NCBI RefSeq assembly: GCF_000719335.1
Contig: NZ_JOGB01000046.1
Span: 1-54,154, forward strand
Source of the DNA: Streptomyces sp. NRRL S-87
GTDB lineage: Bacteria; Actinomycetota; Actinomycetes; Streptomycetales; Streptomycetaceae
DNA length: 54,154 nt
Direction: 5' to 3'
Shown here: positions 1-54,154 of the stretch, in pieces
Position numbering within the stretch: position 1 is the first letter of the stretch
Layout: each line of letters starts with the position of its first letter
Made by a program: the position numbers and the translations under genes
The notes under the pieces: model-generated
Database searches by the model: none
The model's input: only the letters and a program-made list of their open reading frames with translations
Told to the model about the DNA's origin: nothing

Positions 1-103
1 AGGGCTTTGGGGCTTCGCCCTGGCCTTCGGCCACCCTCGGCCCGGGCCTGCCTCCGAGCCAGCCTGCCACCCCTGTCAAGCGCCTCCCCCACACACCACA
101 CGG
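1..103 (-). repeat. Dispersed palindromic repeat, copy A (partial, cut by window edge)
   Basis: This stretch is nearly identical to the reverse complement of the last part of the window (about 53974-54075). Both share the end block TGTCAAGCGCCTCCCCC followed by ACACACCAC, and the GGCCCGGGCCTGCCTCCG core. A collapsed copy lies at 37398-37465. The element is cut at base 1, so the other terminal inverted repeat is not visible. No open frame in it looks coding. Confidence 0.75.
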
Positions 104-120
104 CGGCACTCCCGCGTGAT

Positions 121-245
121 GCCGGGCCGTGGCTACGGGCACCACGGGCACCACCGGCACCACCGGCACTACCGGCACCACGACCACCACGACCACCACA
201 GCCACTACAGCCACCACAGCCACTACAGCCACCACGGCCCCCACG
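121..245. repeat. Short tandem repeat tract (CAC/CCG/CTACAG units)
   Basis: Low-complexity DNA built from 9-base and 18-base variants such as GGCACCACC, CCACGACCA and CAGCCACTACAGCCACCA. Translated forward it would give a His/Tyr-rich peptide, and in another frame a Thr-rich peptide. Neither has a convincing ribosome site or a conserved continuation. I read it as an expanded microsatellite, not as a gene. Confidence 0.6.
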
Positions 246-449
246 ACGACGTAACCAACGCATCCCGACCGGTGTCGAATGGCGCGGCGACCACGCACCA
301 ACGCGCCGCGACCGGGCGCCGAGTGACGCGGCCAAGTATCGAGCGAGGCCCGCTCGGTGCTCGACCGGTGATCGACCGGTGCTCGATCGGCGATCGGGGG
401 GTGATCAGGGGGTGACAAGGCGGGGGTGCAGCGGGTAGGTCTGCCGGAC
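246..449. other. Intergenic leader of the CoA-transferase gene with short CGATC/CCGGTG repeats
   Basis: Between 340 and 418 there are overlapping short palindromes and direct repeats of the type CTCGACCGGTGATCGACCGG and CGATCGG. They may hold regulator half-sites, but no known operator is recognisable. No gene is seen. The ribosome site for the next gene is weak (AGGT at about 435). Confidence 0.35.
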
Positions 450-1646
450 ATGAGCATCGCACCCCTCCCCCTGGACGGGATCACCGTCGTCTCCGTCGAA
501 CAAGCCGTATCGGCCCCGTTCGCCACGCGCCAGCTCGCCGACCTCGGCGCCCGGGTGATCAAGGTCGAGCGGCCCGACGGCGGCGACTTCGCGCGCGGCT
601 ACGACACCGCGGCGCACGGACTGGCCTCGCACTTCGTGTGGGCCAACCGCGGCAAGGAGTCGATCGCCCTCGACCTCAAGGACCCGCGGGGCCTCGAGGT
701 GCTGGAGCGGCTCGTCGCGGATGCGGACGTGTTCGTGCAGAACCTGGCCCAGGGGGCGGCGGCCCGGCTCGGCCTCGACGCGGCGGCGCTCTGCGCCCGC
801 CACCCCCGTCTGGTCGCCGTCGACATCTCCGGGTACGGACCCGAGGGACCGTACGCCCACAAGCGGGCCTACGACATGCTGGTGCAGTGCGAGGCGGGGC
901 TGGTGTCGGTGACCGGCACCCCGGAGCAGCCGGTCAAGGCCGGCGTCCCGGCGGCCGACATCGCGGCGGCGATGTACGCGTTCTCGGGCGTGCTCGCGGC
1001 CCTGCTGCGGCGCGCCACCACCGGGCTCGGCGGCCCCGTGGAGGTCTCGATGCTGGACGCGCTCGCCGAGTGGATGGGGCACCCGCTACACCACACCATG
1101 CACGGCGGACGGGAGCCGGAGCGGACGGGCCTGGCGCACGCGGTGATCGCCCCGTACGACGCCTACGCCACGGCCGACGGCGGCCGGGTCCTGCTGTCCG
1201 TGCAGAACGACCGGGAGTGGCGGCGGCTGGCCGAACACGTTCTGGAGCGGCCGGAGTTGGCCGAGGATGCGGCGTACGCGACCAATGCCGCGCGGACCGC
1301 GCACCGGGAACGGACGGACGCGGCGGTCGCGAAGGCCCTGGGCGCGCTCGACGCCGACGAGGCCGTACGGCGGCTGGAGGCGGCCGGGATCGCCTGCGCG
1401 CGCCTGAACACGGTCACCGAGCTGGCGGCGCATCCCCAGCTCGCAGCCCGGGACCGCTGGCGTGAGGTGGGGTCACCGGTGGGGCCGCTGCGGGCCCTGC
1501 TGCCGCCGATCGGACTGCCGGGCGGGGCGGAACCGCGCATGGGCGCGGTCCCCGCGCTCGGCGAGCACACCGACGCCCTGCTGCGCGCCCTGGGGATGAC
1601 GGACGCGCAGATCACGGCACTGCGTGGGGACGGTGTGGTCGCCTGA
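450..1646 (+). CDS. CaiB/BaiF family (class III) CoA-transferase
   Basis: The 398-residue protein has the length and order of class III CoA-transferases. It has an N-terminal Rossmann-like half (PLDGITVVSVEQAVSAPFAT, then LGARVIKVERPDGGDFAR), the SIALDLKDPRG strand, the DVFVQN block, a GYGPEGPY segment and the PVKAGVP loop. These enzymes move CoA between organic acids through an aspartyl-CoA intermediate. The candidate catalytic Asp is in the RAYDMLVQ segment, where the family has its conserved Asp. The substrate cannot be told from sequence. The ATG at 450 is preferred over the upstream GTG at 426 because the family fold begins directly after it. The gene stands alone and converges on the small gene at 1688-1954. 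Confidence 0.9.
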   Translation: MSIAPLPLDGITVVSVEQAVSAPFATRQLADLGARVIKVERPDGGDFARGYDTAAHGLASHFVWANRGKESIALDLKDPRGLEVLERLVADADVFVQNLAQGAAARLGLDAAALCARHPRLVAVDISGYGPEGPYAHKRAYDMLVQCEAGLVSVTGTPEQPVKAGVPAADIAAAMYAFSGVLAALLRRATTGLGGPVEVSMLDALAEWMGHPLHHTMHGGREPERTGLAHAVIAPYDAYATADGGRVLLSVQNDREWRRLAEHVLERPELAEDAAYATNAARTAHRERTDAAVAKALGALDADEAVRRLEAAGIACARLNTVTELAAHPQLAARDRWREVGSPVGPLRALLPPIGLPGGAEPRMGAVPALGEHTDALLRALGMTDAQITALRGDGVVA

Positions 1647-1687
1647 GGATCGATGCCGGGGGACGGGTGCGGGACGGGACTGCTGCG

Positions 1688-1954
1688 TCAGTGGCGGCTG
1701 CCGAAGAGCGAGCGGCGGAGTCGGCGCAGCGGCGCGAAGAGCGAGACCCGCGCGCTCCGGCTCCGGTGGCCGTGCTTGACGTCGCGCGCCGTCAGCTCGC
1801 GCATCAGCAGGGTCGCCTCGGCGGCCTCGCGCTGCGGGATGGCGGGGCCACCCAGCACGGCGAGGTGGCGGTCGAGGCGCGTACTCGTCGCCTTGCTACC
1901 GCAGGTGATGGCAGGCACGCGGGGCGGCCTGCTGCGCATTGCTATCTGTTCCAT
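1688..1954 (-). CDS. Small basic conserved Streptomyces protein (88 aa), function unknown
   Basis: An 88-residue protein beginning MEQIAMRSRPPR and ending in a strongly basic tail (FAPLRRLRRSLFGSRH). The start is chosen because GGGGAGAG lies 6-7 bases upstream of the ATG at 1954, and because the upstream in-frame extension looks non-coding. I recall similar short proteins annotated as hypothetical in streptomycetes, but no function is known to me. There is no signal peptide or membrane helix. The Arg/Lys-rich C-terminus could bind nucleic acid or membrane; this is inference only. Confidence 0.6.
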   Translation of the reverse strand: MEQIAMRSRPPRVPAITCGSKATSTRLDRHLAVLGGPAIPQREAAEATLLMRELTARDVKHGHRSRSARVSLFAPLRRLRRSLFGSRH

Positions 1955-2295
1955 GTCTCTCCCCACCCGTACGAGGGCACCCGGCCCGGGCAGGTTAACC
2001 CTATCGCCCCCGTATGGCAGTGCGGTATCCCGGGAGGGGTGATTGACCACGCACTAGACGGGATTGACGGTCACTCACCGAATTCGACCGTTACGCTCCG
2101 AACACGCTCGGCCGCGAAAGTGAATTCCGGGGCCCGTGGGGCGAGTTGCTCGGGGGCGGCGCCCGGAGTTGGCTCACGACGGGCTGGCAAATCGTCCGGA
2201 CTGGGCTAACTTGGAGTGATCGCCCGGTTGCGGTCGAAGGGACCTCCGGGGGCGGCTCACCGGGTGCGGAACCCGGCTGCGGATGGGGGGCTCGC

Positions 2296-3441
2296 GTGGG
2301 CGGAGTTCCGAGCGGTGGGCCCGAGCGCCTGCTCGCCGGCCGGTACCGGCTGACCGGTCCGCTGGGGCAGGGTGCGCTGGGCCTGGTGTGGCGGGCCCGG
2401 GACGAGGTGCTGGGCCGCGACGTGGCCGTCAAGGAGGTGCGCGCGCCCGAGGGCGTGGACCCGGCCGAGGCGCGGCGGATGTACGTACGGCTGGAGCGCG
2501 AGGCGCGGGCCGCGGGCCGGATCACGCACCGCGGGGTCGTGCGGGTGTACGACGTGGCGCTCGAGGGCGGCCGCCCGTGGATCGTGATGGAGCTCGTCAA
2601 GGGGCTCTCGCTGGCGGAGGTCCTGGAGGCGGAGGGTCCGCTGCCGGCGCACCGGGCGGCGCACATCGGGGAGCAGGTGCTGGCGGCGCTGCGCTCGGCG
2701 CACGAGGCCGGGGTGCTGCACCGGGACGTCAAGCCGGGCAACGTGCTCATCGCCAACGACGGCCGGGTCCTGTTGAGCGACTTCGGGCTGTCGATGGCGG
2801 CGGGGGCGGCCGGCGCGCAGCCGGAGTTCCTCGCGCCGGAACGGGTGCTGGGCCGGGCCCCCGGGCCGGAGTCGGACCTCTGGTCGCTGGGCACGATGCT
2901 GCACGCGGCCGTGTCGGGGGCGTCGCCGTTCGCGCGGAGCACCCCGGACGCCACCCTGCGGGCCGTTCTGGACGAGGAGCCGCCCGTCGCACGCGGGGCC
3001 GGGGAGCTGGCCCCGGTGATCGCGGGACTGCTGCACAAGGACCCGGCGGCCCGCCTGTCGGCCCCGGAGGCGGCCCGGATGCTGCGGATCGTGGGCGCGG
3101 GCGGTTCGGTACGCGCCACCGGCGGACCGGCCTCGGACCCGGACCGGCCCCGCGGTGGGCCGGGCGGATCGGGCGGGTCGGGCGGGTCGGGCGGGGCAGG
3201 CTCTTCCGGCGCCTCGGGCGCCTCAGGCGGGTCCGGGACGGTGGGCGGGCGGGGCGGACCCGTGGGCGGTCCCGTGCGGGCACCCGGCCCGGGCGCCCCC
3301 GCCCCGGCGGGCCCGGCGGCCGCGGCGGACGACGGTCCCGCGGCCGGGACGTCCGGCGTCGGCGCGGGCCTGGTGCTGGCGGTCGGCGTGCTCGCCCTGC
3401 TGGCCGCGTTCACGACGCTGATCTGGGCGCTGCTCCGCTGA
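2296..3441 (+). CDS. Membrane-anchored Ser/Thr protein kinase (Hanks type)
   Basis: The 381-residue protein starts at a GTG with a G-rich ribosome site. The kinase domain covers about residues 16-275: glycine loop GQGALG (24-29), ATP lysine K46 in VAVKEV, catalytic HRDVKPGN (D144), DFG (162-164) and a shortened APE block (LAPERVLG). A Gly/Ser/Pro-rich linker follows, with GSGG repeats. The last 28 residues form one membrane helix that leaves almost nothing outside, so there are no PASTA or other sensor repeats. All residues needed for phosphotransfer are present. The likely role is intracellular signalling from a membrane tether. Starts at 2146 or in between are possible but would add sequence unlike the family. 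Confidence 0.9.
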   Translation: MGGVPSGGPERLLAGRYRLTGPLGQGALGLVWRARDEVLGRDVAVKEVRAPEGVDPAEARRMYVRLEREARAAGRITHRGVVRVYDVALEGGRPWIVMELVKGLSLAEVLEAEGPLPAHRAAHIGEQVLAALRSAHEAGVLHRDVKPGNVLIANDGRVLLSDFGLSMAAGAAGAQPEFLAPERVLGRAPGPESDLWSLGTMLHAAVSGASPFARSTPDATLRAVLDEEPPVARGAGELAPVIAGLLHKDPAARLSAPEAARMLRIVGAGGSVRATGGPASDPDRPRGGPGGSGGSGGSGGAGSSGASGASGGSGTVGGRGGPVGGPVRAPGPGAPAPAGPAAAADDGPAAGTSGVGAGLVLAVGVLALLAAFTTLIWALLR

Positions 3442-3524
3442 CGCTCCGACACGACGCGGCCGGTGTCGGACGCGCGGCCGCCGACCGGCGCGGCTCGGCG
3501 TCGAGGAGGGGCAGGCCGGGCACG

Positions 3525-3640
3525 CAGGGCCGGGGGAAGGAAGGCCGGAGAGGGAAAGCCCGGGCCAGGGAAGGCCGGGCAGAGGAAGCCTGGGCCAGGG
3601 AAGGCCGGGCCAGGGAAGGCTGGGGAGAGGAAGGCCGGGG
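3525..3640. repeat. Imperfect tandem repeat AGGGAAGGCCGGGC (about 15 bases)
   Basis: Between the kinase and esterase genes, about seven degenerate units of AGGGAAGGCCGGGCC and AGAGGAAGCCTGGGCC run head to tail. The array ends directly at the hairpin at 3640-3662. The purine-rich strand has no family-like open frame. It is probably slippage-expanded intergenic DNA. Confidence 0.7.
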
Positions 3641-3662
3641 AGGCCCCGTCGGACGGGGCCTC
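3640..3662. terminator. Hairpin between convergent kinase and esterase genes
   Basis: GAGGCCCCGTC and GACGGGGCCTC are exact inverted repeats around a single base, so a stem of about 8-9 pairs with a short loop is realistic. A CCCCC run follows. It lies between two converging genes and could end transcription from both sides. Confidence 0.6.
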
Positions 3663-3740
3663 CCCCACGGCTCACCGGATCTGGCGGTCCCGGTCGCCGC
3701 GTGCCGCACGGTTCGGCAGGAGCTCGACGGCGGACGGCCG

Positions 3741-4550
3741 TCAGGCCGCGGAGTTGAACGGCGGCAGGTAGCCGCCCGACTGCCCGGCGGCCGTCGGGTG
3801 GTACGACTCGCCGATGTTGAGCCAGTTGACGCTGTGCAGCCACGCGCTGCTGGAGCAGATCTCGTGGCCGGTGAAGGACCCGACGACCGAGGCGAAGGTG
3901 AAGCCGTGGTCGGCGGCGCGCTTGGCGGTCGCGGTGTTCAGGTAGTCGGCCGCGCCGTTGATGGCGCCGCGCTCGGTCTCGGACAGCCCGGTCGTGCAGG
4001 TCCCGGCGAGCTTGTAGAAGCGCGGGTACCCGAGCACCACCACGTGCGCGGCGGGCGCCTTGGCGCGGATCGCCGAGTACACCTGGTCGAGCTTGCCGGG
4101 CAGGGTGGAGTCGACGTACGCCTTCGCCTGGTTGATCCGGCTCAGGCAGGAGGACTCGGACTGCAGCACACAGGTCGTCATGACGTCGGAGAAGCCGGCG
4201 TCGTTGCCGCCGATCGTGATGCTGACGAGGTCGGTGTCCGCGTTCAGCGGACCCATCTGGCCGGAGAGGACGTCACCCGTACGAGCGCCCGAGCACGCGG
4301 TGAAACTGAAGCTGCCGGGTGAATGGGCGGCGGCCCAGAGGACCGGATAGGCCTTCGTGCTGCGTTTGCAGTTGCCGCTCGCACTGTCGTAGCTGCCGGC
4401 GCCGACGCCGGACGAGTACGAGTCGCCGAGCGCCACGTAGCCGAAGGAAGCGGCCTGTTGGGCCGCGGATGCCGGTGCGGCACCGAGGAGCGCGGCGGCC
4501 GCGGCGAGCGCGAACGACGACGCGAGCGCCGCGAGTCGGGACAGTTTCAT
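3741..4550 (-). CDS. Secreted SGNH/GDSL-family esterase
   Basis: The 269-residue protein has a Sec signal (MKLSR, a long Ala/Leu core, then ASAA at about 27-30). The block I Ser is in GDSYSSG (S44). Block III GGND is present in TIGGNDAGF, and the catalytic His is in SYHPTAAGQ near the C-terminus, so the triad and oxyanion residues are complete. Six or more cysteines suggest the disulfides typical of the exported Streptomyces esterase/lipase group, like S. coelicolor SCO1725 (recalled, not aligned). It likely hydrolyses short acyl esters outside the cell. The start is supported by GGGAGGG just upstream. It is divergent from the AAA ATPase gene. Confidence 0.9.
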   Translation of the reverse strand: MKLSRLAALASSFALAAAAALLGAAPASAAQQAASFGYVALGDSYSSGVGAGSYDSASGNCKRSTKAYPVLWAAAHSPGSFSFTACSGARTGDVLSGQMGPLNADTDLVSITIGGNDAGFSDVMTTCVLQSESSCLSRINQAKAYVDSTLPGKLDQVYSAIRAKAPAAHVVVLGYPRFYKLAGTCTTGLSETERGAINGAADYLNTATAKRAADHGFTFASVVGSFTGHEICSSSAWLHSVNWLNIGESYHPTAAGQSGGYLPPFNSAA

Positions 4551-4738
4551 GGACCCTCCCTTAGCAGGACTTCTGCGTCTTCCGTCGTAGCGCCGGACGC
4601 GGCCCTCTGGAAGTGTCCATGCCAAGAATGTTGCAGGAAGGATTGGCGGGAAACCTTCACCTGCCCGTGGTTTGCGTACGGAAGTACGGTGGACGAACCG
4701 GCGAAACCCGGGTGCGCGGGAGCAGTTGGTGCCGGATC

Positions 4739-5851
<1,113 letters not shown>

Positions 5852-5869
5852 GCACGGGCCTCAGTGGTG

Positions 5870-6005
5870 CCGTCCCGTGGGGGGTGGGGCGCCGAGGGGA
5901 CCCGCGGGCCGGCACCGCTGGCCGCCGCCACGGGCCGCCGCCGCGGGCCGGCACCGCGGGCCGCCGCCACGGGGCCGCCGCCACGGGCCGGCACCGCCCG
6001 CGCCG
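5870..6005. repeat. Low-complexity GCCGCC/CACGGGCCG repeat tract
   Basis: Degenerate units such as GGGCCGCCGCCAC and GGGCCGGCACCGC fill the space between the AAA ATPase gene and the converging GntR gene. No gene is seen in it. It may fold into GC-rich hairpins and act as a bidirectional stop, but no clean stem stands out. Confidence 0.5.
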
Positions 6006-6009
6006 TCGC

Positions 6010-6387
6010 TCAGTACCGCGCCCGCAGGGCCTCCCGTACGAGCTCCAGCGCGGCCTCCCGGTCGAGGCCGAGGCGCTGCGCCCGCTCGGCGTACGCCTGG
6101 GCCGCCACGGCGCCCTCGCGCTGCGCCGCGTCCCCGGCCGCGGCGACGAAGGTGCCGGCCCGGCCCCGGGTCTCGATCACCCCGTCCGCCTCCAGCGCGC
6201 GGTAGGCCTTGGCGACCGTGTTGGGGGCCAGGCCGAGGTCCTCCGCGAGGCCGCGTACGGTCGGCAGCTTGAAGCCCGCGGGCAGCCTGCCGCTGCGGGC
6301 CTGGCCGGCGATCTGGGCGCGCAGCTGCTCGTACGGCGCGGTCGCGGCGCCCGGGTCGACGGCGATCTTCAAGATCTTCGAGGTCAC
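6010..6387 (-). CDS. GntR-family regulator, YtrA-like short type
   Basis: The 125-residue protein has an N-terminal winged helix-turn-helix: PYEQLRAQIAGQARSG, then LPTVRGLAEDLGLAPNTVAKAYRALEADGVI, the GntR signature. Its C-terminal stretch of only about 45 residues is helical, as in YtrA-type members, which lack a large ligand domain and usually control neighbouring transporter genes. No transporter lies beside it here. The divergent GNAT/DUF402 pair is the obvious candidate target. The gene start is at ATG 6387. Confidence 0.85.
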   Translation of the reverse strand: MTSKILKIAVDPGAATAPYEQLRAQIAGQARSGRLPAGFKLPTVRGLAEDLGLAPNTVAKAYRALEADGVIETRGRAGTFVAAAGDAAQREGAVAAQAYAERAQRLGLDREAALELVREALRARY

Positions 6388-6467
6388 GGGCCCGATTCTC
6401 CCCCACCCTCCGGCCGGCCGGGCGCCCGCGCCGGAAACCGGCCGGGTGGTCGCACCGGACGACGGCG

Positions 6468-6531
6468 GCGGTCACGCCGGATGGCGGCCCGGCGGTCGCG
6501 CCGGATGGCGGCCCGGCGGTCGCGCCGGAAA
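6468..6531. repeat. 24-base direct repeat, 2.7 units, in the GntR/GNAT divergent region
   Basis: GCGGTC(A/G)CGCCGGATGGC followed by GGCCCG is repeated exactly at 6468, 6492 and, in part, 6516. The units sit between two divergent starts (6387 and 6575), where promoters and operators should be. They could be regulator sites for the GntR protein or a slippage product. Confidence 0.55.
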
Positions 6532-6574
6532 ATGGGAGGCGCCGGGCCCGGAGGCGGACGTAACGTCGCCGGAC

Positions 6575-7522
6575 GTGAGCATCCTCATCCGCGATCTGCG
6601 CCCCGGCGACGACACCGACCTGACGGCCGCCTCCCGGGTACGGCACGCAGCGCTGCCCTACATGGTGAGCACCCCGGCCCGGCTGGCCTTCGAGCTGGCG
6701 GGCGCCAACCCCGCCGCCCGGCAGCGGATCCTGGTCGCCGAGGAGGCCGGTCGGGTCGTCGGCATCGCCGAGGCGGGTCTGGCCTACGACAGCCCCGAGC
6801 CCGGCCAGGCCTCGCTGAACACCTTCGTGGACCCCGCCCACCGGGGCCGGGGCGCCGGCGCTGCGCTGACCCGGGCCGGGGAGGAGCACCTGGCCGGCGC
6901 CGGCGCCGGCCACGTGTACACGTGGGTGCTCGACGAGCCTGCGTACACCGGGTTCGCGGCCCGTCGCGGCTACGCGCCGCGCCGCCGGGCGCACTTCCTG
7001 CGGCTGGACCTGGCCGCGGGCCCGCTGCCGGAGCGGGCGCCGCTGCCGCCGGGCGTCGAGCTGGTGTCGGCGGCGGCGTTCGCCGACGACCCGCGGCCGC
7101 TGTACGAGGCCGACGCGGACGCCACCGCCGACGAGCCGGGGGACGTGCCCGTGGAGCTGTCCGACTACGAGGACTGGTTGCGCACCGTGTGGCACGACCC
7201 CACCCTCGACCGCGAGCTGACGGTGGTCGCGCTCGTGGACGGCGCGGTGGCGGCTTTCAGCGCCGCCCGCACCGACGGCGCGGACCGCTACGGCTCGGCC
7301 ATGACGGGCACCCGGCGCGCGTACCGCGGCCGCGGGCTCGCCAAGCTCGTGAAGAACGCCTCGCTGCACCGGGCCCGCGCGGCCGGCTACCGGGAGGCGT
7401 TCACGGGCAACGACGCGCAGAACGGCCCGATGCTGGCGGTCAACAAGTGGTTCGGGTACGAGATCTGCGCCACCGAGGTGCGGTACGTGAAGACGCTGAC
7501 GACTCCGGAGGTCCCCCGATGA
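6575..7522 (+). CDS. Tandem GNAT-domain acetyltransferase
   Basis: The 315-residue protein has two GNAT halves. The first (about 1-155) has the acetyl-CoA loop in FVDPAHRGRGAGAAL. The second (about 165-310) has it in TGTRRAYRGRGLAKLVK, followed by the N-N-P/NKWFGYE segment common in peptide or antibiotic acetyltransferases of actinomycetes. Both loops keep the R/Q-x-x-G-x-G/A pattern, so both may bind acetyl-CoA. The substrate is unknown. The GTG at 6575 is chosen because the fold begins there. The stop overlaps the next start (ATGA), so the DUF402 gene is translationally coupled to it. Confidence 0.85.
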   Translation: MSILIRDLRPGDDTDLTAASRVRHAALPYMVSTPARLAFELAGANPAARQRILVAEEAGRVVGIAEAGLAYDSPEPGQASLNTFVDPAHRGRGAGAALTRAGEEHLAGAGAGHVYTWVLDEPAYTGFAARRGYAPRRRAHFLRLDLAAGPLPERAPLPPGVELVSAAAFADDPRPLYEADADATADEPGDVPVELSDYEDWLRTVWHDPTLDRELTVVALVDGAVAAFSAARTDGADRYGSAMTGTRRAYRGRGLAKLVKNASLHRARAAGYREAFTGNDAQNGPMLAVNKWFGYEICATEVRYVKTLTTPEVPR

Positions 7523-7992
7523 ACATGGCCGTGGCACTGGTGAAGGCCGGCCGGGTCAAGGTCCGCTACCCCGCCGAACTGCTCGCCGACGACGGGCAGC
7601 GGGTGACGGTCCGCGCCCCGTGGGCGCTCGACACGGTGCGGGACTTCGGCTTCGTGCGGTTCGAGCCCGGGGACGTGTTCACCGAGCACTTCTGGCGGGA
7701 CCGCTGGTACGCGGTGAAGGAGGTGCGCACCGGCGGGGGCGTCCTCAAGGGCTGGTACTGCGACGTGACCCGGCCCGCGGTGGTCGGGGACGGGGAGATC
7801 GTCTCGGAGGACCTCGACCTGGACCTGTGGGTGTCGGCCGACGCCTCGGCCGTACTGCGCCTGGACGAGGACGAGTTCGCCGAGAGCGGGTTGGCGGGCC
7901 GCGACCCGGAGGCGGCCCGGGCCGCCGAGGCGGCCCTCGACGAGCTCGAACTCCTCGCGAGACTGGGGAGGTTCGGGGAGATCCTGGCCTGA
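7519..7992 (+). CDS. DUF402 (FomD-like) domain protein
   Basis: A 157-residue protein whose middle has the DUF402 pattern FTEHFWRDRWYAVKEVR, then LKGWYCDVTRPA and the acidic VSEDLDLDLWV block. In this family the conserved Tyr, Asp and Glu residues of these strands bind divalent metal. FomD-like members hydrolyse nucleotide-phosphonate or phosphoanhydride substrates. The helical tail (EAALDELELLARLGRFGEIL) is also typical. The ATG overlaps the stop of the acetyltransferase by four bases, so the two probably act in one process. The substrate is not predictable. Confidence 0.8.
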   Translation: MNMAVALVKAGRVKVRYPAELLADDGQRVTVRAPWALDTVRDFGFVRFEPGDVFTEHFWRDRWYAVKEVRTGGGVLKGWYCDVTRPAVVGDGEIVSEDLDLDLWVSADASAVLRLDEDEFAESGLAGRDPEAARAAEAALDELELLARLGRFGEILA

Positions 7993-8035
7993 CCGCACGG
8001 TCGTTTCCTGGCAACCCTCCGGATCTGATCCGAAG

Positions 8036-8566
8036 TCATAGTGCGTGCGGGGCGAGTCGCTTGCGGTAATGGAAGCGGTCGTAGACCCCGTCGACCCGGC
8101 GCTCGGTGAACTCGTAGCCGTAGCGCGGGTAGAGCTCCTGGTTCTCCCACATCAGCGCGTTGGTGTAGAGGCGGATCTCGGGCAGGCCGAGCCGGCGCGC
8201 GTGCGCGTCGGCGAAGCCCAGCAGCAGCCGCCCCAGGCCCGTTCCGCGGGCCCGGGGATGGACGGCGATGCTGTCGAGGAAGAGGTGGTCGCCGCCGGGC
8301 ACGAGGACGACGACGCCGGACACGGGGGTGCCGGCGACGTACACGTGCCCGGCGGCGATGCCCGCCGCGTGGTCGGCGTCCATGGGTGCCGGCCGGATCC
8401 CGATGCGCGCGATGTAGTGGTGGTACGCGGCATCGGTGACCTCCCGCACGGCGTCCACGTCCGTACCCGTAGCCGCCCGCACCCCCGCCCAGGCCGGGTC
8501 TCCGGCCGGGCCGCTCCCCGCGCCCCGCGACGCGGTCCCGTCCTGCTGCGGCTGATCGCTCGTCAA
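8036..8566 (-). CDS. Single-domain GNAT acetyltransferase
   Basis: The 176-residue protein carries the GNAT core: strand LFLDSIAVHPRARGTGLGRLLL with the acetyl-CoA binding R-x-x-G-x-G (ARGTGLG), then helix FADAHARRLGLPEIRLYTNALM and the C-terminal Y-x-x-x-G-F-like YPRYGYEFTERR. The N-terminal 30 residues are low complexity. The substrate is unknown. It is transcribed toward the DUF402 gene and is divergent from the LPMO gene over a 220-base intergenic stretch of lower GC content at 8590-8680, where promoters are expected. Confidence 0.85.
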   Translation of the reverse strand: MTSDQPQQDGTASRGAGSGPAGDPAWAGVRAATGTDVDAVREVTDAAYHHYIARIGIRPAPMDADHAAGIAAGHVYVAGTPVSGVVVLVPGGDHLFLDSIAVHPRARGTGLGRLLLGFADAHARRLGLPEIRLYTNALMWENQELYPRYGYEFTERRVDGVYDRFHYRKRLAPHAL

Positions 8567-8786
8567 GGGTCCCTCCGGGGCATCCGTACGCGGTCCTTAG
8601 TACCGGCTTAAGTCCATCCTAAAGATCTCTCTCCGGGTCCTTAACCAGGCGGTTCGTGGGATTTTCCGGGCTAGTTTCGAAGGGCGACGGGACGTGTCGC
8701 GGCGCCGTCGGGGGGCGGCGCCGTACGACGCGGTTTCCCCTTCCGGGCCCGTCGACGACCCGCGCCGCACCAAGGAGACCAGCCTC

Positions 8787-9878
8787 GTGACCGTTCGCCG
8801 CAGCACGGCCATCGTCACCGCCGCCCTCGCCTGCGCAGCACCGCTCGCGGTGGCCGCGCCCGCCGCCGCCCACGGGTCGATGACCGACCCCGTCAGCCGC
8901 GTCGCGGCCTGCTACGCGGAGGGTCCGGAGGCCCCGAAGTCGGCCGCCTGCAAGGCGGCCGTGAAGGCGAGCGGCACTCAGGCGTTCTACGACTGGAACG
9001 AGGTCAACATCGCCAACGCGGCCGGCCACCACAAGGCCCTCATACCGGACGGGAAGCTCTGCTCGGCCGGCAGGCCCAAGTACCGGGGCCTGGACCTGGC
9101 CCGCGCCGACTGGCCGGCCAGCCGGATGGCGGCGGGCAAGCACACCTTCCGCTACAGGGCGACCGCCCCGCACCGCGGCTCCTTCGCGCTCTACATCACC
9201 AAGGCCGGGTACGACCCGCGCAAGCCGCTGAAGTGGTCGGACCTGGAGTCGAAGCCGTTCGCGAAGGTCACCGACCCGGCGCTGTCCGGCGGCTCCTACG
9301 TGTTCACCGGCAAGGTCCCCCAGCGCTCCGGACGGCACCTGATCTACAGCATCTGGCAGCGCTCGGACAGCCCGGAGGCCTTCTACACCTGCTCGGACGT
9401 GGTCTTCAGGAGGACGACGCAGGGTGGCGGCAGCGGGACGGGCGGTACGGGCAGCACGTCCGGCGGTACGGGCAGCACGTCCGGCGGTACGGCCAGCACC
9501 AGCGGCGGTACCGGCGGCACCGCCCCCGGGCCGGTGGCCAGCGCCCCGTCCGACCGGCAGATCCGCGACGGCGCGGCCAGGTCGACGGTCAACCACAGCG
9601 GCCACGCGGGCCACGCCGGCCACGGCACGGCGGGGACCGCCGGCACGGGCACCGGCACCGGCGCCGGCTCCGAGACGGAGGCCAAGGCCGAGACCGGGAC
9701 CCTGGCCGGCGGCCTGCGCCCGGCCGGTTCCGCCACCGACCTGGCCGAGACCGGCGCGAGCTCCCGCACCCCGCTCCTGGCGGTCGGCGGGGCCGGGGCG
9801 CTGGCCGTGGGCGCGGCCCTGCTGTTCGCGACGGTCCGCCGCCGGAGCGTCTCCGGCGGCGGCCGCCACGCGGGCTAG
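8787..9878 (+). CDS. AA10 lytic polysaccharide monooxygenase with LAETG sortase signal
   Basis: The 363-residue protein starts at GTG 8787, with AAGGAGAC just upstream. The signal peptide ends at Ala28, so the mature N-terminus is H29 (HGSMTDP), the first histidine of the copper brace. H129 in TAPHRG is the second, and F207 in CSDVVF is the probable axial residue. The catalytic domain runs to about residue 210. Then come a Gly/Ser/Thr linker with GGTGSTS repeats, a His-rich stretch (HSGHAGHAGHG), LAETG (319-323), a hydrophobic helix and RRRS. That tail is a sortase class E-type cell-wall sorting signal. The enzyme would therefore oxidise chitin or cellulose while attached to the wall. No carbohydrate-binding module is seen. 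Confidence 0.9.
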   Translation: MTVRRSTAIVTAALACAAPLAVAAPAAAHGSMTDPVSRVAACYAEGPEAPKSAACKAAVKASGTQAFYDWNEVNIANAAGHHKALIPDGKLCSAGRPKYRGLDLARADWPASRMAAGKHTFRYRATAPHRGSFALYITKAGYDPRKPLKWSDLESKPFAKVTDPALSGGSYVFTGKVPQRSGRHLIYSIWQRSDSPEAFYTCSDVVFRRTTQGGGSGTGGTGSTSGGTGSTSGGTASTSGGTGGTAPGPVASAPSDRQIRDGAARSTVNHSGHAGHAGHGTAGTAGTGTGTGAGSETEAKAETGTLAGGLRPAGSATDLAETGASSRTPLLAVGGAGALAVGAALLFATVRRRSVSGGGRHAG

Positions 9879-9900
9879 GTCGGCCCGGGCCCGGGTTCCG

Positions 9901-10764
9901 TCACTCGAAGACCGAGGCGCACGTGGTGCGTTCCGCGTGCGCCGGGTCGAGTGCGTTCAGGGCCTCGTGCCAGGCGATCCGGTCGGTCAGACCGATCGCG
10001 ACGTGCTCGGAGAGGTCCAGCGGGCACAGGTCCTGGAGCAGGACGTTGCGCACGTCCGGCCCGTTCAGGAACTGGCTCTGGTACGGGGTGACCACCTCGT
10101 CGTAGCGGGTGGCGATGACCGTGTACTTCACGCCCGGGACGGTGTCGCCGCCCTCGTTGAGCTTCTTCTCGAACGCGGATCCGGCGATCTGGTCGGCCAG
10201 GCCCGGCGTCGCGGCGCTGATGAGGTCCTCGGCGCCGGGGAAGTACGGCAGGAGCTTGGTGAGCCCCAGCAGGGTCGTCCCGTGGTTGTCGGGGGCGAGC
10301 CCGACGAGGGCGTTGACCTTGCCGGCCCCGCCCAGGTACTTGAGGTACCAGCGCGGCATCATGCCGCCCTGGGAGTGGCCGACGAGGTCGGCCTCGGGGG
10401 CGCCGGTCGAGGCGAGCACCCGGTCGACGAACGCGGCGAGCTGGCCGGCGGACCGGTCGATGGGGCCGAGGCCGTTGAAGAACGGCACGCCGGGCAGCTG
10501 GCCGTAGTCGAGCGAGTAGACGCAGTAGCCGCGGTGCACGAGGTACGGCGCGAAGCCGAGCCAGTTGTCGACCGAGTTGCCGAAGGTCCCGTGGACGAGC
10601 ACGACGGGGCGGGGGTGGGCGGCGGAGGGCTTGCAGTCCCAGTTGTTCCAGCCGCTGCTGGGGGCGGTGGCGGCCTGGGCGGGGACGGCGGTGAGGGCCG
10701 CGCCGGCGAGCATCAGGGCGGCGAGGGATCCGAGCAGTCTTTTCCAGCTTTTCCAGGGCAGCAT
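9901..10764 (-). CDS. Secreted lipase (alpha/beta hydrolase, actinobacterial LipA type)
   Basis: The 287-residue protein has a Sec signal cut near AQA-A at 30-31. Landmarks are the oxyanion segment VVLVHGTFGN (54-63), nucleophile GHSQGG with S131, an acid in TRYDEVV and His near DLSEHVAIG. The cysteine pairs fit the disulfide-stabilised extracellular lipase/esterase family (Lipase class 2 type). It should hydrolyse triacylglycerols or long-chain esters outside the cell. It converges on the LPMO gene with only 22 bases between. ATG 10764 follows AAGGAGAG. The long upstream region holds a palindrome that may regulate it. Confidence 0.9.
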   Translation of the reverse strand: MLPWKSWKRLLGSLAALMLAGAALTAVPAQAATAPSSGWNNWDCKPSAAHPRPVVLVHGTFGNSVDNWLGFAPYLVHRGYCVYSLDYGQLPGVPFFNGLGPIDRSAGQLAAFVDRVLASTGAPEADLVGHSQGGMMPRWYLKYLGGAGKVNALVGLAPDNHGTTLLGLTKLLPYFPGAEDLISAATPGLADQIAGSAFEKKLNEGGDTVPGVKYTVIATRYDEVVTPYQSQFLNGPDVRNVLLQDLCPLDLSEHVAIGLTDRIAWHEALNALDPAHAERTTCASVFE

Positions 10765-10798
10765 CGAGTGCTCTCCTTGCGGTCAAGGGGGAATGCGA

Positions 10799-11064
10799 TG
10801 TGGGGATTCGCCCGTGATCCGGATCACAAGGGTGAGCTGCTTCCCGCCAAATTACGGGCGAGTAGCAAAACTGGGAAGTTACGCGTCGGTAAAAACCTGG
10901 CGGCTCGTCAAGAGGCAACGATAAAGGCCGGGTTACGTCACGGTTTGGGCCACCTCGGGCGGGTCCTGGCCGAGCTGCCGGCGCACCGGGTCGACGCGTG
11001 CGCCCGGCACTGCGGGCACGCCGACCTGCTGCGCGAGTGCATCGACGGACGGGTGGGGCAGTGA
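10799..11064 (+). other. Possible small ORF or gene remnant in the lipase upstream region
   Basis: An open frame ends at 11064 with a C-terminal half that has streptomycete codon use (G/C third positions from about 10945 on) and residues CARHCGHADLLRECI, a Cys/His arrangement that could bind metal. The first half has no codon bias and overlaps the lipase promoter region. A TTG at about 10945 could start a peptide of about 39 residues. It may be a real small protein or the tail of a lost gene; I cannot decide. Confidence 0.25.
10814..10827. promoter_or_regulatory. Perfect 14-base palindrome upstream of lipase gene (Crp/FNR-like)
   Basis: GTGATCCGGATCAC reads the same on both strands and ends 50 bases before the lipase start codon. 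It resembles the streptomycete Crp site family (GTG, six bases, GNCAC) except for one inner base. A role in carbon control of the secreted lipase is possible; this is inference. Confidence 0.45.
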
Positions 11065-11083
11065 CGCGCGGCGGTCCCGTCCG

Positions 11084-12091
11084 CTAGGCGGCCGTACGCC
11101 CGGCCGGCCCCGGGCTCCGTGCCAGGGAGCCGGGAAGGACGGCCGTGGGCCCGAACTTCGCCCGTACCCGGTCGGCGACCGCCTCGATGCGCCGGGTCTT
11201 CTCGTCGTCGGGGTCGAAACTCAGCTGGCGGGCCGCCCGTTCGGCGGGCAGCAGCCCCTCCGCGCGCAGCGCGACCGCGCGCACCCGGGCCCGCTGGAGG
11301 CCCAGCCCCTCGTATACGGCGTACGCGGTCCGGGTGAGCGCGGCGGAGTGGGCCGTGGGCTCGGCCAGGACGCGGGTCCGGGTGAGGGTGGTGCGGTCGG
11401 CGCAGCGCACGGTGAGCGCCAGGGAACGGCAGGCCAGACCCTGGGCGCGCAGCCGGGCGCCCAGCTCCTCGGTGAGGGAGAGCAGGGCGCGGCGGTGCCG
11501 GTCCGGGTCGATCTCGTCGCGGCCGAAGGGGCGTTCGGCGGCCAGCGAGCGGGCGGCGGCACCCGGGACGACCGGGGTGCGGTCGATCCCGTGGGCCCGC
11601 TCGTACAGCTCGCGGCCGGCCCGGACGCCGACGATGCGCTGGAGGGCGGCGGGCGGGACGGCGGCGATCCGGCCGACCGTGCCGAGTCCGTACGCGCCCA
11701 GGGTCCGGGCCGTGGCGGTGCCGACGCCGTCGAGGGCGCCGGCCGGCTTGGCCGCGAGGAACGCCCGTACGGCGGCGGGGTCGTCCGGGACCACCAGGGT
11801 CCGGCCCGGCCGGGCCTCGCGGGCGGCCATGCGGGCCAGCATGGGGTTGGGGGCCGCACCGATGGCGCAGTCCACGCCGTACAGGGCGAGGGCGCGCACC
11901 CGTACGACGGCCGCCAGCTGGACGGCGTCGCGGGTGAAGTAGCGCAGTGCGCCGCGCACGTCGGCGAGCGCGGTCTCGGGGGGCAGCGCCTGCACCGTCG
12001 GGGTGAGGTCGCCGAGCAGCGTGAGCAGGCCGGTGTACGTCCCTGCGTCGAGCGGGGCTCCGTCCGGGCGCCGGAAGGCGAAGCACAGCAC
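11084..12091 (-). CDS. Y-family polymerase-like mutasome protein (ImuB/DinB-like partner of DnaE2)
   Basis: The 335-residue protein begins VLCFAFRRP and follows the Y-family order: palm/finger start, the VRALALYGVDCAIG strand, helix-hairpin-helix thumb GVGTATARTLGAYGLGTVGRI and a little-finger region with PERAARQLSFDPDDEKTRRIEAVADRVR. The usual catalytic S-x-D-E motif is replaced by ALADVRG, so it is probably inactive as a polymerase and acts as the adaptor for DnaE2, as ImuB does in translesion synthesis. There is no clear ribosome site at GTG 12091. The canonical start region may be disturbed by the repeats at 12130-12480. It is in the same direction as dnaE2, just downstream of it. Confidence 0.8.
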   Translation of the reverse strand: MLCFAFRRPDGAPLDAGTYTGLLTLLGDLTPTVQALPPETALADVRGALRYFTRDAVQLAAVVRVRALALYGVDCAIGAAPNPMLARMAAREARPGRTLVVPDDPAAVRAFLAAKPAGALDGVGTATARTLGAYGLGTVGRIAAVPPAALQRIVGVRAGRELYERAHGIDRTPVVPGAAARSLAAERPFGRDEIDPDRHRRALLSLTEELGARLRAQGLACRSLALTVRCADRTTLTRTRVLAEPTAHSAALTRTAYAVYEGLGLQRARVRAVALRAEGLLPAERAARQLSFDPDDEKTRRIEAVADRVRAKFGPTAVLPGSLARSPGPAGRTAA

Positions 12092-12129
12092 GGTGGGGGT
12101 GGTGCGGAGGGTGGTGCTGGGGGTGCCCC

Positions 12130-12480
12130 TTCCCCACCCCGCCCTTCCCCCGTTCCCCGGGGCTCCGCCCCGGCCCCCTCCCAGGGGCTCCGCCCCCGGA
12201 CCCCCGCGCCTCAAACGCCGGCGGGGCTGGATGGTCCCCCCGCCCGGGTGCACTTCCGGCCCGCGCTCGTGCGGTTCCGGGACGTCCGGGCACGCTTGCA
12301 GACCGGCGGCGGGCGCGTTCAGCCCGTCCGGCGTTTGAGGACCGGGGTCCGGGGCGGAGCCCCGGGAGGGGGCGGGCGCGGAGCGCCCCGCACCGGCGGC
12401 GGCCGGGGTCGCCACCCCCGGTTTCGGGAAGGGGCAGGGTGGGGAACCGGCTCCGCGCAGCGGCACCCCGGCCGCGGCCC
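12130..12480. repeat. Pair of inverted streptomycete intergenic GC repeats between dnaE2 and its partner
   Basis: GGGCTCCGCCCC / CCTCAAACGCCGGCGGGGCT at about 12168-12229 recurs in reverse as CCGTCCGGCGTTTGAGGACC and GGGGCGGAGCCCC at about 12321-12368. These motifs are common dispersed intergenic repeats of Streptomyces chromosomes. Here they separate two genes that are usually adjacent, and can form large hairpins that may weaken co-transcription. No coding sequence is seen between 12092 and 12492. Confidence 0.7.
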
Positions 12481-12492
12481 GCACCTGGTACG

Positions 12493-15400
12493 TCATCGTC
12501 CCGCGCTCCCCGGACTGGAGTGCCACAGCTTGCGCCCGGTGGCCGGACCGGAGCCGGGCGGCTGCAGGTCCGCCCACGGGTTCAGCTCGTACCCGGTGGG
12601 CAGGTGGATCCGCCGCCCGCCGGCACCCGAGCCACCGGGAGCACCGTCCCCGCGGGACCCGTCGCCGGCACCGTCCGCCCCGGCCCCGCCACCGGCCCCG
12701 CCGGAGCCACCGTCCGCCCCGTCGCCGCGCCCGTCGCCGCGCCCGTCGCCGCGCCCGTCGGAGGCATCGCCGGAGTCCCCGGCGGCGCCCGCACCGGAGG
12801 GACCGGAAGAGGAACCGGCACCGGAGGCGGCCCCCGAGCCCGCGGGGTCGGAGGACCCCGAGCCGGTGGCGGTGGCGCTCGCCGCGCCCTCGGCCAACCG
12901 CACGGCCACCGCGTCCAGCCCACCCGCACTCCGCAGCTCCGCCAGCTCCGCGAGGTTCCACGCGGCCGAGCCGACCACGCTCAGGCTCTGCGGCCCCCGC
13001 CGCTGCACCACACCGCGCACCAGCAGCAGCCAGGAGTGGAAGACGGTGTGCGCGCACCGCTCGTGGCTGTCGTCGAAGAAGGCCAGGTCGACCAGGCCGG
13101 TCCCGTCGTCGAGGGTGGTGAAGATGACCCGCCGCCCGGACCGGATCGGCGGGGTCTGGGTGGCCGCCTTGGCACCCGCGACCAGCACGGTCTGCCCGTG
13201 TTCGGCCTCCCGCAGCCGGCGGGCCGGCACGGCGCCCAGCTCGGCGAGGAAGGCGTGGTGGTCGGTCATCAGGTGCCGGGTGGCGTCCATGCCCAGGACG
13301 CCGAGCTCGGCGCTGAGCCGCTCGGCCTCGTTGAGGTCGGGCAGTCCGACCGGCGCGGTCTCCCGCCCACCCCCGAGCGGCAGTTGGCCGCCGCGCACAC
13401 CGACCGCCCGCTGCGAGCGGTGGAGTTCGGACAGGTGCAGCAACAGGTCCCTCCGGTTGGCCCCGAAGGAGTCCAACGCGCCGACCTGCGCGAGCCGTTC
13501 GGCCACCGGGCGACCCGGGTGGGCGCGGTCCCAGAAGTCGAGCAGGGAGGCGTACGGCTGCCCGGCCTCGATGCGCTCGGCCTCCGCCCCGCTGATGCCG
13601 TGGACGTCGGAGAGCGCGAGCCGCAGGCCCCACCGCTCCGGCTCGTCGGACACCAGTTCGATGCGGTGGGCGACCGCGGAGCGGTTCACGTCCAGCGGCA
13701 GTACGGGCACCCCGCGCCGCCGGGCGTCCGCGAGCAGCAGCCGCTTGGGGTACATGCCCGGGTCGTGGGTGAGCAGCCCGGCGTAGAAGGCGGCCGGGTG
13801 GTGGGCCTTGAGCCAGGCGGACTGGTACGTCGGAACCGCGAACGCCACCGCGTGCGCCTTGCAGAAGCCGTACGAGCCGAAGGCCTCGACGATCTCCCAG
13901 GTCCGCGCGACCACCTCGGGCGGATACCCCCGCTCCCCGGCGTGCTGCGCGAACCAGGCCTTGATGCGGCCCTGGGACTCGGGGTCGGACAGGCCCCGGC
14001 GGACCCGGTCGGCCTCGTCGCGGCCGCAGCCGGTCATGATGTCCACGATCTCGATGATCTGCTCGTGGAAGACCACGACCCCGCACGTCTCCTTCAGCGG
14101 CCCCTCCAGGTCCGGGTGCGGGTAGCGGACGGGGGCGCGCCCGTGCCGGGCCTCGATGAAGGGCCGGACCATGTCGGCGGCGACCGGGCCCGGCCGGAAC
14201 AGCGAGATGTCGACGACCAGGTCGTGGAAGGTGGCGGGCTGGAGCCGGCCGACCAGGTCACGCTGGCCCGGCGACTCGATCTGGAAGCAGCCGAGGGTCT
14301 CGGCGGAGCGGATCAGCCGGTAGGTGGCCTCGTCGCCGGGCGGCACCTGGGCGGGGTCGTCGAGGTCGAGGTCCCGGCCCGTGGCGCGCCGGACCTCGGC
14401 GACGGCGTGCGCCATCGCGGACTGCATCCGCACGCCCAGCACGTCGAGTTTGAGCAGGCCGAGGTCCTCGACGTCGTCCTTGTCGAACTGGGACATCGGG
14501 AAGCCCTCGCCGCTGGTCGGCACCACGGGGGTGCGCGCCAGCAGGGTGGCGTCGGAGAGCAGCACCCCGCACGGGTGCATGGCGACGCCGCGCGGCAGCG
14601 CGTCGAGGGCCTCGACCAGTTCCCACAGCCGTCCGTGCGGCTCGCCCTTGACGTCGCGCAGTTCGGGGAGTTCCTGCAGGGCCGCGCGGGCGTCGCGGGC
14701 GCGGATGTGCGGGAAGGCCTTGGCCAGCCGGTCGGTCTCGGCGGGGTCCATGGACAGGGCTGCGCCCACGTCGCGGATGGCGTGCCGGACCCGGTAGGTC
14801 TCGGGCATGGCGACGGTGGCGACCCGCTCGGCACCGAACCGGTCGATGATCGCCCGGTAGACCTCCAGGCGGCGGGCGGACTCCACGTCGATGTCGATGT
14901 CGGGCAGCACCGGGCGGCGCTTGGACAGGAAGCGTTCCATCAGCAGGTGCTGCTCGACCGGGTCGGCGTGCGCGATGCCGAGGAGGTGGTTGACGAGGGA
15001 GCCGGCGCCGGAGCCGCGGGCGGCCACCCGGATGCCCATGTCCCGTACGTCCGTCACGACTTGAGCGACCGTCAGGAAATAGGAGGCGTAGCCGTGGTGG
15101 GCGATGATGTCGAGCTCGTGGTGCATCCGGTCCCAGTACGCGCGCCGGTCGGCGTAGCCGCGCAGCACCATGCCGGCGGCGCACCGGGAGGCCAGGACGC
15201 GCTGGGCGGTACGGCGGTCGGCGCCGACCAGGTGGGGTTCGGGGAAGTGGACGGAGCCGATGCCGAGGTCGTCCTCGGGGTCGACGGCGCAGGCCTCGGC
15301 GGTCCGCCGGGTCTCGGCGAGCAGCCGGCGGGCGTCGGCGCCGCGCAGGCCGGCGGCCTCGGCGACCCGGTCGGCGAGGACGGCCATGTCCGCGGGGCCC

Positions 15401-16218
15401 TTGAGCCAGCGTTCGCCGCCGTCGAGGCCGCGGTGGGGGTCGATGGGGACGAGCCGGCGGGCCGCGTCCAGGACGTCGGCGACCGGGCCCTGGCCGGGGT
15501 CGGCGTACCGGACGGCGTTGGTCAGGACGGCCCGCACCCCTTGTTCCGCGGCGAAGCCGACGGTACGGGCGGCCAGCCGCAGCGAGCCGGGGCCGGTGCC
15601 GGGGCGGCCGTGGTGGACGGCCTCCAGGCGCAGGGCGTCGCCGTACGCCTCACGCCAGGGGGCGAGCAGCCGGGCGGCCCGGTCGGGGCGCCCGGCGGCC
15701 AGGGCCCGGCCGACCTCGGAGCCGGGGCCGAGCAGGACGAGGAGGCCGTCGCCGTGGTTCGCGGACCAGGGCAGCCGGGGCGGTTCGGCGCCGCCCGCGC
15801 GGCCCGCGGCGGCGGGGCCGGCCGCGGCGTGGGCGGCGGTGACCAGCCGGCACAGGTCGGCCCAGCCGGCGGCGCCGTCGCGGGCGAGGAAGACGGCGCG
15901 GGGGGCGGACTCGTCGATGAAGGCGCCGCCTTTGACGGGCGTGCGGCGGCGCTGGCTGGCACGGGCCGGCCCGCCCTCGGCGGGCGCGGCGGCGGCCGGC
16001 AGCGGGTCCACCGCCAGTTCGGTCCCGAACAGCGGCCGGATCCCGGCCCCGGCGCAGGCCTTGGCGAACCGGACCGCGCCCGCGAGGGTGTCGCGATCGG
16101 TGAGGGCCAGGGCGTCCATGCCCCGTTCGGCGGCACGCTCCGCCAGCCGCTCCGGGTGCGAGGCTCCGTAGCGTGCGGAGAACCCGGAAACGGTGTGCAG
16201 ATGCGTAAAACCGGGCAC
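12493..16218 (-). CDS. dnaE2: Error-prone DNA polymerase III alpha subunit DnaE2
   Basis: The 1241-residue protein opens with the PHP domain (FTHLHTVSGFSARYGASHP, 4-22). The polymerase core has the catalytic aspartates in LPDIDIDVESARR (D440, D442, D444), finger segments such as GCFQIESPGQR and SYGFCKAHAVAFA, and a C-terminal OB fold (VLVAGAKAATQTPP). DnaE2 with an ImuB-type adaptor performs SOS mutagenic synthesis. GTG 16218 is chosen because GCAGGAGG lies upstream and the PHP domain begins at once. An unusual Gly/Ser/Asp-rich insertion (about 1110-1203, with DGRGDGRGDGRGDG) precedes the conserved end RRIHLPTGYELNPWADL. This explains a length greater than I expect for the family. A LexA-like site lies upstream. 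Confidence 0.92.
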   Translation of the reverse strand: MPGFTHLHTVSGFSARYGASHPERLAERAAERGMDALALTDRDTLAGAVRFAKACAGAGIRPLFGTELAVDPLPAAAAPAEGGPARASQRRRTPVKGGAFIDESAPRAVFLARDGAAGWADLCRLVTAAHAAAGPAAAGRAGGAEPPRLPWSANHGDGLLVLLGPGSEVGRALAAGRPDRAARLLAPWREAYGDALRLEAVHHGRPGTGPGSLRLAARTVGFAAEQGVRAVLTNAVRYADPGQGPVADVLDAARRLVPIDPHRGLDGGERWLKGPADMAVLADRVAEAAGLRGADARRLLAETRRTAEACAVDPEDDLGIGSVHFPEPHLVGADRRTAQRVLASRCAAGMVLRGYADRRAYWDRMHHELDIIAHHGYASYFLTVAQVVTDVRDMGIRVAARGSGAGSLVNHLLGIAHADPVEQHLLMERFLSKRRPVLPDIDIDVESARRLEVYRAIIDRFGAERVATVAMPETYRVRHAIRDVGAALSMDPAETDRLAKAFPHIRARDARAALQELPELRDVKGEPHGRLWELVEALDALPRGVAMHPCGVLLSDATLLARTPVVPTSGEGFPMSQFDKDDVEDLGLLKLDVLGVRMQSAMAHAVAEVRRATGRDLDLDDPAQVPPGDEATYRLIRSAETLGCFQIESPGQRDLVGRLQPATFHDLVVDISLFRPGPVAADMVRPFIEARHGRAPVRYPHPDLEGPLKETCGVVVFHEQIIEIVDIMTGCGRDEADRVRRGLSDPESQGRIKAWFAQHAGERGYPPEVVARTWEIVEAFGSYGFCKAHAVAFAVPTYQSAWLKAHHPAAFYAGLLTHDPGMYPKRLLLADARRRGVPVLPLDVNRSAVAHRIELVSDEPERWGLRLALSDVHGISGAEAERIEAGQPYASLLDFWDRAHPGRPVAERLAQVGALDSFGANRRDLLLHLSELHRSQRAVGVRGGQLPLGGGRETAPVGLPDLNEAERLSAELGVLGMDATRHLMTDHHAFLAELGAVPARRLREAEHGQTVLVAGAKAATQTPPIRSGRRVIFTTLDDGTGLVDLAFFDDSHERCAHTVFHSWLLLVRGVVQRRGPQSLSVVGSAAWNLAELAELRSAGGLDAVAVRLAEGAASATATGSGSSDPAGSGAASGAGSSSGPSGAGAAGDSGDASDGRGDGRGDGRGDGADGGSGGAGGGAGADGAGDGSRGDGAPGGSGAGGRRIHLPTGYELNPWADLQPPGSGPATGRKLWHSSPGSAGR

Positions 16219-16372
16219 CCGCGCCTCCTGCTTCCCTCTGATGACCCTGTTGGCCTGGTGGCCTGGTGGCCGCCTGGCGACCCGGCGACCTGGTGGCCTG
16301 TGTGGACCTGATGGCCGGATGTGCCTGATGGCCCGATGACCGCCTCCCCCCTTCTTCCACCATAGACCAGTT

Positions 16373-16388
16373 TCGAACATGAGTACGA
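16373..16388. promoter_or_regulatory. Candidate LexA (SOS) box upstream of dnaE2
   Basis: TCGAACATGAGTACGA fits the actinobacterial LexA palindrome (TCGAAC, four bases, GTTCGA) with one mismatch. A second half-site, ATGTTCGAGC, follows at 16393-16402. It lies 155 bases upstream of the dnaE2 GTG and about 100 bases before the divergent gene at 16482. SOS control of dnaE2 is known in actinobacteria, so the location supports the call. Confidence 0.6.
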
Positions 16389-16481
16389 CACACATGTTCG
16401 AGCATCGTCGTCCGGGCGGTCCGTCATCCGTTCGGCCCTCCCCTGCTGTCCTTCCTCCCCTGCCCCACCGAGCGTGGGGGC

Positions 16482-17588
16482 ATGACTCAGCGCACCGCCG
16501 AACCGCCGCCGGAAGCCGCTCCCCCGGGTCCCCAGGGGTTCCTCGCCGAGGTCAAGGACGCCGTCAGCGTCCGGGCCGCGCTGCTGGTCATCGGGGTACT
16601 GGCGCTCCAGCTCGCCTTCATCGCCTCGTACATCGGCGCCTTCCACCAGCCCGCGCCGCACGAGATCAGACTCGCCGTGGTCACCCCGGCCCCGCCGATC
16701 ACCGACCAGGCGGTCGAGCAGCTGTCCGCCCTGCCCGGCGACCCGCTCGCGCCCCGCGCGGTCGAGGACGAGGCCGCGGCCCTGGAGCAGATCGGGAACC
16801 GGGACGTCGACGGCGCCCTGCTCATCGACCCGCGCGGCACCCGGGACCGCCTGCTCGTGGCCGGCGGCAACGGCTCCTCGCTCTCCCAGGCCCTGACCGA
16901 GGTGGTCCTGCGGGCCGAGGCCGCCCGGCAGCGCACGGTCGTGGTCGCCGACGTGGTCCCCGTCGACGAGGGCGACGCGCGCGGGCTGTCCGCGTTCTAC
17001 CTGGTGATCGGCTGGTGCGTGGGCGGCTACCTGTGCGCGGCGATCCTGGCCATCAGCGCCGGGGCCCGCCCCGCGAACGGGGCCCGCGCCGTGATCCGGC
17101 TCGGTGCGCTGCTGCTGTACTCGATCGTCGCCGGCCTGCTCGGCGCGGTGATCGCCGGCCCGGTCCTGGACGCCCTGCCCGGCAGCGTCCCGGCACTGTG
17201 GGGGCTGGGCACGCTGCTGGTGTTCGCGGTCGGCGCCATCACCCTGGCCTTCCAGGGGGTGGCCGGCGTCATCGGCATCGGCCTGGCGATCCTGGTGGTG
17301 GTCGTGCTGGGCAACCCGAGCGCCGGCGGTGCCTACCCGTGGCCGCTGCTGCCGCCGTTCTGGCGGGCGATCGGCCCGTACTTCCCACCCGGCGCGGGCA
17401 CGTACGCGGCCCGCTCGATCGCGTACTTCAAGGGCAACGACATGGCGATGTCCATGTGGGTGCTGGCCGGCTGGGCCGTGCTGGGCTCGGCGGTCACCGT
17501 GGCCGCGGCCGTCGTGCGCCGCGGCCGGGGCGGCCCGGCCGTGGGCACCACCCCCGACCCTGCGGCCCCGGCCGGGGCGGGTGCGTGA
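16482..17588 (+). CDS. Multi-pass membrane protein, ABC-2/YhgE-like
   Basis: The 368-residue protein has one membrane helix near residues 32-52, a soluble external loop of about 120 residues (containing VDGALLIDPRG and a VDEGDARGLS segment), then five further hydrophobic helices between about 165 and 350. This topology, with a large loop after helix 1, is that of ABC-2-type permease and YhgE/Pip-like proteins. No ATPase gene is adjacent, so transport is not certain. ATG 16482 follows GTGGGGG. The N- and C-termini are Pro/Ala-rich. The gene is divergent from dnaE2 and may share its control region. Confidence 0.7.
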   Translation: MTQRTAEPPPEAAPPGPQGFLAEVKDAVSVRAALLVIGVLALQLAFIASYIGAFHQPAPHEIRLAVVTPAPPITDQAVEQLSALPGDPLAPRAVEDEAAALEQIGNRDVDGALLIDPRGTRDRLLVAGGNGSSLSQALTEVVLRAEAARQRTVVVADVVPVDEGDARGLSAFYLVIGWCVGGYLCAAILAISAGARPANGARAVIRLGALLLYSIVAGLLGAVIAGPVLDALPGSVPALWGLGTLLVFAVGAITLAFQGVAGVIGIGLAILVVVVLGNPSAGGAYPWPLLPPFWRAIGPYFPPGAGTYAARSIAYFKGNDMAMSMWVLAGWAVLGSAVTVAAAVVRRGRGGPAVGTTPDPAAPAGAGA

Positions 17589-17819
17589 GGTCGGCGGGGC
17601 GGGTGTGTGGCGGACGAACCCCCTGTGGCACTGGCCCGAGCGCTGAAGGGGGCGCGCGGCCGGCTTCCGCGACGGCGGGCCTTCACCGGCTGCGGGCTCC
17701 CCCGGCAGCAGGGCGAGTGCGCCCTGTTGTGCGCCCTCTTCGGCCGGGACAATGTCCGTGGCACGCACAGACAACGGGCCGGCACGGACAGGGCACGTCG
17801 ACCACGAGGGAGGCGGGGC

Positions 17820-18704
17820 GTGCGCAATCGGGTGCGCGCAGCGGACGGGCGGCAGCTGTTGGTCGAGCGGCTGGGGGACCCCCGCGGCAGGCCGGTGTTC
17901 CTGCTCCACGGCATGCCCGGCAGCCGGCTGGGCCCGGCCCCCCGGGGCATGGTCCTCTACCAGCGCCGGACGCAGCTCATCGCGTACGACCGCCCCGGCT
18001 ACGGCGGCTCCGACCGCCACCCGGGCCGCACGGTCGCCGACGTCGCCCAGGACGTGGTCGCGATCGCCGACGCCCTCGGGATCGAGAAGTTCGCCGTCGC
18101 GGGCCGCTCGGGCGGCTCCCCGCACGCGCTGGCCTGCGCAGCGCTGCTGCCCGAGCGGGTCACCCGGACCGCGGCCCTGGTCGGGCTCGCGCCCTGGGAC
18201 GCCGACGGGCTGGACTGGTTCGACGGCATGACCGCGCACAACGTGCGCGAGTACTCCACCGCGGCCGTCGACCCCGAGGAGCTGGCCGCCCGGCTCATCC
18301 CCCGCGCCGACGGCATCCGCAAGGACCCCAAGCGGCTGCTCGACGAACTGCGCCCCGAACTCACCGACCACGACCGGATGATCGTCTCCGATGCCGGACT
18401 GCGCCGAATGCTGGAGGCCAACTACCGGGAAGGGCTGCGGACTTCCGCGTACGGCTGGATCGACGACGTCATCGCGCTGTGCAGCCCCTGGGGCTTCGAC
18501 CCGGCCGACATCCGCTGCCCGGTGCTGCTCTGGCACGGCGAGCAGGACGTGTTCTCCCCCGTCGGCCACTCGCGCTGGCTGGCCCGCCGGATCCCGGGCG
18601 CCACGGCCACCATCGAGCCGGCCGCGGCCCACTTCGCCGCCTTCCGCGCGCTGCCGCAGATCCTGACCTGGCTGCTGCGGGACCTTCCGGGGGCGGAGGG
18701 CTGA
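17820..18704 (+). CDS. Alpha/beta hydrolase
   Basis: The 294-residue protein has the hydrolase fold landmarks: oxyanion HGMPGS (30-35), the YDRPGYGGSD strand-loop (56-65), nucleophile elbow AGRSGGSP (S97), acid in WHGEQDVFSP (about 243) and His in AAAHFAAF (about 271). There is no signal peptide, so it acts in the cytoplasm. The substrate is unknown. It begins at GTG 17820 preceded by GAGGGAGG. The open frame runs upstream to 17607, but that part has no family similarity and is treated as leader. The gene converges on the FxSxx-COOH operon, with two hairpins between. Confidence 0.85.
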   Translation: MRNRVRAADGRQLLVERLGDPRGRPVFLLHGMPGSRLGPAPRGMVLYQRRTQLIAYDRPGYGGSDRHPGRTVADVAQDVVAIADALGIEKFAVAGRSGGSPHALACAALLPERVTRTAALVGLAPWDADGLDWFDGMTAHNVREYSTAAVDPEELAARLIPRADGIRKDPKRLLDELRPELTDHDRMIVSDAGLRRMLEANYREGLRTSAYGWIDDVIALCSPWGFDPADIRCPVLLWHGEQDVFSPVGHSRWLARRIPGATATIEPAAAHFAAFRALPQILTWLLRDLPGAEG

Positions 18705-18717
18705 TCCGGGGGCTCAG

Positions 18718-18756
18718 CCTCGGGTGGTGAGGTGGGGGCTGCGGCCCCACCCGAGG
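18718..18756. terminator. Hairpin terminator between convergent genes (1)
   Basis: CCTCGGGTGG and CCACCCGAGG form a 10-pair outer stem, with a competing inner stem GGTGGGG/CCCCACC. It starts 14 bases after the hydrolase stop codon. With the next hairpin it separates rightward hydrolase from leftward fxsT transcripts. Confidence 0.65.
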
Positions 18757-18779
18757 CGGGCGGGCAGCCCAGGCCGGCC

Positions 18780-18806
18780 GGCGCGCCGTTCGGCTGACGG
18801 CGCGCC
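18780..18806. terminator. Hairpin terminator between convergent genes (2)
   Basis: GGCGCGCCGT and ACGGCGCGCC make a perfect 10-pair stem with a 7-base loop. It lies 17 bases past the stop of the leftward fxsT gene and is likely its transcript end. Confidence 0.65.
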
Positions 18807-18823
18807 GTGCCGGGCGGCAGCGC

Positions 18824-21800
18824 TCACACCGCCAGCGGCTCCAGGTCCCGGTGCACCCGGCGGGCCTCCCGGGCGTACCGGGTCAGCGCGTGGTCGTCGC
18901 CCAGCTGCCGGGTCAGTTCCGCCACCGCCTCGGCCCGCAACCGGGCGGCCTCCTCCTTGCGGCCCAGCGCGTCGAAGGTGACCGACAGGTTGCAGGCCGC
19001 GCTCAGGGTGTCCGGGTGGTCGGCCCCGAGCGCCGCGCGCAGCCGCGCCAGCGCCGCCGTCTCCCACGCCAGCGCCCCTTCCGGATCGCCGAGGTCCGCC
19101 TGGGCGTTGGCCAGGTTGAGCGTGGCGCACACGGTGTGCGGATGGTCGTCGCCCAGGACGTCCCGCATGAGCGCGATCGCGTCCCTGAGCTTCTTCTCCG
19201 CCACCTCCGGAGCGCCCGTGCCCCAGTGGAAGACCGCGAGGTTGTTGATGGCGGCCAGGGTGTACGGGTGCCGGGCGCCCGGCACCTGCACGTACTCGTC
19301 CACCACCTCCTGGGCGGTGTCGCGGGCCAGCTCCGCCTCCCCCGCGGCGAAGAGGTCGGCCGCGTAGTTCAGGTCGCAGGCCAGCAGGTCGGGGTTGACC
19401 GAGGTGTACTTCGCCTTGTAGCGGGCCCGGGTGGCCTTGGTGAGCCGCAGCGCGTCCTCCAGCAGTCCGGCCCGGCGCAGCGACACCGCCAGGCTCTTGC
19501 CGGCCGCGAGCGTGCCGGGGAAGGCGCGGCCGAGTCCGTCCTTGTAGGTCTGGTACGTCCGGCTGAGCAGTTGCGCCGACTCCTCGTAGCGGCCGATCTC
19601 GCGCAGGTCGCGGGCGAGGTTCTGGGCGGAGGAGAGGGTGTACGGGTGCTCCGGGCCGAGCACCTCCTGGCGCAGCCGGTAGACCTCCTCGTCGATGTTG
19701 TACGCGTCCTTGTAGCGGCCGACCATCCGCAGGTTCAGGGCGCGGTTGTTGGCGGCCGCCAGGGTGCGCGGGTGCGCCTCGTGGAAGATCTGGCTGAAGC
19801 CGTTGTGCGCGGCGGTGGCCAGTTCCATGGCCTTGCCGTACTGGCCGAGCGCGCCGAGGTCCATGGCCAGGCCGCTGGTGGTCATGTAGGTGTGCGGGTG
19901 GGACGGGCCGAGGGCGGTCACCTGGCGTTCCAGCGTGACCTCGTCGAGCTCCTTGGCCTCCACGAACCGCCCTTGCGAGCGGAGGATGTTGGAGAGGTGG
20001 AAGCGCAGGTACAGGTACTGCAGGTCGCTGTCGCCGAGGGTCTCCTTCCACACCTCCCGCAGTTCGCTGGCCAGTTGGAAGGCGGCCTTGAAGTCGCCGC
20101 GCTTCCACAGGTAGCGGACCCGGTCGATGAGCAGCCGCCGGGTCTCCGGCTCGGAGCACAACCGGGCCTCGGAGGTGCCCAGATGGGGCCAGATGGTGGC
20201 GAACCGCGGCCAGGTGTCGGGGTTGTCTATCGGCTCGTCGTCGTCGGGCCGGGCACCGGCCAGGATGCGGTGGACGGCGTGCCGGGCCTCGCGCTGCTCC
20301 TCCTCGCTCAGCTGGGCCCGGATGACGGCCTGCACCAGGCGGTGGACCTGGATGCTGTTGCTGACCTGGTCGACCTTGGCCAGCGCGAAGCGGCCGATCT
20401 CGCGGATGACGCGGCCGAGGACCAGTTTCTCCTGGAGGGAGGCGTCGTACGGCTTGAGCGCGTCGATCATCTCCTTGCTGTAGAGGAGGTTCGCGCTGAT
20501 CGGCTCGGGCGCGAAGAAGGCGCACAGCTGGAGCAGCCGGACCGCGGCGGGCGAGCGGCTCTGCAGGCGCTCTATCGACACGTTCCACGTCGCGGCCACC
20601 GGCTCGGGGTAGCCGGCCGGCTGGTTGAGGCCGAGGACGCGGGCGGCCTGCTGGGCGAGCTGTTCGAGGTACGCGGAGACGGGCGTGGCGGTCTCGGCGA
20701 TCCAGGCGCCGGCCTGCTCGACGGCCAGCGGCAGGTCGCCGACGGCGGTGGCCACCTGGTCGGCGTCCTCCGCCGTCAGGCCGGGGGCGCGCCGCTGGAG
20801 GTGCTCGACGGACTCCTCGCGCAGGAACACGTCGACCGGGAGCGCGTCCCCGTACTGCGACCAGCTCTGGTTGCGGGAGGTGACGAGGATGTGGCCGGGT
20901 CCGCCGGGCGGGAAGAAGCGCTTGAGGGTCTCGGGGTCGTCGGCGTTGTCGAAGACCAGCAGCCAGCGGGAGGTGGGGCGGCCGAGCCGGAGCAGGTCGA
21001 TGGCCTCCTGGGAGGCGGCGGCCATGTCCTCGCCGGTCTGGGCGCCGAGCCGGACGGCGAGTTCGGCCAGGCCGGCCACCACGTCGTCGGTCTGCTCGGA
21101 GGAGATCCACCACACCAGGTCGTAGTCGGCCATGAAGCGGTGCACGTATTCGAGCGCCACCTGGGTCTTGCCCACGCCGCCGAGCCCGTACAGGGTCTGC
21201 GGCTGCGGCAGGACGACGGAGATCCCGCCGCCGAGCTGGTCGCGCATCCGCTCCAGGACGATGCTGCGGCCGGTGAATCCGGGGTTGCGGGGCGGCGCGT
21301 TCCAGATCTTGGGTACGGTGCCGGGGAACCGGGGTCCGGGGACCGCTCCGTCGGCGGGCTGGGCGGGCCGCTCCAGGGTGCGCAGCAGCGCCGTGGTGGC
21401 GTGCGCCTCGTCGAGCCGGAACAGGTCGACCGGGCTGCGGTCCAGGTACGGGGCGCTCAGCCGGACGTCGCCGACGCGCAGCGGTACGAGGCTGCGGCGG
21501 CTGGAGGTGAGGTCCTCGCCGGCGATCCGCTCCAGCGCCTCCATGGCGCGGGCGGACTTGGTGAAGGCGGCGGAGAGCAGGACCACGGTGCGGGACGGGC
21601 TCTCGCCGGGGGAGAAGCCGCCGCCGAGGGTGTCCCCGGAGCCGGCGGCCGCACCGGACGGCGCCCCGGCGGCCGGGCCGGATCCGAGGCCGGCACCGAC
21701 GCCGAGGCCCGCGCCGGGACCGCCACCGGGACCGCCGCCGGGCCGCTCGGCCGAGACGTCCCGCGGCACGACGCGGAAGCCGGCCCGGGTCAGGACGGAC

Positions 21801-22867
21801 TCGACCCAGTCGGCCCACATCCGGTTCTCGGCGACGTAGTGGAGCGCCAGGTCGGCGGGCAGGGCGGGGCGCCGCCGGGTGAAGGCGTCGCGGATCCGCA
21901 GCCGGACGTCCTCGGCGATCGCGGGCATGGCGGTGATCCGGCCCTCGCTGACCACGGAGGTCAGGCGTTCGAAGGCGGACAGGAGGGAGTTGGTCAGGCC
22001 CGCCTCGTCGCCGAAGGTGGCGAGGGTCTCCTCGTACGCGTAGTAGGGGCGGTACGGGATCTCCACCGCGCCCCAGTAGGCGGTGGCCTCGTCCCCGGCC
22101 AGCCCGCTGGGGAAGCGGTCGAACTTGACCCGGGCGAGGGCGCGCCCGGCGTCGGCCTTCTCCTTCTCGCCCTCGTCGATGCGCATGGGCACCGGGAAGA
22201 TCCGGATCCCGCGGTCGGCGTACCGCTCGTCGATCTGCCGGGCGACGGCGGCCGCGCCGTCGATGGACTGGTCGGAGAGGGTGAAGCAGTCGACCAGGAC
22301 GTCGGGTAGGTGCACGGTGCAGATGTCGGCGATGTCGCTCAGGCCGGTGCGGCTGTCGATCAGGACGTAGTCGTAGTGCTTCTTCATGTCCGCGCGCAGG
22401 GCGTCGAAGAACAGTCCGCCGCCGAGCCGGTCGTAGAAGTTGTCCCAGTCGAAGGTGGAGACGGTGGCCGAGTACTCGCGGTTCTGCCGGCCGGCGGAGA
22501 CGAAGTCGAGGGTGCCGCCGTCGGGGAACTCCCAGCCGAGCGCCTCGGGGGTGAGCGAGACGGCGTGCTGCTGGATGCGGGCGTAGTCGTGGTGCCAGTT
22601 CTCGGAGCGCTGCACGGGGCTGGTGGCGGCCCAGGCGTACTCGGTGATCAGGTCGATGACGCCGGTGGTGGCGCCGAGGGTGGAGGGGTCGAGGAAGGGG
22701 TGGAAGAAGCGGTGCAGGCCGGGGGCTTCGAGGTCCCAGTCGACGGCCAGCACCCGCTTGCCGTTGGCCGCGAGGATCCAGGCGGTGTTGGCCAGGGCCA
22801 TGGTGCGGCCGGTGCCGCCCTTGTACGAGTAGAAGGTGACGATGCGTCCGTCACGACTGGCCGTCAT
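18824..22867 (-). CDS. fxsT: FxSxx-COOH system protein FxsT: MinD-like + TIR-like + NB-ARC + TPR
   Basis: The 1347-residue protein has four parts. Residues 1-330 form a MinD/ParA-like P-loop NTPase with Walker A YKGGTGRT (15-22; Arg where the motif usually has Lys) and VDWDLEAPG (42-50). Residues about 335-500 look like a TIR/receiver fold (ALHYVAENRMWADWVESVL, then VVLLSAAFTKSARAMEAL), broken by a Gly-rich insert at 376-418. Residues 520-880 are NB-ARC with GLGGVGKT (561-568) and LLVFDNAD (D640). The rest is a run of TPR-type helices (HPHTYMTTSGLAMDLGALGQ, HPYTLSSAQNLARDLREIGR and more). This matches the TPR protein of FxSxx-COOH loci. It is the last gene of the operon; its start overlaps fxsC by 17 bases and has GGAGGA upstream. 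Confidence 0.9.
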   Translation of the reverse strand: MTASRDGRIVTFYSYKGGTGRTMALANTAWILAANGKRVLAVDWDLEAPGLHRFFHPFLDPSTLGATTGVIDLITEYAWAATSPVQRSENWHHDYARIQQHAVSLTPEALGWEFPDGGTLDFVSAGRQNREYSATVSTFDWDNFYDRLGGGLFFDALRADMKKHYDYVLIDSRTGLSDIADICTVHLPDVLVDCFTLSDQSIDGAAAVARQIDERYADRGIRIFPVPMRIDEGEKEKADAGRALARVKFDRFPSGLAGDEATAYWGAVEIPYRPYYAYEETLATFGDEAGLTNSLLSAFERLTSVVSEGRITAMPAIAEDVRLRIRDAFTRRRPALPADLALHYVAENRMWADWVESVLTRAGFRVVPRDVSAERPGGGPGGGPGAGLGVGAGLGSGPAAGAPSGAAAGSGDTLGGGFSPGESPSRTVVLLSAAFTKSARAMEALERIAGEDLTSSRRSLVPLRVGDVRLSAPYLDRSPVDLFRLDEAHATTALLRTLERPAQPADGAVPGPRFPGTVPKIWNAPPRNPGFTGRSIVLERMRDQLGGGISVVLPQPQTLYGLGGVGKTQVALEYVHRFMADYDLVWWISSEQTDDVVAGLAELAVRLGAQTGEDMAAASQEAIDLLRLGRPTSRWLLVFDNADDPETLKRFFPPGGPGHILVTSRNQSWSQYGDALPVDVFLREESVEHLQRRAPGLTAEDADQVATAVGDLPLAVEQAGAWIAETATPVSAYLEQLAQQAARVLGLNQPAGYPEPVAATWNVSIERLQSRSPAAVRLLQLCAFFAPEPISANLLYSKEMIDALKPYDASLQEKLVLGRVIREIGRFALAKVDQVSNSIQVHRLVQAVIRAQLSEEEQREARHAVHRILAGARPDDDEPIDNPDTWPRFATIWPHLGTSEARLCSEPETRRLLIDRVRYLWKRGDFKAAFQLASELREVWKETLGDSDLQYLYLRFHLSNILRSQGRFVEAKELDEVTLERQVTALGPSHPHTYMTTSGLAMDLGALGQYGKAMELATAAHNGFSQIFHEAHPRTLAAANNRALNLRMVGRYKDAYNIDEEVYRLRQEVLGPEHPYTLSSAQNLARDLREIGRYEESAQLLSRTYQTYKDGLGRAFPGTLAAGKSLAVSLRRAGLLEDALRLTKATRARYKAKYTSVNPDLLACDLNYAADLFAAGEAELARDTAQEVVDEYVQVPGARHPYTLAAINNLAVFHWGTGAPEVAEKKLRDAIALMRDVLGDDHPHTVCATLNLANAQADLGDPEGALAWETAALARLRAALGADHPDTLSAACNLSVTFDALGRKEEAARLRAEAVAELTRQLGDDHALTRYAREARRVHRDLEPLAV

Positions 22868-24245
22868 CCGTGTCCTCCGCATCGGTGTCGAGGTCTTCGT
22901 ACGAGGGCGAGGGCGGGGCCGGGGGCGTGGGCCCGGTGGTGCGGGGTGCCGGGGCCGCCGGGAAGGGCGGCGGGGGCGGTGGGGGCGGACCGGCCATGCC
23001 CATCGGCCCCAGCAGGCGCGGCCGTTCGGTGTGGCCGCCCGCCGGGGGGTAGACCTGGGCGTGTCTGAGGAACTGCTGCGCGGCGGCCTCGACCACCTGC
23101 GGCAGGATCTGCCCGAGGGCCTCCATGCTGGTCACACCGTTGGCCGCGGCCCGGCAGGCGGCCCGCCCCTGACTCATCTTGACCGGCATGGTGTCCTCCA
23201 GCCGATGGACCAACTCGCTCTCCTTCGCGCGGCTCTGGTGGTCGAACCGGTTCCACGGCACGACCACGCTGACCCAGGGCCGGTGCTCCTGGTCGAAGGC
23301 GGCCAGGCGCTGCCGGCGCTGCTCGTCGGCCACCGCCCAGCGGTCCACGATCAGGATCTCCGGGCGGCTGGGGGGCTGTTTGCTGTCGAAGTGCCCGGCC
23401 TCGTCGTCGAAGGAGGCCGTGGTGGTCTGGTAGTTGAGCGAGCGCACCAGGTCCTCGGCGACGTAGGCGACCGGGCGGCGGGCGTCGGGGTGGTACGGGT
23501 TCCAGTCCAGGGCGCTCTCGCCGTAGTACTCGGCGCTGCGGCCCTCGGGCAGGTCGTGCCGGGTGGCGGCGGCGACCGTGACCTGCATGGTGCGGGCGGT
23601 GCCGGCGGGGCCGGCGGGCGCCGCCCGGCGGGGGCCGAAGGCGCTGGGGACCATGCGGTAGTCGACGGGGCGGCTGGTGCGCAGCCGGACCGACTCGGCC
23701 ACGCGGACGATGCGCTTGGCGAGCTCGTAGACGGCCCGCTCGTACTGCTCGGCGTAGCTGCGGAGCTTGATCAGCCCGTACAGCCCGTCGGTGACGTAGC
23801 GGTCGCCGAAGGTGTTGTGGTTGAACTGCAACCGCTCGGCGGGACCGGGGAGTTGGTCGGGGGGTACCGGGACCCACAGGGCGGGCACGATGGCCTCGGC
23901 GGGCTCGTTGCTGAGTGCGCTGTGCCGGATGGCCCGCTCGGCGAAGGCGTACCACTCCTTGCCGCACATCTCGCTGGCGAAGTAGCGGGGCGAGAACAGC
24001 GGTACGAAGACCAGGCAGGAGGCGAGGGCGGCGCCCAGCCGCTCGGACCAGCCCTCGCCGGAGCGTATCTCCCGGTCCATGAAGCCCGCGGCCGAGCCGG
24101 CGGGCAGGTCCGTCAGGGCCATCACGTGGCCGCACAGGTCGCGGAAGAGCCGCTCGACCCACATGTCGGGGTCGGGCCCGCCCGCCGCGTACCTCGGGGT
24201 ATGCGCATAGCTGAGAAAGAAGTACGGCTGCGCTGCTGAAGGCAC
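22851..24245 (-). CDS. fxsC: FxSxx-COOH system TIR-like protein FxsC
   Basis: The 464-residue protein starts with a TIR-like domain: PYFFLSYAHTPR (7-18), FMDREIRSGEGWSERLGAAL (55-74, the TIR box 2 region), LVFVPLFSPRYFASEMCGKEW (78-98). E97 sits where TIR NADases have their catalytic Glu in the WC-x-x-E helix, but the Trp is Met here. A second alpha/beta segment follows (PEILIVDRWAV, PWVSVVVPWNRFD). The tail is a Pro run and then an acidic end (DLDTDAEDTDDGQS). The family TIR-like FxsC is a fixed partner of FxSxx-COOH peptides. The start is GTG 24245. The gene is 64 bases downstream of the acetyltransferase and overlaps fxsT. Confidence 0.9.
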   Translation of the reverse strand: MPSAAQPYFFLSYAHTPRYAAGGPDPDMWVERLFRDLCGHVMALTDLPAGSAAGFMDREIRSGEGWSERLGAALASCLVFVPLFSPRYFASEMCGKEWYAFAERAIRHSALSNEPAEAIVPALWVPVPPDQLPGPAERLQFNHNTFGDRYVTDGLYGLIKLRSYAEQYERAVYELAKRIVRVAESVRLRTSRPVDYRMVPSAFGPRRAAPAGPAGTARTMQVTVAAATRHDLPEGRSAEYYGESALDWNPYHPDARRPVAYVAEDLVRSLNYQTTTASFDDEAGHFDSKQPPSRPEILIVDRWAVADEQRRQRLAAFDQEHRPWVSVVVPWNRFDHQSRAKESELVHRLEDTMPVKMSQGRAACRAAANGVTSMEALGQILPQVVEAAAQQFLRHAQVYPPAGGHTERPRLLGPMGMAGPPPPPPPPFPAAPAPRTTGPTPPAPPSPSYEDLDTDAEDTDDGQS

Positions 24246-24309
24246 ACGACCCCCGTCCCGTGATGACCACTCACACCGAAAGGAACGATCCCCTTGGGCG
24301 TTCAGTCAA

Positions 24310-25080
24310 TCAACGCCTATTTTCGGTCATCCAGGCAAGGGCGTGGTCCACCGCATCGGTGATCTCGAACGTCATCGCGGCCGCCCCTCCCAGTCGCCCC
24401 CGGCGCAGTGCGGATTCCGGGAACGCGGAGCCGATCTCCGCGAAATCACCGTCGTCGAGCGCGACATCCTCGTACCCGATCCACCGCGCCTTACCCCGAA
24501 GGTTCACCACGCACCGGTACTCGCGCACCGGGGGTTTGGGAATGCGGTACTCCGCAAGATGGAAGGCGGTGCACACCGAGAATCCCACATTGATCAGGAG
24601 AATCTTCGCCCCCGCCCAGAACAGCGTTCCCAGCGGTGACTCCTCCCCCAGGTGGCATTCCGTCCGGTGCCCCGCGCACAGCCAGCGCGCGTCCCGTCCC
24701 AGCGCCGCGAACGACGTCTGCGGATGGGCGCTGCGGCGGGCCCCGGGGCTGGTCCGCACGCATTCCGCGAGCCGGCCCATGCCGTGGCTGGGGGTGCGCC
24801 ACGGGTCGAAGGCCGGCATGGCCGCCCGGAACGCCGCCGCCTCGGCCCCGGTCATCCCCGCGGTCAGCGCCAGGTGCGCGTCGGAGGTACGGGAGTTCTG
24901 CGCCGTGAAGGCCGGCACGACCAGGGTGCCGGCCGGACCGAGGACGTCGACCAGGGCGTCGCGCACCGCCTCCGCCGCCAGGCCCGTCCCGCGCAGTCCG
25001 GCGTGCACGAGCACCCGGTCGCCGGGGCCCAGTCCCAGCTCGCGCACCTGCGCGTGCAGGCCCGCGGCGCCCCCGCTCAC
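24310..25080 (-). CDS. AAC(3)-family N-acetyltransferase in the FxSxx-COOH operon
   Basis: The 256-residue protein matches aminoglycoside 3-N-acetyltransferases over its whole length: LGLGPGDRVLVHAGLR (15-30), TLVVPAFTAQNS (52-63), RSAHPQTSFAALG (116-128), GHRTECHLGEESPLGTLF (137-154) and ILLINVGFSVCTAFHLAE (160-177). The conserved His/Glu/Ser-Pro residues are present, so it is probably active. Its GTG start overlaps the FxsB stop (GTGA), which argues for work in the peptide pathway rather than for a free-standing antibiotic resistance gene. Acetylation of the peptide or of a nucleotide/amine product is possible but unproven. Confidence 0.85.
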   Translation of the reverse strand: MSGGAAGLHAQVRELGLGPGDRVLVHAGLRGTGLAAEAVRDALVDVLGPAGTLVVPAFTAQNSRTSDAHLALTAGMTGAEAAAFRAAMPAFDPWRTPSHGMGRLAECVRTSPGARRSAHPQTSFAALGRDARWLCAGHRTECHLGEESPLGTLFWAGAKILLINVGFSVCTAFHLAEYRIPKPPVREYRCVVNLRGKARWIGYEDVALDDGDFAEIGSAFPESALRRGRLGGAAAMTFEITDAVDHALAWMTENRR

Positions 25081-27392
25081 GCCCCCACCCCCTTCAGCTC
25101 CGCGCGCAGCTCCGTGACGAGGGCCCGGCCCGTCGTGGTGAGTTCGGCCGCGTCCGCCAGCCGGTCCAGCGCCCGCTCGATCCGGTCCGCCGGGCCCCCG
25201 TACGGTGGCGGCACCGCTCCCGTCGCCCGCCGGAAGCCCTCCACCGCCACCCGCTCGTGCACGTCGGCCAGCAGGCGGGACACCGGCACCGGCCGGTCGC
25301 GCCAGGGCGAGGGGTGCAGCCACTCCCCGTCCAGCGCGTACAGGTCGGCCACCTCCGCCAGCGCCCGCAGCCGGGCCCGCCGCCGCCCGGTCAGCAGGGC
25401 CAGTGCGGTCTCGCGCACCCCGCCGGCGTACGGCACTCCCAGCGCGCCGGGGCCGTGCCGCCCGGCCTCGCCGCGCCCCGTCCGCGGGCCGCCGGCCAGC
25501 GGGGTCAGGGTGGTCAGGCCGGCGGCCGCCTGCCGGGCCAGGGCGGGCACGGCGGTGTGCAGCAGCCGCCAGGCGTCCGACAGCCGCCGGCCCCACTCGG
25601 CGGCCTCGCCGGCGCCGAGCCGCAGCCGCGGCGGGCGGGTGAAGCAGTGCCGGTACGGATCGAGGTCGTCGAGGGCGGTCTCCGGCGGGCCGGCGCCGTC
25701 GTGCCCGGCCTCGCGCCAGCGGCGCACGGGCTGCCAGCGGGAGTCCGACCCGTCGGCCCCGAAGCGGTGCTCGCGGCGTCCGTCGCGCACGACGAACCCG
25801 CGGTCGGCGGCCCGCAGCGCGGCCCGGCCCGCCGTACCGGGGGCGCCGATCCGCAGCAGTCCGAGCGTGGGCAGGTAGACCTCGCCGTCCCGGTACGGGA
25901 CGGGCGCCGGCAGGTCGAGGCCGGCGCGCAGCACCGCCGCGGCGGCGAGGGCGGCCAGCCGTCGGGCGGCACCGGGCCCCGCGGGCCGGCCCGCACGCAG
26001 TTCCTCCAGCGTCTCCAGCAGCCAGGTGCGGGTGTACGGGTGGTCCAGCACGGGGTCGAGCGCGTCCCCGGACTCCTCGACGGCGCCGATCAGCTCCCAG
26101 GAACGGGCCCAGTCCTCTTCCCAGGAGCGGGCCCGGCCGGTGCCGCCCGTGCCGTACGCGCCGGCGGGGGCGGGCGCGTCGGCGAGGTCGTGGTGGAGGC
26201 GGGCGAGCAGGACGCGGGTGAGCTCGTGCTGGGCGGCGGCCAGCTCGACGGGGTCGGCCAGGGCGGGGGCGGTGCCGGAGCGGGCGGTGCGGCCGGCCAC
26301 GCCCTCGACGAGCTCCTTGAGGTCGGCGCAGTACACGGAGGGGTTCTGGAAGCCGGTGGCGGCCCGGTAGCGGTGGGTGTAGAGCCCGCCGCCGCACGAG
26401 CGTACGACGGGGCAGGCGCGGCATGCGGCGCTGACGCCCGCGAGGCCGAGTTGGCGGGCGCGCACCCCCGGGTGGGCGGCGACCTCGTCCAGGGAGTGGG
26501 TGAAGACGTCGAAGCCGGTGGCGGCGGCCCCCTCGTAGGCGCTCTTGAGGGAGTCGACCTGCTCCAGGGAGCCGTCGGTCTCGACGACGACGAGGTCGGT
26601 GGGGGCCAGCCCGAGGGACTCGGTGAGGCTGGGGCCGCCGGCCAGGGTGCTGAGCAGGGAGGAGAAGAGCCGGACGGGCACCGGCCGGCCGCCGTCCTCC
26701 CAGCGGTCGAAGGCGCGCAGCAGCCAGCGGGCGTAGGCGTCGGGGGCGCCGTCGGGGCGGGCGGGGGGCGTCTCCCACGTGGCGTGCGGCAGCAGGAAGT
26801 CGATGCGGGGCGGCTCGAGGGCGACGAGAGCGTCGAGGACGGCGACGGGGTCGTTCTCGACGTCGACGGTGCACAGCAGGCCCTGGTACAGGTGGCGGTA
26901 GGGGGCCGAGCGCAGGAGGTCGAGGGCCTTGAGGACCAGCGGGTGGCTGGTGCGGCCGTCGGCGAAGCGGCGGTGCCGGTCGTTGGCGGTGCGGTCCCCG
27001 TCGAGGGAGACGCCGACCTTCACGTCGTACTCGGCGAAGAGGTCGAGGTAACGGGGGCTCAGCTGGAGGCCGTTGGTGTGGATGCGGAGGTCGAGCTCCG
27101 CGGTGCCGGCGAGGGCGCGGGTGAACTCCTCGCACACCAGGCGCAGTCGGGCGGGGCCGGCCAAGAGCGGCTCCCCCCCGTGAAGGATCACGGTGACGGA
27201 GGGGAGCGCATGGTCCCGGGCGTGTTCGGCGAGCCGTGCCGCGGTCCGTGCGACGACCTCTTCCGAGATCGTTTTCGGCCGGGCGCGCCAGCTCTGGTCC
27301 GCGTGTTCGTAGACGTAGCAGTGATCACATGCGAGATCGCATCTGCTGTGTACCTTGAGGACGATCTCGCGAAATGCGATCAGGCCGGTCAT
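25077..27392 (-). CDS. fxsB: Radical SAM/SPASM maturase FxsB with inactivated HEXXH-type extension
   Basis: The 771-residue enzyme has the SAM-cluster motif C18-x3-C22-x2-C25 (CDLACDHCYVYEH), a HGGEPLL segment, and a SPASM region with CRACPVVRSCGGG and a later VYCADL. FxsB enzymes belong to the maturases that join an aromatic ring to the beta carbon two residues on, giving three-residue cyclophanes. Residues about 400-771 form the extension related to HEXXH-motif proteins. Where that motif (HE-x-x-H) is expected, before the RALAEVADLY helix, this protein has T668-G-R-R-R672. The extension should therefore lack its metal site. It is translated 30 bases after fxsA and coupled to the acetyltransferase. 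Confidence 0.92.
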   Translation of the reverse strand: MTGLIAFREIVLKVHSRCDLACDHCYVYEHADQSWRARPKTISEEVVARTAARLAEHARDHALPSVTVILHGGEPLLAGPARLRLVCEEFTRALAGTAELDLRIHTNGLQLSPRYLDLFAEYDVKVGVSLDGDRTANDRHRRFADGRTSHPLVLKALDLLRSAPYRHLYQGLLCTVDVENDPVAVLDALVALEPPRIDFLLPHATWETPPARPDGAPDAYARWLLRAFDRWEDGGRPVPVRLFSSLLSTLAGGPSLTESLGLAPTDLVVVETDGSLEQVDSLKSAYEGAAATGFDVFTHSLDEVAAHPGVRARQLGLAGVSAACRACPVVRSCGGGLYTHRYRAATGFQNPSVYCADLKELVEGVAGRTARSGTAPALADPVELAAAQHELTRVLLARLHHDLADAPAPAGAYGTGGTGRARSWEEDWARSWELIGAVEESGDALDPVLDHPYTRTWLLETLEELRAGRPAGPGAARRLAALAAAAVLRAGLDLPAPVPYRDGEVYLPTLGLLRIGAPGTAGRAALRAADRGFVVRDGRREHRFGADGSDSRWQPVRRWREAGHDGAGPPETALDDLDPYRHCFTRPPRLRLGAGEAAEWGRRLSDAWRLLHTAVPALARQAAAGLTTLTPLAGGPRTGRGEAGRHGPGALGVPYAGGVRETALALLTGRRRARLRALAEVADLYALDGEWLHPSPWRDRPVPVSRLLADVHERVAVEGFRRATGAVPPPYGGPADRIERALDRLADAAELTTTGRALVTELRAELKGVGA

Positions 27393-27422
27393 TCCACAGA
27401 GGATAGAGCCGGGAAGTCGGTG

Positions 27423-27584
27423 TTAGAGCGCCGAGTTGAAGATCGGGCTCTGGACCGGACGGCCGGATTCGGACGGCAGCACCCGACCCAGTACGGCCTC
27501 CGCAGACACGCTGCGTACGTCGATGTCGGCGAGGGAGACGCGACGGGCCTTGTCCGCATCGGCGCGGGTTGCGGTGGTGTTCAC
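27423..27584 (-). CDS. fxsA: FxSxx-COOH peptide precursor
   Basis: The 53-residue precursor has a leader (VNTTATRADADKARRVSLAD, then IDVRSVSAEAVLGRVLP) and ends F49-N-S-A-L53-COOH, the diagnostic FxSxx terminus. The predicted product carries a cyclophane between Phe49 and Ser51, made by FxsB. The GTG at 27584 is chosen because AAGGA lies 9 bases upstream. A longer frame reaches 27719 but crosses the promoter and lacks codon bias. It is the first gene of the operon fxsA-fxsB-acetyltransferase-fxsC-fxsT. Whether the peptide is secreted, cut from the leader or stays in the cell is unknown. Confidence 0.9.
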   Translation of the reverse strand: MNTTATRADADKARRVSLADIDVRSVSAEAVLGRVLPSESGRPVQSPIFNSAL

Positions 27585-27643
27585 GGCAGTCCTTAGAGAA
27601 TCGGCATGGAAATGACAACTGCGACGCGCTAGTGTCGGTGGGG

Positions 27644-27671
27644 ACTTTACTCTTCTGCACCCCATAGGCAA
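27644..27671 (-). promoter_or_regulatory. Candidate promoter of the FxSxx-COOH operon
   Basis: On the minus strand TTGCCT (27671-27666) and TAAAGT (27649-27644) are separated by 16 bases, a reasonable vegetative sigma-factor pattern. The -10 box lies 60 bases before the fxsA start. The 27585-27748 region has lower GC than its surroundings and drives two divergent genes. Confidence 0.3.
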
Positions 27672-27748
27672 CCGCAAGACATGAGGCGCGGTCAGGCGTT
27701 CTATCGAAAGAGTGAGCACCGGAACGGCGAACTGGGGGGTGAGCTGTG

Positions 27749-28672
27749 ATGGAAAATCGCGGATCTCCGAACGGCACGACTTTCAGGAACGGGGACCTCC
27801 CGGCGCTTTTCCACCACGCGGACCGGGCCGCGGTCGCGCGCCAGCGGGAGTCCGTCCGGGCCGTGCGCGCCCAGCTCGTGCTGCTCCTGGCGGCGGCGGC
27901 CGCCTCGGCCCTGCCGTCCGGCGTGGCCCTGGGCGCGGTACGGCCGTTCGGGCTGCTGAGCCTGCTGGCGTACGGGGGCGTGCTGGCGATCGGGGTGCAC
28001 AGCACCCGGCGCCGGGCGCGCCCGCAGTGGCAGCTCAACCGGTCCGCGGCGGAGTTCATCAAGTCGCTTGCCTGGCGGTACGCCGTTCACGGTGCGCCTT
28101 TCGGGGCGGCTGGAGCCGACGACGAAGAGCTGTACCGTACCCGGCTGGAGTCGGGGTTGGGCGAGCTCAGGAAGATGGGCTGGGCGGACCCGCGGCAGAC
28201 CGGCGAGGTCCCGCAGGGCGCCGAGATAACGGTCCCCATGGAGCAGTTGCGGGGCCGGGTCTACGCGGTACGGCGCGATACGTACGTCCGCGACCGGCTG
28301 ATCGAGCAGCGCAACTGGTACCGCCGCAGGACCGAGGCGTCCCGGCGGGCGACGGCGCTGTGGTCGTGGACGATCGTGCTGCTGACGGTGCTCGGTCTGC
28401 TGTCCGCCCTGTTCAGGACCTTCGGCCCGGGCCCGGCGGGAACGCTCCCGGCACTGCTGAGCGCGGCCGCGGCGGCCGCGATCGCCTGGCACGAGATGCG
28501 GCGGCACCATCCGCTGATCGAGGCGCACACGCTCATCGAGCAGGACCTGGCGGCGATGATGGTCGTCATGCAGACCACCATCACGGAGGACCAGTGGCCG
28601 TCGGCCGTCTACGAGACCGAGCGCTACGTCTCCCCCCAGCACACCGACTGGCTGGCGCGGCACAGCAGTTGA
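27749..28672 (+). CDS. DUF4231/SLATT-type four-helix membrane protein
   Basis: The 307-residue protein has two membrane helices near the N-terminus (about 42-60 and 67-84), a charged cytoplasmic region with YRTRLESGLGELRKMGW and RDRLIEQRNWYRRR, then two more helices (about 203-223 and 232-249) and a soluble tail. The spacing, with two paired helices and a conserved R/Q-x-x-Y helix before the second pair, is that of DUF4231/SLATT proteins. These are predicted membrane effectors in nucleotide-controlled bacterial conflict systems. ATG 27749 follows GGGGGGTGAG. The gene is divergent from fxsA and converges, 20 bases away, on a SLOG-like gene. The link to the FxSxx system is by position only. Confidence 0.75.
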   Translation: MENRGSPNGTTFRNGDLPALFHHADRAAVARQRESVRAVRAQLVLLLAAAAASALPSGVALGAVRPFGLLSLLAYGGVLAIGVHSTRRRARPQWQLNRSAAEFIKSLAWRYAVHGAPFGAAGADDEELYRTRLESGLGELRKMGWADPRQTGEVPQGAEITVPMEQLRGRVYAVRRDTYVRDRLIEQRNWYRRRTEASRRATALWSWTIVLLTVLGLLSALFRTFGPGPAGTLPALLSAAAAAAIAWHEMRRHHPLIEAHTLIEQDLAAMMVVMQTTITEDQWPSAVYETERYVSPQHTDWLARHSS

Positions 28673-28692
28673 CGTAGCGTCGGATACGGCGA

Positions 28693-29172
28693 TCAGTCCC
28701 TGCGGACCCCTTCCCGCCAGATGACCGTGACCGGCTTCCCGAGGGACCGCGCGTACGCGACGACGTCGCCGGTGCCGCCCCGGCCGCGGGCGGGCCGGCC
28801 GTCCCAGACCGCGACCAGCCGGTCGCAGGCGTCGGCGATGAAGGCGCCGGCCGCGTAGTACGCCTCGTCCGTCGAGTGGGCGTGGTCCATCCGGACCTCC
28901 TGCGCGGCCCGGGCCCTCAGCCGCCGGTAGCCGTCCAGGGCGCCGGGGTCGGTGAAGGTCTGCTCGTAGTCACCGCTCGGGATGACGACGGTCAGGTCGG
29001 CCCCGCAGTCGAGCGCGACCTCGGCGAAGATCTGGTCGGCGCCCTCGGCGAGGCAGGACAGGGCCTCCAGGGGGCCCTCGTGGGCGCCCAGCAGGGCACG
29101 GAGCCCCTCGCGGACGAAGGCGGTCAGCTCAGCCGGTATCGCCCGGTGGCCGGTCACTCCGATCCGCTTCAT
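28693..29172 (-). CDS. SLOG-like (DprA/LOG-type Rossmann) nucleotide-binding protein
   Basis: The 159-residue protein opens with IGVTGHRAIP (4-13) and has LSCLAEGADQIFAEVAL, TVVIPSGDYEQTF, a FIADACDRLVAVWDG strand and a C-terminal GGTGDVVAYARSLGKPVTVIW. The final G-G-T-x-D-x-V-x-x-A helix start and the first GxTGHR loop are the signature of SLOG folds, which bind nucleotides or their derivatives. SLOG genes are often found with SLATT genes in predicted defence modules, and here the two are 20 bases apart and convergent. Cytoplasmic. The ligand is unknown. Confidence 0.75.
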   Translation of the reverse strand: MKRIGVTGHRAIPAELTAFVREGLRALLGAHEGPLEALSCLAEGADQIFAEVALDCGADLTVVIPSGDYEQTFTDPGALDGYRRLRARAAQEVRMDHAHSTDEAYYAAGAFIADACDRLVAVWDGRPARGRGGTGDVVAYARSLGKPVTVIWREGVRRD

Positions 29173-29217
29173 GTCCGCCCCCGTCGCCTCGGCCCGACCG
29201 TGCCGGACGCACCCGCG

Positions 29218-29262
29218 CGCCCCCGGACATCCTCCCAGAAAGGGAGGGTTCGTCCAGGGGCG
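29218..29262. terminator. Long nested hairpin between protease and SLOG genes
   Basis: Nested inverted repeats CGCCCC/GGGGCG, GGAC/GTCC and CCTCCC/GGGAGG surround a 5-base loop (AGAAA). It lies 25 bases downstream of the leftward protease gene and would isolate the SLOG gene from it. Confidence 0.6.
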
Positions 29263-29286
29263 CGGAGGGACGCCGGGGGCGGTCGC

Positions 29287-30177
29287 TCAGTAGACGCTCA
29301 CCCCGTACGCGGCCAGTGCCTCGGTGACGGGCTGGAAGAACGTGGTGCCGCCCGAGGTGCAGTTGCCGCTGCCGCCGGAGGTCAGGCCGACGGCGCGGGT
29401 GCCGGAGTAGAGCGGGCCGCCGCTGTCGCCGGGTTCGGCGCAGACGTTGGTGCGGATCATGCCGTAGACGACGTCCCCGCCACCGTAGTTGACGGTGGCG
29501 TTGAGGCCGGTTACCGAACCGCTGTGGATGCCGGTCGTGGAGCCGCGGCGGGTGACGGACATGCCCACCGTGGCGTTCGTGGCGCTGGTGATGTCCTGGC
29601 TGCCCACCGCTCCGGGGTGGCTGAGCGAGGTGTTGTCGTAGCGGACCAGGCCGTAGTCGTCGACCGGGAAGCTGGAGCCCACCGTGGCGCCGATGGTGGT
29701 GGTGTGGGAGGAGTTGGTCCACCAGGTGCCGGCGCCGTCGGTGCAGTGCCCGGCGGTCAGGACGTAGTAGGTGGTGCCGCTGCGGACGTTGAAGCCGAGC
29801 GAGCAGCGCCAGCTGCTGGCGTAGATGGCGTCGCCGCCGGAGATCAGCTTGGTGAACCGACCGGGTGTGCGTTCGATCCTGAGCGCTCCGGCGTTCGCGC
29901 CGGCCGCGGCCCTGATCCTGGCGATGTCGGCCGGGGAGACGCGCGAGTCGGCGACCACGACGAGGGTGCCGGTCGCGGGGTCGGTGTGCCAGGCGGTGCC
30001 CGCGACGTCGGCGCGCAGGACCGACGCGTCGGCGGCCGCGAGCCGGGCGGGGCTGTAACCGCCGCCCCCGTCCGTGCCGCCCGAGGCGCCGGCGGCGGGG
30101 GCGGCGAGGGCGACGCAGGCGGCGAGTCCGGCGGCGAGGGCGGTCAGCCGGGTGGGGGTGATGCGCTTCTTCCTCAC
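29287..30177 (-). CDS. Streptogrisin-like secreted serine protease (S1 family)
   Basis: The 296-residue preproenzyme has a signal peptide (to about residue 31, AGAS), a pro-region of about 80 residues ending [11 protein letters not shown], and a mature chymotrypsin-fold domain from about I112. The triad is H144 (TAGHC), D174 (DDYGLVRY) and S252 (GDSGGPLYS). Cysteine pairs C125/C145 and C246/C273 match streptogrisin A/B disulfides. The pro-part is cut autocatalytically, and the enzyme degrades protein outside the cell. GTG 30177 has GGGAGGAACGAGAA just upstream. It is the first gene to the right of the accessory island. Confidence 0.93.
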
Positions 30178-30329
30178 TTCTCGTTCCTCCCAGGGGGGAT
30201 CGGGGGCCCGCTAGTGGGGGTCACGGGGGCCCGGTGAGGCGCAGTCGGGGGCGTTGCGGGCGGACCGGAGGCGTCCGGAACGTATGTCCGTCGTGTCCCT
30301 GACAAGCGCTGCTCGGGAGTGTCGTGGTG

Positions 30330-30677
30330 TCAGGTAACGGTCGCAAGGGCTTCTTTCGGCCGCCGTCCGCCCGCCTCGACGCCGAACGGCCCCGTGCGGC
30401 CGTTCGGCGGGAAGGGGCGGCGTACGCCCCTGTGCGCGAAGGCCGGTACCGGTCCCTCCCCCGCCGCGGCAGCCGGCACCACCGGGTCCGCCGCCGCGCG
30501 CCCGGCCCCCGGAACGGCCGGAATTCGACCTTCCGGGTGGTCGGGGAACCAGCGGGTTCCGGTCAGCGCGAGCGGCCCGGGGGGTCCGGACACGGTGTCG
30601 GTCCGGCGGGCGCGCCGGTGCTGCCGGTGCTGCCGGTGCTGCCGGTCGGCGGCGTGCGCCGCGGTGCCATCCGTCAT
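30330..30677 (-). CDS. Hypothetical ORF (115 aa), doubtful
   Basis: A minus-strand frame from ATG 30677 has fairly strong G/C third positions but no recognisable family. It starts with HRQ repeats (DRQHRQHRQHRRARR) caused by a CCGGTGCTG tandem repeat, and contains GTRWFPDHPEGRIPAVPG. The opposite strand has an equally open frame, so codon bias does not decide. No good ribosome site is present. The rest of the 640-base gap between the protease and DUF5685 genes (30178-30824) shows nothing else. Confidence 0.25.
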   Translation of the reverse strand: MTDGTAAHAADRQHRQHRQHRRARRTDTVSGPPGPLALTGTRWFPDHPEGRIPAVPGAGRAAADPVVPAAAAGEGPVPAFAHRGVRRPFPPNGRTGPFGVEAGGRRPKEALATVT

Positions 30678-30824
30678 GCCGTCAGATTTCCACACGGGCG
30701 CCCTCGGGCATCCCCGGCTACGCCGTACGGACCTGCCCGGACCGGGGCGCTCCTGACGCCCCGGAGGCACATCGGCGCACGGCGGGCCGACGGGCATACG
30801 GGCGCCGGCCGACCGGCGGTCACA

Positions 30825-32096
30825 TCAGCTGCAGCCGCAGTCGCACCCGTCGCAGCAGCAGTCACAGTCGCAGTCGCAGCAGCCGTCGCAGCCGCTGCAG
30901 TCCGGGCAGCAGTTCCCGCAGTCGCAGGCCTCGCACCACGCGTCCCGCTTCTTGCGGGACCACGGACCCTCGTGCTCCGTGCAGCACATCTGGCAGGTGC
31001 AGAACAGCCCCAGGAACGCCGCGCACCCCGCGAGCAGCCCGCGCGGCGGCTTGTGCGGGCGGTGCGGACCGCCCGGGCCGCCGGGCGGCGCCATCACGGG
31101 ACTGCCCGGCCCGTACGGGTTGCCGTAGGGGTTGTTCCCGTACGGTCCGCTGCCCTCGGGCGCGAGCAGCCCGGCCGCCGGCGACCCGTCCGCGAGCAGC
31201 AGCCCGGACCCCTGGCCGCCGCCCTGCGCGTGCCCGCACGAGCTCGTCCCGAAGGCGCGGTCCACGGAGGTGCGCAGTTCGTGCACGAGCAGCAGGTGGG
31301 CCAGGCCCCGGTTGGCGAACTCGACCTCCTTGAGCGCGAGCCGGATCCCGCGCAGCGCGTCCTCGCACAGGCGCCGCGCCTCCTCTCGGGAGGTCCCGGT
31401 CGCGGTGAGCGGGTTCCAGGCTCCGCAGGCCGCGTCGGCCTCCTGGTCCTCGACCGCGTCCAGGAGGTGCGCGAGGCGCCCGAAGAGGGCGCCGGCCTCG
31501 GCGAGCGGAACCGCGTTGCCGGGCCGGCCGGCGAGCACCGCGGTATGCGCGAAGGCGGCCGCGGTCGCGGTCTCGGTCGGCTCGGTCACGGTGAGGATCG
31601 GCGTGCCGGGGCCGGCCAGTGCCTCGATGCCGCCCTGCCGGTCCACCGCGTCGACCAGCACGGCCGTGTCGAAGCCCACCGCCGCGCCGGTCCGGGCGCC
31701 CGCCCGGTCCCAGCTACGGGCCACGGTGCGGGCGGCGGCCGCCAGCGGCGCCCGGGCCAACACCCCGTCCCGGTCGGCCACGTGGTCGCGCAGCTTCGCC
31801 GAGGCGAGCACCAGCGACACCGCGGCGGCGAGCCGCGCGCCCTCGCCCTGGGCTATGGAGGCGCTGCGCATCCCGCGCAGCGGGCAGGGACCGGCGGTGC
31901 GGCGGTCCGCGGGGGCCGTGCCTGCCTGAGCCTCCGTCAGGACGGAGGCGAGCAGGCCGTCGTAGTTCGTGACCACCCGGGCGAGCTGCCCGTGGTCGCC
32001 GCGAAGTGCCAGGCAGAGCCCGCAGAGATGGGCCATCCACTCTGTCTTGAATCGTTCGCCCAGCCGGTGCGTGCATGGCCTGACAATTCCGAACAC
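30825..32096 (-). CDS. DUF5685 family protein with extreme cysteine-rich tail
   Basis: The 423-residue protein starts at GTG 32096 as VFGIVRPCTHRLGERFKTEW, the usual start of DUF5685 proteins, with GGGGGGA upstream. Its helical N-terminal domain (to about 300) has CGLCLALRGDHG and a paired Cys pattern. Then come a Gly/Pro/Asn linker (GPYGNNPYGNPYGPG) and a C-terminal region with 22 Cys in about the last 67 residues, ending CDGCCDCDCDCCCDGCDCGCS. Such a tail could bind several metal ions or form many disulfides. No signal peptide is seen, so a cytoplasmic metal-binding role is more likely. The family function is unknown to me. Confidence 0.85.
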   Translation of the reverse strand: MFGIVRPCTHRLGERFKTEWMAHLCGLCLALRGDHGQLARVVTNYDGLLASVLTEAQAGTAPADRRTAGPCPLRGMRSASIAQGEGARLAAAVSLVLASAKLRDHVADRDGVLARAPLAAAARTVARSWDRAGARTGAAVGFDTAVLVDAVDRQGGIEALAGPGTPILTVTEPTETATAAAFAHTAVLAGRPGNAVPLAEAGALFGRLAHLLDAVEDQEADAACGAWNPLTATGTSREEARRLCEDALRGIRLALKEVEFANRGLAHLLLVHELRTSVDRAFGTSSCGHAQGGGQGSGLLLADGSPAAGLLAPEGSGPYGNNPYGNPYGPGSPVMAPPGGPGGPHRPHKPPRGLLAGCAAFLGLFCTCQMCCTEHEGPWSRKKRDAWCEACDCGNCCPDCSGCDGCCDCDCDCCCDGCDCGCS

Positions 32097-32376
32097 TTCG
32101 GTCCCCCCGTGCATCAAATCGCGTGTGCCGGGGCATCGTACCGACCGGATTTGCTTCACCCGTACGCCGTCCGTCTCACCCGTACGGAGCGATGCGTCGT
32201 ATTTTCACTCTGTCAGCAGCCGGAGCCGTGAAGATCCTTGCCACGCCAGCGGATGTTCTGCACCAGAACCGTCACGAAACACATGCGCGGCGGCTATCCA
32301 CTTGGCGCGCTGTCAGCATCATGGACGACCATAGGGGAGCGGAACCAAGAACTGACCGCGGTGAAAGGAGGCGTCC

Positions 32377-32811
32377 ATGGGTTCGGTGCGCAAGGCGAGT
32401 GCCTGGCTGGGACTCGTCGAGGACAGTGACGACGAGCGTTACTACGACGACGAGTACGCCCAGGACTCGGGAGCCGGAGACCAGTGGGTCACCGACCCGC
32501 GCGTGCGGGTGGCTTCCGACTCGGCCGTCGAGCAGGGCCGCCGCATCGCCACGGTCACCCCGGACGGCTTCCGGGACGCCCGCGGCATCGGCGAGCTGTT
32601 CCGGGCCGGCGTCCCGGTCATCGTGAACCTCTCCTCCATGGACCCCTCCGACGCGAAGCGCGTGGTGGACTTCGCCGCCGGCCTGACCTTCGGTCTGCGC
32701 GGATCCATCGAGCGGGTCGCGACCCGGGTCTTCCTGCTGACCCCGGCGGACACCCAGGTGGTCAACGGCGAGGGCGGTCGCTCCCAGGACGGTTTCTTCA
32801 ACCAGAGCTGA
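32377..32811 (+). CDS. sflA: SepF-like cell division protein (SflA type)
   Basis: The 144-residue protein has an N-terminal amphipathic start ([16 protein letters not shown]), an acidic linker ([13 protein letters not shown]) and the SepF core: [49 protein letters not shown], and [11 protein letters not shown]. SepF proteins tether FtsZ to membrane. Streptomyces has extra SepF-like copies (SflA, SflB) that restrain misplaced FtsZ and DivIVA during sporulation. The copy in this gene neighbourhood is, as I recall, sflA (SCO1749). The AAAGGAGG site fixes ATG 32377. It is a single gene, divergent from DUF5685 and convergent with the dehydrogenase. Confidence 0.85.
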
Positions 32812-32856
32812 CACCGGGCCGGGCGCCCACGGGCAGGCGCCCGCCCGGCGGAGCGC

Positions 32857-34038
32857 CTACCGGAAGGCGTCCAGTCCGGTGAGCGCCTTGCCCAGCACGA
32901 GCTGGTGCATCTCGACGGTGCCCTCGTAGGTGAGCACCGACTCCAGGTTCGTGGCGTGCCGCATGACGGGGTACTCCAGGGAGATCCCGTTCGCGCCCAG
33001 GATGGTCCGGGAGGTGCGGCAGATCTCGATCGCCTCGCGCACGTTGTTGAGCTTGCCGAAGCTGACCTGCTCCGGGCGGAGCTTCCCGGCGTCCATGCGG
33101 GTGCCCAGGTGGTGGGCGAGCAGGACGCCCTTGTGCAGTTCGAGCGCCATGTCGGCGAGCTTGGCCTGGGTGAGCTGGAAGCCGCCGATGGGCCTGCCGA
33201 ACTGCTCGCGGGTCCGCGCGTAGTCGAGGGCCGACTCGAAGCTGGCGCGGGCCGCACCCATCGCCCCCCAGACGATCCCGTACCGCGCGTGGCTGAGGCA
33301 GCCGAGCGGCCCCTTCAGCCCGGTGACGCCCGGCAGCACCGCGTCGGCGGGCAGCCGTACGTCGTCCATGACCAGCTCGCTGGTGACGGAGGCGCGCAGC
33401 GACCACTTGTGCTTGATCTCGGGGGCGCTGAAGCCCGGCGCGTCGGTGGGGACCACGAAGCCGCGGACGCCGTCCTCGGTCTGCGCCCAGACCACGGCCA
33501 CGGCCGCGACCGAGCCGTTGGTGATCCACATCTTGCGGCCCGTCAGGACCCAGTCGGCGCCGTCCTTCTTCGCGTACGTGCGCATCGCGGCGGGGTCGGA
33601 GCCCACGTCGGGCTCGGTCAGGCCGAAGCAGCCGATGAGCTCGCCGGCGGCCATGCCGGGCAGCCAGCGCTGCTTCTGCTCCTCGGAGCCGTACTTCCAG
33701 ATCGCGTACATGGCGAGCGAGCCCTGCACCGAGACCAGGGAGCGGATGCCGGAGTCGGCGGCCTCCAGCTCCAGGCAGGCCAGTCCGTACTGGACGGCGC
33801 TGGCGCCGGCGCAGCCGTAGCCGTCGAGGGACATACCGAGGGCGCCGATGGAGCCCAGCTCGCGGGCCAGCTCGCGGATCACGGGCAGCTCGCCGCTCTC
33901 GTACCACTCGGCGACGTACGGCAGGACGCGGTCGGCGGCCCAGCTGCGGACCGTGTCGCGGACCGCCAGGTCCTCGGGGCTGAGCAGGTCGTCGATGCCG
34001 ATCGGGTCGGCGGGGTCGAACGGCGGCAGTGCGGACAC
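32857..34038 (-). CDS. Acyl-CoA dehydrogenase, glutaryl-CoA dehydrogenase-like
   Basis: The 393-residue flavoprotein has the acyl-CoA dehydrogenase domain order: N-terminal helices to about 120, the FAD-binding beta domain with CFGLTEPDVGSDP and KMWITNG, and the C-terminal helical domain with ARTREQFGRPIGGFQLTQ. The catalytic base is E372 in LTYEGTVEMHQLVLG, the same place as in glutaryl-CoA dehydrogenase (TYEGT). It would oxidise an acyl-CoA, perhaps glutaryl-CoA from lysine or tryptophan breakdown, passing electrons to ETF. The ATG at 34038 is close to an operator-like palindrome. The exporter gene behind it may share that control. Confidence 0.88.
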   Translation of the reverse strand: MSALPPFDPADPIGIDDLLSPEDLAVRDTVRSWAADRVLPYVAEWYESGELPVIRELARELGSIGALGMSLDGYGCAGASAVQYGLACLELEAADSGIRSLVSVQGSLAMYAIWKYGSEEQKQRWLPGMAAGELIGCFGLTEPDVGSDPAAMRTYAKKDGADWVLTGRKMWITNGSVAAVAVVWAQTEDGVRGFVVPTDAPGFSAPEIKHKWSLRASVTSELVMDDVRLPADAVLPGVTGLKGPLGCLSHARYGIVWGAMGAARASFESALDYARTREQFGRPIGGFQLTQAKLADMALELHKGVLLAHHLGTRMDAGKLRPEQVSFGKLNNVREAIEICRTSRTILGANGISLEYPVMRHATNLESVLTYEGTVEMHQLVLGKALTGLDAFR

Positions 34039-34060
34039 GGTGGGGCCTCCGGCGGCGCAG

Positions 34061-34083
34061 TAAAACTAGCGATGGAAGTTTTA
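34061..34083. promoter_or_regulatory. Operator-like inverted repeat before the acyl-CoA dehydrogenase gene
   Basis: TAAAACT and AGTTTTA form exact 7-base arms around a 9-base spacer, in AT-rich sequence unlike its surroundings. It lies 23 bases upstream of the start codon, where a TetR- or MarR-type repressor would block transcription. No regulator gene adjoins it. Confidence 0.6.
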
Positions 34084-34105
34084 AGCCTCGCGCCGACGGT
34101 ACGGG

Positions 34106-35890
34106 TCAGGGTGCCGTGCGTCCAGACCCGGCCGCCTCGGCCGCTGCCCGGCACGCGGGGCCGGGCACCCTGGCCCGGCGGGCGGGCTCGCCGGTCGGCT
34201 GCGCGGGCAGCGCCACCGTACCGGTCGCCGGCCGCGGCACGCCGACCTCGCGGCGGGCCCCGGCCGGTTCCGCGTACACCGACCCGGCCGCTGCGGCCTC
34301 GGCGGTGCCGGTGCCGGTGCCGGTGCCGGTGGCCGAGCAGTCCATGACCCGGGGCAGCCGCAGTGCGGCGAGCGCGCCGAGCACCAGCAGTCCGGCGCTG
34401 ACCAGCAGCGTGACGTGCAGCCCGTGGACGAAGGAGGAGCGGGCGGCGGTGTGCAGGGCCCGCCCGGCGTTCCCGCCGAGGGCGGCGGCGATCTGGTAGG
34501 CCTCGCCGAGGGAGTGCGCGGCGCCCGCCCTGTCGGCGGCGGGCACGCCCGGCACGTGCGCGAGGCCGGGGGCGTAGGCGGCGTTCATGACGCTGCCGAG
34601 CAGCGCGATGCCCATGCCGGCGCCCAGCTGGTACGAGGTCTCCCCTATGGCCGCCGCCCCGCCCGCCTGCTCGGCCGGAGCCTCGCTGAGCATCGACTCG
34701 TACGCGCCGAAGAGCGTGGTCTGCAGTCCGAAACCGAGGAGGACGAAGCCGACGGTCAGCAGCCACGGCCGGTCGTGCTGCCCCATCAGGGTCAGGCACA
34801 GCACGGCGGCGGCGGTCAGCAGGAAGCCGAGGGAGACCATCGTGCGGGGGCCGGCGCGGTGCAGGGTGTGGGAGCCGGTGGCCCCGGCGGCCATCGCGGC
34901 GAAGGTCAGCGGCAGCAGCCGCAGGCCGGTCTCCAGGGGGCTCAGGCCCAGCACCAGCTGGAGGTACTGGACGGCGATCAGCTCCAGGCCGACCAGGGCC
35001 AGCATGGCGAGCACGATGCAGCCGACGGAGGTGGCGAAGGCCGGCCGGGCGAACATCCGCATGTCGATGAGCGGGTGCGCGCGGCGCTTCTGGCGGCGCA
35101 CGAAGAGGGCCAGCAGCAGGGCGCCGAGCAGCAGCGGCCCGAGGGTCCGCACGCCGAGGACGTCGTGTCCGGCGCCGGCCCGCTTGACGCCGAGCACCAC
35201 GCCGAGGATGCCGGCGGCGGCCATCAGGGCGCCGAGCACGTCCCAGGGTCCGTTGCCCTCGCCCCGGGACTCGGGCAGCAGCCAGCGGGCGGCCGGCAGC
35301 AGGAGCGCCATGAGCGGGATGTTGATCAGGAAGACCGAGCCCCACCAGAAGTTCTCGACCAGGAAGCCGCCGAGCACCGGTCCGGTGGCGGCGCCGACCG
35401 CGCCGACGACGGTCCAGACGCCGATGGCGAGGGCGCGCTCGCGCCGGTCGGGAAAGACCTGGCGGATGATCGACAGGGTGGCCGGCATGATCATCGCGCC
35501 GCCGGTGCCCAGCAGCACGCGGGCGGCGATGAGCACCTGGGCGGTGTCCGCCAGCGCCGCGACCGCCGAGGCCACTCCGAAGAGCGCGTACCCGAGGAGC
35601 AGGATCCGGCGGCGCCCCGCCCGGTCGCCGAGCGTGCCGAAGAGGATCAGCAGCGAGGCGCACACCAGCGGGTAGGCGTCGACGATCCACAGCAGCTCGA
35701 TGGAACCGGGTCGCAGGTCCTCGGTGACCGAGGGGACGGCCACGTGCAGGATCGTGGCGTCGAGGGCGACGAGGAGGAGGCTGACGCAGAGCACGAACAG
35801 GACGACCCAGCGGTTCGCACCGCCGTCGGCCGGGACGAGCCGCTGCCAGGGGGAAGGAGACCGGTCCCGGACCGTGTTCGTCCCCTGCAT
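34106..35890 (-). CDS. MFS drug exporter, DHA2 (14-helix) family
   Basis: The 594-residue protein has 14 predicted membrane helices. Family motifs are LDATILHVAVPSV (motif D1-like), FGTLGDRAGRRRILLLGY (motif A), IIAARVLLGTGGAMIMP-like motif B and GPVLGGFLVENFWWGSVFLINIP (motif C, antiporter). The last 80 residues form a hydrophilic Thr/Gly/Ala-rich tail (GTGTGTGT). Such proteins export drugs or metabolites with protons. ATG 35890 is preferred because GGGAGGT lies 8 bases upstream. The substrate is not predictable. There is a 67-base gap to the dehydrogenase gene downstream. Confidence 0.9.
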   Translation of the reverse strand: MQGTNTVRDRSPSPWQRLVPADGGANRWVVLFVLCVSLLLVALDATILHVAVPSVTEDLRPGSIELLWIVDAYPLVCASLLILFGTLGDRAGRRRILLLGYALFGVASAVAALADTAQVLIAARVLLGTGGAMIMPATLSIIRQVFPDRRERALAIGVWTVVGAVGAATGPVLGGFLVENFWWGSVFLINIPLMALLLPAARWLLPESRGEGNGPWDVLGALMAAAGILGVVLGVKRAGAGHDVLGVRTLGPLLLGALLLALFVRRQKRRAHPLIDMRMFARPAFATSVGCIVLAMLALVGLELIAVQYLQLVLGLSPLETGLRLLPLTFAAMAAGATGSHTLHRAGPRTMVSLGFLLTAAAVLCLTLMGQHDRPWLLTVGFVLLGFGLQTTLFGAYESMLSEAPAEQAGGAAAIGETSYQLGAGMGIALLGSVMNAAYAPGLAHVPGVPAADRAGAAHSLGEAYQIAAALGGNAGRALHTAARSSFVHGLHVTLLVSAGLLVLGALAALRLPRVMDCSATGTGTGTGTAEAAAAGSVYAEPAGARREVGVPRPATGTVALPAQPTGEPARRARVPGPACRAAAEAAGSGRTAP

Positions 35891-36158
35891 GCACGTACCT
35901 CCCAGTGATCCCTCGCACTCGGCGGACCGGCGGTGAGCTCTGGTGCCGCGCGTTGCCCGCGGCGTTTCCACGGCATCCTTCGAGGTCCGGCGTCGACTGG
36001 CGAGTGAACCGACAGCGTACGCGAGTTCGGCTGTGGATCACGTGGTCAAGCTCTCACCCCGCCGACCGCCGAGGTGTGGCGTACGCCACTCGCATCCCCC
36101 CGCGTAGAGGCTCGGTGACGGTCCGTGGCCACGACCGGCCGCCACCGATAATCATGCT

Positions 36159-37313
36159 GTGACCGTTCTCGTTCCGCCCGTTTCGCCGCACCCCCGCCCG
36201 ACCGCGCTCGCCGCCGCCCTGCGCCGCGCCGCGCCCGCCCTCCTGGGGTACGCCGCGGTCCGGGCGCTCGGTCTGGCGGTGCTCGCCGCGTGGTGCGCGG
36301 CCGCCGGCAGCAGCCCGCACAAGCTGCTCTCGGCGCGCTGGGACTCGCTCTGGTACACCCGCGTCGCCGAGCTGGGCTACGGGTACGAGGTGGTGCTGCC
36401 GAACGGGGCGGTGCACTCGAACCTCGCCTTCTTCCCGCTCCTGCCGTGGCTGGAGCAGGGCCTGCACGCCGTGACGCCCCTGTCGTACGCGGACGCCGGG
36501 CTCGCGGTCGCCTGGACCTCCTCCCTGTTCGCCGCGTGGGGGATCTTCGCGGTGGCGGACCACCTGTACGGGCGGCGGGTCGGAGTGCTGGCCGCGGTGT
36601 GCTGGGGTGCGCTGCCGGTGGGGATCGTGCAGTCGATGGCGTACAGCGAGGCCCTCTTCACCGCGCTGGCCGCCTGGTCGCTGTACGCGGTGCTCACCCG
36701 GCGGTGGATGGCGGCGGGGCTGGCGGCCGCGCTCGCGGGGCTGACCCGGCCGGTCGGCGCGGCGGTCGTGGCGGCGGTGTGGGTGGGGGCCGTGCTGCGC
36801 TGGCGGGCCGGGGAGCGGTCGTGGCGGATGGCGGCCGGGGCGGCGCTGGCCCCGCTGGGCGCGGCGGCGTACGTGCTGTGGGTCGGGGCACGCACCGGCG
36901 ACGGGGTGCTGGGCTACCTGCGGGTGCAGGGCGGCTGGGGCAACGGCTTCGACGGCGGCTGGGCCTTCGCCCGGTTCATCGGCGGGCGGCTGACCTCGGG
37001 GGCGTGGCCCGCGGGGGTGGGGCTGATCGTCGGCGTGGCTCTGGTGCTGTGGCTCTACCTGCTCGGCGTACGGGCCCGGCAGCCGGCGCCGCTGCTCGTC
37101 TACACCGGGATCGTGGTGGCCCTGGCGCTGTGCGCGTCGGGGTACTTCGGATCGAAGCCGCGGCTGCTGCTGCCGGCCTTCCCGCTGCTGCTGCCGGTGG
37201 CGGTGGCGCTGGGCCGGTGGCGGCCCCGACGGGCGGGGCTGGTACTGGCCGCGGTGGCGGCGGGGTCGGCGGCGTACGGGGCGTTCTGGCTGAACGGGTC
37301 GGGGCCGCCGTGA
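36159..37313 (+). CDS. GT-C-like integral membrane protein (PIG-V-type mannosyltransferase-like)
   Basis: The 384-residue protein has about ten hydrophobic helices. After helix 1 come RWDSLWYTRVAELGYGY and NLAFFPLLPWL, the RWD-x-x-WY and FFP pattern of GT-C/PIG-V-like glycosyltransferases, where the Asp is the likely base. SEALFTALAAWSLYAVLTRRW and GLTRPVG also fit. It would use a lipid-linked sugar donor outside the membrane; donor and acceptor are unknown. The GTG at 36159 has no ribosome site, and GATAAT lies only a few bases before it, so a leaderless mRNA is possible. Confidence 0.75.
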   Translation: MTVLVPPVSPHPRPTALAAALRRAAPALLGYAAVRALGLAVLAAWCAAAGSSPHKLLSARWDSLWYTRVAELGYGYEVVLPNGAVHSNLAFFPLLPWLEQGLHAVTPLSYADAGLAVAWTSSLFAAWGIFAVADHLYGRRVGVLAAVCWGALPVGIVQSMAYSEALFTALAAWSLYAVLTRRWMAAGLAAALAGLTRPVGAAVVAAVWVGAVLRWRAGERSWRMAAGAALAPLGAAAYVLWVGARTGDGVLGYLRVQGGWGNGFDGGWAFARFIGGRLTSGAWPAGVGLIVGVALVLWLYLLGVRARQPAPLLVYTGIVVALALCASGYFGSKPRLLLPAFPLLLPVAVALGRWRPRRAGLVLAAVAAGSAAYGAFWLNGSGPP

Positions 37314-37397
37314 GGGGGGATGGACGCCTGCTTCGGCGAGTGGGGGGGCTTCGGTGGGCTCGCTTCGGGGTGGGTCCCGTGGTGCGTGGGTCCCCTC

Positions 37398-37465
37398 GGC
37401 GCTTGACTGGGGAGGCCTGCAGGCCTCCCCAGTCAAGCGCCTCCCCCACACACCACGCGCCCCAC
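37398..37465 (+). repeat. Dispersed palindromic repeat, collapsed copy B
   Basis: Bases 37398-37441 are one perfect 44-base palindrome (GGCGCTTGACTGGGGAGGCC in each arm, centre CTGCAG), followed by CTCCCCCACACACCAC. The left part equals the right end of copy C at 54122-54154 and the right part equals copy A at 76-103. The copy therefore consists of both ends of the element joined, with the middle lost. The same GGTGGGTCCCGTGGTG block flanks copies B and C. Confidence 0.8.
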
Positions 37466-37840
37466 CGGCAATGCCAAGGGTCCGGCGACCCGCGTATGCG
37501 GCGGCTCGAGATCAGGTGCCCCGCGTCGGGCGCGACGGGTGGGGCCCTACAGGAGGGGCGCGCCGCGTGGGGACCGCGGGGCTGTCGTGACCGGAGCGTG
37601 ATCCCCGGCGGGCGCGGCGGAGGCGGGAATTCCGCACCTTCTCAGGTAATGGGATTTCCTGCGGCAATAAAGTCGGAGTAAGGGACTGCGCGCATTCCGG
37701 GAAACGGCATCCGGACGGACCCTCGGAATCTCGGATTGTCGGGAATAAGACCCGCATGAGACCCAGCCCACATCACATGGTCATCACAAAGCCCGCGATT
37801 CGGCCGGTCGGCGCACTCACGCGCTGTAACGTCCATTGAC
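37466..37840. other. Intergenic region upstream of PAP2 gene
   Basis: After the repeat, this 375-base stretch has no gene I can support. From about 37620 GC content falls and several possible -10-like AT groups appear (for example GGAATAAGAC at 37741), so it probably carries the promoter and a long leader of the PAP2 gene. Short frames on both strands lack ribosome sites and codon bias. Confidence 0.4.
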
Positions 37841-38983
37841 GTGCGTACCGACCGAATCTTCACCCGGCTGGAACGGGTCTTCGCCCGGCTGGACCGTGAA
37901 CACGAACGACCGGCTCATCTGCAGGTTCCGCAGATGAGCCGTCACCGCATGGTGCTGTTCGGAGCGACCCTCGCGTTCTACCTGGCGATCGTGGTGGGCG
38001 TACTGACCACCTCGTGGCTGGTGCGGCTCGACTGGCAGGTGATGTTCTTCCGCCCCTACGAGCAGTGGCCGCAGCTGCACGCCTTCCTCGACTACTACGT
38101 GGTCCTGGGCCAGCGCGGACCCACCGCGGTCATGGTCGCCGCATGGCTCGGCTGGCGCTCCTGGCGACAGCACACCCTGCGTCCGCTGATCACGCTCGGT
38201 GTCGCACTGCTCCTGCTGAACATCACCGTCGGCGCCGTCAAGCTGGGCCTGGGCCGACTCGGCCCGCACTACGCCACCACGATCGGTTCGGCCGAGCTCT
38301 TCGCCGGCGGCGATATATTCCCTTCCGGCCACACCGCGAACGCCGTCGTGACCTGGGGCATCCTGGCGTACCTGGCCTCCACCGTCCGCACCCGCCGGAA
38401 CCTGTCGGTGCTGTCGGCCGTCGTCGCCCTGGGCGTCGGCGCCACCACCGTCTACCTCGGTACGCACTGGGTCAGCGACGTCCTGCTGGGCTGGGCCGCG
38501 GGGCTGCTCATCCTCCTGGCGCTGCCGTGGTTCGAGCCGCTGATCGCCCGGACCGAGGCCTACGTGTTCGCCGTCCGCACCCGGCTGCGGTCCCGCCGCG
38601 GCGTACTCGCCCCGGTGCCCGTCACCCCGGTGCCCGCCCGGGTCCTCGTCGTACCGCGCACGGTCGGTGCCGCGGAGCCGGCCCTGCCCGAGGCCGCCCT
38701 GGCCGGGGCCGCCCCCGTCACGTCCGGGGCCCCTGTCACGTCCGGGGCCCCCGTCACGTCCGCGGCCCCCGTCGCGGACGCCGTCCGGCCCGGGCCGGTG
38801 CTCCAGGGCGCCGGCGCCGCGCCGGCCGCGGCAGCGCACGGCCCGCGGTCCGGCCACCCGGTGCCCCGGGCCCACCTGATCCGCTCCGAGCGGTCGCCCG
38901 GCGCGCCGGCCGGCAGCCGCCGACCGGTGCACGCCGAGCGGGTCGCACGCGGCCCCGCGCCGCGGCCGGTCGCCGGGAGCTGA
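37841..38983 (+). CDS. PAP2-family membrane phosphatase with disordered tail
   Basis: The 380-residue protein has six membrane helices in the first 240 residues. The PAP2 signature is present: KLGLGRLGP (motif 1, with R), IFPSGHTANA (motif 2, catalytic His) and YLGTHWVSDVLLG (motif 3, nucleophile His and Asp). It should dephosphorylate a lipid phosphate such as phosphatidate or polyprenyl diphosphate. The C-terminal 140 residues are Pro/Ala-rich, with three APVTSG/SA repeats encoded by a 15-18 base tandem repeat, and end in a basic region. The first 35 residues are hydrophilic and contain FTRLERVFARLDRE. The start is GTG 37841. Confidence 0.88.
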   Translation: MRTDRIFTRLERVFARLDREHERPAHLQVPQMSRHRMVLFGATLAFYLAIVVGVLTTSWLVRLDWQVMFFRPYEQWPQLHAFLDYYVVLGQRGPTAVMVAAWLGWRSWRQHTLRPLITLGVALLLLNITVGAVKLGLGRLGPHYATTIGSAELFAGGDIFPSGHTANAVVTWGILAYLASTVRTRRNLSVLSAVVALGVGATTVYLGTHWVSDVLLGWAAGLLILLALPWFEPLIARTEAYVFAVRTRLRSRRGVLAPVPVTPVPARVLVVPRTVGAAEPALPEAALAGAAPVTSGAPVTSGAPVTSAAPVADAVRPGPVLQGAGAAPAAAAHGPRSGHPVPRAHLIRSERSPGAPAGSRRPVHAERVARGPAPRPVAGS

Positions 38984-39035
38984 CCCGACACCTCCTGCGG
39001 GGGCGCGGTACGCACACACCCCTCCCCCCGCACCG

Positions 39036-39068
39036 CCGCCGCGGACCGGAGCATCCGGTCCGCGGCGG
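39036..39068. terminator. Strong hairpin terminator after PAP2 gene
   Basis: CCGCCGCGGACCGGA and TCCGGTCCGCGGCGG form a perfect 15-pair stem with a 3-base loop, 53 bases after the PAP2 stop. It is suited to stop rightward transcripts and, if read through, leftward WYL transcripts. Confidence 0.75.
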
Positions 39069-39366
39069 TGCCGTGTCAGCGACCCGCCCTGACGTTCGTC
39101 CGTTGCGGGTCACGCTTGTGTCACAGAACGTCGACAGGACTGTGGCCCGAAGGCATCACCCGAACCACGAGTTCCGGTTGTCCGGACCGGCCGGCGCATT
39201 CTGCTTTCCCGTCCGCACGGGCGCGGGGCGGCAGGTCCGCCGAATTCCGGTGGGCCAACCGGTAATTCCGTCGGAACAATTCCCCCGCCCGGCCCGCACC
39301 GCCGAACTGACGCTCCATATAACGTGCACGATTCCTCCACAGCCGAGCGCCGTTCCACCTCCGCCG
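39069..39366. other. Intergenic stretch between convergent PAP2 and WYL genes
   Basis: This 298-base region has lower GC than its neighbours, with AATTCCGGT/GGTAATTCCG and GAACAATTCC patches. A minus-strand frame of 65 codons (39318-39121) and a plus-strand frame (39068-39265) are open but lack good ribosome sites and known similarity. No gene is called. A small RNA or a short regulator peptide cannot be excluded. Confidence 0.3.
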
Positions 39367-40329
39367 TTACGGCGCCACCGCCCGGCCCAGCAGGTCCCGT
39401 GCGGCCCTGATCCGCTCGGTCAGCTCCGGCGGCTCCACCACCTCGAAGTCGAAGCCCAGCAGCAGCACGTGGATCACCAGCACGTCCAGGCTCACCGCCC
39501 CCGTGCGCAGCAGGCAGGTCCCGTCGTCCAGAGGTTCCAGCACCCCGTCGGCCGGTCCCACCCTCCGGGCCGCCTCCTCGGCCGTGGCGTGCAGGCGCAG
39601 TACGGCCCGGGCGGCGTACGCACGCTGCGACACGCCCTCGGAGACGTAGGCCGCCAGGTCCTCGGCGGGCGGGGTGCGCGGGGCGAACCGCGGCCCGTGC
39701 GGGGGCCGGGGTTCGATCCGGTCGGCGCGGAAGGTCCGCCAGTCGCCGCGGTCCACGTCCCACGCCACCAGGTACCAGCGCCGCTCGCTGCACACCAACC
39801 GGTGCGGCTCGACCGTGCGCCGGCTGCCGGTGCCCCCGTGGTCCCGGTACTCGAAGCGCAGCCGCTCGCCGTCGCGGCACACCGTGGCCAGCTCCGTCAG
39901 CACGGCCGGGTCGACGGCGGCGCCCGCGCGGACGCGCAGCATCGGCACGGTGAACTCGTTGAGGGCCGACACCCGGCGCCGCAGCCGGCCCGGCAGCACC
40001 TGCTCCAGCTTGGCCAGCGCCCGTACGGAGGCCTCGCCGATGCCCTCGACCCCGTTGCCGGCGGCGGTGCGCAGACCCACGGCGACGGCCACCGCCTCGT
40101 CGTCGTCGAGCAGCAGCGGCGGCAGTTCGGCGCCCGCGCCCAGCTGGTACCCGCCGCCGGTCCCCGGGCTGGCGTTGACCGGGTAGCCCAGTTCGCGGAG
40201 CCGGTCCACGTCCCGGCGGACCGTGCGCGGGGTGACGCCCAGCCGGTCGGCGAGCTCGGGGCCGGTCCACTCACGGTGGGCCTGGAGCAGGGACAGCAGG
40301 CGCAGCAGGCGCGCGGAGGTGTCGAGCAT
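39367..40329 (-). CDS. WYL-domain transcription regulator (HTH-11/YafY type)
   Basis: The 320-residue regulator has an N-terminal winged helix (LLRLLSLLQAHREWTGPELADRLGVTPRTVRRDVDRLRELG, about 7-48), a YPVNASPGTGGGYQLGAG wing, a helical linker and the WYL domain at about 155-215 (RLVCSERRWYLVAWDVDR), followed by the WCX C-terminal extension. WYL regulators sense a bound ligand, often a nucleic-acid or small-molecule signal. ATG 40329 is 21 bases downstream of the substrate-binding protein gene's stop, so it may be co-transcribed with the ABC importer genes. Target genes are unknown. Confidence 0.88.
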   Translation of the reverse strand: MLDTSARLLRLLSLLQAHREWTGPELADRLGVTPRTVRRDVDRLRELGYPVNASPGTGGGYQLGAGAELPPLLLDDDEAVAVAVGLRTAAGNGVEGIGEASVRALAKLEQVLPGRLRRRVSALNEFTVPMLRVRAGAAVDPAVLTELATVCRDGERLRFEYRDHGGTGSRRTVEPHRLVCSERRWYLVAWDVDRGDWRTFRADRIEPRPPHGPRFAPRTPPAEDLAAYVSEGVSQRAYAARAVLRLHATAEEAARRVGPADGVLEPLDDGTCLLRTGAVSLDVLVIHVLLLGFDFEVVEPPELTERIRAARDLLGRAVAP

Positions 40330-40350
40330 GCGCCCGAGTCTGCCAGCGCG

Positions 40351-41652
40351 TCAGGGACGGTACGGCAGTTGAGGGACGGTGAAGCAGTTCTCGGTCATGT
40401 CCGGGCCCTGGTCCAGCCAGCCGCGGCCGTCCTGCCACCGGGCCACGGACAGGCAGGTCCGGCGCTCTTCGGGCGGCGTGGGCGAGGGCGTGAAGGAGAC
40501 CGGCAGCAGCAGTCCGCGCGCGGTGTACGGCTCGGCGCGGTTCAGGAAGCCCTCCACACACGCCCGGGTGACGTCCGGCAGGCAGGAGCGGGCCGCGTCG
40601 GTGAACCACATCGCCGCCGCCCAGCCCTCGAGCTGCCACTGGGTGAGGGTGCGCCCCCGGAGGGCCGCGCGGAACTCCCGTACGGCCGGGTGCGCGGCGT
40701 CTGCGTGGTTGCGGCTGGAACCGGTCACCCACAGGGCGTTGCGGCAGTGCGGGGCCCGGGCGTAGGCGGTGGCCACGTCGTCGTTCCAGTTCTGCACGTT
40801 GGTGACCTTCGCGGTCACCCGCACCCCGGCCCCGTCCATCGCCTCGCACAGCCGGGCGTTGCCGTGCGCGTCGAGGGCGTCGAAGACCAGGTCCGTGCCG
40901 CGCGCCTTCAGGTCGGCGGCCACCGCGCGGAAGTTGGGCAGGGCGAAGTCCACCTGCTCCTGCGTCACCGCGTACCCCTCGGCCTTCAGCCCCTGCGTGA
41001 CCAACCGGGCGTAGGCGGCGGAGGCGGACTGGTTGTACGCGACCACGGCGGCGCTGCGCGCACCCCGGGCGGTCTTGAAGTACCGGTAGACCTCGGTGCC
41101 GCCGTACAGGGTGCCGCCCCAACCGGGCGCGCCGCCGGTGCGGGGGGCCTGGCTGCCGTAGATCCCGTAGAGGTGCGGGTAGGTGTCGTAGGCCGCCCCG
41201 ATCGGCTGCCCGCCGATGTCGGGGACGCCCGCCCGGCTGACGAGCGGCGCGCCCGCGTAGTCGAGGGCGGTGGTGGCGACGAGGGCGAAGACCCGGCGCC
41301 GGTCGACGAGGCGGTGCACGCACCCGGTGTTGCCGATGCCGCTGCCGCCGTCGTCGCAGGTCTCCACCTCGACGCGGCGGCCGCCGATGCCACCCTGCGC
41401 GTTGACCCGGTCGAAGTACGCGCGGGCGCCCTCGCCGGGGCCGGAGAACGCGTCGCCGCCCACGGGGCTGGTGGTGCTGGCGATGATGCCGACGCGCAGC
41501 GGCCCGGCGGCGGCCGGACCGGTGGGGGTGCGCGCGGCCGGCTCGAAGGCGCTCTCGGGGAGCCGGCTGCCGCAGGCCGGGGCCACCAGGAGGCAGAGGA
41601 GCACGAACACGGCGCGGCGGACGCGGCCCGGTACGGGACCGCCCCTCCTCAC
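40351..41652 (-). CDS. Branched-chain amino acid-type ABC substrate-binding lipoprotein
   Basis: The 433-residue protein has a lipoprotein signal (basic VRRGGPVPGRVRR, hydrophobic core, lipobox VAPAC with C27) and a type I periplasmic-binding fold: PLRVGIIASTTSPVGGDAFS, then GARAYFDRVNAQGGIGGRRVEVETCDDGG, the Peripla_BP_6/LivJ pattern. It should capture an amino acid or amide for the fused importer encoded divergently at 42802-46096. GTG 41652 is chosen since CGGGGGAGG lies just upstream. The Cys content (several pairs) is higher than usual. It follows the small lipoprotein gene by 52 bases. Confidence 0.87.
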   Translation of the reverse strand: MRRGGPVPGRVRRAVFVLLCLLVAPACGSRLPESAFEPAARTPTGPAAAGPLRVGIIASTTSPVGGDAFSGPGEGARAYFDRVNAQGGIGGRRVEVETCDDGGSGIGNTGCVHRLVDRRRVFALVATTALDYAGAPLVSRAGVPDIGGQPIGAAYDTYPHLYGIYGSQAPRTGGAPGWGGTLYGGTEVYRYFKTARGARSAAVVAYNQSASAAYARLVTQGLKAEGYAVTQEQVDFALPNFRAVAADLKARGTDLVFDALDAHGNARLCEAMDGAGVRVTAKVTNVQNWNDDVATAYARAPHCRNALWVTGSSRNHADAAHPAVREFRAALRGRTLTQWQLEGWAAAMWFTDAARSCLPDVTRACVEGFLNRAEPYTARGLLLPVSFTPSPTPPEERRTCLSVARWQDGRGWLDQGPDMTENCFTVPQLPYRP

Positions 41653-41704
41653 CCTCCCCCGCCGGAGGGCGCCCGGACGCCGGGGCCCGTCCGGATACGG
41701 TCCG

Positions 41705-42214
41705 TCAGCAGCCCGGCGCGGCCGCATCGCTCATCTCGACGAGGGCGCAGAGGGACGAGGCCGAGAGCTTCCATACGTCGTCCTGCAGGACCGCCGTGCC
41801 CTTGAGGGCGGACAGCACCGGGGTGCCGCTCTCCAGCAGGTCCCAGGTGACCGTGGCCCCGGTCGGGGAGGTGAAGGTGACGGCGGTGACCTTCGCGGCG
41901 GTCTGCCGGGCCAGCGGGTTCGACTTCATCCCGTCCAGCAGGGCCCGGAACTGCTCCCCGTTCTCCAGGAGCTTCACGCGGTCGTCGGTGGAGGTTCCCG
42001 GCTCGAAGAACCGTACCCAGTTCTGCTCGATCTCCGCCTGCGCCGCGGCGCGGTCCGCCGGGGCCGTCGCCGGTGCGGAGGCGGCCGGACTGGAGGTCTT
42101 GCCCGTCCGTCCGCCGGAGTCGTCGGAGCAGCCCGCGACGGCGGGGCCGAGCACGAGGACCGCGGCGGCGCCCCAGACCGCGATCCGGGAGCGTCCACTC
42201 AGGACCAGGCCCAT
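41705..42214 (-). CDS. Small lipoprotein, MTB12-like
   Basis: The 169-residue protein starts MGLVLSGRSR, with a hydrophobic core and lipobox VAGC (near residue 29), then a Ser/Ala/Pro linker. The folded domain (AEIEQNWVRFFEPGTSTDDRVKLLENGE, FTSPTGATVTWDLLESG, LQDDVWKLSASSLCALV) resembles the low-molecular-weight antigen MTB12 family of cone-like fold, whose function is unknown. The start is uncertain: ATG 42214 has a weak site (GGTGAG), and an upstream ATG at 42283 is possible. It sits at the head of the leftward unit with the ABC binding protein and may help its capture function. Confidence 0.7.
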   Translation of the reverse strand: MGLVLSGRSRIAVWGAAAVLVLGPAVAGCSDDSGGRTGKTSSPAASAPATAPADRAAAQAEIEQNWVRFFEPGTSTDDRVKLLENGEQFRALLDGMKSNPLARQTAAKVTAVTFTSPTGATVTWDLLESGTPVLSALKGTAVLQDDVWKLSASSLCALVEMSDAAAPGC

Positions 42215-42350
42215 CTGGCTCACCACCGGTGTCCGAGCGAGCCGTTCGGCTCGATGCTTCCAGGGTCTGCCGCTTCGGGGCATAGTGCAAGGAATCGGTC
42301 ACCGCGGGCGCCCGCCCCTGCCGGCGGCCGGCCACGTCAGGGGAGTGCCG

Positions 42351-42791
42351 ATGCAGACCAGTTCGCGGACGACGCTGTGGGCCGCCGCCGGGGCGCTGGC
42401 GGCCGGCGCGCTGCTGTGCGTCCTGGGCTGGTACGGGGTCTCCGGCGAGCGGTTCGCGGCCCGCCAGCTGCCGTACCTGGCCTCGTGCACGGTGCCGGGT
42501 GCGGCACTGCTGGTGGCGGGTGCCGTGCTGCTGGCCGCGGCGTGGCGGCCGTCCGGGACGGGCCCGGAGACCGGCACGTACGCCCGAACGGGTGAGGCCG
42601 GGGCCTTCGACGAGAACCTCCCCGACGCGGTCGGGCCCGCCTCCGACGGACCGCCGCTGCGGGTGCCCGGCGGCAGCCTGGCCCACCGGCCCGACTGCCC
42701 GCTGGTGGACGGGCGGGCGGACGCGGTCGCGGCGGCGCCGGGGGCCGGCCTCTCCCCCTGCCCCGTGTGCGAACCCCGCTGGCCGCGCTGA
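42351..42791 (+). CDS. Small membrane protein leading the fused ABC importer operon
   Basis: The 146-residue protein has two membrane helices (about 8-27 and 44-64) and a hydrophilic C-terminal part with two Cys pairs (HRPDCPLVDGR and SPCPVCEPRW). AGGGGAG upstream fixes ATG 42351. No family is recognised by me. The CxxC-like pairs suggest a metal or redox site in the cytoplasm. It is 10 bases before the importer gene, so it is probably an accessory subunit or a co-translated regulator of the transporter. Confidence 0.7.
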   Translation: MQTSSRTTLWAAAGALAAGALLCVLGWYGVSGERFAARQLPYLASCTVPGAALLVAGAVLLAAAWRPSGTGPETGTYARTGEAGAFDENLPDAVGPASDGPPLRVPGGSLAHRPDCPLVDGRADAVAAAPGAGLSPCPVCEPRWPR

Positions 42792-42801
42792 GGCGGCAGC
42801 C

Positions 42802-45403
42802 ATGGCCTCCCTGACCTACGAGCTCACGCTGGCCGGACTCGCGGTCGGCAGCGCCGCCGCGCTCTCGGGCATCGGGCTGATCGTCACGTACCGGGCCACG
42901 GGCGTGCTCAACCTGGCGCACGGGGCGGTCGCGATGGTCTGCGCGTACGTCCTGCGGCACCTGGTGGTCGGATGGCACTGGCCGGTGGCGGCCGCCGGAG
43001 CCGTCACGCTGCTCCTGGTGGCACCGGGCATCGGACTCGTGCTGGACCGCCTGGTGTTCCGGCCGCTGGCGGTGCGCGGCGGCGACACGGCGGCCGCGCT
43101 CGTGGCCTCCATCGGCGTGTTCGTCCTGCTGGTGGGGCTGGCCGACGTGGTGTGGGGGGCCGGGGCCCGGACGGACGCTCCCGTGCTGGTCGCAGGCGAG
43201 CCGTGGCCGCAGCTCGCGGCGGCGGTGCTGGGCGCCCTCGCGGTGGCGGTGGTGACCCGTCGCACCGGTTTCGGACGGGCGCTGCGGGCGGTGGTGGACG
43301 ACCGGGTGCTGGCCTCGCTCGGGGGCGTGGACGCCGACCGCGTCGCGGCCGCCGGCTGGGCCTTCGGCACCTTCACGGCGGGGCTCACGGGCGTGCTGCT
43401 GGCCCCGTACGTGCGACTGGACCCGTACGGTCTGCCGCTGCTCGTGCTCGAAGTGGTCGCCGTCGTGGTGCTGGCCCGGCTGAAGAGCCTGCCGGTGGCG
43501 ATCGGCGCCGCCCTCGCGATCGGGGTGGCCCAGTCCCAACTGACCCGGTTCCACCCCACGGGCCGGGCCGCGCCGCTGCTCGGCGCGGTCTCGGCGAACC
43601 TCTTCGCGGTGGCCCTGCTGGCCGCCACGCTCCTGGTGCCCCTGCTCCCGGCCGTGGGAAGGCCGCCGCAGCCCCACCCAGGGCTCGAGCCCTCGGGGTG
43701 GGCCTGCCGCAGGGCCGGCCCTCCGCCACGGAGCACCCCTCGAGTCGCGGCGTGGGGCGCCCCCCGAGTCGCGGCGTGGTCGCTGGCCGGTGTGCTGCTG
43801 CTGTTGCCGCTCGGTTTCGGCGACGCGGACCTGGCGGGTGCGGTGCGGGTGCCGGCGTTCGCGGTGGTGCTGCTGTCCCTGGTGGTCGTGACCGGGCGGG
43901 GCGGGCAGATCTCGCTCGGCCAGGCGGCGTACGCAGGTCTGGGCGCCCTGTTCACCGCCCTGCTGGCGGCCGGGCGGTTCCCCGGACTGCCCCCCGTCAC
44001 GGGTCTGGGGGCGCTGGCGGTGGCAGTGGTGCTGGTGGCCCCGCTGGGACTGCTGACCGGGTGGCCGGCGATCCGCCGCCGGGGGCTGGCCCTGGCGCTG
44101 GCGACACTGGCGTTCGGCGTGGCGGTCAGCCGGTTCGTGTTCGCGCAGCCGTACGCCACCGCCGGGCTCGACCTCGACCGGCCACCCGGGTTCGCGGACG
44201 ACCGCGCGTACTACGCCCTGGAACTCGGCCTGCTGGCCGCGTCCCTGGTGGCGGTCGCCGTCCTGCGGCGCGGGCGGCCGGGGCGGGCGCTGGCCGCGCT
44301 GCGCGACGACGAGGCGGGAGCCGCCGCCGCCGGGGTGGCGGTACCGCGGCTGAAGCTGCTGGCCTTCGTGGCCGGCGCGGCGCTGGCGGCGTTGGGCGGA
44401 GGGATGCTGGGGTTGGCGGTACGGGCCTTCGACCCGGAGGCGTTCGACCCGGTGCGCGGACTGCTGTGGTTCGCGGCGGTGGTGGTGCTCGGCGCGGACA
44501 GCGCGGCCGGGGCGCTGATCGGGGCGGCGCTGCTGGTGGGCCTCGACGCGGGCACGCGGGGCGGGGTCCCGGCCGCGCTGATCGGCGTACTGGCCGTACT
44601 CGTGGGCCGCTTCCCGGCAGGACTCGCAGGCCTGTTCCGCACGTCCGCCGCACCCCCGCCGCACCCCGCACCGCCACCGACCCCACGTCAACCGCGCCTC
44701 ACCCCGGCACCCACCCCGCCCCAGACACCCCCCGCCCCGAGACAACCCAGCCGCGCCCCCACCCCCACCCCCCTCCTCAGCGCCCGCGGCCTGCACGCCC
44801 ACCACGGCCCGTACCACGCCCTGCGCGGGGTCGCGCTCGACGTGCCCGCCGGGCGGATCACGGGGGTGGTCGGGGCCAACGGCGCCGGGAAGAGCACCCT
44901 CTTCGACTGCCTCGGCGGGGCCCTGCGCCCCACCGCGGGCCGGGTGCTGCTCGACGGCCGCGACATCACGCACCTGCCCGCGTACGACCGCGCCCGCCTG
45001 GGCCTGGCCCGGTCCTTCCAGCAGCTCGCCGTCTTCGACGGCCTCACGGTGGAGGACAACGTCCGGCTGGGCGCCGAGCAGGGCCATCGGCACGATCCCG
45101 GCCAGCTCGAGCGCAGCCTGCGGCTGCTCCGCCTCGACGGCCCGCTCCGGTACGCCCCGGCCGCCGGCCTGTCCACCGCCACCCTGCGCCGCGTCGAGCT
45201 CGCCCGCGCCCTCGCCGGCAGCCCCCGGGTGCTGCTGCTCGACGAGCCCGCCGCCGGACTCGACGCCGCCGAGGTGCGGGAACTGACGCGGGTACTGCGG
45301 GCGCTGGCCGGAGACGGGTTGGCGGTGCTGGTCGTCGAGCACGACCCCGACGTGGTCGGCGCGCTCGCCGACACCGTGCACACCATGGCCGCGGGGGTGT
45401 TCC

Positions 45404-45414
<11 letters not shown>
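42802..45414 (+). CDS. Fused LivH-LivM-LivG ABC importer (two permeases + ATPase)
   Basis: The 870-residue protein joins three subunits usually made separately. Residues 1-290 are LivH-like permease (GIGLIVTYRATGVLNLAHGAV). Residues 327-610 are LivM-like (VTGRGGQISLGQAAYAGLGA). After a Pro-rich linker (612-667), residues 668-870 are LivG-like ATPase, with Walker A GANGAGKST (691-699) and Walker B VLLLDEPAAGLD. The ABC signature is degenerate: L790-STAT instead of LSGGQ/LSYGQ. The linker between the permeases (288-326) is encoded by a palindromic intergenic-type repeat. The probable substrate is a branched-chain amino acid, amide or urea. It overlaps the LivF gene. Confidence 0.88.
43673..43779. 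repeat. Intergenic-type palindrome plus tandem repeat inside the fused importer gene
   Basis: AGGGCTCGAGCCCT is a perfect palindrome nested in CCCACCC/GGGTGGG, a terminator-like hairpin (43673-43702). GGGGTGGGCCTGCCGC at 43695-43710 also occurs in repeat copy C (54075-54090). Then CGAGTCGCGGCGTGG occurs twice, 24 bases apart (43741 and 43765). The frame stays open through it. It looks like a former livH/livM spacer read in frame. Confidence 0.65.
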
Positions 45415-46787
<1,373 letters not shown>

Positions 46788-46920
46788 CTACGCAGGCCGG
46801 TACGCCCCGCCGGGCCCGCCGCGCGGACCGCCACCCGGCCCCACCCGGTCGGCCGAGGCGCCCCCTACCGGAACCGCGCAGCTCCGGCCATCAACTGCCC
46901 GTCATCGGACAGGAATTGCC

Positions 46921-46995
46921 ATGAAGAGATCAGATCGCACGACCGGTTCACCCTCCTGGACGTGCGGTTCGATTCCGTTCCCCTGGACGGCGTGA
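46921..46995 (+). other. Possible 24-residue leader ORF before the 47077 gene
   Basis: ATG 46921 follows CAGGA and encodes MKRSDRTTGSPSWTCGSIPF and four more residues. A neighbouring frame (ending at 47060, THV) is more protein-like (FTLLDVRFDSVPLDGV) but lacks a start. Either a short upstream peptide or the remains of a frameshifted small gene. Nothing firm can be said. Confidence 0.25.
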
Positions 46996-47076
46996 CCCCG
47001 GCCACCGCTCCCCCGTTGAGCCCCGGAGAGCCGGGATCCGCCCGGCCCACGCACGTCTAGCCCGAGGAGTCACCCC

Positions 47077-47871
47077 GTGCCGCGCATGCTCGACGTCAGC
47101 GATGACGTACGCGCCGAGATCGGCGACGAAGAAGCCGACCTGCTGCTCCGCGGCGAGTCCGCGCCCGGCAGTTACGACTGCACCTCCTGCCGGACCCCGG
47201 GGGACTCCGAGCGGGAGCGCACCAGCACCGTGCTGTTCGTCGGCGACGAGACCGCCGTCCTGGCCTTCGCCCACGCCACCTGCATCCCGTCCCAGGTCGT
47301 CACCGTCTCGGAGGAGCAGCTCCAGGGCGCCGTCCGCAGCATCACCGGCGACAGCCCCGCCGGCGAGGCGGTCGCGGTCCCCGAGAACGTGCCCGGTGGC
47401 CAGGCCGTCCTGGGCATCACCAGCGGCCTCGTCCTGATCAACGGCGAGCTGCACCCGGCGCTGGTCGTCGAGCCCACCGCCCCGATCGCGCGCCCCGGCA
47501 CCACCGGCCCCGGCGACGACTTCCTGCCGCTGCTCATCGAGCAGGGCTTCGTCCCTGTCACCGACATGGGCTCGGTGCCCTCGCAGCTGGCCGGCTGGTC
47601 CGTGCTCCTGGCGGCGGGCAAGCTGCACGCGGTGCTCCAGCCCGGTGCAGGGGGCGGCGGCCAGGTCGCGTGGTGGCAGGCGCACCAGGCGCTGCCGGTC
47701 ACCGAGGGCTGGCGCAACGAGGCCAACCGGCACCAGAAGGTGCTCGTCTACGCGGCGCCCGTGGGCTCCATCGGCCAGCAGCCGCGCGAGGACCTGCTGC
47801 GCGACGCGCTCGACAAGGCGGCGGCCTCCGGCCTGCTGGTGGCCGCGATGCTGCCGCTCGCCGGCACCTGA
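47077..47871 (+). CDS. Conserved streptomycete protein of unknown function (264 aa)
   Basis: A 264-residue soluble protein starting at GTG 47077 with GAGGAG just upstream. It has a possible zinc site, YDCTSCRTPGD (33-43) and FAHATC at about 77-82, followed by two similar alpha/beta halves (VLGITSGLVLINGELHPALVVEP; WSVLLAAGKLHAVLQ). I recall this as a widespread hypothetical protein of Streptomyces core genomes, with no function assigned. There is no signal peptide or membrane helix. A strong terminator follows it, so it is probably monocistronic. Confidence 0.75.
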   Translation: MPRMLDVSDDVRAEIGDEEADLLLRGESAPGSYDCTSCRTPGDSERERTSTVLFVGDETAVLAFAHATCIPSQVVTVSEEQLQGAVRSITGDSPAGEAVAVPENVPGGQAVLGITSGLVLINGELHPALVVEPTAPIARPGTTGPGDDFLPLLIEQGFVPVTDMGSVPSQLAGWSVLLAAGKLHAVLQPGAGGGGQVAWWQAHQALPVTEGWRNEANRHQKVLVYAAPVGSIGQQPREDLLRDALDKAAASGLLVAAMLPLAGT

Positions 47872-47995
47872 CCCGCCCGGCCGGCGGCCACCCCGCCCGC
47901 CGGCATCCGACCGGTGCCGGCACCCGCCGGCGCGTCCGCCGCTCGCGGGCGGGGAACGAGGGCCCCGACCGCGGGTCCGGCACGTGCCGGAAGCA

Positions 47996-48036
47996 GCGCC
48001 GGGGGTACGCGGAGACCGTCCGCGTACCCCCGGCGC
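47996..48036. terminator. Perfect 18-pair hairpin terminator
   Basis: GCGCCGGGGGTACGCGGA and TCCGCGTACCCCCGGCGC are exact complements with a 5-base loop (GACCG), 125 bases after the stop of the gene at 47077. A pyrimidine-rich tail follows. Confidence 0.8.
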
Positions 48037-48094
48037 CCTGCGTTTCCCCCGACCGCGCCCGCATCCGTCGGGGCTCCGGGGTCGTTGGCACGAC

Positions 48095-48550
48095 GTGCAC
48101 TCATACGACGCTTCGCGCCCGCAGAGCTACCAGAGCCACATCCCCTCGATGCGCCCCCCGCGCGAGCGGGACTTCCCCGGCGGCTCGCACACCCCGATCT
48201 ACGACGCCCTGTGCTCGGAGTACCAGCGGGCCTTCCGGGCCCTGCCGGGCGACCGCACGGGCGAGGAGGACCTCGGTTTCGCCGGCTTCGGCGCGCTCAC
48301 CAGCAGCGGCCTGGCCGGTTCCGCGTGGGACCCGTGGCAGTCCTGGAACGCCTGGGGCACGGACCGCTCCGGCGCCGACGCCCGGGGCTCCGACAGCTGG
48401 CAGCAGGTCCCCTCGTACGCGGGCCAGGGCGGCGGCCCCTACCCGGCGGGCTCCGCCGGGTACGGCGCCGCCCGCCCGCACCAGGCCGCGACGCACGTCC
48501 CGGCCGCCCTGCCCGCGGCGCTGCCGCCGGCCCCGCGCCGCGGGGCCTGA
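48095..48550 (+). CDS. Small conserved actinomycete protein next to der
   Basis: The 151-residue protein begins VHSYDASRPQSYQSHIPSMR (GTG 48095) and has a conserved middle (DFPGGSHTPIYDALCSEYQR, AFRALPGDRTGEEDLGF). The last 70 residues are Trp/Ser/Gly/Ala-rich and poorly conserved. It is soluble by composition. I recall homologues as hypothetical proteins near der in streptomycetes. There is no strong ribosome site, so the start is less sure. It converges on der with 7 bases between. No function is known to me. Confidence 0.65.
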   Translation: MHSYDASRPQSYQSHIPSMRPPRERDFPGGSHTPIYDALCSEYQRAFRALPGDRTGEEDLGFAGFGALTSSGLAGSAWDPWQSWNAWGTDRSGADARGSDSWQQVPSYAGQGGGPYPAGSAGYGAARPHQAATHVPAALPAALPPAPRRGA

Positions 48551-48557
48551 CCGGCTC

Positions 48558-50009
48558 CTACTTCTTCTTCTGGCGCTTCTCGCGGACCCGGACCGAGATG
48601 TGGATCGGGGTGCCGTCGAAGCCGAACTCCTCGCGCAGCCGGCGCTCGATGAACCGGCGGTAGCCCGCCTCCAGGAAGCCGGAGGCGAACAGCACGAACC
48701 GCGGCGGCTTGGTGCCCGCCTGGGTGCCGAACAGGATGCGCGGCTGCTTGCCGCCGCGGACCGGGTGCGGGTGGGAGGCCACGATCTCGCCGAGGAAGGC
48801 GTTCAGCCGACCCGTCGGGACCCGGGTCTCCCAGCCCGCGAGGGCGGTCTCGATCGCCGGGACCAGCTTCTCCATGTGGCGGCCGGTCTTCGCGGAGACG
48901 TTCACCCGCGGCGCCCACGCGACCTGCTGCATCTCGGTCTCGATCTCGCGCTCGAGGTAGTAGCGGCGCTCCTCGTCGAGCCCGTCCCACTTGTTGTAGG
49001 CGATGACGATGGCGCGGCCGGCCTCGACGGCCATGGTGATGATGCGCTGGTCCTGGACGCTGATCTTCTCGGTCGTGTCGATCAGGATGACCGCGACCTC
49101 CGCCTTCTCCACGGCGGCGGCCGTGCGCAGCGAGGCGTAGTAGTCCGAGCCCGTCTGGAGGTGGACCTTCTTGCGGATACCGGCGGTGTCCACGAACTTC
49201 CAGGTGACTCCGCCGAGCTCGATCAGCTCGTCGACCGGGTCGCGGGTGGTGCCGGCCAGCTCGTTGACGACGACCCGCTCCTCCCGCGCGACCTTGTTGA
49301 GGAGCGAGGACTTGCCGACGTTCGGGCGGCCGATGAGCGCGATGCGGCGGGGGCCGCCGATCGCGTTGCCGCCGAAGGTCTGCGCGGGCGCCTCGGGCAG
49401 GACCTCGAGGACGGCGTCCAGCATGTCGCCGGTGCCGCGGCCGTGCAGCGAGGAGACCGGGTACGGCATGCCCAGGCCGAGGGACCACAGGGCGGCCGCG
49501 TCGGCCTCGCCGCTCTGGCCGTCGACCTTGTTGGCGCACAGCACGACGGGCTTGCCGGCCCGGCGCAGCAGCCTGACGACGGCCTCGTCGGTGTCGGTGG
49601 CGCCGACCTTGGCGTCGACGACGAAGACGCACGCGTCCGCGGCCTCGATGGCGTACTCGGCCTGGGCGGCGACGGAGGCGTCGAGGCCCAGGACGTCCTG
49701 CTCCCAGCCGCCGGTGTCGACGACCTTGAAGCGGCGGCCGGCCCACTCGGCCTCGTAGGTCACGCGGTCGCGGGTGACGCCGGGCTTGTCCTCGACGACC
49801 GCCTCGCGGCGGCCGATGATGCGGTTCACCAGGGTCGACTTGCCGACGTTCGGGCGGCCGACGACGGCGAGGACGGGGAGCGGGCCGTGGCCGGCCTCCT
49901 CGATGGCGTCCTCGACGTCCTCGATGTCGAAGCCCTCTTCCGCGGCGAGCTCCATGAACTCCGCGTACTCGGCGTCGCCGAGCGCTCCGTGGTCGTGCTG
50001 GTCGTTCAT
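48558..50009 (-). CDS. der: Ribosome biogenesis GTPase Der (EngA)
   Basis: The 483-residue protein has two GTPase domains in tandem and a KH-like C-terminal domain. Domain 1: G1 [10 protein letters not shown]3 DTGG, G4 NKVD. Domain 2: [17 protein letters not shown]. The C-terminal part includes [33 protein letters not shown] in two conserved pieces and ends KRQKKK. Der binds the 50S precursor and is essential for large-subunit assembly. The N-terminal 40 acidic residues are an actinobacterial extension. It follows the plsC-like gene in the leftward tyrA-cmk-plsC-der row. Confidence 0.95.
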
Positions 50010-50075
50010 GAAGTCCGTTCCTCGTCGTTCGTGGTGGTCGGTGGCACCCGCGCGGGGCGCGGGCCCACTACTGGT

Positions 50076-50786
50076 TCAGTCTCGCTGGTCCGGGCCCGCC
50101 CCGCGCCCGGTTCCGACCGCGGCGTCCGCCGTGCGCCCGGTCAGGCGCCTGGCGTCGTCCAGATGGGCGGTCAGGTGTTCCTGGATGCGTACGGTCGCCT
50201 CGTCGAGGGCCGTACGGGTGCGCCGCCCGCTGCCGTCGCCGGCCTGGAAGGCGTCGCCGAAGACAATGTCGACCCGGCCCTTGAGCGGCGGCAACCCCTT
50301 TACGAGGCGGCCCCGCCGGTCGGTGCTGCCGAGCACGGCGACGGGCACGATGGGCGCGCCCGAGCGGACGGCGAAGTAGGCGAGGCCGGCCCGCAGGGAG
50401 GCGAAGTCGCCCTCTCCCCGGGTGCCCTCGGGGAAGATCCCGAGCACGCCGCCGGACTCCAGCACGCCGAGCGCGTCGGAGATGGCGGCGCGGTCGGGTC
50501 CGGTGCGGTCGACCTTGACCTGGCCGATGCGGTCGAGGAAGGCGCCCAGCGGGCCGACGAACGCTTCCTTCTTGATGAGGAAGTGCACGGGCCGGGGCGC
50601 CGTCCCCATGAGCATGGGGCCGTCGATGTTGTGCGTGTGGTTGACGGCCAGGATCACCGGCCCGGTCGCCGGCACCCGCCAGGCGCCGAGGACGCGGGGC
50701 GCCCACAGGCCGTACATGAGCCCGATCCCGATGCGCCGACCGACGGCCGCACCCCGGGGGGTGGGGCCGGTGGTGCCTACGGTCAC
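50076..50786 (-). CDS. 1-acyl-glycerol-3-phosphate acyltransferase (PlsC family)
   Basis: The 236-residue protein has the acyltransferase motif I H-x4-D in VNHTHNIDGPML, motif III FPEGTRGEG and motif IV VPVAVLGSTDR. It makes phosphatidic acid from lysophosphatidate at the membrane. Its GTG start overlaps the cmk stop by four bases (GTGA), so translation is coupled. The gene order cmk-plsC-der is conserved in many actinobacteria. The C-terminal tail is Arg/Gly-rich. No long signal or multi-helix region is present. Confidence 0.9.
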   Translation of the reverse strand: MTVGTTGPTPRGAAVGRRIGIGLMYGLWAPRVLGAWRVPATGPVILAVNHTHNIDGPMLMGTAPRPVHFLIKKEAFVGPLGAFLDRIGQVKVDRTGPDRAAISDALGVLESGGVLGIFPEGTRGEGDFASLRAGLAYFAVRSGAPIVPVAVLGSTDRRGRLVKGLPPLKGRVDIVFGDAFQAGDGSGRRTRTALDEATVRIQEHLTAHLDDARRLTGRTADAAVGTGRGAGPDQRD

Positions 50787-51475
50787 GTGCCGGCCCGCTT
50801 CTCCTCAACGAGGGTGACGACGCACTCGATGACCTGCTCCAGAGTGAGGTCGGTGGTGTCCACCTCGACGGCGTCGTCGGCCTTCGCCAGCGGCGAGGTC
50901 TTGCGTCCCAAGTCGGCGGCGTCGCGCTTGATCAGCGCTTCCTTGGTGGCGGCGAGGTCGGCCGCCTCCTTGCCCTTGAGCTCGCCGGAGCGGCGGGCGG
51001 CGCGGGCCTCGGCCGAGGCCGTGAGGAAGATCTTCAGGTCGGCGTCCGGGAGCACGGTGGTGCCGATGTCGCGGCCCTCGACGACGATGCCGCCCTCCGC
51101 CTGCGCGGCGATGGACCGCTGCAGCTCGGTGATCCGGGTCCGGACCTCCGGAACCGCGCTCACGGCGCTGACCTTGGAGGTGACATCCTTGGTGCGGATC
51201 GGGCCGGCCACGTCGGTGCCGTCCACCGTGATGGTGGGGGCGAGCGGGTCGGTGCCCGAGACGATCGTGGGCTTGTCGGCGGCGGTCGCGATGGCCTCGG
51301 GGTCGTCGATGTCGACGCCGTGGGCGACCATCCACCAGGTGATCGCGCGGTACTGCGCGCCGGTGTCGAGGTAACGCAGCCCGAGCTTGGCCGCGACGGC
51401 CTTGGAGGTGCTGGACTTGCCCGTGCCGGAGGGACCGTCGATGGCGACGATCACGGCGGACGAAGCGGTTTCCAC
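50783..51475 (-). CDS. cmk: Cytidylate kinase
   Basis: The 230-residue protein has P-loop GPSGTGKSS, the NMP-binding region with YLDTGAQYRAITWW and the typical VVEGRDIGTTVLPDADLKIFLTA pieces. It phosphorylates CMP and dCMP with ATP to feed CTP and DNA synthesis. The RAARRSGELKG lid carries the Arg residues. GTG 51475 is chosen because the P-loop starts 13 residues later, with AAGG about 13 bases upstream. The open frame continues far upstream, but that part overlaps tyrA antisense and is not coding. It overlaps plsC. Confidence 0.95.
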   Translation of the reverse strand: METASSAVIVAIDGPSGTGKSSTSKAVAAKLGLRYLDTGAQYRAITWWMVAHGVDIDDPEAIATAADKPTIVSGTDPLAPTITVDGTDVAGPIRTKDVTSKVSAVSAVPEVRTRITELQRSIAAQAEGGIVVEGRDIGTTVLPDADLKIFLTASAEARAARRSGELKGKEAADLAATKEALIKRDAADLGRKTSPLAKADDAVEVDTTDLTLEQVIECVVTLVEEKRAGT

Positions 51476-51648
51476 GGTGTCTGGCACCTTCCTGCTTGCG
51501 CGAGCGATTCCCGGGCACACCAAAGCGCCCCTCCCCAAGGTTACCGGCCCCTCGCCCCACCCCGCCCCCACCGGTCCGCGGGCCGGCGCCGGAGCGCCCG
51601 CCGGCCCCCGCCCGGACCGGGGTGCGGGCGGGGCGAGCGGGCGGTCGG

Positions 51649-52737
51649 TCACTGCTGGCGGAGGGCCCAGCCGGCCTCGCGGAGCGCGGCCGTGAGCGGC
51701 GCCACCGCCCGCGGCTCGACCATGAGCTGCACGTGCCCGGCCTGCTGCCCCGTCGCGTGCTCGATCCGTACGTCCTCGATGTTGACCCCGGCCCGCCCCG
51801 CGTCGGCGAAGATCCGCGCCAGCTCCCCCGGCTGGTCGCTGATGAGCACGGCCACGGTCTCGTACGCCGCCGGCGCCTGCCCGTGCTTGCCGGGCACCCG
51901 CACCCGGCCGGCGTTGCCGCGCAGCAGCACGTCCTCGATCCCGGCGGCCCCGCCGCGCCGCTTGTCCTCGTCGGCGGACTGCAGGGCGCGCAGCGCCTGC
52001 ACGGTCTCGTCGAGGTCGGCGGCGATCGCCGAGAGCACGTCGGCGACGGGCCCGGGGTTGGCGGAGAGGATCTCCACCCACATCCGCGGGTCGGAGGCCG
52101 CGATCCGGGTGACGTCGCGGATGCCCCCGCCGCACAGCCGCACCGCCGTCTCGTCGGCCGTCTCCAGCCGTGCGGCGACCATGCTCGACACCAGCTGCGG
52201 GGTGTGCGAGACGAGGGCCACGGCCCGGTCGTGGGCGTCGGCGTCCATCACCACCGGCACGGCCCGGCACAGCGCGATCAGTTCGAGCGCGAGGTTGAGC
52301 ACCTCGGTGTCGGTGTCCCGGGTGGGCGTGAGCACCCACGGCCGGCCCTCGAACAGGTCCGCGGTGGCCGCCAGCGGGCCCGAGCGCTCCTTGCCGGCCA
52401 TCGGGTGCGTGCCGAGGTAGGCCGTCATGTCCAGGCCCAGCGCCTCCAGCTCGCGCCGCGGCCCGCCCTTGACGCTGGCCACGTCCACGTACGCGCGCGC
52501 CATCCCGCGCCCCATCGCGTCGGCCAGGGCGGCCGCCGTGTGCGCCGGGGGCACGGCGATGATCGCGAGGTCGACCGGGCCCTCGGGGGCCGCGTCGGTG
52601 CCGGCGCCCAGCGAGGCGGCCGTACGGGCCTGCACCGGGTCGTGGTCGGCAAGGTGCACGGCGACCCCGCGGCCGGCGAGGGCGAGCGCCGCGGAGGTGC
52701 CGATCAGTCCGGTTCCGATGACGACGGCGGTTCTCAC
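51649..52737 (-). CDS. tyrA: Prephenate dehydrogenase with ACT domain
   Basis: The 362-residue enzyme has an NAD-binding start (TAVVIGTGLIGTSAALAL, GxGxxG), the HPMAGKERSG active-site segment, the VSHTPQLVSSMVA region with catalytic His, and a C-terminal ACT domain (VAVLISDQPGELARIFADAG at about 295-315). It turns prephenate into hydroxyphenylpyruvate for tyrosine. The ACT domain suggests feedback by tyrosine. GTG 52737 follows AAGGAGC. It is 173 bases before cmk and probably starts the leftward unit. Confidence 0.93.
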   Translation of the reverse strand: MRTAVVIGTGLIGTSAALALAGRGVAVHLADHDPVQARTAASLGAGTDAAPEGPVDLAIIAVPPAHTAAALADAMGRGMARAYVDVASVKGGPRRELEALGLDMTAYLGTHPMAGKERSGPLAATADLFEGRPWVLTPTRDTDTEVLNLALELIALCRAVPVVMDADAHDRAVALVSHTPQLVSSMVAARLETADETAVRLCGGGIRDVTRIAASDPRMWVEILSANPGPVADVLSAIAADLDETVQALRALQSADEDKRRGGAAGIEDVLLRGNAGRVRVPGKHGQAPAAYETVAVLISDQPGELARIFADAGRAGVNIEDVRIEHATGQQAGHVQLMVEPRAVAPLTAALREAGWALRQQ

Positions 52738-52985
52738 GGGGCGCTCCTTGGTCGGGGACGGCGGGCTGTGGACCTTCAGCGTAATCAGCCGGTGACTGTC
52801 GTCGAACCGCCCGCCCACCTGACGAGACGCCGGCCGGACCGCCACCCGCGACGAGCCGCCCGCGGAACCGCACGCCCCGAGGCGCCCACCACGCCCCCCG
52901 GCCGCGAACGGCGTGGCCACCGCCCGGGCCGCGCCGTACCGCCCGTACGGCGCAGCCCCCCGCCGGCTGCGGTAGAACGATCCGC

Positions 52986-53330
52986 ATGATCTTCCACGTG
53001 GTCACCCTCGCCGACTGGTCCGCCGCCCCGGACCTCCCGTACGCCCCGCCGTCGCTCGACACCCAGGGCTTCACGCACTGTTCGGCGGACCGGCCGACGG
53101 TCCTGGAGATCGTGAACCGCCACTTCCGCGACGTTCCCGGCCCCCTCCTGGCCGTGGAGATCGACGAGCGCGGGCTGACGTCGGAGGTCAGCCGCGAGGG
53201 CGGCAGCGGCGCCCGCTACCCCCACGTCCACGGCCCCCTCGACCGGGCGGCCGTGCACCGGCTGTGGGAGGTACGCCGCGACGCCGACGGCACCGCGCGG
53301 GACCTGGTCCCGTACCCCGCGGACTCCTGA
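52986..53330 (+). CDS. DUF952 domain protein
   Basis: The 114-residue protein matches DUF952: IFHVVTLADWSAAPDLPYAPPSL, the GFTHCS segment, VEIDERGLTSEV, then FPHVHGPL-like RYPHVHGPLDRAAV. The conserved Thr-His and H-x-H-G-P residues may form a small active or binding site. The fold is related to ADP-ribosyltransferase-like/RNA 2'-phosphotransferase-like proteins, and the function is unproven. ATG 52986 is 248 bases from divergent tyrA. Cytoplasmic. Confidence 0.85.
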   Translation: MIFHVVTLADWSAAPDLPYAPPSLDTQGFTHCSADRPTVLEIVNRHFRDVPGPLLAVEIDERGLTSEVSREGGSGARYPHVHGPLDRAAVHRLWEVRRDADGTARDLVPYPADS

Positions 53331-53430
53331 GCGGACGGGTCGGGCCCGGGACTCGTGGGAGACGGTGCTTCTCCTGAGCCCTCCGGCGCGCCAGGATGCT
53401 GCCGCTGACCGACGACTCGAGGAGATGGCC

Positions 53431-53898
53431 ATGCTCGACAACACCCCCCGGCGCACCGTACTCGCGGCGGGCGCCGCGGCCGTGGCGACCGGCGCGCTCA
53501 CCGGCTGCGGGACCGAGGACGGGACGAAGAGCAGGGAGGACGCGGCCGCCGAACCCTCGACCTCGTCGAGCGGACCGAGCGGCGAGGCCGCCCCGAGCCC
53601 CGCCGCGAGCGGGGACCCGCTGGTGAAGACCGCCGACGTCCCGGTCGGCGGCGGCACGGTCATCAAGGAGCAGAAGGTCGTCGTGACGCAGCCCAAGAAG
53701 GGTGAGTTCAAGGCCTTCAGCGCGGTCTGCACGCACCAGGGATGCCTCGTCAACAAGGTCGCGGACGGCACGATCGACTGCCCGTGCCACGGCAGCAAGT
53801 ACGCGATCGCCGACGCCAAGGTCGTCGCGGGCCCGGCCCCGAAGCCGCTCCCGGAGAAGAAGATCACCGTCGCCGACGGCGAGATCCGCCTGGCCTGA
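53431..53898 (+). CDS. Tat-exported Rieske [2Fe-2S] lipoprotein
   Basis: The 155-residue protein starts MLDNTPRRTVLAAGAAAVAT and has a twin-arginine signal with lipobox LTGC (about 22-25), so it should be a folded lipoprotein outside the membrane. After a Ser/Pro-rich linker, the Rieske domain has CTHQGC and CPCHGSKY, the two Cys-His pairs that hold a [2Fe-2S] cluster. Stand-alone Rieske lipoproteins serve as electron carriers; the partner is unknown. The GAGGAG at 53418-53423 fits ATG 53431 better than ATG 53425. Confidence 0.9.
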   Translation: MLDNTPRRTVLAAGAAAVATGALTGCGTEDGTKSREDAAAEPSTSSSGPSGEAAPSPAASGDPLVKTADVPVGGGTVIKEQKVVVTQPKKGEFKAFSAVCTHQGCLVNKVADGTIDCPCHGSKYAIADAKVVAGPAPKPLPEKKITVADGEIRLA

Positions 53899-53973
53899 CC
53901 CCGCCCACTCCACACCGGCCCGCTCCACACCCCAGCCCCGGCCGCACGCCTCCTTGGCGGTGCCTGGTGGGTC

Positions 53974-54154
53974 CCGTGGTGTGTGGGGGAGGCGCTTGAC
54001 AGGGGTGGCAGGCTGGACCGGAGGCAGGCCCGGGCCAGGGGTGGCCGCAGGCCACGGCGAAGCCCCTTGCCCCTGGGGTGGGCCTGCCGCTGGGGGTACC
54101 TCCCAGCGGTAGCTGGGGGAGGCCTGCAGGCCGCCCCTGTCAAGCGCCGAGGGG
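53974..54154 (+). repeat. Dispersed palindromic repeat, copy C (long form, to window edge)
   Basis: It begins GTGGTGTGTGGGGGAGGCGC, then TTGACAGGGG, and ends CCCCTGTCAAGCGCCGAGGGG. The ends GGCGCTTGACAGGGG and CCCCTGTCAAGCGCC are terminal inverted repeats about 165 bases apart. The inside has smaller hairpins (GGGGTACCTCCC region; GGCCTGCAGGCC). The first 100 bases match copy A in reverse complement, and the ends match collapsed copy B. No coding frame is convincing. Confidence 0.75.

What the first reader, a model, noticed from the sequence alone, without database searches (positions are those of the whole stretch)
18824..27584. Complete FxSxx-COOH peptide system, one leftward operon of five genes
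The 53-residue precursor ends FNSAL. It is followed by radical SAM/SPASM FxsB, an AAC(3)-type acetyltransferase (GTGA overlap), TIR-like FxsC and the giant FxsT (17-base overlap). Known: the FxSxx-COOH families occur together, and FxsB-type enzymes form three-residue cyclophanes. Not known, as far as I am aware: what the final product does and why a TIR/NB-ARC/TPR pair is fixed to it. Inference: the modified peptide may be a signal or ligand sensed by FxsT/FxsC, not only an antibiotic.
Basis: partly seen in the sequence, partly recalled or inferred. Interest (0 to 1): 0.9.

Follow-up and report, generated by a model that had tools for sequence, protein, structure and literature searches.

The report
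Peptide-linked TIR signalling locus
A soil Streptomyces carries genes for a small cross-linked peptide next to an immune-type sensor, a NAD-cleaving-type enzyme and a likely membrane-pore pair, which together look like a cell-internal alarm pathway whose function is untested.

The parts
27423..27584 (-). fxsA, 53-aa precursor peptide, C-terminus FNSAL (Phe49-Asn50-Ser51-Ala52-Leu53)
   Evidence: translation; TIGR04268 28.7 bits, cut-off 28
27426..27440 (-). codons of the FNSAL core; predicted three-residue cyclophane Phe49 to Ser51 C-beta
   Evidence: sequence; Ser replaced by Ala in 7 of the 11 loci looked at that lack F-x-S, which favours a C-beta link (inference)
25077..27392 (-). fxsBH, radical SAM/SPASM cyclophane maturase with an inactivated HExxH hydroxylase extension
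   Evidence: TIGR04269 584, NF040587 377 bits; no HExxH in the window copy, the pattern is in 33 of 98 long FxsBH; ChlB 9gm3 268 bits, extension 22nu 101 bits
24310..25080 (-). AAC(3)-fold acyltransferase, probably acting on the peptide
   Evidence: PF02522 232 bits; FrbF closest solved, 135 bits; AAC(3)-HExxH fusion in L134/L135; FxsA-FxsB-AAC without C/T in L131/L132
22851..24245 (-). fxsC, TIR-type effector with a C-terminal flavodoxin-like domain; Glu97 codon at 23955-23957
   Evidence: NF040588 233, TIGR04276 220 bits; TIR_2 34.2 bits, cut-off 28; Glu97 invariant in the 25 rows chosen for A1
18824..22867 (-). fxsT, MinD-like KGGTGRT domain, degenerate TIR, NB-ARC STAND ATPase, kinesin-light-chain type TPRs
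   Evidence: NF040586 1043, NF047398 148 bits; NB-ARC 28.9 bits (cut-off 23.5), TIR_2 28.2 (28), DUF7779, TPR; KLC1 TPR 64 bits; conservation over 93 rows
27585..27748 (.). 164-base divergent stretch between fxsA and the SLATT gene
   Evidence: the pattern scan found no sigma-70 consensus promoter in 18600-28700
27749..28672 (+). SLATT_3 + SLATT_1 membrane protein, predicted pore-type effector
   Evidence: PF18184 131, PF18181 122 bits, cut-offs 26.3; NF033610 173 bits; 52 of 90 full loci
28693..29172 (-). SLOG-fold protein without family model, predicted nucleotide/ADP-ribose-derivative sensor
17820..18704 (+). alpha/beta hydrolase, convergent neighbour of fxsT; probably a resident of the site, role unknown
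   Evidence: PF00561 71 bits; 86 of 90 full loci, but also at sites without fxs

Best explanation
The locus is an intracellular conflict-type (defence or self-sacrifice) signalling pathway with a ribosomal peptide as one of its inputs. FxsA is cross-linked at its C-terminus by FxsBH (Phe49 ring to C-beta of Ser51) and probably acylated by the AAC(3)-fold enzyme. FxsT, a STAND ATPase with kinesin-light-chain type TPRs, is the sensor; it binds the modified C-terminal peptide, which tunes or triggers it. FxsT activates FxsC, a TIR enzyme that cleaves NAD+ and makes an ADP-ribose-type messenger. The SLOG protein senses the messenger and the SLATT protein, a membrane pore, executes. Shown by sequence or model: the parts, their linkage, the kept Glu in FxsC, the SLOG fold, that FxsC-FxsT can be encoded apart from FxsB. 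Inferred: every catalytic step, the messenger, the peptide-FxsT contact and the outcome for the cell.
Against: 34 of 90 full loci show no SLOG in the fetched stretch and 38 no SLATT, so that module is elsewhere or not needed there. Two genomes keep SLOG-SLATT at the site without fxs there (L137, L138). In many Streptomyces the locus sits at one conserved site, so shared descent inflates the counts. The TIR part of FxsC was modelled poorly (pLDDT under 50); the profile match to a plant TIR has E 0.89; the Glu motif was found in 14 of 17 FxsC-labelled genes (one of the misses a fragment). No PADLOC model hit FxsC or SLATT; FxsT hit only PDC-M28B, over its MinD-like part. FxsC gave no phage hit. 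Nothing shows that FxsT binds the peptide.
Confidence: 0.42

Rival explanations
1. The peptide is an exported antibiotic or bacteriocin; FxsC and FxsT only regulate it or give self-protection.
For: Cross-linked peptides such as darobactin are antibiotics (PMC9055067, abstract in listing); a gene that looks like a secreted S1-type protease (label by eye, no family scan) lies near by.
Against: Among the 45 largest neighbour families I recognised no peptide exporter or leader peptidase (judged by eye from the first 70 residues; one permease-like family of 4 loci); FxsC-FxsT can be encoded apart from FxsB; FxsC is fused into VMAP-type systems.
Confidence: 0.13
2. The modified peptide is an antitoxin-like leash: it keeps FxsT/FxsC off, and stopping its synthesis (for example by phage take-over) releases them.
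For: fxsA is small and the first gene; its C-terminus is small-hydrophobic (L, V or I in 86 of 88, A or S before it in 83 of 88), which resembles protease degrons (recalled). In 6 of the 7 genomes with a FxsC-FxsT pair away from FxsB, an FxsB lies elsewhere, so a leash could act in trans.
Against: One genome (G205) has FxsC-FxsT and no FxsB over cut-off.
Confidence: 0.17
3. SLOG-SLATT is a separate module that shares a genomic hot spot with fxs and has no functional tie.
For: Both sit at one site in many Streptomyces; a 211-246 aa gene that is also at fxs-free sites lies between SLATT and fxsA in 13 loci; SLOG-SLATT stands without fxs in L137/L138.
Against: SLATT inside the fxs operon in L134/L135, and SLOG with other membrane partners beside FxsC/FxsT in other lineages. 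None of the nine fxs-free stretches L150-L158, picked by the hydrolase, shows SLOG or SLATT.
Confidence: 0.2
4. The locus is a developmental or metabolic signalling system (the MinD-like domain ties it to cell division or sporulation), not defence.
For: FxsC over cut-off in 5 of 396 genomes at phylum level but 86 of 245 in the order; chromosomal, syntenic site in Streptomyces; no phage hit for FxsC.
Against: Patchy presence within one genus, incomplete loci and plasmid-borne fusion forms, a TIR plus ThsA-Macro pair in one related locus.
Confidence: 0.2

Closest known systems
Standalone FxSxx-COOH peptide-processing system (Kaur et al. 2020, PMC7159879; NCBIfam TIGR04268, TIGR04269, NF040587, NF040588, TIGR04276, NF040586)
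   Same: Precursor, radical SAM/SPASM enzyme and an AP-ATPase with a MinD-like domain and TPRs in one actinobacterial locus (section read); FxsC by NCBIfam.
   Different: SLOG, SLATT and AAC are not tied to FxSxx in the passages seen (figures and supplements not read). Kaur reads the HExxH protein as a peptidase; later work makes that family a hydroxylase, and here it is a fused, inactivated domain.
Thoeris (TIR ThsB plus SLOG- or Macro-type ThsA)
   Same: TIR enzyme with a SLOG-fold candidate sensor; a TIR plus ThsA-Macro pair is even embedded in a related FxsC/FxsT locus (L258).
   Different: Sensor and membrane protein are separate, the TIR protein belongs to a peptide/STAND operon, and no Thoeris model hits FxsC or SLATT of the window.
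ChlBH, fused cyclophane synthase and alpha-KG-HExxH beta-hydroxylase (cited in PMC12636437, passages seen)
   Same: Radical SAM/SPASM domain (268 bits to 9gm3, 'ChlB radical SAM domain') and an HExxH-type extension (101 bits to 22nu) in one protein.
   Different: The window enzyme has lost HExxH and its substrate ends in FxSxx-COOH.
VMAP-MoxR-vWA ternary conflict systems
   Same: The same genome has one with FxsB, a separate HExxH protein and a TIR-STAND-TPR protein on contig C85; FxsC is fused into such systems on plasmids.
   Different: I saw no VMAP, MoxR or vWA gene in the window locus (not every neighbour was scanned).
TIR-SLATT neighbourhoods of firmicute phages (PMC9503650, passage)
   Same: TIR domain next to a 2TM SLATT protein.
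   Different: No peptide, STAND protein or SLOG named in the passage.

Membership tests
FxSxx-COOH system (NCBIfam / Kaur 2020) | precursor ending F-x-S-x-x-COOH | tested here: met
   TIGR04268 28.7 bits, cut-off 28; such an ORF before FxsB in 88 of 100 loci
FxSxx-COOH system (NCBIfam / Kaur 2020) | FxsB, FxsC and FxsT above curated cut-offs | tested here: met
   584/370, 233/130 with 220/55, and 1043/300 bits
FxSxx-COOH system (NCBIfam / Kaur 2020) | cross-linked peptide actually made | not testable with these tools
   needs mass spectrometry
Aminoglycoside AAC(3) resistance enzyme | NCBIfam AAC_3 equivalog cut-off | tested here: not met
   143.2 bits against 270
Antibiotic_NAT fold family | PF02522 gathering score | tested here: met
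   232 against 25 bits
SLATT membrane effectors | PF18184 and PF18181 gathering scores | tested here: met
   131 and 122 against 26.3 bits
SLOG superfamily (YpsA/DprA/LOG fold) | Rossmann-like SLOG fold | tested here: met
SLOG superfamily (YpsA/DprA/LOG fold) | binds an NAD-derived nucleotide | not testable with these tools
   needs binding assays
Catalytic TIR NADase | TIR domain above cut-off | tested here: met
   TIR_2 34.2 against 28 bits
Catalytic TIR NADase | catalytic Glu kept | tested here: inconclusive
   Glu97 in 25 of 25 rows of A1, motif in 14 of 17 further FxsC genes; that it is the catalytic one rests on a profile hit of E 0.89 and on recalled TIR motifs
Catalytic TIR NADase | NAD+ cleavage | not testable with these tools
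   needs enzyme assay
Thoeris | PADLOC Thoeris models for the TIR and effector proteins | tested here: not met
   FxsC and SLATT gave no PADLOC hit; the window SLOG was not put to PADLOC
Toxin-antitoxin system | toxin part does not occur without antitoxin part | tested here: inconclusive
   FxsC-FxsT without FxsB in 7 of 16 chosen stretches, but only one of these genomes (G205) has no FxsB over cut-off anywhere

The most novel reading that the evidence does not exclude
A ribosomally made, cross-linked C-terminal peptide is the ligand of a bacterial NLR-type sensor (FxsT), which switches on a TIR enzyme (FxsC) whose ADP-ribose-type product is read by exchangeable SLOG or Macro sensor plus membrane-effector cassettes: a modular, RiPP-gated cell-suicide or alarm pathway of multicellular actinobacteria that can also trade parts with Thoeris and VMAP systems.
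Probability: 0.27. Interest if true: 0.9.

Novelty: new variant of a known kind. Interest (0 to 1): 0.6.

Why it matters
FxsB enzymes are common in this order (155 of 245 genomes have one over cut-off), yet the purpose of FxSxx-COOH systems is open. The SLOG/SLATT and other exchangeable sensor-plus-membrane cassettes give a concrete, testable output (an ADP-ribose-type messenger acting on a membrane effector), and the AAC(3)-hydroxylase fusion gives AAC(3) a likely job on the peptide. If right, a RiPP would be an internal immune ligand, a role for which I know no case (recalled, not searched as such).

Tried and rejected

On re-check I took back that the plasmid fusion partner is a vWA protein (no vWA hit), softened the antitoxin rejection (see rival 2, odds 0.13 to 0.17) and set two membership rows to inconclusive; the other odds stand.

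Full report
WHAT IS THERE. The five genes are as described, on the minus strand of contig C46 of genome G000. It is a Streptomyces by its relatives: the named ones among the 120 FxsC relatives listed are Streptomyces. fxsA 27584-27423 (53 aa, FNSAL end), fxsBH 27392-25077, an AAC(3)-fold gene 25080-24310, fxsC 24245-22851 and fxsT 22867-18824. The fxsB/AAC GTGA overlap and the 17-base fxsC/fxsT overlap are exact. Family models: TIGR04268 28.7 (cut-off 28), TIGR04269 584, NF040587 377, NF040588 233, TIGR04276 220, NF040586 1043 bits. An ORF ending F-x-S-x-x stands before FxsB in 88 of 100 fetched loci and in 0 of 200 control stretches.

IS THE LINK REAL? I fetched 100 stretches: the FxsB matches over 505 bits save the window's own and one on a 6-kb contig (fetched), two of them without the extension (L131, L132), plus the second FxsB of the own genome (L133). 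With the window and without L133, 90 of 100 have FxsB, FxsC and FxsT; of these 86 have the alpha/beta hydrolase (ABH), 56 SLOG, 52 SLATT, 50 both, 41 AAC, anywhere in the stretch. In 245 genomes of the order there are 73 SLATT_3 matches over 100 bits; by comparing coordinates by eye, 60 lie within about 11 kb of an FxsB. The other 13 were fetched and show no FxsB. By genome: 61 of 87 with a high-scoring FxsB, 10 of 158 without (relatedness ignored).

GENE ORDERS. The common order is SLOG> <SLATT fxsA> B> [AAC>] C> T> <ABH. In eight loci the fxsA-fxsT block is inverted between the same flanks, so that SLATT follows fxsT. In L134 the order is fxsA> C> T> B> HExxH-AAC> SLATT> <SLOG, and L135 is the same from fxsC on, where the stretch ends. 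In six loci of other lineages SLOG stands beside a roughly 600-aa protein instead of SLATT; one was scanned and holds TrkA_N and RyR, and RyR matches fall at all six, 6 of the 10 found in 245 genomes. Of the other four, two (G202, G205) lie beside another SLOG match and two were not followed. In the 80 closest named loci fetched by FxsC, 75 have SLOG and SLATT and 76 ABH.

SITE ANALYSIS. Nine stretches picked because they have ABH but no high-scoring FxsB (L150-L158) show no SLOG, SLATT or fxs. In L150, L152, L154, L156 and, by the count of the group, L157 and L158, the order is S1-type protease> [211-246 aa gene]> <ABH; relatives of that gene lie between SLATT and fxsA in occupied loci. So ABH and this gene look like residents, while SLOG-SLATT and fxs look like two cassettes at this site. 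Against a strict tie, two genomes have SLOG-SLATT there alone, one with an AAC gene (L137, L138). The labels S1 protease and DUF1684 in my scripts were given by eye.

AAC(3). It is below the resistance cut-off (143 of 270 bits) and nearest in the PDB to FrbF. Three points make it a likely peptide-tailoring enzyme: it overlaps fxsB in 27 of 44 pairs; in L134/L135 it is fused to an HExxH peptide-hydroxylase domain (L134: TIGR04267 149 bits plus PF02522 261 bits; L135 by my profiles and sequence); and L131/L132 have FxsA-FxsB-AAC without FxsC/FxsT near by. What it acylates is unknown.

FxsB AND THE CORE. The radical SAM part is nearest to ChlB (268 bits), the extension to 22nu (101 bits). ChlBH makes a cyclophane and beta-hydroxylates (PMC12636437, passages citing the work). 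The window copy has no HExxH; the pattern is in 33 of 98 long FxsBH, a few perhaps by chance. Of the 11 loci looked at that lack F-x-S, seven have F-x-A-x-x instead (FDAAL, FNAGL, FDASL, FDASI, FDAII, FNASL twice), so the link is probably to C-beta. The last residue is L, V or I in 86 of 88.

FxsC AND FxsT. FxsC is a TIR (34.2 bits) with Glu97 in all 25 rows that I chose for A1, aligned with the plant SNC1 TIR C-x-x-E in a weak profile hit (E 0.89). FxsT has a KGGTGRT MinD-like domain, a TIR-like stretch just at cut-off without a conserved Glu, conserved NB-ARC motifs and KLC-type TPRs. The pair can be encoded apart from FxsB: of 16 stretches picked by eye because their FxsC had no listed FxsB, 7 hold FxsC-FxsT without FxsB (L258, L259, L260, L263, L264, L265, L271), 2 diverged pairs, 1 a FxsC with a short FxsT piece, 5 a fused FxsC, and 1 did have FxsB. 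Only one of the seven genomes (G205) has no FxsB over cut-off anywhere. In G191 FxsA-B-AAC and FxsC-FxsT lie on different contigs (L131, L258). On plasmids NZ_CP108204, NZ_CP109474 and NZ_CP108290 all of FxsC is the C-terminus of a 1337-1566 aa protein behind an AAA/MoxR gene; VMAP domains were found in the neighbouring gene of the first and third, no vWA domain in the fusion itself; no FxsB was found, and FxsA was not searched.

SENSOR PLUS MEMBRANE CASSETTES BESIDE C-T WITHOUT FxsB. L265: SLOG (143 bits by my profile) plus an octameric membrane protein 8xMP (152 bits). L258: a TIR gene (PADLOC TIR-TM 181 bits) followed by a ThsA-Macro gene (PADLOC 341, Pfam 197 bits), the make-up of a Macro-type Thoeris pair. 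L271: a DUF4231 protein (51 bits). [quoted passage not shown] the Macro part is recalled. The recurring theme is a candidate NAD-derivative sensor plus a membrane protein next to FxsC/FxsT.

MECHANISM. See Best explanation. Shown: parts, linkage, fold, kept residues. Inferred: peptide to FxsT contact, NAD+ cleavage, messenger, pore. I rate the chain at 0.42; peptide as ligand of FxsT alone about one in three.

KNOWN OR NEW. Kaur 2020 (section read) describes the standalone system and guesses 'peptide toxin or signal'. SLOG, SLATT and AAC are not tied to FxSxx in the passages seen; figures and supplements were not read. TIR-SLATT pairs are known elsewhere. Hence: new variant of a known kind.

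Noticed in passing
G000 contig C85, locus L133 (5273-25272): The same genome holds a second FxSxx-type system of the VMAP kind: trypsin-VMAP-C, AAA ATPase, SAV_2336-type protein, short FxsB, separate HExxH hydroxylase and TIR-NB-ARC-TPR FxsT; its precursor was not found.
   Followed up: partly
L258:7316-8934: A TIR gene and a ThsA-Macro gene (Thoeris make-up) sit between a FxsT gene and a FxsC-FxsT pair.
   Followed up: partly
L255, L256, L257 (plasmids NZ_CP108204, NZ_CP108290, NZ_CP109474): Whole FxsC fused to the C-terminus of a large protein in VMAP-type systems; two of the plasmids are typed as mobilizable.
   Followed up: yes
L134:9577-11463 and L135:9297-11165: Fusion of an HExxH peptide hydroxylase domain with an AAC(3)-fold domain.
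   Followed up: yes
L064, L100, L102, L120, L126, L127, L128 upstream of FxsB: Small ORFs end F-x-A-x-x instead of F-x-S-x-x; the published motif may be too narrow.
   Followed up: partly
window 17820-18704 (+): Alpha/beta hydrolase convergent to fxsT, closest solved structure 9wlv (184 bits), in 86 of 90 full loci but also at sites without fxs.
   Followed up: partly
L036_4 and its relatives, between SLATT and fxsA in 13 loci: A 211-246 aa protein with a hydrophobic N-terminus (by eye), also present at fxs-free sites.
   Followed up: partly
L103, 9.9 to 11.8 kb downstream of the FxsB start: Two tandem SLATT genes after the hydrolase gene.
   Followed up: no
plasmid NZ_CP140877.1, 722364-723302: A distant FxsC-like stretch (24.9% identity) in a Rhizobium plasmid.
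   Followed up: no
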